This document shows, one piece after another, positions 1 to 33,272 of a DNA stretch of 33,272 bases. Every line of letters starts with the position of its first letter. The stretch's first letter is position 1. The DNA is from Candidatus Methanoplasma glyptotermitis (GTDB lineage Archaea; Thermoplasmatota; Thermoplasmata; Methanomassiliicoccales; Methanomethylophilaceae): contig JAIRYF010000017.1 in the NCBI GenBank assembly GCA_031267895.1, positions 1 to 33,272 of the forward strand, given 5' to 3'. A model generated the notes under the pieces. The model was not told the DNA's origin. It did not search any database and saw nothing but the letters and a program-made list of their open reading frames with translations. The translations under genes and the position numbers were made by a program.

Positions 1-21
1 TCATAACATCCGTCCGCCCAC

Positions 22-2400
22 ATGGGGGGGGGGAATTATATTTTCCCCGGCCGGCTGAATATAATCGTAGTATTTGCTGCTGCTCTGTTTCTCGCAGCAG
101 CAGTCTTTGTAACTTACTCTGAACAAAATGAGTCGGATGCAGCTGTTGGTACCTGGAACTGCGGTCCCAACGGCAACGGCGATGTTACAGCAACCCTCAC
201 GGACGATGGTGTTCTTACGATATCCGGTACCGGCAATATGAACAATTACAGCAGTTATTCATCCACGCCGTGGTACAGCGTCAGGACGAACATAACGAGT
301 ATCATAATCAAATCAGGCGTGACGTCCATCGGCAACAGTGCATTCCAGAACTGCACCAGCCTGAAAACTGTGACAATAGAGGGTGATGTGGGAACCATCG
401 GCACCTATGCATTCTACGGCTGCACCAGCCTGAAAACCGTGACAATAGAGGGTGATGTGGGAACTATCGGCAACTGGGCATTCCAGAACTGCACCAGCCT
501 GACATCCATCAATATACCTAAAAGTGTGACGTCCATAGGCAACGTTACATTTTATAACTGCACCAGCCTGACATCCATTGTCATACCTGATAAGGTGACA
601 ACCATCGACAACTATACATTCGCCAACTGCACCAGCCTGAAAACTGTGACAGTAGAAGGCAATGTGGAAACCATCGATACCTATGCATTCCAGAACTGCA
701 CAAGCCTAGGAGGCACGATGGTACAGGATATACTCCATAGTGTAACGTCCATCGGCACCTATGCATTCAGTGGCTGCACCGGTCTGACATCCCTTGTCAT
801 ACCAGACAGCGTGGAAACCATCGGCACCTATGCATTCAGTGGTTGCAACAAACTGACCTCTGTTATCATATCGGACAAGGTGACAATCATCAGCGAACGA
901 ACATTCCAGAAATGCACCAGCCTGACATCCGTCATCATACCGGACAAAGTGACAGTCATCGGCACCTCTGCATTCATAGAATGCGCAAGTCTCAAAATTG
1001 TGACAATGAATGATGATTTGAAAACCATCGGTTCAGGTGCATTCTATAACTGCACCGGCCTGACCTCTGTCATCATACCGGACAAGGTGACAGAGATCGG
1101 CAGCACTGCATTCTATAGCTGCACCAGCCTGACCTCTATAAATATACCGAAAAGCGTGACATCAATCGGCGTCAGTGCATTCGCAGGCTCCGGCCTGACA
1201 TCTGTAACAATACCGGACACGGTGACAATCATTAACAACGCTACATTCCAAAGATGCACCAGCCTGACATCCGTCGTCATACCCGACAGTGTAACATCCA
1301 TCATAGGCGGTGTATTCCTGGGTTGCACCAGCTTGACATCTGTCGTCATACCAGACAAGGCGACAATCAATAACGCCGCATTCCAGAACTGCACCGGCCT
1401 GACATCCGTGACCGTAACAGGCGGACTTGTCGGTGAGGAGAAAACACTCTTAATGAATGGAATAATAGACAAGTATTTCAAGGACGGAACGGACTGGAAA
1501 CTGCCCGGAATGTCCGATGACACCATAGTGTCTCTGACCCTGAGAGATATCAGTTCCTCGGATTACGATCCCAACAGCAAAGACGGAAAAGGAGGAATAG
1601 CCGGAGACGGAGAAAGAGAACTGTATTACAGCAATACCAAGTTCACTTGGAATACAGAAGATTCAAAATGGGATGTTAATACATATACCGTAACCATTGC
1701 GAAAGAAACCGGAGTATCCGGTTTCGGATACACCGTAACCAGAGACGGTTCCGTTATATGCACAGAGCAGTACACAGAACCGTTCGCGGTAAACCACGGC
1801 GACACCTTTACCGTAACTGCTCTGATGTACGGAGAGTACGCATTCGATAAGTGGCAGGTATACCCCGAGTCTTCGGTACATAATTCCAAAAACAATCCGT
1901 TAACCGTACAGTACGTATCCGGAGATATCTCCTTAACGGCATACGGAGAACTCATACAGTATTACGTTACATTCGATTCCGGTTCCGACTATACGGTATA
2001 TGTTAACGGTTCTCCCGCATCTCAGCCGATATGTGTTACAGGAAAAGGAAGTCTTGTATTTTCAGTACAGACACCGGAAGGATACTCTGCCGTTCCCGTC
2101 ATAGAGGGAATAGCAAATCTTACTGCACAGTCTGATGGATCATACAGAATATCCGAGATATACTCGAACGTGCGTGTAACCGCAACAGTAACCGCAGACG
2201 GCGGTAACGGTTCGGGAGAAGACTCCGGTAACGGCAATGATTCCGGAAACGGTTCCGGTAACGGAAACACAGGCGACGGTACAGACGGCGGAAACAGTGT
2301 ATCCTATTGGATGCCAATAGTCATAATCGCAGTGTTCTTTGCCTGTGTTGCGATCGCATGGATGTCTCTGTTCTTCTTTAAACGCGGAAAGGAACAGTGA
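22..2400 (+). CDS. BspA-like leucine-rich-repeat surface protein
   Basis: A 792-residue predicted cell-surface protein, probably an adhesin or binding protein. An N-terminal hydrophobic helix (about residues 13-32) acts as signal or anchor. A short beta-rich segment with the ISGTGNM signature typical of BspA-like proteins follows. About 16 LRR_5-type repeats, each near 23 residues with the core TSLTSVxIPDxVTxIGxxAF, cover residues 95-470. After them come domains with YTVTI and YYVTF strands like the bacterial and archaeal surface repeat families (about 560-730), then a Gly/Asn/Ser/Asp-rich linker and a C-terminal membrane helix (about 765-785) ending in FFFKRGKEQ. The protein is therefore held in the membrane with the repeats outside. 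There is an in-frame TAA at 4-6, so the ATG at 22 is the first possible start in this frame, but no ribosome-binding site is visible and the codon leads straight into a poly-G tract. Substrate unknown. Confidence 0.85.
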   Translation: MGGGNYIFPGRLNIIVVFAAALFLAAAVFVTYSEQNESDAAVGTWNCGPNGNGDVTATLTDDGVLTISGTGNMNNYSSYSSTPWYSVRTNITSIIIKSGVTSIGNSAFQNCTSLKTVTIEGDVGTIGTYAFYGCTSLKTVTIEGDVGTIGNWAFQNCTSLTSINIPKSVTSIGNVTFYNCTSLTSIVIPDKVTTIDNYTFANCTSLKTVTVEGNVETIDTYAFQNCTSLGGTMVQDILHSVTSIGTYAFSGCTGLTSLVIPDSVETIGTYAFSGCNKLTSVIISDKVTIISERTFQKCTSLTSVIIPDKVTVIGTSAFIECASLKIVTMNDDLKTIGSGAFYNCTGLTSVIIPDKVTEIGSTAFYSCTSLTSINIPKSVTSIGVSAFAGSGLTSVTIPDTVTIINNATFQRCTSLTSVVIPDSVTSIIGGVFLGCTSLTSVVIPDKATINNAAFQNCTGLTSVTVTGGLVGEEKTLLMNGIIDKYFKDGTDWKLPGMSDDTIVSLTLRDISSSDYDPNSKDGKGGIAGDGERELYYSNTKFTWNTEDSKWDVNTYTVTIAKETGVSGFGYTVTRDGSVICTEQYTEPFAVNHGDTFTVTALMYGEYAFDKWQVYPESSVHNSKNNPLTVQYVSGDISLTAYGELIQYYVTFDSGSDYTVYVNGSPASQPICVTGKGSLVFSVQTPEGYSAVPVIEGIANLTAQSDGSYRISEIYSNVRVTATVTADGGNGSGEDSGNGNDSGNGSGNGNTGDGTDGGNSVSYWMPIVIIAVFFACVAIAWMSLFFFKRGKEQ
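24..33 (+). repeat. Homopolymeric tract of ten G at the start codon
   Basis: Ten consecutive G residues begin with the G of the ATG start codon and encode three glycines. One base gained or lost would put the surface-protein frame out of register with this ATG. In the other two forward frames the sequence just upstream is open to the window edge, so a different tract length could join the gene to another N-terminus. Such tracts at the 5' end of surface-protein genes are a known form of phase-variation switch in bacteria. Here this is an inference from position and length. Confidence 0.75.
300..1430 (+). repeat. Degenerate tandem repeats of about 69 bp (LRR units)
   Basis: Imperfect tandem units of about 69 bp, recognisable by recurring tgcaccagcctgac and cattccagaactgc segments, encode the LRR_5 repeats of the surface protein. 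Some neighbours, for example the units around 345-480, are nearly identical over a full period. This suggests recent duplication or recombination within the gene. A few units are shorter or irregular, for example around 1180 and 1365. Confidence 0.85.
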
Positions 2401-2885
2401 GAAAGGGAACGACACCTGAATCCTTATCTTTAACAAAACACAGAAGATACCGCCGCAGATTCTGCGGGGGCCTCTCTTACTTTTAACTATTTTCTCATCC
2501 CTTTCTTTCAGTTTTATTCTTCTCCTTTCCTTGGTATACTCCGCACAAATTTTCTTTCGCATTTCCGAAGAGAACCGATCCTCAGAGACAGCATTCGGCG
2601 GTCCTATCAACATATTTAAGATCAAAGGATGACGCGGTTTTCATCATTTGACGAATCCCATATTTTCCTCCTGTGATGTTCCGATGTTTCTGTACCGCGC
2701 GGTTATGTCAATAAATCACGATGTCCGGAGAATATTCCGGTGTGCAGGCACGGTTGCAGCTACTCCCCCAGTCGGCATGTCGATTCCGAAAGATAAACCG
2801 GCACACATATGATGCAATTCTGAGAACTTTACGTCGCTAATTGTAGAGTCCGTTATTAATACTGCAAACAAAAGATAAAAGTTAT
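2401..2885. other. Intergenic region after the LRR gene
   Basis: No convincing gene. It holds a hairpin with a T-rich tail just after the LRR gene (2453-2490), an imperfect palindrome CCGGA-N6-TCCGG at 2725-2740 of unknown role, and a likely TATA box (TATTAATA, 2854-2861). That box lies about 25-30 bases before the ATG at 2886, which suggests a leaderless transcript for the next operon. Minus-strand open frames here run into the antisense of the LRR gene and lack recognisable protein features. Confidence 0.6.
2453..2490 (+). terminator. Putative terminator of the LRR gene
   Basis: A six-base-pair stem (CCGCAG/CTGCGG, loop ATT, 2453-2467) lies 50 bases after the LRR stop codon and is followed by a C/T-rich stretch with T runs to about 2490. 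Archaeal termination depends mainly on U-rich tracts, so the T-rich tail may be the active part. Confidence 0.4.
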
Positions 2886-3419
2886 ATGAAAATCGGACAG
2901 ATATTCCAAACAACCAAAAAGAGCGACAGAAGAAGACTGGGAGCGGAACTTATGGACGACGTCCTCTGTATAGACTGCAGAGGATGCAGGAAGATACCGG
3001 ATGTCAGGTCATCCGAGTGTCTAAGATGTATAGTATCCAATATTTCACAGCAGGGCAATGCTTCGAGGATCAGGCTGAGAACGAGCAGAGACCTGGAACT
3101 ATTTGGGCCGGCAACAGATGCCCTTTGCGAAATGGCAATTCTTTATCAGTCAATGATGCCGGTCGGGAAAAACGGCTGCAAAAAGACATGTTCGGAATGC
3201 ATAAATTCATATCAGAAGGTCTCAGAGATAATATGGTCCGGATTTCCAGATCCGAATTTTGATTCTGCCAGAGGCAGGCTCGGTTCCTTCCGCACGCAGA
3301 ATGCGGAATGCAGTGCATGTATGCAGAAGACGTACAGAGCACTCGATCAGGCCGAATTGGGGATCGAAAACATAAGGAAAAAAGTATCGGTGGAAGTCGC
3401 AAGGTTGGGTGATATCTGA
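2886..3419 (+). CDS. Cys-rich protein of a secretion-ATPase operon
   Basis: A 177-residue soluble protein with no signal peptide or membrane helix. It carries eleven cysteines, many in paired motifs: C28-xx-C31-xx-C34, C45-xx-C48, C98-xxx-C102-xx-C105 and C142-xx-C145. These could bind Zn or an Fe-S cluster, but which one cannot be told from sequence. I do not recognise a named family. Its stop codon overlaps the start of the secretion ATPase (TGATG at 3417-3421), so the two are translationally coupled and this protein probably serves the same machine. The ATG at 2886 lies about 25 bases after a TATTAATA box and has no Shine-Dalgarno sequence, fitting a leaderless mRNA. Confidence 0.75.
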   Translation: MKIGQIFQTTKKSDRRRLGAELMDDVLCIDCRGCRKIPDVRSSECLRCIVSNISQQGNASRIRLRTSRDLELFGPATDALCEMAILYQSMMPVGKNGCKKTCSECINSYQKVSEIIWSGFPDPNFDSARGRLGSFRTQNAECSACMQKTYRALDQAELGIENIRKKVSVEVARLGDI

Positions 3420-5302
3420 TGGCGAGAGTACTTTCGTCATTTGTGGGAAGACTCAACAAAAGGAACATCCACGAGGTGAGTTACAACGATCGGCTTATCA
3501 TAACGGACTACAGCGATCAGGAGAACAATCAGTACTGTAACCCGCAGCCGACTGCATTGCCGTCTTACAGTACGACATACGAGCCGGCTGAATACGGGAC
3601 ATTCCCGGCGGAGGTTCAGGAAGGGCATGGAAGCAAAAGCCAAGTTCCGCAGACGATCTCCAAAAGATCCATGCTGGACGGGCTGGTATCTCTTTCGGAA
3701 TGCAACATGCGAACCAAACCGGTGTATGCGGACTGTTGGCTTGTGGGAAGAAAAGAAGATCTCGAAAATACTTTCGATTACGTTCAGCCGGGCGGAAAAG
3801 TCACGGTCGGCACGGCTGCAGACGGAGAAACTGAGTACAATCTCACCCCTGCCGAATACTCCTACTCGGATTCGGTCAACGCAGTGATCGAAAGAGTGAT
3901 CCGGGGTATACGGGAAATGTACGGGACCAAAGGCGGGAGAATGGACAGACAGAGCGTCATCGGACATGCCAGAAGAATGCTTTTGGACTACTCAGACACT
4001 ATTGAGGCGGTTTACGGAAGGGACACGGAACTGATAGACCGGATGATCGGGGAGATGTGCGACATCGTTTACAGATACACCATAGGGATGGGGATATTCG
4101 AGGTGCTGCTTGCGGACACGAAACTCGAGGACATATACATCGATGCTCCGTGCGACAGAAACAGAATTCATGTAACTATGAATGGATCCGCCGCAGACAA
4201 TTCGCACATAAGATGCAGGACAAACCTCATGGTAGATAAAAAAGAGATCATGAATCTCATCAATATCCTGAAGAAAGACAGCGGACTGCGGTACTGCGAA
4301 TCAAACCCGATCCTGGAAACTGACATAAAGATGCATGATGCCAGGGCCACGGTCGTGGGGTATCCGATGAGTCCGAACGGCGATGCCGTTGCGATAAGGA
4401 AACACTCTGTGAGACCGTGGACACTTACCAGACTGATAGCAAACGGAACGATGGACCCGAGAGTGGCAGGTATGCTTTCATTCCTTGTTGACAACAGATC
4501 GACATTCCTGATATGCGGTGCAAGAGGGGCAGGAAAGAGTTCGCTTCTGTCATCTCTGATGTTTGAATTTCCGCTGTCACAGAGAATACTGACGATCGAA
4601 GACACAATGGAACTGCCGAGTGCGAGAATGAGACGGATGGGATATAAAGTCCAATCAATGCTCATAGACAACAGGATGAACGGCGACAGTCTGTCCAGGG
4701 CCGATGAAGCTCTGAGAGTATCACTGAGAATGGGAGAATCGGCTATCGTTCTCGGGGAGGTCAGAGGGGAAGAGGCCAGGACCATGTATCAGAGCATGAG
4801 GACCGGACGTGCGGGAAGTTCCATCATGGGAACCATACACGGAGATTCGGCAAGATCGGTCTATGAAAGGGTTGTGCATGACATGAACATCCCGCCGGAA
4901 GCGTTCATGGCCACGGATATATTGGTTACGCTGGGAACTGTCAGGGACAGAAGGACGGGCAATCAGATAAGAAAAGTAAATGAAGTGGCGGCAACCGCGG
5001 ATGCAGCAGGAGAATTCATCGATATCTCCGACAGTTCAATGCTTTTCTCTTCTCCGGTGATGAAACGTATTCTTTCATCATCTCAAATGAACAAGTCGGA
5101 CATCTCCAAAGAGATCAGAGCGAGAGCAGTCATAAGATCATTCCTTGCCGATGCCGGAAAGGTACATGGGGAGGAATACCATGGCCCGGAGTGGATCGGG
5201 ATAGCCAACGACCATGTTTCCAGGTCAAGGGAAAACACCGCCGAAGATGTTCTCATATCGTTTAAGGCAAAATTCAGCAGTCTAACCGGGATAGGTGTCT
5301 GA
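3419..5302 (+). CDS. Type II/IV secretion system ATPase (FlaI/TadA/GspE family)
   Basis: A 627-residue cytoplasmic ATPase of the kind that powers archaeal pili, archaella and Tad-like secretion. The central N-terminal domain (around 150-330) resembles the VirB11/GspE N-domain, with motifs such as DTKLEDIYIDAP and RATVVGYPMSPNGDAVAIRKH. Walker A is GARGAGKS at 367-374. The Walker B region is IVLGEVRGEEA, with E447 as the expected acidic residue. A His-box-like GTIHGDSARSVYERV segment follows. The first 100 residues are low in similarity to anything I know. It sits between the Cys-rich protein and a TadC/GspF-like membrane protein, the usual partner. No pilin, archaellin or prepilin peptidase gene is nearby, so the exported substrate is unknown. 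Confidence 0.9.
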   Translation: MARVLSSFVGRLNKRNIHEVSYNDRLIITDYSDQENNQYCNPQPTALPSYSTTYEPAEYGTFPAEVQEGHGSKSQVPQTISKRSMLDGLVSLSECNMRTKPVYADCWLVGRKEDLENTFDYVQPGGKVTVGTAADGETEYNLTPAEYSYSDSVNAVIERVIRGIREMYGTKGGRMDRQSVIGHARRMLLDYSDTIEAVYGRDTELIDRMIGEMCDIVYRYTIGMGIFEVLLADTKLEDIYIDAPCDRNRIHVTMNGSAADNSHIRCRTNLMVDKKEIMNLINILKKDSGLRYCESNPILETDIKMHDARATVVGYPMSPNGDAVAIRKHSVRPWTLTRLIANGTMDPRVAGMLSFLVDNRSTFLICGARGAGKSSLLSSLMFEFPLSQRILTIEDTMELPSARMRRMGYKVQSMLIDNRMNGDSLSRADEALRVSLRMGESAIVLGEVRGEEARTMYQSMRTGRAGSSIMGTIHGDSARSVYERVVHDMNIPPEAFMATDILVTLGTVRDRRTGNQIRKVNEVAATADAAGEFIDISDSSMLFSSPVMKRILSSSQMNKSDISKEIRARAVIRSFLADAGKVHGEEYHGPEWIGIANDHVSRSRENTAEDVLISFKAKFSSLTGIGV

Positions 5303-5303
5303 C

Positions 5304-6704
5304 GTGTCTGCGAAAAATACCGGGAACCCGAACAGACTGGTCAATGAGGCACCGACGGTCATCGGCATGATGTCCGCCGTCATAGAGAGAGGAGGTTCCA
5401 TCGACACAGCAGTGAGAGATGTCGCGGACAACGGGCCGGAAAAATCGGCCAAGATGTTCAGAGATATCGTCATAAAAGCAGACACCAGACAGATACCGGA
5501 TATATCCGGAGGGTTATCGGAAATGCTTTCTGGTGTCCCGTCTGAAGCCGTGGCATACAAGAGGGCGGTACACATGGCGATGGCCGCATCGGTATCATCA
5601 GACCGTCCTGAAAGGGAGAGGATGCTGACCAGCGCATCCGAGATATCCCTGAGCGGTCTGAAGGATATCGGGGAAAGATACAGTACGTCTCTGAATATCC
5701 CATGCATGATGATCTTCGGTCTCGGAATAATGGTGCCGATGGTCCTTATGTCTATACTTCCGATGCTTAACATCGGCGGAATCTTCGGCAATTCACCGAT
5801 AGGATCCGGTCCGATAACCATTGTGACGCTGGTATTGATTCCCGCGGCGATGACATTGGCGATCGTATCGGTCAGAGAAAAAAATCCGTTCGCGGGACCG
5901 TCCGGGAAAACCGATGTCAGATACATTTTTCCAATAATGCTGATTGTTCCGTCGGCGGCTGTCTGTTTTATTGTGACAGGCGACATCCGAATCTCAGTAA
6001 TGGCCGCCGCAGGAGTAACCGGTGCGGCATCATTGGCGGTTGCGATGCCGTACGTGAATCGTGAGAAAACAAGGGAGAAGCAGGAGGCGGCACTTCAGGA
6101 TTCGGTATTCGAACTCGGCAGCCGTCTGATTTCCGGAGAAAATTACGAAACTGCGGTCACTGCAGCCGTCGGTTCCAAGCCGGAATGCCTCGCGATATCC
6201 GAGGATGTATCCGCAGGGCTGAGGATGTGCAGGGGCGACGTATGTTCTGCAATAAACAGTTCGGTAGGAAAAGTGTCTTCCAGAATATCGGATGTGTTGT
6301 GCGATGTATACAGATGTTCCACCAAAGATGCGAGAGATGCCGGAAGACTCGCAGTGTCTGTCGGCAGACAGCTTCAGGACCAGGATGCCGTCAGAAGAGG
6401 AATAAAGACCAAACTGAAGAGCATGACCGACATGATGGTCGGAACAGCGGCGGTGTTTGCGCCTTTGGTTCTGGGAATGAGCGTGACCATGCTGAATCCC
6501 ATATCAAAGGTGATGGACGGTGTGGACCTGGGAAACACATCTGCAATAATTTCCGTGTACCTGATAGAGCTGTGTGCGCTGATCTCTGTTCTGACATCTC
6601 TGCTCGGCGGCAAGACCGATGTCAGGGATATTATGTACAGACTGGGAGCAATGCTTCCCGTATCGATGGCTGTGTTCGCGTTATGTTCGGCTGTGAGCCT
6701 TTGA
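5304..6704 (+). CDS. TadC/GspF/FlaJ-like secretion membrane protein
   Basis: About 466 residues, with two copies of the T2SSF-type helical domain (roughly residues 15-125 and 265-385), each followed by membrane helices. Hydrophobic segments lie near 133-157, 172-193, 212-255, 388-410, 418-440 and 446-465. Family members form the inner-membrane platform on which the secretion ATPase acts. Two GTG starts are possible, 5295 and 5304. I chose 5304 because a GGTG Shine-Dalgarno-like motif (5294-5299) sits just before it and it follows the ATPase stop by one base. Starting at 5295 would add three residues and overlap the ATPase. It ends the operon as seen here. Confidence 0.85.
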   Translation: MSAKNTGNPNRLVNEAPTVIGMMSAVIERGGSIDTAVRDVADNGPEKSAKMFRDIVIKADTRQIPDISGGLSEMLSGVPSEAVAYKRAVHMAMAASVSSDRPERERMLTSASEISLSGLKDIGERYSTSLNIPCMMIFGLGIMVPMVLMSILPMLNIGGIFGNSPIGSGPITIVTLVLIPAAMTLAIVSVREKNPFAGPSGKTDVRYIFPIMLIVPSAAVCFIVTGDIRISVMAAAGVTGAASLAVAMPYVNREKTREKQEAALQDSVFELGSRLISGENYETAVTAAVGSKPECLAISEDVSAGLRMCRGDVCSAINSSVGKVSSRISDVLCDVYRCSTKDARDAGRLAVSVGRQLQDQDAVRRGIKTKLKSMTDMMVGTAAVFAPLVLGMSVTMLNPISKVMDGVDLGNTSAIISVYLIELCALISVLTSLLGGKTDVRDIMYRLGAMLPVSMAVFALCSAVSL

Positions 6705-7278
6705 GGGACCGTTGACGGTGGATGCCGCTGATATTTTTCGACACATTCACAAGTTCCCGTGACAAAAAACACCATGGAGAATGCGAAAATACCCTTGCAA
6801 GAATAGCGCACGATTCAGCGAAAACAAGATTGCATTTCCATGGTTCGTTCTCCCGCCGTTACGAGCGATGTGTTAAGGAAATGGGTTCCCGCTTCATATC
6901 TGCAGATGAGTTCTTCAGACACCGGATAAAAGGATCATGGATCCGTCGCTGGCTTTGGATCTGACTTTTGTTTCGTCATACTCGGAAATGAACGGTTGGA
7001 CTGAATGAGGCTTAGCCGCGATGGAGAGGACCATAACAAATACATCATTCCGGTCACAGACGGTAACGTATCTCAGTGGCGTTTGACATGTTCCGATTCT
7101 ATGACTCATCGGTTATTGACAAATGGTTCTATTTGAAGTTCATATCGGTCGAACAGACATCTGAATATCAGATCAGGATCGATTGGCCTTATTTGATCAT
7201 GCACACGTTTTTGAGGCAGTCTATTTCGAAAGTCTGCGTAAGAATCAAGGATATATACGGCGAAGGTAATCGTCCGGT
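6705..7278. other. Intergenic region, no gene seen
   Basis: The 574 bases between the secretion module and the DUF2085 gene contain short open frames on both strands (up to 88 codons). None has a family signature, a convincing ribosome-binding site or conserved-looking composition. I see no strong hairpin or tRNA-like fold. A possible TATA-like element (CTTATTTG near 7187-7194) could serve the next gene. Confidence 0.5.
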
Positions 7279-7806
7279 ATGGAGAGATCCGCCCCGGGCA
7301 GGATGTTTATGCTGTTTCTCTCGGGGTTTATGGTTCTCATGATTCTTATTCCTCTCATCTATCCGCACGGATCGTTCACCGGCCTTGACGGGCGTGCGGG
7401 TGTCATTGAGAATTGGGACAGTCTCTCTCACGCAGACCCCGTTACGCGGGCCGTCTACTTTTTGGGAGACCTCTTCTGCCATCAGGAGGAATCCAGATCA
7501 TTCATCATTAACGGGTCCCAGATGGCATTCTGCCACAGAGATACATCTATCCTTCTCGGAGTGATATTGGGACTGGCGGCTGCAGATGAGGCAATAGGAA
7601 AGATCTACGCGGGAAACAAACTATTGGTTTATGCGGGAGCGGTCATGATACTGTCGACTGCCGCCGAATGGGCTGCAGAGTACATTTCGGGATATGATCT
7701 CCTCGCCGCAAGAGTCGCCACGGGAGTGCTGGCCGGCATAGGCATTGCGCTGATCCTTCAATATGCCGTTACAAATCAATATGAAAAAATAATGAAGTTT
7801 GAATAA
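7279..7806 (+). CDS. DUF2085 membrane protein
   Basis: A 175-residue integral membrane protein. The signature is the pair CHQEESRSF (C95-H96 region, about residues 67-76 of the mature core) and INGSQMAFCHRDTSILLG, which match the CHQ...RSF and CxRDTGI pattern of DUF2085, a family common in methanogens and some bacteria. Four hydrophobic segments are visible: near 9-27, 95-110, 118-137 and 145-164. The function of the family is unknown. The Cys/His pairs could bind metal or haem, which is speculation. The start could instead be ATG 7303 or 7309; the last has a closer purine-rich stretch upstream. It ends six bases before the end of convergent nrdJ. Confidence 0.75.
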   Translation: MERSAPGRMFMLFLSGFMVLMILIPLIYPHGSFTGLDGRAGVIENWDSLSHADPVTRAVYFLGDLFCHQEESRSFIINGSQMAFCHRDTSILLGVILGLAAADEAIGKIYAGNKLLVYAGAVMILSTAAEWAAEYISGYDLLAARVATGVLAGIGIALILQYAVTNQYEKIMKFE

Positions 7807-7812
7807 AGGAAT

Positions 7813-10059
7813 TCAGTCGCACTTTGTCCATCCGCACGATTTGCAGATGTTGCATCCACCCTGAAATTGCAGTTCATCACCGCATTTTGGGCATGGGTTG
7901 ACTGTGGATTTGGCTTTGGCTGCGTTCTCTTCGTTCTCGGCCTCGAACGTTATTCCTTTCACCTCTCTCTGCATCTCATTGTGCATGTCCAGAAGTGCCC
8001 GTCCGATTGCCATCGGACAGCATGATCCCTTGCTCGTATCCCTTTTAGTGAATGTTCTGACGACGTACGAAGGACACGAACCGCAGCTTTTGAGCTGATC
8101 GACAATGGAGTTGATGTCGCACCCGCTCCTAGCGGCCAGAGAAATCATTCTCGATAGGCCGATCATAAAGTTGTTGCATCCTCCCGTGGAACCTTTGTTG
8201 AGATAGGCTTCCAGCAGTTCTCCGCTGTGAGGATCGAAGAATGCGGTGCAGTGAAGGCTTCCGCAGCCTGTCATCAGTTTCCTTTTCTTGCCTACCACAT
8301 CGTCCGCCACGTTGTCGACGAATCCTCTTTTCTTTCGCTTTCCGCTTTCCGCCTCTTCTTCTTTCTCCGACTCTTTCTCTTTTGCCGAAAGGATGCCTAA
8401 ACGTTTGCAGCCGTCTCTGAATACTGTGACACCTTTGCAGCCTATCTGCCAGGCGTACATGTAAAGGCCATAAACCTCCGTCTCCGGGAAATCATTCGGC
8501 AGGTTCACGGTTGAGCTGATGGATGCATCGATATGCATCTGCCACGTGCCCTGCAGATTGAGACGCTGTTTGTAATCAAGATTCTGAGCCGTTATGAAGA
8601 ACCTCGGAAGGTTATTTTCATCGCTTATGCCATGTCTGTCCATGTATTCTTTGACGACCGGAGTGTATACTTTGTAATATTCGTCGTGATCCGAGAGTGA
8701 AACGGTCCTCCTCTCGTATGAGTTGGCGAATATGGGTTCTATTCCGCCGGATACCCCTATCATTGTAGACAGCGTGCCGGTAGGGGCTATTGTGAGCAGC
8801 TGGGAGTTCCTCAGGCCGTATTTCTGGACGAGTTCTCTGGTCTCTTCGGTAGTGTTCTCCAGAAAATAAGGCGATTGCATGATGAGTTCTGTATTGCATT
8901 TCGGAAACTTTCCGTTCTCTTTTGCAAGCACTGCCGATTCCTGTATGGCTGTGTCTGCCATTATAAAGCCGATCCTGTGGCAGAAGTCCATGGCCTCCAT
9001 GGTTCCGTACTCAAGTTCAAGTTTGATCAGCATGTCGGCGAGTCCCATTATTCCGAGTCCTATCTGTCTCCAATCTCTGACAGAGTCTCTCTGCTCCTGC
9101 AGAGGATGCAGCGGCAATCCTTCATCCAGGACATCGTTCAGGCCCCTGACGCATATGCGTATGGTCTTTCTGAAGTCATCCTCGTCGAATTTTCCGTCAT
9201 TCACAAAAGCCGCCATGTTCATGCTTCCGAGGAGACAGCTTCCTCCTGCCGGAAGGGGTTCTTCGGCACAGGGATTCGTTCCTGCGTAGTGATAGTCGGG
9301 GAACTCGCTGAGGAGGTTCCACGATTCGATTCTGTCCCAATATAGGCACCCGGGTTCTCCGAAGTCCCAGTTCGCATAACATAGTTTTTTGAAGAATTCG
9401 TAGGCGTTCAGGTTCTTTTCGATTGCGTCTTTGGTCTCCGGACGGCGGAATTTCTGAACAAAGTTCTCTTTGTTCCTGACGCATTCCATGAACTTGTCCG
9501 TCATCCTTATCGACATGTTGGCCTTGGTCACCCGATCGACATCCGTCTTTACGTACATGAATTCCTCAAGGTCGGGATGTTCGCACGAGATTGACAGCAT
9601 CAGTGCGCCTCTCCTTCCGTGCTGTCCTATCAGGCCGGTGACCATCGAATACAGATCGGTGAACGAAACAGCTCCCGAGGTTTCCGATGCCGTATTGTTG
9701 ATCTTCGCGCCGCGCGGGGCGAGTTTCGAGAGGTCGATTCCGACTCCCCCTCCGTAACTGAATGTTCTTGCAAGTTTTCCTGCACACTCAAAAATAGATT
9801 CGATGGAGTCTTCTGGAGGGGTTACGACATAGCAGTTCGACAAGGTTATTTTCAGCCCTGTTTTGTGCAGACCGCGGTTGGCCAGTATCCGTCCTCCGAA
9901 AAGAAATTTCTTTTCTTTGATCATCTCTCTGATGTCGCCGTCCCCTTCGCTGACGCGGTCCAGCCACTGGTCGAAAGTCTCTCCGTTGTAACAGTACTTT
10001 TTCTGCCAAATATCAATGCCCAACCGGTTGTACTCACCTAACCATTCTTCAACTTCCAT
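7813..10059 (-). CDS. nrdJ: Adenosylcobalamin-dependent (class II) ribonucleotide reductase
   Basis: A 748-residue enzyme that reduces ribonucleotides to deoxyribonucleotides using adenosylcobalamin to make the thiyl radical, in the cytosol. Visible signatures are LSNCYV (C76, one of the redox cysteines), FSYGGGVGIDLSKLAPRGA (about 100-119), NPCAEEPL with the radical cysteine C264 and E266, and the long C-terminal region typical of NrdJ with SCPSYVVRTF. A zinc-ribbon tail (CPKCG and CKSCGW, near residues 720-746) completes the protein and probably carries the regenerating cysteines. Length fits the family. No class III nrdD or class I subunit is in the window. A hairpin in the leader may hide its ribosome-binding site. 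Confidence 0.95.
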   Translation of the reverse strand: MEVEEWLGEYNRLGIDIWQKKYCYNGETFDQWLDRVSEGDGDIREMIKEKKFLFGGRILANRGLHKTGLKITLSNCYVVTPPEDSIESIFECAGKLARTFSYGGGVGIDLSKLAPRGAKINNTASETSGAVSFTDLYSMVTGLIGQHGRRGALMLSISCEHPDLEEFMYVKTDVDRVTKANMSIRMTDKFMECVRNKENFVQKFRRPETKDAIEKNLNAYEFFKKLCYANWDFGEPGCLYWDRIESWNLLSEFPDYHYAGTNPCAEEPLPAGGSCLLGSMNMAAFVNDGKFDEDDFRKTIRICVRGLNDVLDEGLPLHPLQEQRDSVRDWRQIGLGIMGLADMLIKLELEYGTMEAMDFCHRIGFIMADTAIQESAVLAKENGKFPKCNTELIMQSPYFLENTTEETRELVQKYGLRNSQLLTIAPTGTLSTMIGVSGGIEPIFANSYERRTVSLSDHDEYYKVYTPVVKEYMDRHGISDENNLPRFFITAQNLDYKQRLNLQGTWQMHIDASISSTVNLPNDFPETEVYGLYMYAWQIGCKGVTVFRDGCKRLGILSAKEKESEKEEEAESGKRKKRGFVDNVADDVVGKKRKLMTGCGSLHCTAFFDPHSGELLEAYLNKGSTGGCNNFMIGLSRMISLAARSGCDINSIVDQLKSCGSCPSYVVRTFTKRDTSKGSCCPMAIGRALLDMHNEMQREVKGITFEAENEENAAKAKSTVNPCPKCGDELQFQGGCNICKSCGWTKCD

Positions 10060-10068
10060 ACGGTCACA

Positions 10069-10085
10069 CCCCTCTCCCGGAGGGG
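10069..10085 (-). promoter_or_regulatory. Hairpin overlapping the nrdJ Shine-Dalgarno sequence
   Basis: Read on the minus strand the leader contains CCCCTC-CGGGA-GAGGGG, a six-base-pair GC-rich stem whose 3' arm runs directly into GGGGTGTG, the likely ribosome-binding site 5-10 bases before the nrdJ ATG. If formed, it would hide the site and lower translation. No B12-box-like consensus is visible, so there is no reason to call a cobalamin riboswitch. Confidence 0.4.
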
Positions 10086-10225
10086 ATTGTCTTCAGTGTA
10101 ATTAAACCTGCGAAAGTTGGATGATATCATTGTCCATTGGTGTGAGGTGCCGTGGTCGGTTCCTGTTTTCAGACAGAAAGGATGTGTTCTGCAGTGATTC
10201 AGGACAGCCCCAGAAATAAATACAT

Positions 10226-10262
10226 TGAACTGACGGTTGCCGTTCAGAGTGCACAGGGCACT
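10226..10262. other. Two adjacent small hairpins
   Basis: TGAAC..CGG-TTG-CCGTTCA (10226-10246, with a bulge of three) and AGTGC-ACAGG-GCACT (10248-10262) sit side by side. On the minus strand they are followed by a T-rich run (about 10211-10225). This could be the end of a short minus-strand RNA or a terminator, but no promoter or partner gene proves it. Confidence 0.25.
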
Positions 10263-10445
10263 GTTTCGATGTGTATCCTCCAACGGAACATATCGTAGCT
10301 CCTGCCATCGGCCGAATGGTGAGAATAAAGCATTACGTTGCCTACAAGCATACGCCGTAACCGAACGATACCGTTTTTGGGCTGGGGAAAGTATAATAAG
10401 CCAATGGGCAATAGGGAACAGTAGCATCCATATCTCAGACATGGA

Positions 10446-10453
10446 TTTATTTT
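10446..10453 (+). promoter_or_regulatory. TATA box of psmB
   Basis: TTTATTTT lies about 34-41 bases before the psmB ATG. Initiation about 25 bases downstream would leave a short leader that includes the purine-rich GAAGGGA ribosome-binding site. Confidence 0.5.
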
Positions 10454-10486
10454 AGTTGCAATTCATTACGCAGCGAAGGGACAGAA

Positions 10487-11122
10487 ATGAACAAAGAGGA
10501 CATTCTTAAAACGGGAACAACAACCATAGGGTTGAAGATAAAGGACGGCGTGATCCTTGCGTCCGATCAGAGAGCGACGATGGGTAACGTGATCGCACAT
10601 AGCAATGTCCGGAAGGTATATCCTCTCGCGGATAATATCGGAATGACAATCGCCGGCGTAGTCGGCGATGCTCAGCTTATGGTAAGATTTATTCAGAGTG
10701 AAATATCGATATATTCGATGAAAAGAGGGTCGCCGATGTCGGTGAATGCGGCAGCTACGCTCGTAGGCAATGTTATGCGTAACGGATTCTATCTCGGACT
10801 CATTGTCGGAGGATATGACGCTTCTGGCGGACATGTCTTCAGTGTCGACGGTGCCGGCGGGTACATAGAAGATAATTACACTTCCATAGGTTCAGGTTCG
10901 GCCTTTGCGATGGGTTCTTTGGAAGCCTCCTACAAAGAGGGCATGACGAAGAAAGAGGCAACTGATGCAGCCATAACCGCACTCAACTCCTCCAGGAAAA
11001 GGGACAGCGCATCCGGAGACGGCATGATAATATCCCATATAGGACCGAAAGGATACGACGAGACACCGCAGGACCTGATAAGATCCCGTTGCGAAGAGCT
11101 TGGATTCAGATATCCGAATTGA
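10487..11122 (+). CDS. psmB: Archaeal proteasome beta subunit
   Basis: A 211-residue precursor of the catalytic subunit of the 20S proteasome, the main cytosolic protease core in archaea. A ten-residue propeptide ends in T9-G10, and cleavage would expose T11 as the N-terminal nucleophile (TTTIG). The other active-site residues are in place: D27 in SDQRAT (Asp17 of the mature numbering) and K43 in VRKVYPL (Lys33). The SGDGMI motif near 165-170 is also typical. Length is normal. The GAAGGGA sequence before the ATG is a reasonable ribosome-binding site. It lies just upstream of aCPSF1, a neighbour pairing seen in many archaea. Confidence 0.95.
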   Translation: MNKEDILKTGTTTIGLKIKDGVILASDQRATMGNVIAHSNVRKVYPLADNIGMTIAGVVGDAQLMVRFIQSEISIYSMKRGSPMSVNAAATLVGNVMRNGFYLGLIVGGYDASGGHVFSVDGAGGYIEDNYTSIGSGSAFAMGSLEASYKEGMTKKEATDAAITALNSSRKRDSASGDGMIISHIGPKGYDETPQDLIRSRCEELGFRYPN

Positions 11123-11158
11123 TCGCACGGATCAAATATTCGGGATTTTGCCGTAAGA

Positions 11159-11180
11159 GGCCTTCCCGCGGGAAAAGGCC
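11159..11180 (+). terminator. Hairpin between psmB and aCPSF1
   Basis: GGCCTT (11159-11164) pairs with AAGGCC (11175-11180) around an inner CCCGCGGG self-complementary core, giving a strong GC-rich stem. It lies 36 bases after the psmB stop and about 50 before the aCPSF1 start. There is no long T tract after it, so it may be a processing or stabilising structure rather than a terminator. Confidence 0.4.
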
Positions 11181-11228
11181 GAAGTATCAAACATTTTCAG
11201 GATTACCGTTGTAAGAAGCAGGATTTAC

Positions 11229-13133
11229 ATGAACCCCGATAGACTGTTCGAAAACCTCAGAAACGAGGTCAAGCGGCTGGTACCGTCTGATATGAATATA
11301 TCTGCGATTGAGTTCGAAGGCTCGGTTGTAATTATATACACTTCGGAGTACGATAAGTTCTCCGGCGACGATGACATACCAAGAATGCTCGCCCAGAATC
11401 TCAGAAGAAGAGTTGATATCCGACCTGATCCGTCGGCTCTTGCCGACCCCCAAAAGGTTGAGAAGAAGATACGTTCGATGATACCTGAATCCGCAGAGAT
11501 ATTCGACATAAACTTTCTGGAGGAAACCGGCGAAGCGATAATCGAGGCAATAAATCCTAATGAAGTCATGGGTAAAGAAGGGCAGTTGCTTTTAGACATA
11601 AAGAAAGAGTCGGGGTGGAATGTCAAGGTGATAAGAGCCCCTCCGATTCCGTCGAAGACAGTGTCCGACGTAAGGGGATACATAAGAGCGTACAGAGACG
11701 ATAGGCACAAAATGCTGAAATCTGTTGCAAGGAGGCTTGTAAGGCCGATGCTTGAAGGGGAACAATGGGTGAGGATGACTGCAATGGGGGGATTCAGACA
11801 GGTCGGAAGATCTGCGACCCTTCTCACCACAAGGGAGAGCAAAATACTCATAGATTGCGGTCTCGACCCCGGCAGCGATGCCACTCCGTATTTTGCTATA
11901 CCTGAGATTCAGCCGCTCAAAGACATAGATGCGGTGGTCGTCACGCATGCACATCTCGATCATTGCGGCACCCTGCCTGCACTTTTCAAATACGGATACG
12001 ACGGCCCGGTGTATTGCACCCCGCCGACAAGGGACCTAATGGCTCTTCTCCAGCTTGACAACATAAAACTCGGATTCGGGGAAGCGAAGAAAGCCTACTA
12101 TGAAGCTCAGCATGTCCGCAAAGAGATAATGCACACAATCCCGCTCAAATACAACGAAACCACCGATATCGCTCCGGATGTGAGACTGACGTTCTACAAT
12201 GCGGGACACATCCTGGGATCTGCCATAGCGCATTTCCATGTCGGGGACGGTCTGCACAATGTGGCCTTCTCCGGCGACACCAAATACGAGAAAACCTGGC
12301 TTTTCAATCCTGCTAACAGCAGGTTCCCCCGGTTAGAGACCTTGGTCATAGAATCTACATATGGCGGCCGCAATGATGTTCAGCCGTCAAGGAAGGATGC
12401 TTCCGATGAGATGAAGAGCATACTGGAGCATGCGTCAGAACTCGGCGGCAAGGTCTTGATTCCCGTGTTCGCCGTCGGGAGGTCGCAGGAGGTAATGCTT
12501 GTAATCGAAGAACTCATGCGCACAGGCAAGATCCCGACCATGAATGTGTATCTGGACGGTATGATCTGGGAGGCCACGGCAATACATACGGCATATCCGG
12601 AGTATCTCAACAGCCATCTCAGGACACAGATTTTCCAGCGGAATGAGAATCCGTTTCTGTCGCCGATATTCAAAAGAGTGGAGACATCCGCTATGAGGGG
12701 GGAGATATGCCACTCTCCGGACCCGTGCATTGTTCTCGCCACAAGCGGTATGATGTCGGGAGGTCCGGTTCTGGAGTATTTCAGAGAATGGGCTGACGAG
12801 CCTAAAAACACGCTGGTATTCGTCGGTTATCAGTCCGAAGGGAGCATAGGCCGCACAATACAGAGGGGACGCCGCGACATAACGCTTAATCAGAAAGGAA
12901 AATCGGTGTCTCTGAACATAGATATTAACCGCGTGACCGTTGATGGGTTCTCCGGCCACTCCGACCGCAAACAGCTGATGAAGTATATCGCATCGCTGGA
13001 ACCGAGGCCGGACCGGATCATAATCGGTCACGGCGAAGACAGGAAATGCGCAGATTTTGCCTCATCGGTCTACAAAAAGTTCAACATTGACGCGAAGGCA
13101 CCGTTCAATCTTGAAACTATCCGGCTGAGGTGA
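11229..13133 (+). CDS. fttA: aCPSF1/FttA, KH-domain beta-CASP ribonuclease (transcription termination factor)
   Basis: A 634-residue archaeal homologue of the eukaryotic cleavage and polyadenylation nuclease CPSF73; the family ends transcription genome-wide in archaea by cutting nascent RNA. Residues 1-145 form the two KH-like RNA-binding domains, with a GKEG loop in the second. The metallo-beta-lactamase core follows, with the zinc motif THAHLDHCG (H240, H242, D244, H245) and later GHILGSA, FSGDT and the SxxG-type LATSGMMSGGPV. The beta-CASP domain occupies about 380-500, and the C-terminal motif GFSGHSDR closes the active site. Length is normal for the family. The stop codon region also provides the ribosome-binding site of the following ubiX gene. 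Confidence 0.95.
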   Translation: MNPDRLFENLRNEVKRLVPSDMNISAIEFEGSVVIIYTSEYDKFSGDDDIPRMLAQNLRRRVDIRPDPSALADPQKVEKKIRSMIPESAEIFDINFLEETGEAIIEAINPNEVMGKEGQLLLDIKKESGWNVKVIRAPPIPSKTVSDVRGYIRAYRDDRHKMLKSVARRLVRPMLEGEQWVRMTAMGGFRQVGRSATLLTTRESKILIDCGLDPGSDATPYFAIPEIQPLKDIDAVVVTHAHLDHCGTLPALFKYGYDGPVYCTPPTRDLMALLQLDNIKLGFGEAKKAYYEAQHVRKEIMHTIPLKYNETTDIAPDVRLTFYNAGHILGSAIAHFHVGDGLHNVAFSGDTKYEKTWLFNPANSRFPRLETLVIESTYGGRNDVQPSRKDASDEMKSILEHASELGGKVLIPVFAVGRSQEVMLVIEELMRTGKIPTMNVYLDGMIWEATAIHTAYPEYLNSHLRTQIFQRNENPFLSPIFKRVETSAMRGEICHSPDPCIVLATSGMMSGGPVLEYFREWADEPKNTLVFVGYQSEGSIGRTIQRGRRDITLNQKGKSVSLNIDINRVTVDGFSGHSDRKQLMKYIASLEPRPDRIIIGHGEDRKCADFASSVYKKFNIDAKAPFNLETIRLR

Positions 13134-13137
13134 TGGC

Positions 13138-13680
13138 CTGAGGTCGGTAGTAGCGATCACGGGAGCATCCGGAAGCATATACGGAATACGTCTTCTCCGT
13201 GAGCTTCCGGGAGAGAAAATACTCGTGATGTCGAAGACCGCAAAGAAAATAATTCCCCGCGAGACGGGGATGTCAGTCGAGGATACAGAGGCACTGGCCG
13301 ACAGAGTATTCGAGGATGATGATCTTTTTGCACCCATATCTTCCGGATCATTCCGTTATGATTGTATGTTCGTCGCCCCGTGCAGCGAATCATCAGTCGC
13401 GAAGTTCGCATCCGGTGTGTCTGATACTTTGATATCCAGGGCGGTCTCGGTCTGTATAAAAGAGAGCAGAAAAACGATCCTTGTTGTCCGAGAGACTCCC
13501 AAAAGCACGATAATGCTGGAGAATGAACTGAAACTTGCGAGATGCGGTGCGGTCATAATGGATGCAAACCCCGGATTCTACCCCGGACCAAAATCTGCGG
13601 ACGATATCGTAAACTTTGTTGCCGGAAGATGTCTGGATGCGGCCGGCATCGACCACAGTCTGTACCGAAGATGGGAGTGA
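13138..13680 (+). CDS. ubiX: UbiX-like flavin prenyltransferase, probable CTG start
   Basis: About 180 residues. UbiX enzymes attach a dimethylallyl group to FMN to make the prenylated cofactor used by UbiD decarboxylases. The N-terminal FMN-binding motif VVAITGASGSIYGIRLL is intact, and PCSESSVAKFASGVSDTLISRA, the K-R-rich VVRETP and the C-terminal PGFYPGPKSADDIVNFVAGR segments are all family signatures. The first ATG in frame is at 13225, far inside the FMN-binding fold, and no ATG, GTG or TTG exists between the upstream in-frame stop (13126) and the conserved region. The only credible start is CTG at 13138, three bases after GGTGAT (13129-13134), giving MRSVVAITGASG. It begins five bases after the aCPSF1 stop codon, so the genes are coupled. 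No ubiD is in the window. Confidence 0.9.
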   Translation: MRSVVAITGASGSIYGIRLLRELPGEKILVMSKTAKKIIPRETGMSVEDTEALADRVFEDDDLFAPISSGSFRYDCMFVAPCSESSVAKFASGVSDTLISRAVSVCIKESRKTILVVRETPKSTIMLENELKLARCGAVIMDANPGFYPGPKSADDIVNFVAGRCLDAAGIDHSLYRRWE

Positions 13681-13682
13681 TC

Positions 13683-16559
13683 TCACTCCAAGTATATCGC
13701 AGGTCTTCCCGGGACCGCGGCCCTTGATTTATTCTGCGGGTCGTATATCTCCGGACTGTCGGCGGAAAACACATCGATTTCCGCACCCAACTCTTCTCTC
13801 AGGAAATCCTTTGCGGATGCCAGGATCAGGTACTCATCGATACTTGCCATACGTATCTTGGATTCCGAGGATGATCTGGCAAGGTCAGTAACCACTTTTT
13901 TTACGAACTCCGATACTGCTTTCCCGTTTTTCCTCATGTTCTCATCTGCCATGCACCTTTTGGTCAGCGCAGGGATGTCCGGATATTCGCCGTCCGCCGT
14001 ATCCAAGCTCATCCTTAACACATCCTTCTTCCATGACGGCGATGTGTAAAGTATTATCTTCTTTGGATCTGCCCCGGTCACCTTCCTGATCTGCGAAACA
14101 TCAGACATGATCTCTCTGATCAGCTCTTCTCCGTACTCTGCGGACCCGGACATCGGTCCGGCCTCGGGTATCTGCATAAGCGACACAAGACTGCCGAACC
14201 CGGCGAGGCTCCACATCTCCTCCGCAATGTGGGGCGTTATCGGTGTCATGCACCGAATCCAGATACTCAGTGCATCGGTGATCGTTTCTCTGTTGTTTCC
14301 GCCTCTTCTGCTGTACCATTTCAAATCATTCAGCATTTCGAAATAGATTTCCGTGGCTGTCTGCCTGAGATCATACTTCTCCATTGCGCACCTTATTGAT
14401 GAGATATGTCCGCCGAATCTTGATATCAGCCAGCTGTCTATCTCTTTCTTTTCGCCGGATCCGGCGGGTGAAAGAAGCTCTTCGGCCGCACCTATTATTC
14501 GGTCAAGTCTCTGACGGTACGTGACCACACTGTCCTCATTCCATTCCACATCTGCAAACATGGATGCGGCGTGGGCATAATAGAGCCTGAGCGCGTCTAC
14601 GCCGAACTGTTCCACGGCACCCGGTATCGGCTGCGCACCGCCTTTGGATTTTGATATTTTATTCTTCTTTCCGGTTATGTACCAATTGACAAGAATGCCT
14701 TTTGGCTGCATCTCATCTGGGAGTACCGCACGGTGGTTGAAAAGGAACACGGGAAAATGAACAGTCATATGTTCCTTTCCTCCCAGATTTATGTCGAGAG
14801 GATACCAATACTTCACATCCTCCCGTATCTCCCGAAGAATATCTTCCGGTATGTGTGTGTTCTCGGATACTTTCTTTGTTTCTCCTTTGCCGAGTATCAC
14901 ATGATCGAAGAAATCCTCTGTCATACTGTCAGGAGATATCCTTCCGTCATTAGCGTATATTGATATTATGTAATACAGAGGGTAGAGAGTGGAATCTGAT
15001 ATTGCTTCGATTATCCATTTCCCGTCTAACGGAAACTTGGTCCCGAGCCAGTTGCCCTGTCTGACGCAGGCGCGTTCCCTGAACCATCTGAGCGTGGCAT
15101 GCACATTCTCGCGGAATTCTGGAGGATGGATATCCATGCCGCGGCAGTGTTCGCCCGTCCTTTCGGTGAGGTCTTCGTCGCCATAGTTTATGAACCACTG
15201 ATCGTCAGTTCTTTTTACTCTCACAGGCATCCCGCATCTGCATACGACTTCTTCAGTAAGATCGTAGAACACCTCCGCCTCTCCCGAATCCAGCATCGCC
15301 CGTTTCATCTTTTCTTTAGCTTCTTCCACCCTCATTCCGGAGAAGGGACCGCAGGTATCTTTCATGCGGCCCATGTGATAGCCATCTTTGTAGACCTGTT
15401 TTTTGGCATCGTCAAGTCTCGGGTCTCCGGGTCTTTCGATACCCATTATTTTGATTATGTCTCCGGCAGGGAAATCTCCATATCCGTCTATTGATATTAT
15501 TGAGATCGGTGCCACGGAATCGACAAGTGATCTGGAAAGACCGTATTTTTCAGTCAGTTCCGGATCGTTTTTCAAAGCCTCCAGCGATATCCAGTCATCC
15601 GGAGCATCTGACGGAACGGATGTCACAAGACCGCTTCCGACATCCGGATCCGAGAACGATGCCGGGAACACGGGGATATCTCTGCATATCATGGGTGCTT
15701 TGCACATCCATCCTATCATATCCTTACCGGATACAGGTCCGAGAACCGTTATGCCATCTGCCTGCAGCCGCAATTTCTCTGCCGCAGGTTTAGAGACTAT
15801 CCACGTCTCGCCTTCCTTTTTGATACGGGTGTATTCTACATCGGGATTGACCCAAAAACACACTTGGCCGTAAACTGTCTCGGGCCGGAGAGTTGCTGCG
15901 ACCAGATATTCGTCTCCGTGTCTGAATTTGAGAAGGGTGTATTCCTGAACCTCTGCATTCCCGCCCTTGGAGATATCGGTCTCCGACGCATCGACGGCAA
16001 CCGGGCCGTGGACAGGACACGCGGGAGAGTAATACGGTTTCTGAATCAGCAGTCCGAGGTCGTTCAGTTTTCGGAACTGCCATTGGATGAATTTCCCGTA
16101 GTCAGGATACAAGGTGCATGTGAATCTTCTCCAGTCGGCAAGGAATCCGAATCTCTTCCAGTAATCGCTGACGTAAACCGTGTTAAAGTAATCCACGACC
16201 TTCATCGGGTCCGCGAGGTCCGCGAGTTTCTCCTCGGGGCAGCCGTTCCTCAGAAGATAGCCGATAAAGTCAGGATCGCCGTCCGAAACCTTCGAGGCGA
16301 GACTTATCGCGCCGTTCCCGGTCGCGTGCGTTCCCACCGGGAACATGACATTGTATCCTGTCATGCGCTTGTACCTGCCTATTGCATCGGCATATGTGTA
16401 ACCTCTCAGATGCCCGACATGAAGGAATCCGGTCACACCGGGATATGCGAATATTATCATGAATTTCGGCTTACCTGCCTGTCTTTCGGCATGGTCCAGT
16501 TCTTTATCGGACCACTCTGCCTGCCATTTCTTTTCAATCCCGCTGTAATCGTAAGACAT
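13683..16559 (-). CDS. leuS: Leucyl-tRNA synthetase, archaeal type
   Basis: About 958 residues. The enzyme charges tRNA-Leu with leucine. The class I HIGH motif appears as FLHVGHLRGYTYADAIGRYK, and KMSKS as KISKSKGG. The editing (CP1) domain carries the threonine-rich TLRPETVYGQ motif and the GTG-V-like VTSVPSDAPDDW segment, in the order used by archaeal and eukaryotic LeuRS. An anticodon-binding helical domain and an archaeal C-terminal extension follow. The longest frame begins at 16601, but that ATG sits inside a TATTTAA promoter element. The ATG at 16559 follows GAGGG by six bases and starts MSYDYSGIEKKWQ, a typical beginning, so I prefer it. It converges on ubiX with only two bases between stop codons. 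Confidence 0.93.
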   Translation of the reverse strand: MSYDYSGIEKKWQAEWSDKELDHAERQAGKPKFMIIFAYPGVTGFLHVGHLRGYTYADAIGRYKRMTGYNVMFPVGTHATGNGAISLASKVSDGDPDFIGYLLRNGCPEEKLADLADPMKVVDYFNTVYVSDYWKRFGFLADWRRFTCTLYPDYGKFIQWQFRKLNDLGLLIQKPYYSPACPVHGPVAVDASETDISKGGNAEVQEYTLLKFRHGDEYLVAATLRPETVYGQVCFWVNPDVEYTRIKKEGETWIVSKPAAEKLRLQADGITVLGPVSGKDMIGWMCKAPMICRDIPVFPASFSDPDVGSGLVTSVPSDAPDDWISLEALKNDPELTEKYGLSRSLVDSVAPISIISIDGYGDFPAGDIIKIMGIERPGDPRLDDAKKQVYKDGYHMGRMKDTCGPFSGMRVEEAKEKMKRAMLDSGEAEVFYDLTEEVVCRCGMPVRVKRTDDQWFINYGDEDLTERTGEHCRGMDIHPPEFRENVHATLRWFRERACVRQGNWLGTKFPLDGKWIIEAISDSTLYPLYYIISIYANDGRISPDSMTEDFFDHVILGKGETKKVSENTHIPEDILREIREDVKYWYPLDINLGGKEHMTVHFPVFLFNHRAVLPDEMQPKGILVNWYITGKKNKISKSKGGAQPIPGAVEQFGVDALRLYYAHAASMFADVEWNEDSVVTYRQRLDRIIGAAEELLSPAGSGEKKEIDSWLISRFGGHISSIRCAMEKYDLRQTATEIYFEMLNDLKWYSRRGGNNRETITDALSIWIRCMTPITPHIAEEMWSLAGFGSLVSLMQIPEAGPMSGSAEYGEELIREIMSDVSQIRKVTGADPKKIILYTSPSWKKDVLRMSLDTADGEYPDIPALTKRCMADENMRKNGKAVSEFVKKVVTDLARSSSESKIRMASIDEYLILASAKDFLREELGAEIDVFSADSPEIYDPQNKSRAAVPGRPAIYLE

Positions 16560-16601
16560 CTGAGCCCTCGGCTGTTGGTACGCTCTAATATTGGCCCTCA
16601 T

Positions 16602-16609
16602 TAAATAAT
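16602..16609 (-). promoter_or_regulatory. TATA box of leuS
   Basis: On the minus strand ATTATTTAA occupies about 16601-16609. Initiation about 25 bases further on would fall near 16577, between the long-frame ATG (16601) and the preferred ATG (16559). This supports the shorter protein. Confidence 0.5.
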
Positions 16610-16900
16610 ATTCCGCAATGCACAGGAGGCACGAACCGGTTTGGGTTTACTGGATTGTTCAGGGCAGATCGATCATTCCGTTAAAAACCGGTCTGCGAAT
16701 CTAAAATGAGTTATGTTTCTTAATACTCTGTGGCAGCACAGTCCATCCAGAAAACGGAACAAAGACCTATACGAAAGCTACATACCATAAATTTGGTAGA
16801 TGCCCGTTTCGATTTGATTCTGTGATGTATAAGTGACACGTTTTTGAAAAAATAACAGACCAGTTAACAATAATTTTTGAAAAGTAACAACCGCAGAATA

Positions 16901-16918
16901 ATTTAGGATAATCTAAAT
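16901..16918 (+). promoter_or_regulatory. DtxR-family-like operator before the importer/nitrogenase-like operon
   Basis: ATTTAGGATAATCTAAAT is a perfect inverted repeat with six-base half sites and a six-base centre. The TTAGG..CTAA core is like boxes bound by DtxR/IdeR/MDR1-type metal-dependent repressors. The right half overlaps a TATA-like CTAAATAA, so a bound repressor would block TBP. The expected signal would be iron or manganese. The regulator itself is not in the window. Confidence 0.55.
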
Positions 16919-16973
16919 AAGATACGAATAATCCCGCCAATAACACTAAATAGCGATAGTGACTCCGACAGAC

Positions 16974-18104
16974 ATGGCAAACAGAACCATTATTTTGGTA
17001 GCAATTGTTGCAGCTATAGTTGTCATTGCCGGTATCGGAGCGGTTTTTATGACTAATGATAAGGGAAGTGATGAAACTCCCGACAGCAGAACGTTCGTGG
17101 ATCTTGCGGGAAATGAGGTAACCGTTCCCGGTGAAATCAATAGAATCGTCGTCACCGGAATGCACCCCGTAGTTCCTGTTTACACATACTACGCCGACGG
17201 CCCCGATAAGCTGGTGGGTGTGGGATCTCCGGGATTGCAATATGCCAAATCAGGCATACTCGGAAAGATCTATCCGGGATTGGACAGCATCGAAACTGTG
17301 TTCCCGACCGGTACCGACACCAATGCGGAAACCGTGCTAGGTCTGAACCCTGACGTTGTGTTCTACACGGCGGAAACGAAAAGCGATTACACTATGATCA
17401 CAAATGTCGGACTTCCGGCGGTTGGTTTCCAAACAGCCATGGGAGACAATTCGAAAGACGGCCTGAATGTGTTCAACCACCTTGAACTGTGGCTCAAACA
17501 GATGGAAGAGGTGTTCGGAGACAATGGCCGTGCGGACTCGCTCATCAGCTATAACAACGATGTCCAAGATGAAATCGCCGAGAAAATTGCCGATGTAAAC
17601 GAGTCGGAAAAACCGAAAGTTCTGATAATATTCTCGTACACTTCGACATCATTATTGGTGGCCGGATCCAACCATTATTCCGAATACTGGATTGAAGCCA
17701 GCGGAGGAGTGAATGCCGCCGCAGATGTCGATGGCATCGCTCAGGTGAATATGGAAAGAGTCCTTGAATGGAATCCCGATGTGATATACTTTGCAAACGG
17801 AGGAACGGCGACTCCCGACGATCTCTACAATAACAAAGTAGGCGGACACGACTGGAGTTCCGTCAATGCAGTGAAGAACAGAAAGGTTTTGACATTCCCG
17901 TCCGCTACGTATATGTCCTACGCACCGTCTTTGGAAGCGGGACTTGTGCTGCAGTGGATGGCGAAGAATAACCTTCCGGATCTGTTCTCGGATTTAGATC
18001 TCAGCGAAGCGGTATCCGATTATTTCATGAAATTCTTCGGGTACACGGCATCATCGGAAGACATTGTGGATTTCCTTGCAGGGAGACCCATAACGGTTCA
18101 CTGA
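16974..18104 (+). CDS. ABC importer substrate-binding protein (FecB/BtuF/TroA fold)
   Basis: About 376 residues on the outside of the cell membrane. An N-terminal hydrophobic helix (about 4-25) anchors or exports it; there is no lipobox cysteine. The body has the periplasmic-binding-protein pattern of the PF01497 family: FVDLAGNEVTVPGEINRIVVTG at the start, a first lobe ending in ETVLGLNPDVVFY, and a second lobe with VLIIFSYTS, MERVLEWNPDVIYFANG and VKNRKVLTFPSATY. The family carries Fe-siderophores, haem or corrinoids. Which ligand applies here cannot be read off. I chose ATG 16974 over GTG 16959 because it suits a leaderless start about 25 bases after a TATA-like element, and no Shine-Dalgarno sequence supports either. 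It is the first gene of a six-gene operon. Confidence 0.88.
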   Translation: MANRTIILVAIVAAIVVIAGIGAVFMTNDKGSDETPDSRTFVDLAGNEVTVPGEINRIVVTGMHPVVPVYTYYADGPDKLVGVGSPGLQYAKSGILGKIYPGLDSIETVFPTGTDTNAETVLGLNPDVVFYTAETKSDYTMITNVGLPAVGFQTAMGDNSKDGLNVFNHLELWLKQMEEVFGDNGRADSLISYNNDVQDEIAEKIADVNESEKPKVLIIFSYTSTSLLVAGSNHYSEYWIEASGGVNAAADVDGIAQVNMERVLEWNPDVIYFANGGTATPDDLYNNKVGGHDWSSVNAVKNRKVLTFPSATYMSYAPSLEAGLVLQWMAKNNLPDLFSDLDLSEAVSDYFMKFFGYTASSEDIVDFLAGRPITVH

Positions 18105-18108
18105 TAGC

Positions 18109-19113
18109 ATGAGGAAACCGGGACCCAAACTTCTTATTTTAATTTCATTTCTGCTGCTGGTCGTGTCTGCAGCTGTGGCTGTATGCATCGGAACGTATCA
18201 TATCAGTATAACGGATGTGTTCTCCGCGTACATTACGTATTTTCAGGGAGGAGAAACCACAGTTGTCGAATCGATTGTCGTCAATCTGCGTACGCCGAGA
18301 GTCATTTTGGCACTCATGGCAGGAGCCGGACTGGCCGTTGCGGGAACCGCATCCCAGTCGGCATTCTCCAATCCTCTGGCATCGCCGGACGTGATCGGAG
18401 TGTCGTCGGGAGCTGCATTCGGTGCAGCCGCCGGAATTCTCTTGTTCAACAATGACGCGGCCACTCAATTGATGGCTGTGGCATTCGGATTGGCCGCGAT
18501 CGCGGCGGTGTTCGCGCTCTGCAAATCATCAAGGTCCGATTCCATTTTGATGATCGTTCTTTCCGGGATAATCGTTGCGGGATTGTTCTCCGCGATGGTG
18601 TCGCTTGTGAAATACGTGGCAGACCCCATGTCAAAACTCCCTGAAATAACGTATTGGCTCATGGGAACACTGTCCGGAGCCAGCTATTCTAAGATAATAG
18701 TGGCCCTTCCGATGTTCGTTGCCGGGATGGTTTTGATATATGTAATGAAATGGAGACTCAACATACTGACATTGTCCGATGATGAAGTGAGAGCACTCGG
18801 TCACAATCCCAAGAAAGTCAGATGGACCGCTGTACTTGCATCGACATTGGTTGTGGCCGCTGTAGTATCGGTATGCGGTTTAATCGGATGGATCGGCCTT
18901 GTGATACCTCACGTTGCCCGTCTGCTTGTCGGCACAGATAACCGCTATGTGCTGCCGTTATGCATATCCATCGGTGGAATATTCATGCTGGCTATGGACA
19001 CCGTGGCGCGTACCGCGTCCGTGGAGGAACTGCCGCTGTCCATTCTTACTGCCATTGTCGGAGCCCCGCTGTTCGCATCCATATTCATTTGGAGAGGGAG
19101 AGGATGGACATGA
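18109..19113 (+). CDS. ABC importer permease, FecCD/BtuC family
   Basis: A 334-residue membrane protein with about ten hydrophobic segments, forming the channel of a type II ABC importer for siderophores, haem or cobalamin. Family motifs are LRTPRVILALMAGAGLAVAG (about 64-83), ASQSAFSNPLASPDVIGVSSGAAFG, and the cytoplasmic coupling loop ALGHNPKKVRW. The region GLIGWIGLVIPHVARLLVG near the C-terminus is the most conserved part of the family. It starts four bases after the binding-protein stop and overlaps the ATPase gene by ten bases. Confidence 0.93.
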   Translation: MRKPGPKLLILISFLLLVVSAAVAVCIGTYHISITDVFSAYITYFQGGETTVVESIVVNLRTPRVILALMAGAGLAVAGTASQSAFSNPLASPDVIGVSSGAAFGAAAGILLFNNDAATQLMAVAFGLAAIAAVFALCKSSRSDSILMIVLSGIIVAGLFSAMVSLVKYVADPMSKLPEITYWLMGTLSGASYSKIIVALPMFVAGMVLIYVMKWRLNILTLSDDEVRALGHNPKKVRWTAVLASTLVVAAVVSVCGLIGWIGLVIPHVARLLVGTDNRYVLPLCISIGGIFMLAMDTVARTASVEELPLSILTAIVGAPLFASIFIWRGRGWT

Positions 19114-19889
19114 TATTCAGAATCGAAAACGGAGGATTCGGATATGATCGATCGTTCCTTTTCAGAGGCGTTAATGCAGAAATCGGAGACGGCGATATTT
19201 TGGCCATATTGGGACCGAACGGATCCGGCAAGACGACGATGCTGAAATGTATGGTGAACATCCTCGGATTGAAAGAAGGAAAGGTGCTCCTCGGAGAAAG
19301 AGACGTAAGGGAGATATCAAGAAGAGAATTCTCTAAAAAAATAGCGTATGTTCCGCAGGCGAAATCATATTCTTTCGACTGTACGGTTCTTGACATGGTG
19401 GTTCTGGGGCGCAGTCCCCATATCCCCACATTCAGCGAACCGTCTTCCAAGGATGTCGAAATAGCTCATGACAAATTGGATTATTTGGGAATCACGGAGC
19501 TGAAAGACCGTTCGTTCAAAACTCTCAGCGGGGGAGAGATGCAGATGGTTCTGATAGCGCGTGCGCTTGCATCGGAGCCGGAGATTCTGATAATGGACGA
19601 GCCGGAATCCAATCTGGATTACCACAACCAACTGAAGATACTGAACACAATCAAGGAGATATCTGCAGATGTTTCGTGCATAATCAACACGCACTATCCT
19701 GAACATGCCCTCAGAGTGTCCAACAAGGCACTGCTGCTGTCGAGGGGCGGCACGGCAATCGGAGGTATGACTGACGAGATCATTACAGAAGAAAGGATAG
19801 GGAATGTATTCGGAGTGAATACTGCCATCGGCGAGGTGGAGATCGGCGGCGGCGTATTAAGATATGTTTTGCCCATATCCATAAGGTGA
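19104..19889 (+). CDS. ABC importer ATPase, FecE/BtuD type
   Basis: A 261-residue ATPase that drives the importer from the cytosolic face. Walker A is GPNGSGKTT (about residues 36-44), the Q-loop is VPQAKSYS, the ABC signature is LSGGEMQMV and Walker B is LIMDEPESNLD, followed by the switch histidine in NTHYPEHA. The longest frame would begin inside the permease gene at 18960. ATG 19104, preceded by GAGAGGGAGAGG, gives the normal N-terminus MDMIFRIENGGFGY. It overlaps the permease gene and ends four bases before the NifH-like gene, which ties the importer to the reductase genes. Confidence 0.93.
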   Translation: MDMIFRIENGGFGYDRSFLFRGVNAEIGDGDILAILGPNGSGKTTMLKCMVNILGLKEGKVLLGERDVREISRREFSKKIAYVPQAKSYSFDCTVLDMVVLGRSPHIPTFSEPSSKDVEIAHDKLDYLGITELKDRSFKTLSGGEMQMVLIARALASEPEILIMDEPESNLDYHNQLKILNTIKEISADVSCIINTHYPEHALRVSNKALLLSRGGTAIGGMTDEIITEERIGNVFGVNTAIGEVEIGGGVLRYVLPISIR

Positions 19890-19893
19890 TACT

Positions 19894-20637
19894 GTGAAGA
19901 AGATCGCGTTCTACGGGAAGGGCGGTGTCGGAAAATCAACCACCGCATCCAATGTATCGGTCGCTCTGTCTGAGAGCGGGCTGAAGGTCATTCAGATCGG
20001 CTGCGATCCTAAGGGAGACTCCACTCTGGGCCTCAGAGGAGGAAAGAAAATACAATCGGTACTGTCGGCAATATCATCCAAAGGAGGAGATGTCCGTCTT
20101 GACGATATCGTATTCGAAGGTTATTCGGGAGTATTGTGTGTGGAATCCGGAGGCCCCAAGCCGGGAAGCGGATGTGCCGGAAAAGGAATAATAACCGCAT
20201 TCGATCGCTTGGAATCGCTGGGAGCATACCGGGAGTACAATCCGGACGTTGTTCTCTTTGATGTATTGGGGGATGTCGTGTGCGGAGGATTCGCAATGCC
20301 GATCCGCAGAGGCTATTCCGATGACGTATACATCGTAACATCCGGTGAAATGATGTCTCTCTATGCCGCAAACAACATATCCGAAGCGGTGAGGAGTTTC
20401 TCCGGGAGAGGGTATGCCGAACTGAAAGGACTCATCTATAATCCTAAAGGAGCGGACGGCGAAGACGATGCCGTGGAAAAGGCATCGGCGGAAATCGGAA
20501 CGCAAGTGGCGTTCAGACTGGAACGCGATCCTTTGGTTAGGGAAGCGGAGAAAGCCGGCAAGACCGCCATGGAAATGTATCCCGACTCACGTATCTCCGG
20601 CCTGTACAGAGCATTGGCCGCAAAGGTGAGGGGATGA
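19894..20637 (+). CDS. NifH-like ATP-dependent reductase iron protein
   Basis: A 247-residue P-loop protein of the nitrogenase iron-protein family (NifH, BchL, CfbC). The P-loop is GKGGVGKST (8-16). The two cysteines that hold the bridging [4Fe-4S] cluster of the dimer are present, C94 in GSGCAGKG and C130 in DVVCGGFAMPIR, so the protein should pass electrons to a partner with ATP hydrolysis. GCDPKGDST (36-44) is the Switch I-side motif. The arginine that is ADP-ribosylated in true NifH (GCAGRG) is lysine here. At 247 residues it is shorter than NifH (about 290). The start is GTG three bases after AGGTGAT. Its stop overlaps the next start (ATGA). It is not a nitrogen-fixation gene by context. 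Confidence 0.92.
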   Translation: MKKIAFYGKGGVGKSTTASNVSVALSESGLKVIQIGCDPKGDSTLGLRGGKKIQSVLSAISSKGGDVRLDDIVFEGYSGVLCVESGGPKPGSGCAGKGIITAFDRLESLGAYREYNPDVVLFDVLGDVVCGGFAMPIRRGYSDDVYIVTSGEMMSLYAANNISEAVRSFSGRGYAELKGLIYNPKGADGEDDAVEKASAEIGTQVAFRLERDPLVREAEKAGKTAMEMYPDSRISGLYRALAAKVRG

Positions 20638-21866
20638 CCGACGGTTTGTATTTCTGTTCGGCATCATTCGGCGGTTTCGGAGTTGCCCGGGTGGGTGCCG
20701 ACGTTCCGGAATCGCATCTTCTGTTCCTCTGTCCTCCGTCATGCGGAAGGCATACATCACTATCGTCGATAAGTCTCGGCTATAGAGGGCGGGTCAGCTA
20801 TCTCTTCCTGGAGGAATATGAAATCTCCGCCGGCATGACGGAAGATGCGCTTTACGACGGAGTGGAATCCGTTCTGGAGAGACTGCCGATCCGTCCGAAA
20901 GCAATTTTAATTTATTTCTGCTGCTCACTCTACATGTCGGGAGCGGACGAAACCGGCATCCTGGAGGAACTCCGTCGGAGAAACGAGGATATCGTATTCC
21001 AGATATGCCGCATGAATCCTATAGTAGCGGGCAGCGGTCCGACCCCCGCTCAGACAATACATTCAAGAATATACGGCCTTGTGGACCTCGACGGAAAAGA
21101 AGACCGAAGAGTCAATCTGATCGGAAGCGATTATCCTCTGGACGGCGGATGCGAGCTTCCAGCCGTTCTGAAAAGATGCGGATGGGAAGGCCCCGACCAC
21201 ATTTCCCAAAAAAATTCCTTCGGCAGCTTCAGAAAAATGGGGTCTGCAGGACTGAATCTCGTGATCCATCCCGACGGCAGACTGGCCGCCGAGGACATGT
21301 CGCCGAAAATCCCCTTTGTCTTCCTTCCGGTAAGTTATGATATGGACGAGATCGGCGATCAATATTCGAAGCTATTCTCTGCGATTGGATCCGAAACAGA
21401 TCTGTCGGAATATGTAGCCGAAACCCAAAAGGAAATCGACAGAACAAAAATGGCCGTCGGCGACAGGACCGTCGCCGTCAGCACTTCATCTGCATGTGCG
21501 CCGTGGGGACTCGTCAAAGCTCTGATAAAATACGGTTTCAACGTCGAATCGGTATTCGGAGAGTCATCCGCGCCGTATGATGCGGAAGCGAAGAGGTGGG
21601 TTCTGGAAAATGCACCGCACATCCGCGAAATCGACACCGAGAACGCGGATATGCTGAAAGCAGTCGGCATCTGCGGATCCCCGGACATATCTGTAGGATT
21701 TAACGCCGCGTATTTCACAAAAACCGGTGCGGTGGCACCTCTGGTCTGCGATGAAGGCGTGTTCGGATATTACGCGGTAAACAAACTGATGAAAATGCTC
21801 GCGGAAAGCATTGACTCCGAAAAAGATCTGGAAACCGCGATGGACGAATACGGTCTGGTGCTCTGA
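20634..21866 (+). CDS. NifD-like catalytic subunit of a nitrogenase-like reductase
   Basis: A 410-residue member of the nitrogenase component 1 superfamily. Likely cluster ligands are C33 and C37 in LCPPSCGRH and the C96-C97 pair in IYFCCSLYMSGAD, which sit where NifD/NifK have the GC and TC...GD motifs that hold the P-cluster. The second half keeps the Rossmann-like repeats (RTVAVSTSSACAPWGLVKAL, then ISVGFNAAYF). It is clearly shorter than NifD (about 480-530) and close to BchN in size. It overlaps both neighbours by one to four bases. It would form the catalytic unit with the following gene and take electrons from the NifH-like protein. The substrate is unknown. Confidence 0.82.
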   Translation: MTDGLYFCSASFGGFGVARVGADVPESHLLFLCPPSCGRHTSLSSISLGYRGRVSYLFLEEYEISAGMTEDALYDGVESVLERLPIRPKAILIYFCCSLYMSGADETGILEELRRRNEDIVFQICRMNPIVAGSGPTPAQTIHSRIYGLVDLDGKEDRRVNLIGSDYPLDGGCELPAVLKRCGWEGPDHISQKNSFGSFRKMGSAGLNLVIHPDGRLAAEDMSPKIPFVFLPVSYDMDEIGDQYSKLFSAIGSETDLSEYVAETQKEIDRTKMAVGDRTVAVSTSSACAPWGLVKALIKYGFNVESVFGESSAPYDAEAKRWVLENAPHIREIDTENADMLKAVGICGSPDISVGFNAAYFTKTGAVAPLVCDEGVFGYYAVNKLMKMLAESIDSEKDLETAMDEYGLVL

Positions 21867-22993
21867 TGGCCCGCCTGTTCATGAAACTGCCGTCATTCGC
21901 GACAGATTATTCCGGTGCGGCATCGTTCCTATCGGATATCGGGGGACTCGTAGCGGTGCACGGACCCACCGGCTGCATCGGAAACTACACCGGATACGAT
22001 GACCCGCGGTGGTTCTCTTCGCCGGGGATGGTGTTCAACTCTGCGCTCAGAGAAATCGATGCGGTTATGGGGAACGATCATGCGCTGATCGAAAATATGA
22101 GAAAAGCCTGCGAAATATACAACCCCTGTTTTACGGCCATCGTGGGAACTCCTATCCCGGACCTCATAGGATGTGACATAACCGGCGCGGCGGATGATTT
22201 GGAAAAAGTGATCGGAATACCGTCTGTCGGAGTGCCTACGAACGGATACGGATATTATCATAACGGCATAGAAAAGTCGATGTTCGCTCTGGAAAAGAAA
22301 TTTTCTGTGTTGTCGTGTCCAAACCGGGGAAAAATAAACATACTCGGACACTCGCATTACGATTACGGCGACGGAAGTGCGATGGAAATCCTTGCGGATG
22401 CTATTGCCGATTCGCACCGATCCATTGGATTCGGAAGCCCTGCGGACGGCCTTGCGGCTTTCACGGACATAGGCTGCGCTGATGCCAATATCGCGGTATC
22501 ATCATCTGGAATGAAATTTGCCGAGTATTTGGAGAACAGTCTGAACATGCCGTTCATAGCCTCCGCGCCGATCGGAGCCGCGAATACGGAACTGATAAAG
22601 GATTTCATCAAAGGGAATCGATACGAAGAAACGCGGGAAAGCGGAAACATCCTGATTATCGGGGACCATGTCGTCTCGGACTCGCTTCGCAGGGAGATTT
22701 TCCGTGAGACGGGACTCGGAAGCGACGTTGCAACGTTCTTCGGATTGCATGATAAGACGGCAGGAAAGAGAGATATCGTTTTGCGGGACGAGAACGATCT
22801 CATAAACATATCCAAACGATATGAGATCATTGTCGGAGACCCGCTGTATTCCTCTTTGGCACCCGGGAACTTGCCTTTTGTTCCGTTTGCCCATCCGGCC
22901 GTGAGCGGGAAGATGTTCAGAGAACACGGCATAGGTATGATCGGTCTCATGGAAAGAGTGAAGGAGGCAATCAGGCGGTCAGGGGTTTCCTGA
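21866..22993 (+). CDS. NifK-like catalytic subunit of a nitrogenase-like reductase
   Basis: A 375-residue second component 1-type subunit. HGPTGCIGNYTGYDDPRW (C37) is an excellent match to the superfamily HGPxGC motif, and the segment with C82, C88 and C103 (NPCFTAIVGTPIPDLIGCDI) corresponds to the region that follows with the TC...GxD pattern. GIPSVGVPTNGYGYYHNGI matches the GIPV...GF loop. It is shorter than NifK (about 510) and similar in size to CfbD. Starting one base inside the NifD-like stop (TGATG), it is the last gene of the operon and its 3' end overlaps the convergent P-type ATPase gene by 23 bases. No nifE, nifN or nifB is present, so a FeMo-type cofactor is unlikely. Confidence 0.85.
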   Translation: MARLFMKLPSFATDYSGAASFLSDIGGLVAVHGPTGCIGNYTGYDDPRWFSSPGMVFNSALREIDAVMGNDHALIENMRKACEIYNPCFTAIVGTPIPDLIGCDITGAADDLEKVIGIPSVGVPTNGYGYYHNGIEKSMFALEKKFSVLSCPNRGKINILGHSHYDYGDGSAMEILADAIADSHRSIGFGSPADGLAAFTDIGCADANIAVSSSGMKFAEYLENSLNMPFIASAPIGAANTELIKDFIKGNRYEETRESGNILIIGDHVVSDSLRREIFRETGLGSDVATFFGLHDKTAGKRDIVLRDENDLINISKRYEIIVGDPLYSSLAPGNLPFVPFAHPAVSGKMFREHGIGMIGLMERVKEAIRRSGVS

Positions 22994-24878
22994 TTGCCTG
23001 ATCACTCGTCTTTTTCATGAAATTACGATCGTAAAACAGAGCGGCATTGGTTACCACCAATACCGATCCGGCATTATGGACGAGCGCACCGGTTATCGGA
23101 TCCAGATATCCGGCCACGGACAGAGCTACAGCCACGAAGTTGATGCACATCGAAACGGCAATGTTGAACATTATCGTCCTCACCGCCGATCCGGACAATC
23201 TGCGGAGATACGGCACCTTGGACAGATCGTCTCCGATCAGTACGACATCCGCCGCCCCTATCGTGATGTCGCTCCCTATTCCGCCCATAACAATGCCCAC
23301 GTCGGCGGATTTCATCACAGGTGCGTCGTTGATGCCGTCTCCGATCATGCACACGACCTCTCCCGAGGTCTGCAGGTCTTTGACAAATTCCATCTTCTGC
23401 AACGGCGACATCTCTGAATGAACATCGCTTATGCCCGCATGCTCCGCTACATACTTTGCGGATGTTCGGTGATCTCCCGTGAGCATGGATGTCTTCACAC
23501 CCATTCCTTCCAGAACGGATACAGTGTCGCGGGCGTATGGCCGGGGAATGTCGGAAAGAGCCATGCAACCGATCGATTTCCCTTCCGAAGCAACAAGAAC
23601 GACGACCTTTCCCTGTTCTCTGAAACGCTCCAATGTCCCCGCCGGGGCCGGGCCGCATTTATTCTCTTCGAGATAAGTCTCGTTTCCGCACAGCACATGC
23701 GTGCCACCCACCCATGCCTCTGCGCCGCGACCCGATACAGCCGAGAATTCTGCTGTATCTTGTACTAAAATTCCTTGCGATGCCGCGAAAGCAACGATGG
23801 CTTTTGCCAGCGGATGTTCCGAACGGGACTCCACTGAAGCCGCCAAGAACAGCACATCTCCGTCCGTGAAATCCTTATCGAAAACGACGATGTCGCTTAC
23901 AGACATGGTCCCCAAAGTTAAAGTTCCCGTCTTGTCAAAAACGACGCGATCAGTTTTTCCCATTGCCTCCAAGGCTCGTCCCGATTTTATTATTATGCCG
24001 TGTTTGGCCGCCTGACCGACCGCGGCCACTATTGTAGTGGGTGCCGCGAGAGCCAGAGCGCATGGGCAGAAAACCACCAGGACGGTGACTGCTCGGGTAA
24101 CATCTCCTGTAAGCAATCCGGCTGCCAAAGCGATCAACAGTGCGATGGGGACAAGCCACACCGCCCATCTGTCTGTTATCCTCTGAACTGGAGATTTGTC
24201 GTTTTCCGCCTCTTTCACCATATTGATAAGGCTCTTCAGAGATGAATCTTCGGATCTTTTCGATACTTTCACATCCACCGATCCGAAAAGATTTACCGTT
24301 CCGCAGAAAACACTGTCCCCTATGGAGCAGTCGATAGGAATCGACTCCCCCGTGATGATCGACTGATCTATGGATGTGCTTCCGGAGACAACCTCTCCGT
24401 CGGCGGGTACGGACTCTCCGGGCACCACCCGCAATACGTCTCCGACGGCGACCTCATCTATCGGCACCATGCGCGTATTTCCGTTTTCTTCCACTAATCT
24501 TCCCACAGACGGCATGAGGTCGGATAACGTTTTGATTCCCCGCTCTGCGCGCTCTACTGTTTTTTCTTCCAAAACGGCACCTATTGCCATTATGAACGCG
24601 ACTTCTCCGGCCGCAAAAGGTTCGCCTATGTATACGGATGCGAACATCGCTATGGAGATCAGCAGAGCGGAGGAAATTTTATGTTCGAAGATTATGCGGG
24701 TAATCGCCAGATAAACCAAAGGATATCCGCAGATTGCGATAGTGACCCACGCGAGCACAGATAATTCCTCGTATACGCCGAAAAATGACGGAATCGTGAA
24801 TGCCAGAAATATCCCAGCAATTGCCGTGGCTTTGACGGACGACAGGATCCTGAAGATGTTGTTCGCAATGCCCATCAT
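22971..24878 (-). CDS. Heavy-metal P1B-type ATPase
   Basis: A 635-residue membrane pump that exports a transition metal at the cost of ATP. Visible motifs in order are TGES (actuator domain), CPC in VVFCPCALALAAPT (membrane metal site), DKTGTLT (phosphorylation), SEHPLA (nucleotide-binding HP motif) and GDGINDAP. There is no N-terminal HMA metal-binding domain. The last membrane segments read INFVAVALSVAGYLDP and HNAGSVLVVTNAAL. They lack the YN and MSS residues of classical Cu(I) pumps, so a Zn/Cd, Mn or Ni-like specificity is as likely as copper. The start overlaps the CsoR-family gene stop by one base (TAATG), so the pump is under that repressor. Confidence 0.92.
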   Translation of the reverse strand: MMGIANNIFRILSSVKATAIAGIFLAFTIPSFFGVYEELSVLAWVTIAICGYPLVYLAITRIIFEHKISSALLISIAMFASVYIGEPFAAGEVAFIMAIGAVLEEKTVERAERGIKTLSDLMPSVGRLVEENGNTRMVPIDEVAVGDVLRVVPGESVPADGEVVSGSTSIDQSIITGESIPIDCSIGDSVFCGTVNLFGSVDVKVSKRSEDSSLKSLINMVKEAENDKSPVQRITDRWAVWLVPIALLIALAAGLLTGDVTRAVTVLVVFCPCALALAAPTTIVAAVGQAAKHGIIIKSGRALEAMGKTDRVVFDKTGTLTLGTMSVSDIVVFDKDFTDGDVLFLAASVESRSEHPLAKAIVAFAASQGILVQDTAEFSAVSGRGAEAWVGGTHVLCGNETYLEENKCGPAPAGTLERFREQGKVVVLVASEGKSIGCMALSDIPRPYARDTVSVLEGMGVKTSMLTGDHRTSAKYVAEHAGISDVHSEMSPLQKMEFVKDLQTSGEVVCMIGDGINDAPVMKSADVGIVMGGIGSDITIGAADVVLIGDDLSKVPYLRRLSGSAVRTIMFNIAVSMCINFVAVALSVAGYLDPITGALVHNAGSVLVVTNAALFYDRNFMKKTSDQAIRKPLTA

Positions 24879-25153
24879 TATACTATCCGGGAGAATTGCT
24901 CGATGGCCGAATACAGTTTAGCCAGAGCTTCGTCTTCATTGCCTTCGCGTATGCCGTCAACGATGCAGTGGTGGAGATGTCCTTCCAATACCACTTGGCC
25001 TGTTTTGTGAAGTGCACCCTTCACCGATCCGATTTGTATGAGGATGTCCTCGCATGGTGCGTCTTCTTCCACCATGCGTATAAGACCTCTTACTTGCCCT
25101 TCTATCCGTTTGAGTCTGTTTATCACAGCCGAGGAGTCGATGCATTTCTTCAT
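24878..25153 (-). CDS. csoR: CsoR-family metal-sensing repressor
   Basis: A 91-residue all-helical repressor that leaves its operator when it binds metal. The C-H-C ligand set is present with the exact family spacing: C34, H59 and C63 (25 and 4 residues apart, as in M. tuberculosis CsoR at 36, 61 and 65). The N-terminal helix INRLKRIEGQVRGLIRMVEE is the standard DNA-contacting part. CsoR proteins usually sense Cu(I); relatives with the same ligands plus a histidine (InrS) sense Ni. The ATG at 25153 lies 20 bases from a GC-box palindrome, so it represses itself and the P-type ATPase. Confidence 0.9.
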   Translation of the reverse strand: MKKCIDSSAVINRLKRIEGQVRGLIRMVEEDAPCEDILIQIGSVKGALHKTGQVVLEGHLHHCIVDGIREGNEDEALAKLYSAIEQFSRIV

Positions 25154-25172
25154 TTAATCTTCCGTATAGGGT

Positions 25173-25189
25173 ATACCCCCATATGGTAT
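25173..25189 (-). promoter_or_regulatory. CsoR-like operator and overlapping TATA element
   Basis: ATACCCCCATATGGTAT is a C/G-tract-centred inverted repeat (ATACC-N7-GGTAT) with the look of CsoR boxes, which have G/C tracts flanked by A/T. It lies 20 bases before csoR. On the minus strand TTAAATAC (about 25186-25193) overlaps it and is the likely TATA box, so binding would block initiation. A second ACCC/CCCTATAC-like stretch lies near 25216-25226. Confidence 0.6.
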
Positions 25190-25372
25190 TTAATCTTGAC
25201 AGATCCATCGGCCGGTCCCCTATACAATAAAGTTTGATCCAGTTGTGAGACAGAAAAACAGGGAGAGGCAGGGAATATTCAGGTAATTTTTCATCAGTTG
25301 TCAGACGATTATGCTGTATGGAGGGATCTGTTCCGATGTCAGAGGCACTCGGACGGGCGGTTACTGGCATAT

Positions 25373-25798
25373 TTATGCGACGGGCACCTCTCTGTCACTG
25401 AGGATCCATGGACTGTCTCCGCTTATCAGTATTACGGGATGCGATTCTTCGACAATGGCATCCACACCGCTGTAAAGATATTCTCTGTCAAGCGACTCAG
25501 CCCAGTCAACATCAATCATCACCACATTTATGCCGTCCGCCAAATCAAACGTTTCCCGGACTGTCGCATTGGGTGCGAGTTCTTTCGAATTCTCATCATC
25601 TTTCACATTGGAAATGATCACCACCTTGCCATGGATGAACATAGATGCATTTTCGATCGCGTAGCTGTAAATATCATTCAGTGGGGGAGGGGGAGACTCA
25701 TCTCCATCTTCGCCATCGGACATTTCTGTTGCGGATATAAACAGTGTCACACCGAGCACGGCTAACGTTACTGTCGCCACTGTTATTTTGCCGTACAC
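25373..25798 (-). CDS. Small membrane-anchored exported protein, unknown function
   Basis: About 141 residues. An N-terminal hydrophobic helix (about 5-24) is followed by an acidic, proline-rich linker (SDGEDGDESPPPP) and an outside domain of about 100 residues. This domain ends in strands such as VVIISNVKDD and INVVMIDVDW. I do not recognise a family. The longest frame starts at 25834, but GTG at 25798, directly after GGAGGAG and five bases, has much the better ribosome-binding site and removes twelve residues that encode it. It lies between the metal-resistance genes and the RHH gene, with 219 bases to csoR, and seems to be its own unit. Confidence 0.7.
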   Translation of the reverse strand: MYGKITVATVTLAVLGVTLFISATEMSDGEDGDESPPPPLNDIYSYAIENASMFIHGKVVIISNVKDDENSKELAPNATVRETFDLADGINVVMIDVDWAESLDREYLYSGVDAIVEESHPVILISGDSPWILSDREVPVA

Positions 25799-26266
25799 TG
25801 AATCTCCTCCTATGCCTCCCATAGCGAAACACAATCAGCGTGCATCCAAATTGTGTAATACTGTATACAATTGAGTACGGCGGTTATCTCACGAAGTGTA
25901 AATGATTCATCGGGACATAGTTCTGTTTCGGTTACAGGGGACCGAACAGATCTGTCGACGGCACCCATAGCATCGTAGGCCCAGGAAGCAGATAGACGGA
26001 TGCGTATGCGGAATATGCGGTACCCTTGATCCAATACGGTCACTGATCATTCCCTATACTTCATCGTATGGCCTGCGAAGAAACCATTACTACTCAGAAT
26101 TCCGTCATCCATCTGCAATTTCCCGTAACGGAATCCCGGTGCGATTATTGTGTGTGACGACGCATTACAATATGCGTTACATTGTAGTACATTTTATATA
26201 CCAGATAGACCTATTATCTCTCATGGGTTTGCGGGAGATGGGACTCGCGCACTCTGAGATGATGAA
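25799..26266. other. Divergent intergenic region with the RHH promoter
   Basis: No gene I can support. The 77-codon minus-strand frame at 25810-26043 has no family features and no ribosome-binding site. The right end holds a dense set of repeats and a TATA box before the ribbon-helix-helix gene (26160-26200). The left end should hold the promoter of the small exported protein. Confidence 0.5.
26160..26200 (+). promoter_or_regulatory. Promoter and probable autoregulatory operator of the RHH-ftsZ-like operon
   Basis: ACGCAT-TACAAT-ATGCGT (26160-26177) is a perfect 18-base palindrome. Two TACATT direct repeats follow, exactly ten bases apart (26178-26183 and 26188-26193). TACAAT and ATTGTA (26166-26171, 26181-26186) also form an inverted pair. 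The TATA box TTTATATA (26193-26200) comes directly after. RHH proteins bind pairs of short repeats, so the RHH product of the first gene may regulate its own operon here. Confidence 0.55.
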
Positions 26267-26638
26267 ATGTCGGACAGCAACAAAGAAGTGACGATCTCGA
26301 TCAGGATGGGAACAGAAGACCTCCAGACAATGGAAGACTTCATGGCCGAGAATGAGATCGACAGCCGTTCACGTTTTGTCAGGGATGCAATATCCGGGTA
26401 CATAGCCTCGCAGAGGCACAATGCACCCGATGGTGCGGGACCGGCAAGCGGGTTCTTCGTCCGCTTCAGAGAGGTACAGATGGAAGCCCTCAGGTTGATG
26501 GTGGAAGATGGGATTGCCTTCAACGAAGAGGAATACATCAGAAAATGCGTGCTCGAAAAGCTTGTGAAACCGGAGTCCGAAACGGATTCGGCCGAACGCG
26601 CTTTCAAGGCGGCGCAGATGACCTCAAAGATGAAATGA
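26267..26638 (+). CDS. Ribbon-helix-helix DNA-binding protein upstream of an FtsZ-like gene
   Basis: A 123-residue transcription regulator. Residues 7-45 form the RHH fold: a beta strand (KEVTISIRM), then two helices, with the SRSRFVRDAISGYI core typical of the MetJ/Arc class. The C-terminal 75 residues are mostly helical and may sense or multimerise. It is nine bases from the FtsZ-like gene in the same direction. In haloarchaea the RHH protein CdrS lies next to ftsZ2 and controls cell division genes; the similar pairing here suggests a comparable role but the proteins are not alike enough to equate. The start follows GAGATGATGAA, a weak ribosome-binding site. Confidence 0.8.
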   Translation: MSDSNKEVTISIRMGTEDLQTMEDFMAENEIDSRSRFVRDAISGYIASQRHNAPDGAGPASGFFVRFREVQMEALRLMVEDGIAFNEEEYIRKCVLEKLVKPESETDSAERAFKAAQMTSKMK

Positions 26639-26647
26639 AGAGAAGGG

Positions 26648-27442
26648 ATGGAAAAATCATTCGGTGAAGCGATGGGAAGGTGCTTGAGCACCTCTTCGCC
26701 GGAAACAAACGCTTTAAAAAATGGGGATGCACAAATGGAAGCGAACACAAGAGAGACGGACACATCCGTTACGATCGAACCCCGGGTTGCGGTGGTCGGT
26801 CTCGGCGGAGCGGGATGCAATGTCGCAAGCGTTTTCTATAATGAGCTTGCACCAGTGGATGCCATCGCCATAAACACGGACAAAAAGGCCCTGGACGAAA
26901 CATCCGCAGACAAGAAAATATACATATGCAAAGCGGTCACGAAAGGCGAGGGCACCAGAGGCGATGCCAGACTTGGCAGCAGATGCGCCAAAGTTCATGA
27001 GGACGCGATAGAGAAGGCACTTGTCGGACACGACATTGTATTTCTGATCGCAGGACTCGGCGGAGGCACCGGGACGGGTGCGGCATCCGTGGTGGCGGAG
27101 ATATGCAACCGCAACGGAATACCTGTGTTCGCCGTTGCGATAAATCCGTTTTCCTTCGAGACCGGCAGGATACCCGTGGCCAGACACGGATTGAGAATGA
27201 TCAGGGCTGTATGCCCCAACACATTCACCGTGGAGAACGACAAGATCCTCGGACTCATGCCGGACGCGACAATAGATGAGGCAATGCGCGCGGTGAACCT
27301 GAGCATAACGAGTTTCGTCCGCAAAACCGCGGATGAATTTGCATCCAAGATCGAGAAGGAGATGTCTTCCGAGAAGCAGACATCCTCTGGAAGGATCGGG
27401 GACATGCCGGAAATCCAGGCCATGCCAAGAATTAAAACATGA
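26648..27442 (+). CDS. FtsZ-family GTPase-domain-only protein lacking the T7 loop
   Basis: A 264-residue tubulin/FtsZ homologue. The GTP-binding parts are clear: GLGGAG (51-56), the tubulin signature GGGTGTGA (138-145), NPFSFETGR and the ENDKI loop that contacts guanine. FtsZ is normally about 350-400 residues. Here the protein stops roughly 100 residues after the tubulin signature, just before the NxDxxD T7 loop that completes the hydrolysis site of the next subunit, and lacks the C-terminal domain. It may cap, nucleate or sense rather than polymerise. The tail EIQAMPRIKT recalls, loosely, an FtsZ end peptide. ATG 26648 has only a short GAAGGG upstream; ATG 26735 (MEANTRETD) follows GGGGATG and could be the real start. 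Confidence 0.85.
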   Translation: MEKSFGEAMGRCLSTSSPETNALKNGDAQMEANTRETDTSVTIEPRVAVVGLGGAGCNVASVFYNELAPVDAIAINTDKKALDETSADKKIYICKAVTKGEGTRGDARLGSRCAKVHEDAIEKALVGHDIVFLIAGLGGGTGTGAASVVAEICNRNGIPVFAVAINPFSFETGRIPVARHGLRMIRAVCPNTFTVENDKILGLMPDATIDEAMRAVNLSITSFVRKTADEFASKIEKEMSSEKQTSSGRIGDMPEIQAMPRIKT

Positions 27443-27454
27443 ATCTTAAAAAGA

Positions 27455-27470
27455 AGGGGGGACTCCCCCT
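27455..27470. terminator. Bidirectional terminator hairpin
   Basis: AGGGGG-GACT-CCCCCT forms a six-base-pair GC stem with a tetraloop. It lies 13 bases after the FtsZ-like stop and 22 before the end of convergent iorB, so it can serve both. A further C run (27471-27476) follows; no T tract is present. Confidence 0.5.
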
Positions 27471-27492
27471 CCCCCCGAGTTCTTCCTCCGGG

Positions 27493-28080
27493 TTATGACG
27501 CGATGTCATAACCCATCTCGAAGGCCTTCGAATTCAGGTCCTTCGATTTCTCCGGAACGACTTCCAGCATGACTTCTTTCAGGAGTTCTTTCTTCAGGGG
27601 GAAAGCTTTCACAGCTGCGGCGGCACCGATCATGACCGCATTCGCCGCAACCGCCTTTCCCGCAGATATCGCCGTTTTCGTGGCATCCAGTGTCATAAGG
27701 TTTTCTGTCAGCGATCTCACTGATTCGACCAACTCCTGTATGTCGGGATATTCTTCAAAACCGGCCGCTACCATCGATGGGTACACAGGATCCAGATTCA
27801 TAAGCACAAACGTATCCTTATTTCCGAGCTGGATGTTTCTGCATGTCTCGACGGGTTCGAATCCAATTATGAGGTCAGCCCCTCCTGCGGATTCGAGAGG
27901 ACTTATGATATCATCACCGAAACGGAGCGTGGATATTACGCTTCCTCCCCTCTGTGCCATGCCGTGAACCTCACTCATCGCCACTTTGTATCCGGATCTC
28001 ATCGCGGCTGTGCCGAGCACCATGGATGCAAGCAACACCCCCTGGCCTCCGACGCCGACGATCTGCACAGTGTATTTCAC
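27493..28080 (-). CDS. iorB: Indolepyruvate:ferredoxin oxidoreductase, beta (gamma-like) subunit
   Basis: A 195-residue subunit of the ferredoxin-linked enzyme that oxidises aryl pyruvates to aryl-acyl-CoA. Signatures of the 2-oxoacid:acceptor oxidoreductase gamma domain are IVGVGGQGVLLASMVLGTAA (about 7-26), SEVHGMAQRGGSV (36-48), and the A-N-A stretch AANAVMIGAAAA. Length is normal. The start is GTG at 28080; it overlaps the iorA stop (GTGA), so both are made from one mRNA. Direction of the reaction in vivo (amino acid breakdown or synthesis) is not known; in methanogens the enzyme is often used to make aromatic amino acids. Confidence 0.92.
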   Translation of the reverse strand: MKYTVQIVGVGGQGVLLASMVLGTAAMRSGYKVAMSEVHGMAQRGGSVISTLRFGDDIISPLESAGGADLIIGFEPVETCRNIQLGNKDTFVLMNLDPVYPSMVAAGFEEYPDIQELVESVRSLTENLMTLDATKTAISAGKAVAANAVMIGAAAAVKAFPLKKELLKEVMLEVVPEKSKDLNSKAFEMGYDIAS

Positions 28081-29888
28081 TCTTTCACCTCTATCGCATT
28101 TTTAGGACAGACATTGGCACACATGCCGCACCCTATGCATTGGGTCGGGTCAGTTGCCACTGTGTCTCCTTTTTTAACAAGGGCAGGACATGCTATCGTT
28201 TTCACGCATCTATGGCAGCGGATGCATTTGTCTTGGTTGACTGTGCATTCCCTGATCTTCAGTACCTTCCTCTTTTTCAGTTCCAGGGGACACGGACACT
28301 TAGATATTATCACAGAAACACCGTCGAAATCCAAAGCATCCTTCATTGTATTCTCGGTTTCTCGGACATCGTATGGATTGACAGTCCTTACAAACTTTAT
28401 TCCGACTCCTTTCACCATCGTCTCTATGTCTATCGGTTCGGTGCTGATGTTTCCGAAATCCCTTCCTGTCCCGGGGTTAGGCTGGTGTCCGGTCATCGCG
28501 GTTGTCCTGTTATCGAGGATAACCATCGTTATTTTGTGGCTGTTGAACAGTGCGGATGTCAGCGGTCCGACGCCGGAATGGAAGAAAGTGGAGTCGCCGA
28601 TGAACGCGATAGCTTTCTGATCCGTTGCTTCGTCGAATCCGCCAGCCGCTCCTGCGCCGCCTCCCATGCATATTATAAAGTCAGCGGTACCGAAAGGAGG
28701 CTGGATCCCCAGCGTGTAGCAGCCTATGTCGGAACAGTAAATGATATCTCTTTTGCCTGCCGCTTTCTTTGCAGCCGCGAACATCCCTCTGTGAGGGCAG
28801 CCGGCGCACAGCGTCGCCGGACGGCCGGGAAGCTTAGCTGCCACAGAAGGGAGCGGTTCGGGCATGTCTCTGACAGTCAGCAGGCTGTTCAGTCTCCTCA
28901 TCGTATCCGGTGAGTATTCCCACTCTCTCGGAAGGTGTCCGGATCTCTTCCCGTACACGGGGACGGTCAGACCGTTCTGGGCGCATATGCGGAGAACTTG
29001 GTCCTCCAAAAAAGGTTCGAGTTCTTCCGCGATTATGACGTATCTCTTATCTTTCAGGAAATCTGCGATCTTCTTTTCCGGCAGAGGATTCGTGAAACCC
29101 AGCTTCAGTATCGATGCGCCCGATGTGTATTCTTTGATGTAGGTGTAACTGACACCGGAGGTTATCACGCCGATGTCCCCTCCGCCTTCGACATAGTTGA
29201 GGGGAGAAGTCTCGGACAGTTCCTGTGCCTCTCTGTTCAGTTCAAGCAGTCTTACTCTGTTCTGTTTGGCGTAGGCGGGTATGTTTACGAATCTCTTGTC
29301 GTCTTTGCGGAAATGTCCTTTTGCAGGTGTATCTGTTATCGGTCCGTACTCGACTATAGATCTTGCATGGTTCACCCTCGTGGTTGTCCTGTATATGAGC
29401 GGCAGACCCAGTTTCTCGGATACCCAATATGCGTACTTTATCATGTCCTTAGCTTCGGCCGGAGTGGACGGTTCGATCATCGGAAGCAGGGAAAGCGTCG
29501 AAAAGTAACGGTTGTCCTGCTCGTTCTGAGAACTGTGCACGGAAGGGTCATCCGCGGTGAGGACAAGCATTCCTCCGATCACTCCGGAGTATGCGAGTGT
29601 CATGAGCGGATCGGCGGCGACGTTCAGACCCACGTGTTTCATGAAAGCGAACGATCTTACACCCGCCGCTGCCGCTGCCGCGGACACCTCCACGGCTATC
29701 TTCTCGTTGGATGAGAACTCGAAATACATTCCGATCTCACCGGACAATTCTTCCAGGAGATTGCCGATCTCGGATGAAGGGGTCCCAGGATAAGTGGACG
29801 CGAACTTCACTCCCGCCTCGATCAGACCCCTGACTATCGCCTCATTTCCGAGCAGCAGGCCTCTGCCGTCCTCTTCAAGAATGTTCAT
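28077..29888 (-). CDS. iorA: Indolepyruvate:ferredoxin oxidoreductase, alpha subunit
   Basis: A 603-residue subunit that binds thiamine diphosphate and Fe-S clusters. The N-terminal pyrimidine-binding domain has the TYPGTPSSEIGNLL segment. The TPP/Mg motif is GDSTFFHSGV...DN (GDS at about 430, DN about 25 later), and CPHRGMF precedes it. Two ferredoxin-type clusters lie at the C-terminus: CIRCHRC...C and CIGCGMCANVCP. The first cluster lacks the usual C-P end but keeps four cysteines (IACPAL). The start has a GAGGTG ribosome-binding site (29897-29902, minus) and a TTAAGTAT TATA element (29926-29933). Length is typical of IorA. Confidence 0.95.
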   Translation of the reverse strand: MNILEEDGRGLLLGNEAIVRGLIEAGVKFASTYPGTPSSEIGNLLEELSGEIGMYFEFSSNEKIAVEVSAAAAAAGVRSFAFMKHVGLNVAADPLMTLAYSGVIGGMLVLTADDPSVHSSQNEQDNRYFSTLSLLPMIEPSTPAEAKDMIKYAYWVSEKLGLPLIYRTTTRVNHARSIVEYGPITDTPAKGHFRKDDKRFVNIPAYAKQNRVRLLELNREAQELSETSPLNYVEGGGDIGVITSGVSYTYIKEYTSGASILKLGFTNPLPEKKIADFLKDKRYVIIAEELEPFLEDQVLRICAQNGLTVPVYGKRSGHLPREWEYSPDTMRRLNSLLTVRDMPEPLPSVAAKLPGRPATLCAGCPHRGMFAAAKKAAGKRDIIYCSDIGCYTLGIQPPFGTADFIICMGGGAGAAGGFDEATDQKAIAFIGDSTFFHSGVGPLTSALFNSHKITMVILDNRTTAMTGHQPNPGTGRDFGNISTEPIDIETMVKGVGIKFVRTVNPYDVRETENTMKDALDFDGVSVIISKCPCPLELKKRKVLKIRECTVNQDKCIRCHRCVKTIACPALVKKGDTVATDPTQCIGCGMCANVCPKNAIEVKE

Positions 29889-30418
29889 ATTTGGGACACC
29901 TCATTCTTCTCGGTATATCTGTATCATACTTAATTGGATTTCGTCGTATGCACAGCGGCAGATTCGGATCCATATTCTGAGTTTCCGGTGTTCGTGTACA
30001 AGACTATTCAGTCGGCGATGACGGCACAATACATATGGAACGATAGCCGCAATGACGTCTGTCTGATTGTTCGGAAGGAACGGCATGAAATGTGATGAAG
30101 TCCCCGTACGATGAAGAGACCAAGTGCAGAAAGTGTTTCGCACGTACCGGAATGATCTCGGAGGCTCCCGTTACCGGATGCAGGATCCAGACAGAGCGAA
30201 AGACTGCCTTTTCATCAAGTCTGCGGTATGATTGCAAGGGTACGCATTCAGAACACGATGTACATCTTCGATCGGATTCCAGACAGCAGTTTGGGATCCG
30301 CTTCTTCCGATAATATTCTTCCGACACCCCACACAACGATTCGAAAACATCAACTCAAGATGGTTGCAGTTAATCACCGACCGTCAAACGCGGGGTGTAA
30401 ATCTCAAACATACCAGCG

Positions 30419-30447
30419 AAAGGCCGGTGTTCGAACGTAAGGCCTTT
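30419..30447. other. Inverted repeat AAAGGCC / GGCCTTT
   Basis: A seven-base perfect inverted repeat (30419-30425 and 30441-30447) with a 15-base centre that itself contains GTTCGAAC. It lies 40 bases before the cassette promoter. It could be a terminator, an operator or a recombination site; no T tract follows on the plus strand. The GTTCGAA inside is not part of a tRNA. Confidence 0.4.
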
Positions 30448-30486
30448 GGCTTGAACACACAGGAATAATGTTACATGCAGTGAGAT

Positions 30487-30494
30487 TATATTTA
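30487..30494 (+). promoter_or_regulatory. TATA box of the cyclase-like cassette
   Basis: TATATTTA lies about 18-25 bases before the ATG at 30512. Initiation would then fall at or next to the ATG, fitting a leaderless first gene. There is no Shine-Dalgarno sequence before it. Confidence 0.5.
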
Positions 30495-30511
30495 TCTGAC
30501 GCGCATCCGTA

Positions 30512-31315
30512 ATGAATGGCATGAGTGCAAATCCGGCACTGACTTTGACGAAAAAATGTATGGTCGCCTTTATTGACATATTGGGGTCCAAATCAATTCT
30601 CTGCTCTGACGATAAAAAAGGAGTCGAAGAATATGTGAGAGGTATACGCGGTTTTAACGATATGATATACGATGAATTTCCTTCATTTCACATTCGAACT
30701 TTCTCTGACAATATTTTGATTTATACGGATGACTGCTCAGAATCCAGCATAATGGCAATGATAAATTCAGTGGCACATCTGCAATATGAGGTATTGTGTC
30801 AATTCAAACTGCTCATGCGCGGGGGAATAGTGATTGACGATCTCCATTGGATAGATGACGATGAAGATTTTATCACAGGCAGATCAATAGTGAGGGCACA
30901 TAGGATAGAGGAGTCAAAGGCCAAAAATCCAAGGATAATGATGAGTAAGAAGGATTTCTCAGACATGCGGTTTTATATGGCCCCCTGTGAGTACGGAGAT
31001 TGTGTTGCCAAGGATAAAGACGGGTTCCTGTTTGTAAATTATCTTCAGACAACAATGAATGAGGGGTTTCCCAATGAGGAACTGATTGAAAAACATGCCC
31101 GAGCTATAATATCACACACAAAAGCCGATACAGAAAAACGAGGAGAGAATAAGGAAAAACGAGAGCGAATAATGATGAAAGATGTGTGGACATTGGAATA
31201 CCATAACGGTTTCTGCAGTGCAAATGATATTCCATTGGAAATAAGCTATGATCTAGATGGCGGGGAAAATATAATTATGTTTGCTGAAGATGTATCAGCT
31301 GACAAAAAGGGGTGA
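30512..31315 (+). CDS. Class III nucleotide-cyclase-like protein, first gene of an accessory cassette
   Basis: A 267-residue soluble protein. The pattern MVAFIDILGSKSIL (D22), RTFSDNILIY (D66), LMRGGIVIDD (about 102-110) and ITGRSIVRAHRIEESKAKNPRIMMS (about 121-145) follows the order of class III adenylate/guanylate cyclases: first metal Asp, second metal Asp, RxG loop, and the GxxVxxAxRxE segment. D22 and D66 are 44 residues apart, as are the two catalytic Asp of mammalian adenylyl cyclase. The C-terminal 100 residues are charged and unknown. Many uncharacterised prokaryotic proteins share this FIDILG-type fold, and some relatives make cyclic nucleotides in defence (Pycsar). Activity here is not shown. 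Codon use and base content look more A+T-rich than the genes to the left. It overlaps the next gene region at its stop. Confidence 0.7.
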   Translation: MNGMSANPALTLTKKCMVAFIDILGSKSILCSDDKKGVEEYVRGIRGFNDMIYDEFPSFHIRTFSDNILIYTDDCSESSIMAMINSVAHLQYEVLCQFKLLMRGGIVIDDLHWIDDDEDFITGRSIVRAHRIEESKAKNPRIMMSKKDFSDMRFYMAPCEYGDCVAKDKDGFLFVNYLQTTMNEGFPNEELIEKHARAIISHTKADTEKRGENKEKRERIMMKDVWTLEYHNGFCSANDIPLEISYDLDGGENIIMFAEDVSADKKG

Positions 31316-31320
31316 GTATG

Positions 31321-31884
31321 ATGGCATATACCGAGGACGATATGTTGAAATTTGACAGAGAGGACTTATCTCCCGCCGATTTGCTTGTATTATTTATTTC
31401 GGGCAACTCCCCGGCACTGAGAACGCGCATACAAAAGATATCCTTTTTGTATGATGAAATATACAATAAAGAGAGGAAAGAGGCAGACCATCATGCATAC
31501 TTTTTCGGCGGCTACTCTGATGATATCGAAGAATCCATGGAAAACTTGGTTGATATGGGTGTACTGGACGAAGGGCGCGATGGTTATGTCCTGACAGAAT
31601 ACGGCAAAGCACTGACGGAGTCTCTGATGGATCAAAAAGATCAGCGCGAAAAAAAGGAGCGGATAGATCGCATCAAAAACGCGCTGTCGAATGTGGCGGA
31701 TCGCAGAGTGGTCGGACTCACATACAGATTCTATGAGGAGACCGCCTCAAATTCAGCCATCAGGTCTTCGGTGGAGAGAATGAATCTTTCGTCAAAAATA
31801 GACGGAAAATTCCTTCTTGACGTAGACAAGGAGGAGTTCGAAAACTATTTGCGCACGGGGAAACCGATTAACATGACTTCATGA
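31321..31884 (+). CDS. Winged-helix-like protein of the cassette, unknown function
   Basis: About 187 residues, soluble. The N-terminal half resembles a winged-helix domain: helices ADLLVLFISG and RTRIQKISFLYDEIYN, then YFFGGYSDDIEESMENLVDMGVLDEGRDGYVLTEYGKAL (about 62-100), the common Y-x-FGxYS...L...G-L...Y-LT-x-G arrangement of uncharacterised archaeal winged-helix proteins. The rest is a charged helical region, possibly coiled coil (about 105-130), and a short C-terminal domain. I do not recognise a named family with confidence; distant similarity to DUF4065/Panacea-like antitoxins is only a guess. GTG 31312, ATG 31318 and ATG 31321 are all possible; GGTGAG is best placed for 31321. It follows the cyclase-like gene directly, so the two are co-transcribed. 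Confidence 0.65.
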   Translation: MAYTEDDMLKFDREDLSPADLLVLFISGNSPALRTRIQKISFLYDEIYNKERKEADHHAYFFGGYSDDIEESMENLVDMGVLDEGRDGYVLTEYGKALTESLMDQKDQREKKERIDRIKNALSNVADRRVVGLTYRFYEETASNSAIRSSVERMNLSSKIDGKFLLDVDKEEFENYLRTGKPINMTS

Positions 31885-31894
31885 GGGTGATGAT

Positions 31895-33031
31895 CTGGCC
31901 AAAAAATACACAATCAGCAATCCGATATCCGATGAAGATCCGACGGGTGCGTCTCTGATGAAAAACGTAACTATGCGGGCAGGATCGTCAAAAAAATCAA
32001 ACTGCATCTCAAAATGCGTTGAACGGACCACAGACGTCAGAACTATCAATAGTCTGACCTCCCCTCCTATGAATGAGTGCTATATCGATCTGACACTGGA
32101 TAAACTGAGAGTGCTTGACAGTGACAGAACGGCACAAGAAAAATATATAATGTCCAGATCAAAATTTTTGGACAGAGGTTTGATCAATGTTCTTATAATT
32201 AAGTTAAGAATTGAGTCCGGCCAGGGACTGGAGAAGGAAGATTATGATTATATCAACTCACTGCTGCAGTGGGAGCGCAACGATATCTATGCAATGCCTA
32301 TACTTGAGTTCGGAAAAGGTTTTGACAGTACGGCAAGAGTAAATCACTATGATGATTTTGTGACCGAGATGCTTGGGCAAAAACCATCGTGGTTCAAGGA
32401 TGATGTCAATGTTGGGATGTCTGTTCCGTCATTCTATCCAAGACGCCCAATCAATAATCTATTCAGATTATATGGCGATGAACATCCGACATTCGTCGCG
32501 GTGGATTTTAACAATTCTCGAATGGACAAACCGGACGGCATAGTATCCACAATACTGAGCCACTTCCTCAAAGAGAAGGAAGACAACACCTTCATGTACG
32601 GCGTGAATGTAAAGCCATACAAGAAAGGAGCTGAAATATCGTCAGCGTGGGATGTCTACACTATACATGGTGCATTTAATGCAATAGGTCCCACCCATTC
32701 AAAACCACATTCGATTGTTGTGTCCGGCGATTGGAGTTCCATGGGACGCATCTTCGATTCGGATAATCTGACATACTTAAAAATGGACGGTGCACACAGA
32801 GACTCGTTTATTTATTGGATTTCGGACTCTTACGGAATCGAGCTGCATCCGGAATTCGGAAAGAACGATAAAAGTTTATATTCGTACCTCAAACGCTATA
32901 ATTTCGAGATGATCAACCGGAAATTAAGTGAAATCTCAAAAGCGATTAACGACGGAGATGAGGGATACTTAAAAGATGTCAAATCGCAAATGCCAGAGGA
33001 AATGAAGAATAAAAAGATCATTGTTCGCTGA
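31895..33031 (+). CDS. Unknown protein, third gene of the cassette, probable CTG start
   Basis: About 378 residues if it starts at CTG 31895. No recognised family. It has no signal peptide or membrane helix. Middle-region strands such as TFVAVDFNN, MYGVNVKP and SIVVSGDW, with intervening helices, suggest an alpha/beta fold. The first ATG in frame is 31958, but the preceding 21 codons are open and read LAKKYTISNPISDEDPTGAS, which looks coding, and GGTGAT (31886-31891) lies exactly three bases before the CTG, the same spacing seen for ubiX. No ATG, GTG or TTG lies in frame after the TGA at 31874. It begins ten bases after the winged-helix gene stop. If the CTG is not used, the protein starts at 31958 with 357 residues. 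Confidence 0.65.
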   Translation: MAKKYTISNPISDEDPTGASLMKNVTMRAGSSKKSNCISKCVERTTDVRTINSLTSPPMNECYIDLTLDKLRVLDSDRTAQEKYIMSRSKFLDRGLINVLIIKLRIESGQGLEKEDYDYINSLLQWERNDIYAMPILEFGKGFDSTARVNHYDDFVTEMLGQKPSWFKDDVNVGMSVPSFYPRRPINNLFRLYGDEHPTFVAVDFNNSRMDKPDGIVSTILSHFLKEKEDNTFMYGVNVKPYKKGAEISSAWDVYTIHGAFNAIGPTHSKPHSIVVSGDWSSMGRIFDSDNLTYLKMDGAHRDSFIYWISDSYGIELHPEFGKNDKSLYSYLKRYNFEMINRKLSEISKAINDGDEGYLKDVKSQMPEEMKNKKIIVR

Positions 33032-33272
33032 CAGCGGATCTATCTTTTATTCGGGGAATCTGCAGGTATGGGTGTTATATCCTGAGTTCGACATTTCTCT
33101 CGAAAAAATAATTATTGCAGTTTTGATGGGGGAAAATTTGACAGAAGTATTTAACCGCTGTAAGTTCGTCGGTTTTTATGTCTGGCCCGCCGCCGGTACA
33201 TGCGTGACCAGTCATTTGTCTGGTAATTATTGTCCGTTCTCTGTCAGTAAAAATTGACAGATGGCGTAATCA
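33032..33272. other. End of window, no gene seen
   Basis: A 78-codon frame at 33021-33257 overlaps the end of the previous gene and has no signature. A TATTTAA element at 33149-33155 on the plus strand could be the promoter of a gene beyond the window. The cassette might therefore continue past the edge only as a separate unit. Confidence 0.4.

Follow-up and report, generated by a model that had tools for sequence, protein, structure and literature searches.

A recurring three-gene archaeal cassette with a cyclase-fold protein and a probable Panacea-type domain: a candidate toxin-antitoxin-like module

At the right end of the window, i.e., the whole contig that was analyzed (G000:C62; 33,272 bases of a 1.72 Mb draft genome), three co-directional open reading frames are found, the first of which encodes a cyclase-like protein. 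Does this cassette form a signaling system of the Pycsar type, a toxin-antitoxin-like unit, or merely a set of accessory genes? The explanation that accounts best for the data, to which we give an even chance of being correct, is that the three genes make up a toxin-antitoxin-like module, whose origin is probably horizontal and whose function is probably antiviral, and which comprises a cyclase-fold toxin (g1), a Panacea-type antitoxin (g2), and a third component (g3).

Layout and composition of the cassette

The following features were delineated in the window:
about 30485..30495, + strand: TATA-box-like element TTATATTTAT, read directly in the sequence, with a promoter function suggested by archaeal promoter spacing
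30512..31315, + strand: g1, 267 aa, class III nucleotidyl-cyclase-fold protein with D22 and D66 and with V127 instead of the canonical Asn; proposed toxin
31312..31884, + strand: g2, 190 aa, winged-helix protein probably related to Panacea (SocA/DUF4065) and to the C-terminal domain of DarG; candidate antitoxin or switch
31895..31957, + strand: probable N-terminal extension of g3, 21 codons from CTG, with in-frame homology to the N-termini of the relatives at loci L089 and L041
31958..33031, + strand: g3, 357 aa from ATG, third component that is conserved in g2 modules, with a possible but unproven tRNA-guanine-transglycosylase-like barrel fold

This layout agrees with the preliminary description of the locus, made from the sequence alone, which reported three genes in one direction with almost no gap behind one TATA box. 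The g1 and g2 genes overlap by 4 bases, and the gap between g2 and g3 amounts to 73 bases if g3 begins at the ATG. Upstream of this ATG and in frame with it, the translation LAKKYTISN aligns with MARYTISD in L089, and a GGTGAT ribosome site precedes the CTG at 31895. Because of this homology and this site, the CTG is probably the real start of g3, which would reduce the gap to 10 bases. The element TTATATTTAT lies about 26 bases 5′ of the g1 ATG at 30512, so the transcript is likely to be leaderless, as in archaea. The contig ends 241 bases 3′ of g3, and therefore any further downstream genes lie outside the view.

The base composition of the cassette is foreign, which bears out the earlier remark that it differs from that of the flanking genes. 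The GC content equals 0.397 in g1, 0.449 in g2, and 0.414 in g3 vs. 0.512 ± 0.016 in the 18 other window ORFs of at least 180 aa, and the GC content at third codon positions is lower as well (0.403, 0.529, and 0.466, respectively, vs. 0.576 ± 0.025). A lower GC content than in the flanks also marks the cassette of the two nearest relatives (0.526 vs. 0.589 and 0.442 vs. 0.552).

A probable Panacea-type protein with a conserved partner and exchangeable neighbors

The g2 protein matches the PADLOC family PDC-M19A (E 1.1e-9, residues 30–163), and its relatives match PDC-M19A (E 1e-9 to 1e-12), DarG (E 1e-6), and HTH_45. The Pfam Panacea model (PF13274) gave no match for g2 itself, and an hmmsearch of the g2 profile against PDB sequences produced no meaningful match. 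Nonetheless, the profile–profile comparison (hhalign) of the g2 family with Panacea (PF13274) proteins yielded 94.7% and E 6e-8 over 119 columns, with a score of 56 vs. a shuffled maximum of 10, and genes in two genomes (G128 and G222) are matched by both the g2 and the Panacea profiles. Given this match and these intermediate genes, g2 is best read as a divergent Panacea-superfamily or DarG-type domain that falls short of the Pfam model. Of the two proposals made for the locus at the outset, a signaling or a toxin-antitoxin-like unit, the latter thus appears to be the better half of the guess, and for g2 the role of an antitoxin or switch is more plausible than that of the generic sensor initially suggested. 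The cassette differs from DarTG systems, to which the DarG matches relate it, in having neither a DarT ADP-ribosyltransferase nor a macrodomain, and from the PADLOC candidate system PDC-M19, to which it is related by the M19A match, in that g1 and g3 have no PADLOC match.

For g3, neither Pfam, NCBIfam, and PADLOC nor an hmmsearch against PDB sequences yielded a meaningful match. The hhalign comparisons with a tRNA-guanine transglycosylase (TGT) profile scored above the shuffled controls but were not significant (E 0.016–0.07; scores of 27 and 21 vs. shuffled maxima of 17 and 16, respectively). The zinc-binding CxCxxC motif located near the C-terminus of TGT and DpdA proteins is absent from the window g3, all cysteines of which are situated within the first 45 residues. 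A single-sequence AF2 model of g3 was unusable (pLDDT 39.9), and its Foldseek result was meaningless. A TGT/DpdA-like barrel is therefore treated here as a possible lead.

The searches for relatives of the cassette covered between 61 and 293 genomes of the phylum, as well as 147 genomes of the order. The g3 relatives are rare, being present in 8 of the 293 genomes. The three genes do co-occur elsewhere, so that the first refuting condition named in the preliminary description, a lack of such co-occurrence, turns out in favor of the observation. The g1–g2–g3 succession, in the same order and on the same strand, with adjoining or overlapping ends, was found in two further genera of this family (loci L088 and L089), and g1 and g2 overlap in these two loci as they do in the window. 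The best conserved of the three proteins across these operons is g3 (45–49% identity), followed by g2 (35–37%) and g1 (31–33%). This synteny rules out a chance cluster, and the three genes constitute a recurring, probably horizontally mobile cassette. Searches for related loci with g1 and with g3 across genome contigs, and with all three cassette genes across viral contigs, found nothing, and g1 relatives surfaced only once wider alignments were used. Within the literature covered, which includes few subscription papers, no description of the three-gene unit was found.

A g2-type gene adjoins g3 in 18 of the 19 archaeal loci, the window included. The sole exception (L093) lies at a contig end, and in its genome a g2 match is found where another contig ends. 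In nine loci, the place of g1 is taken by a PIN-like RNase gene, which either overlaps g2 or directly abuts it and converges with g3, whereas seven loci contain g2 and g3 only, arranged as an operon, convergently, or divergently. The g1 and PIN genes are mutually exclusive, i.e., they were never found together at the 19 loci. The two PIN-associated g2 relatives that were scanned have a C-terminal match to the UPF0175 antitoxin, and the PIN genes next to these two match DUF3368 / PDC-S70. These loci thereby resemble the UPF0175–DUF3368 (PIN RNase) pairs, from which the window cassette differs in having no PIN gene and no UPF0175 match in g2; g1 fills that place. Since a PIN-type RNase replaces g1 beside the same g2–g3 pair in other archaea, the toxin would be the exchangeable part of the module.

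One of the loci with a PIN-like gene is a second, distant g2–PIN–g3 module in the genome of the window (L087; G000:C50, 4816–6659). It has a PIN-like gene broken into two ORFs and a short g3, and thus looks decayed. A g2 relative with 51% identity and no g1 upstream lies next to ilvB/ilvC-like genes at the end of a contig (L032; G002:C40, 192–1184), and the position of g3 would fall past this end. Outside the phylum, a g3 relative without g2 was observed beside a large methyltransferase-like gene on a plasmid of Haloarcula sp. JP-L23 (L169, 3998–5212).

The closest described parallel is found in the Burkholderia prophage phi52237, where a putative nucleotide-cyclase protein, PanT (YP_293707.1), is a toxin neutralized by its Panacea antitoxin (Kurata et al., 2022, PMC8832971). 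This toxin stops transcription and translation, mainly the former, and its chemistry was left unexplained (PMC8832971). The cassette resembles this PanAT pair in having a cyclase-like toxin candidate beside a small Panacea-superfamily protein in a compact, conserved operon, in which g1 directly adjoins g2; the likeness of g1 to the phi52237 protein is by description only, and the toxin role of g1 is predicted. Furthermore, a viral contig (L141) has a Pfam Panacea gene and, beginning two bases past it, a g1-family gene, and no g3 was seen in the vicinity. The differences are that g2 is a divergent archaeal relative with no Pfam Panacea match of its own, that g1 precedes g2, and that accessory third genes are rare in PanAT systems, whereas nearly every archaeal g2–g3 locus examined shows a conserved third gene, g3. 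The phi52237 pair is the one tested case known to us of a cyclase-fold toxin held by a Panacea-type antitoxin (PMC8832971). A conserved archaeal operon that combines parts of these two kinds with a metal site lacking the usual transition-state residues, and with a PIN swap partner, would offer a direct route to what such proteins make.

The mechanism that we infer for the module is as follows. The g1 protein would use its two-metal site on nucleotides and stop growth via its product or via nucleotide depletion, and the winged-helix domain of g2 would bind g1 and keep it inactive. The likely task of g3, the third component, is either to detect infection or to act on nucleic acid, so that an infection disturbing g3 or g2 could release g1 and thereby arrest growth.

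The chief rival of this explanation places the toxin-antitoxin core in the g2–g3 pair, with g3 as the toxin or enzyme, g2 as its antitoxin, and g1 as a cyclase-fold accessory with a sensing or tuning role toward the pair. The seven loci that have g2 and g3 with neither g1 nor PIN mean that g3 could itself be the toxin, and its higher conservation in the operons (45–49% vs. 31–37%) fits the same view. We nevertheless consider this arrangement rather unlikely: at nine loci a PIN-like RNase has been added, and the two scanned g2 relatives have the matching UPF0175 domain, which points to the added gene as the toxin; the g1-family protein of L141 pairs with a true Panacea antitoxin; and the Haloarcula plasmid has g3 without g2.

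Returning to the module with g1 as its toxin, one can tentatively go further, on a possibility that we rate as the less probable side of even, and see in these loci an undescribed family of archaeal defense modules. In such a family, interchangeable toxins would be armed by two constant parts, namely g2 as a Panacea-type switch and g3 as a novel enzyme or sensor, perhaps with a transglycosylase-like barrel. The toxin would be the PIN RNase in most lineages and, here, a cyclase-fold protein with an altered active site that yields a non-canonical nucleotide product. Having no recognizable family and being present at nearly all archaeal loci examined, g3 would represent a new component class of archaeal toxin-antitoxin or defense modules.

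The cyclase fold of g1 and its altered active site

The g1 protein has D22 and D66, located 44 residues apart, and an RGG motif (103–105), as was noted at first sight; the third motif, previously given as GxxVxxAxRxE, is in fact GxxxVxAxRxE (GRSIVRAHRIE, 123–133). Pfam does not recognize g1 itself, although its relative in L063 lies above the Guanylate_cyc cut-off. The hhalign comparison of the g1 family with class III cyclases yielded a probability of 85% and E 6e-6, with a score of 48.9 vs. a shuffled maximum of 12.3. An AF2 model of g1, built with 12 prophage homologs, has a pLDDT of 77.2 and a pTM of 0.76. Class III cyclases account for all of the 50 leading PDB matches of this model (E about 5e-6 to 2e-4; target TM up to 0.71), the uridylate cyclases 8jsz and 7r65 among them. 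By profile and model, g1 is thus a class III nucleotidyl cyclase fold, as originally proposed. The search of the g1 profile against PDB sequences with hmmsearch gave no meaningful match, PADLOC has no family for g1 at E ≤ 1, and the PHROG match of g1 (phrog_23933) has no function attached.

The metal-binding aspartates are well conserved in the family. In the archaeal and plasmid set, D22 is found in every row that has a residue there and D66 in 16 of 18, with Glu in the other two, and both are present in all 13 members of the prophage set. The transition-state Asn and Arg (VNxxxR) are usual in active class III cyclases. Among 19 g1-family members, the Asn at position 127 is present in one (the window g1 has V127), and the Arg at position 131 likewise in one, namely the window protein itself (R131). 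As the family is devoid of these residues, though the fold and metal site are there, g1 is likely to have a chemistry other than that of textbook cyclases.

These features bear directly on a Pycsar-like reading, by which g1 would make a cyclic nucleotide upon infection and g2 or g3 would act as receptor-effector. The catalytic fold, the uridylate cyclases among the structural matches, and the retention of both metal aspartates are what g1 shares with Pycsar systems. What separates it from them is the loss of the transition-state Asn and Arg in the family and the lack of a PADLOC match for g1. In addition, no Pycsar-type effector (TIR or membrane and cyclic-nucleotide-binding domain) was matched by g2 or g3, and none was seen by ORF reading 3′ of g3 in L088 and L089; g2 matches antitoxins rather than CNBD receptors, and g3 has no family match. 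Membership in Pycsar was rejected on these grounds, and signaling defense of this kind appears improbable.

Some g1-family members occur with neither g2, g3, nor Panacea, accompanied by a PRTase gene or a ParA-like ATPase gene, or alone, which counts against the reading of g1 as the toxin of this module. In several genomes of the archaeal family to which the window belongs, a PRTase-like gene is followed by a g1 relative. Pairs of PRTase-like (PRTase-CE) and cyclase-like genes, with a small winged-helix-like gene nearby, were observed in L030 (7015–8846), L031 (3381–5241), and L063 (4444–6495). On the viral contigs L138 (3928–5687) and L142 (3912–5630), the latter by reading only, the g1-family gene comes directly after one for a ParA-like ATPase. 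A tblastn search with the prophage g1 relatives against a phage collection found nothing.

Genomic neighborhood of the cassette

The preliminary description proposed to look for a defense-island context in other genomes, and the relatives of the cassette indeed lie among defense genes, as identified by PADLOC in all four of the relatives checked. These are AbiL genes beside the cassette in L088, a type I specificity domain near that of L089, PDC-S14 together with a type II methyltransferase next to L041, and BrxA, BrxC, PglX, and PglZ alongside the copy in genome G026. In this genome, a g1 relative is located at the opposite end of the same BREX island.

The same data weigh on the last alternative, a non-defense accessory cluster in which g2 would be an ordinary transcription regulator and g1 and g3 metabolic enzymes. 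The winged-helix signature in g2 relatives (HTH_45) would suit such a role, as would the left neighbors of the cassette in the window, which look like housekeeping genes (e.g., indolepyruvate ferredoxin oxidoreductase-like by sequence), the right side being cut by the contig end. The patchy distribution of g3 in the phylum, the foreign GC content, the defense genes beside all four relatives, and the g1 homologs found in prophages and on plasmids argue against it and leave this alternative a slim chance.

Two further arrangements were observed. In the window, a ribbon-helix-helix-like gene is followed by a gene for a short FtsZ/tubulin-like protein (26267–27442; 264 aa, GTPase domain only, Pfam Tubulin E 5e-32). 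On a viral contig (L099, 3011–5732), a g1-family gene is preceded, at a distance of about 1.2 kb, by a TIR-domain gene (PF13676), and DNA methyltransferase-like genes lie on either side.
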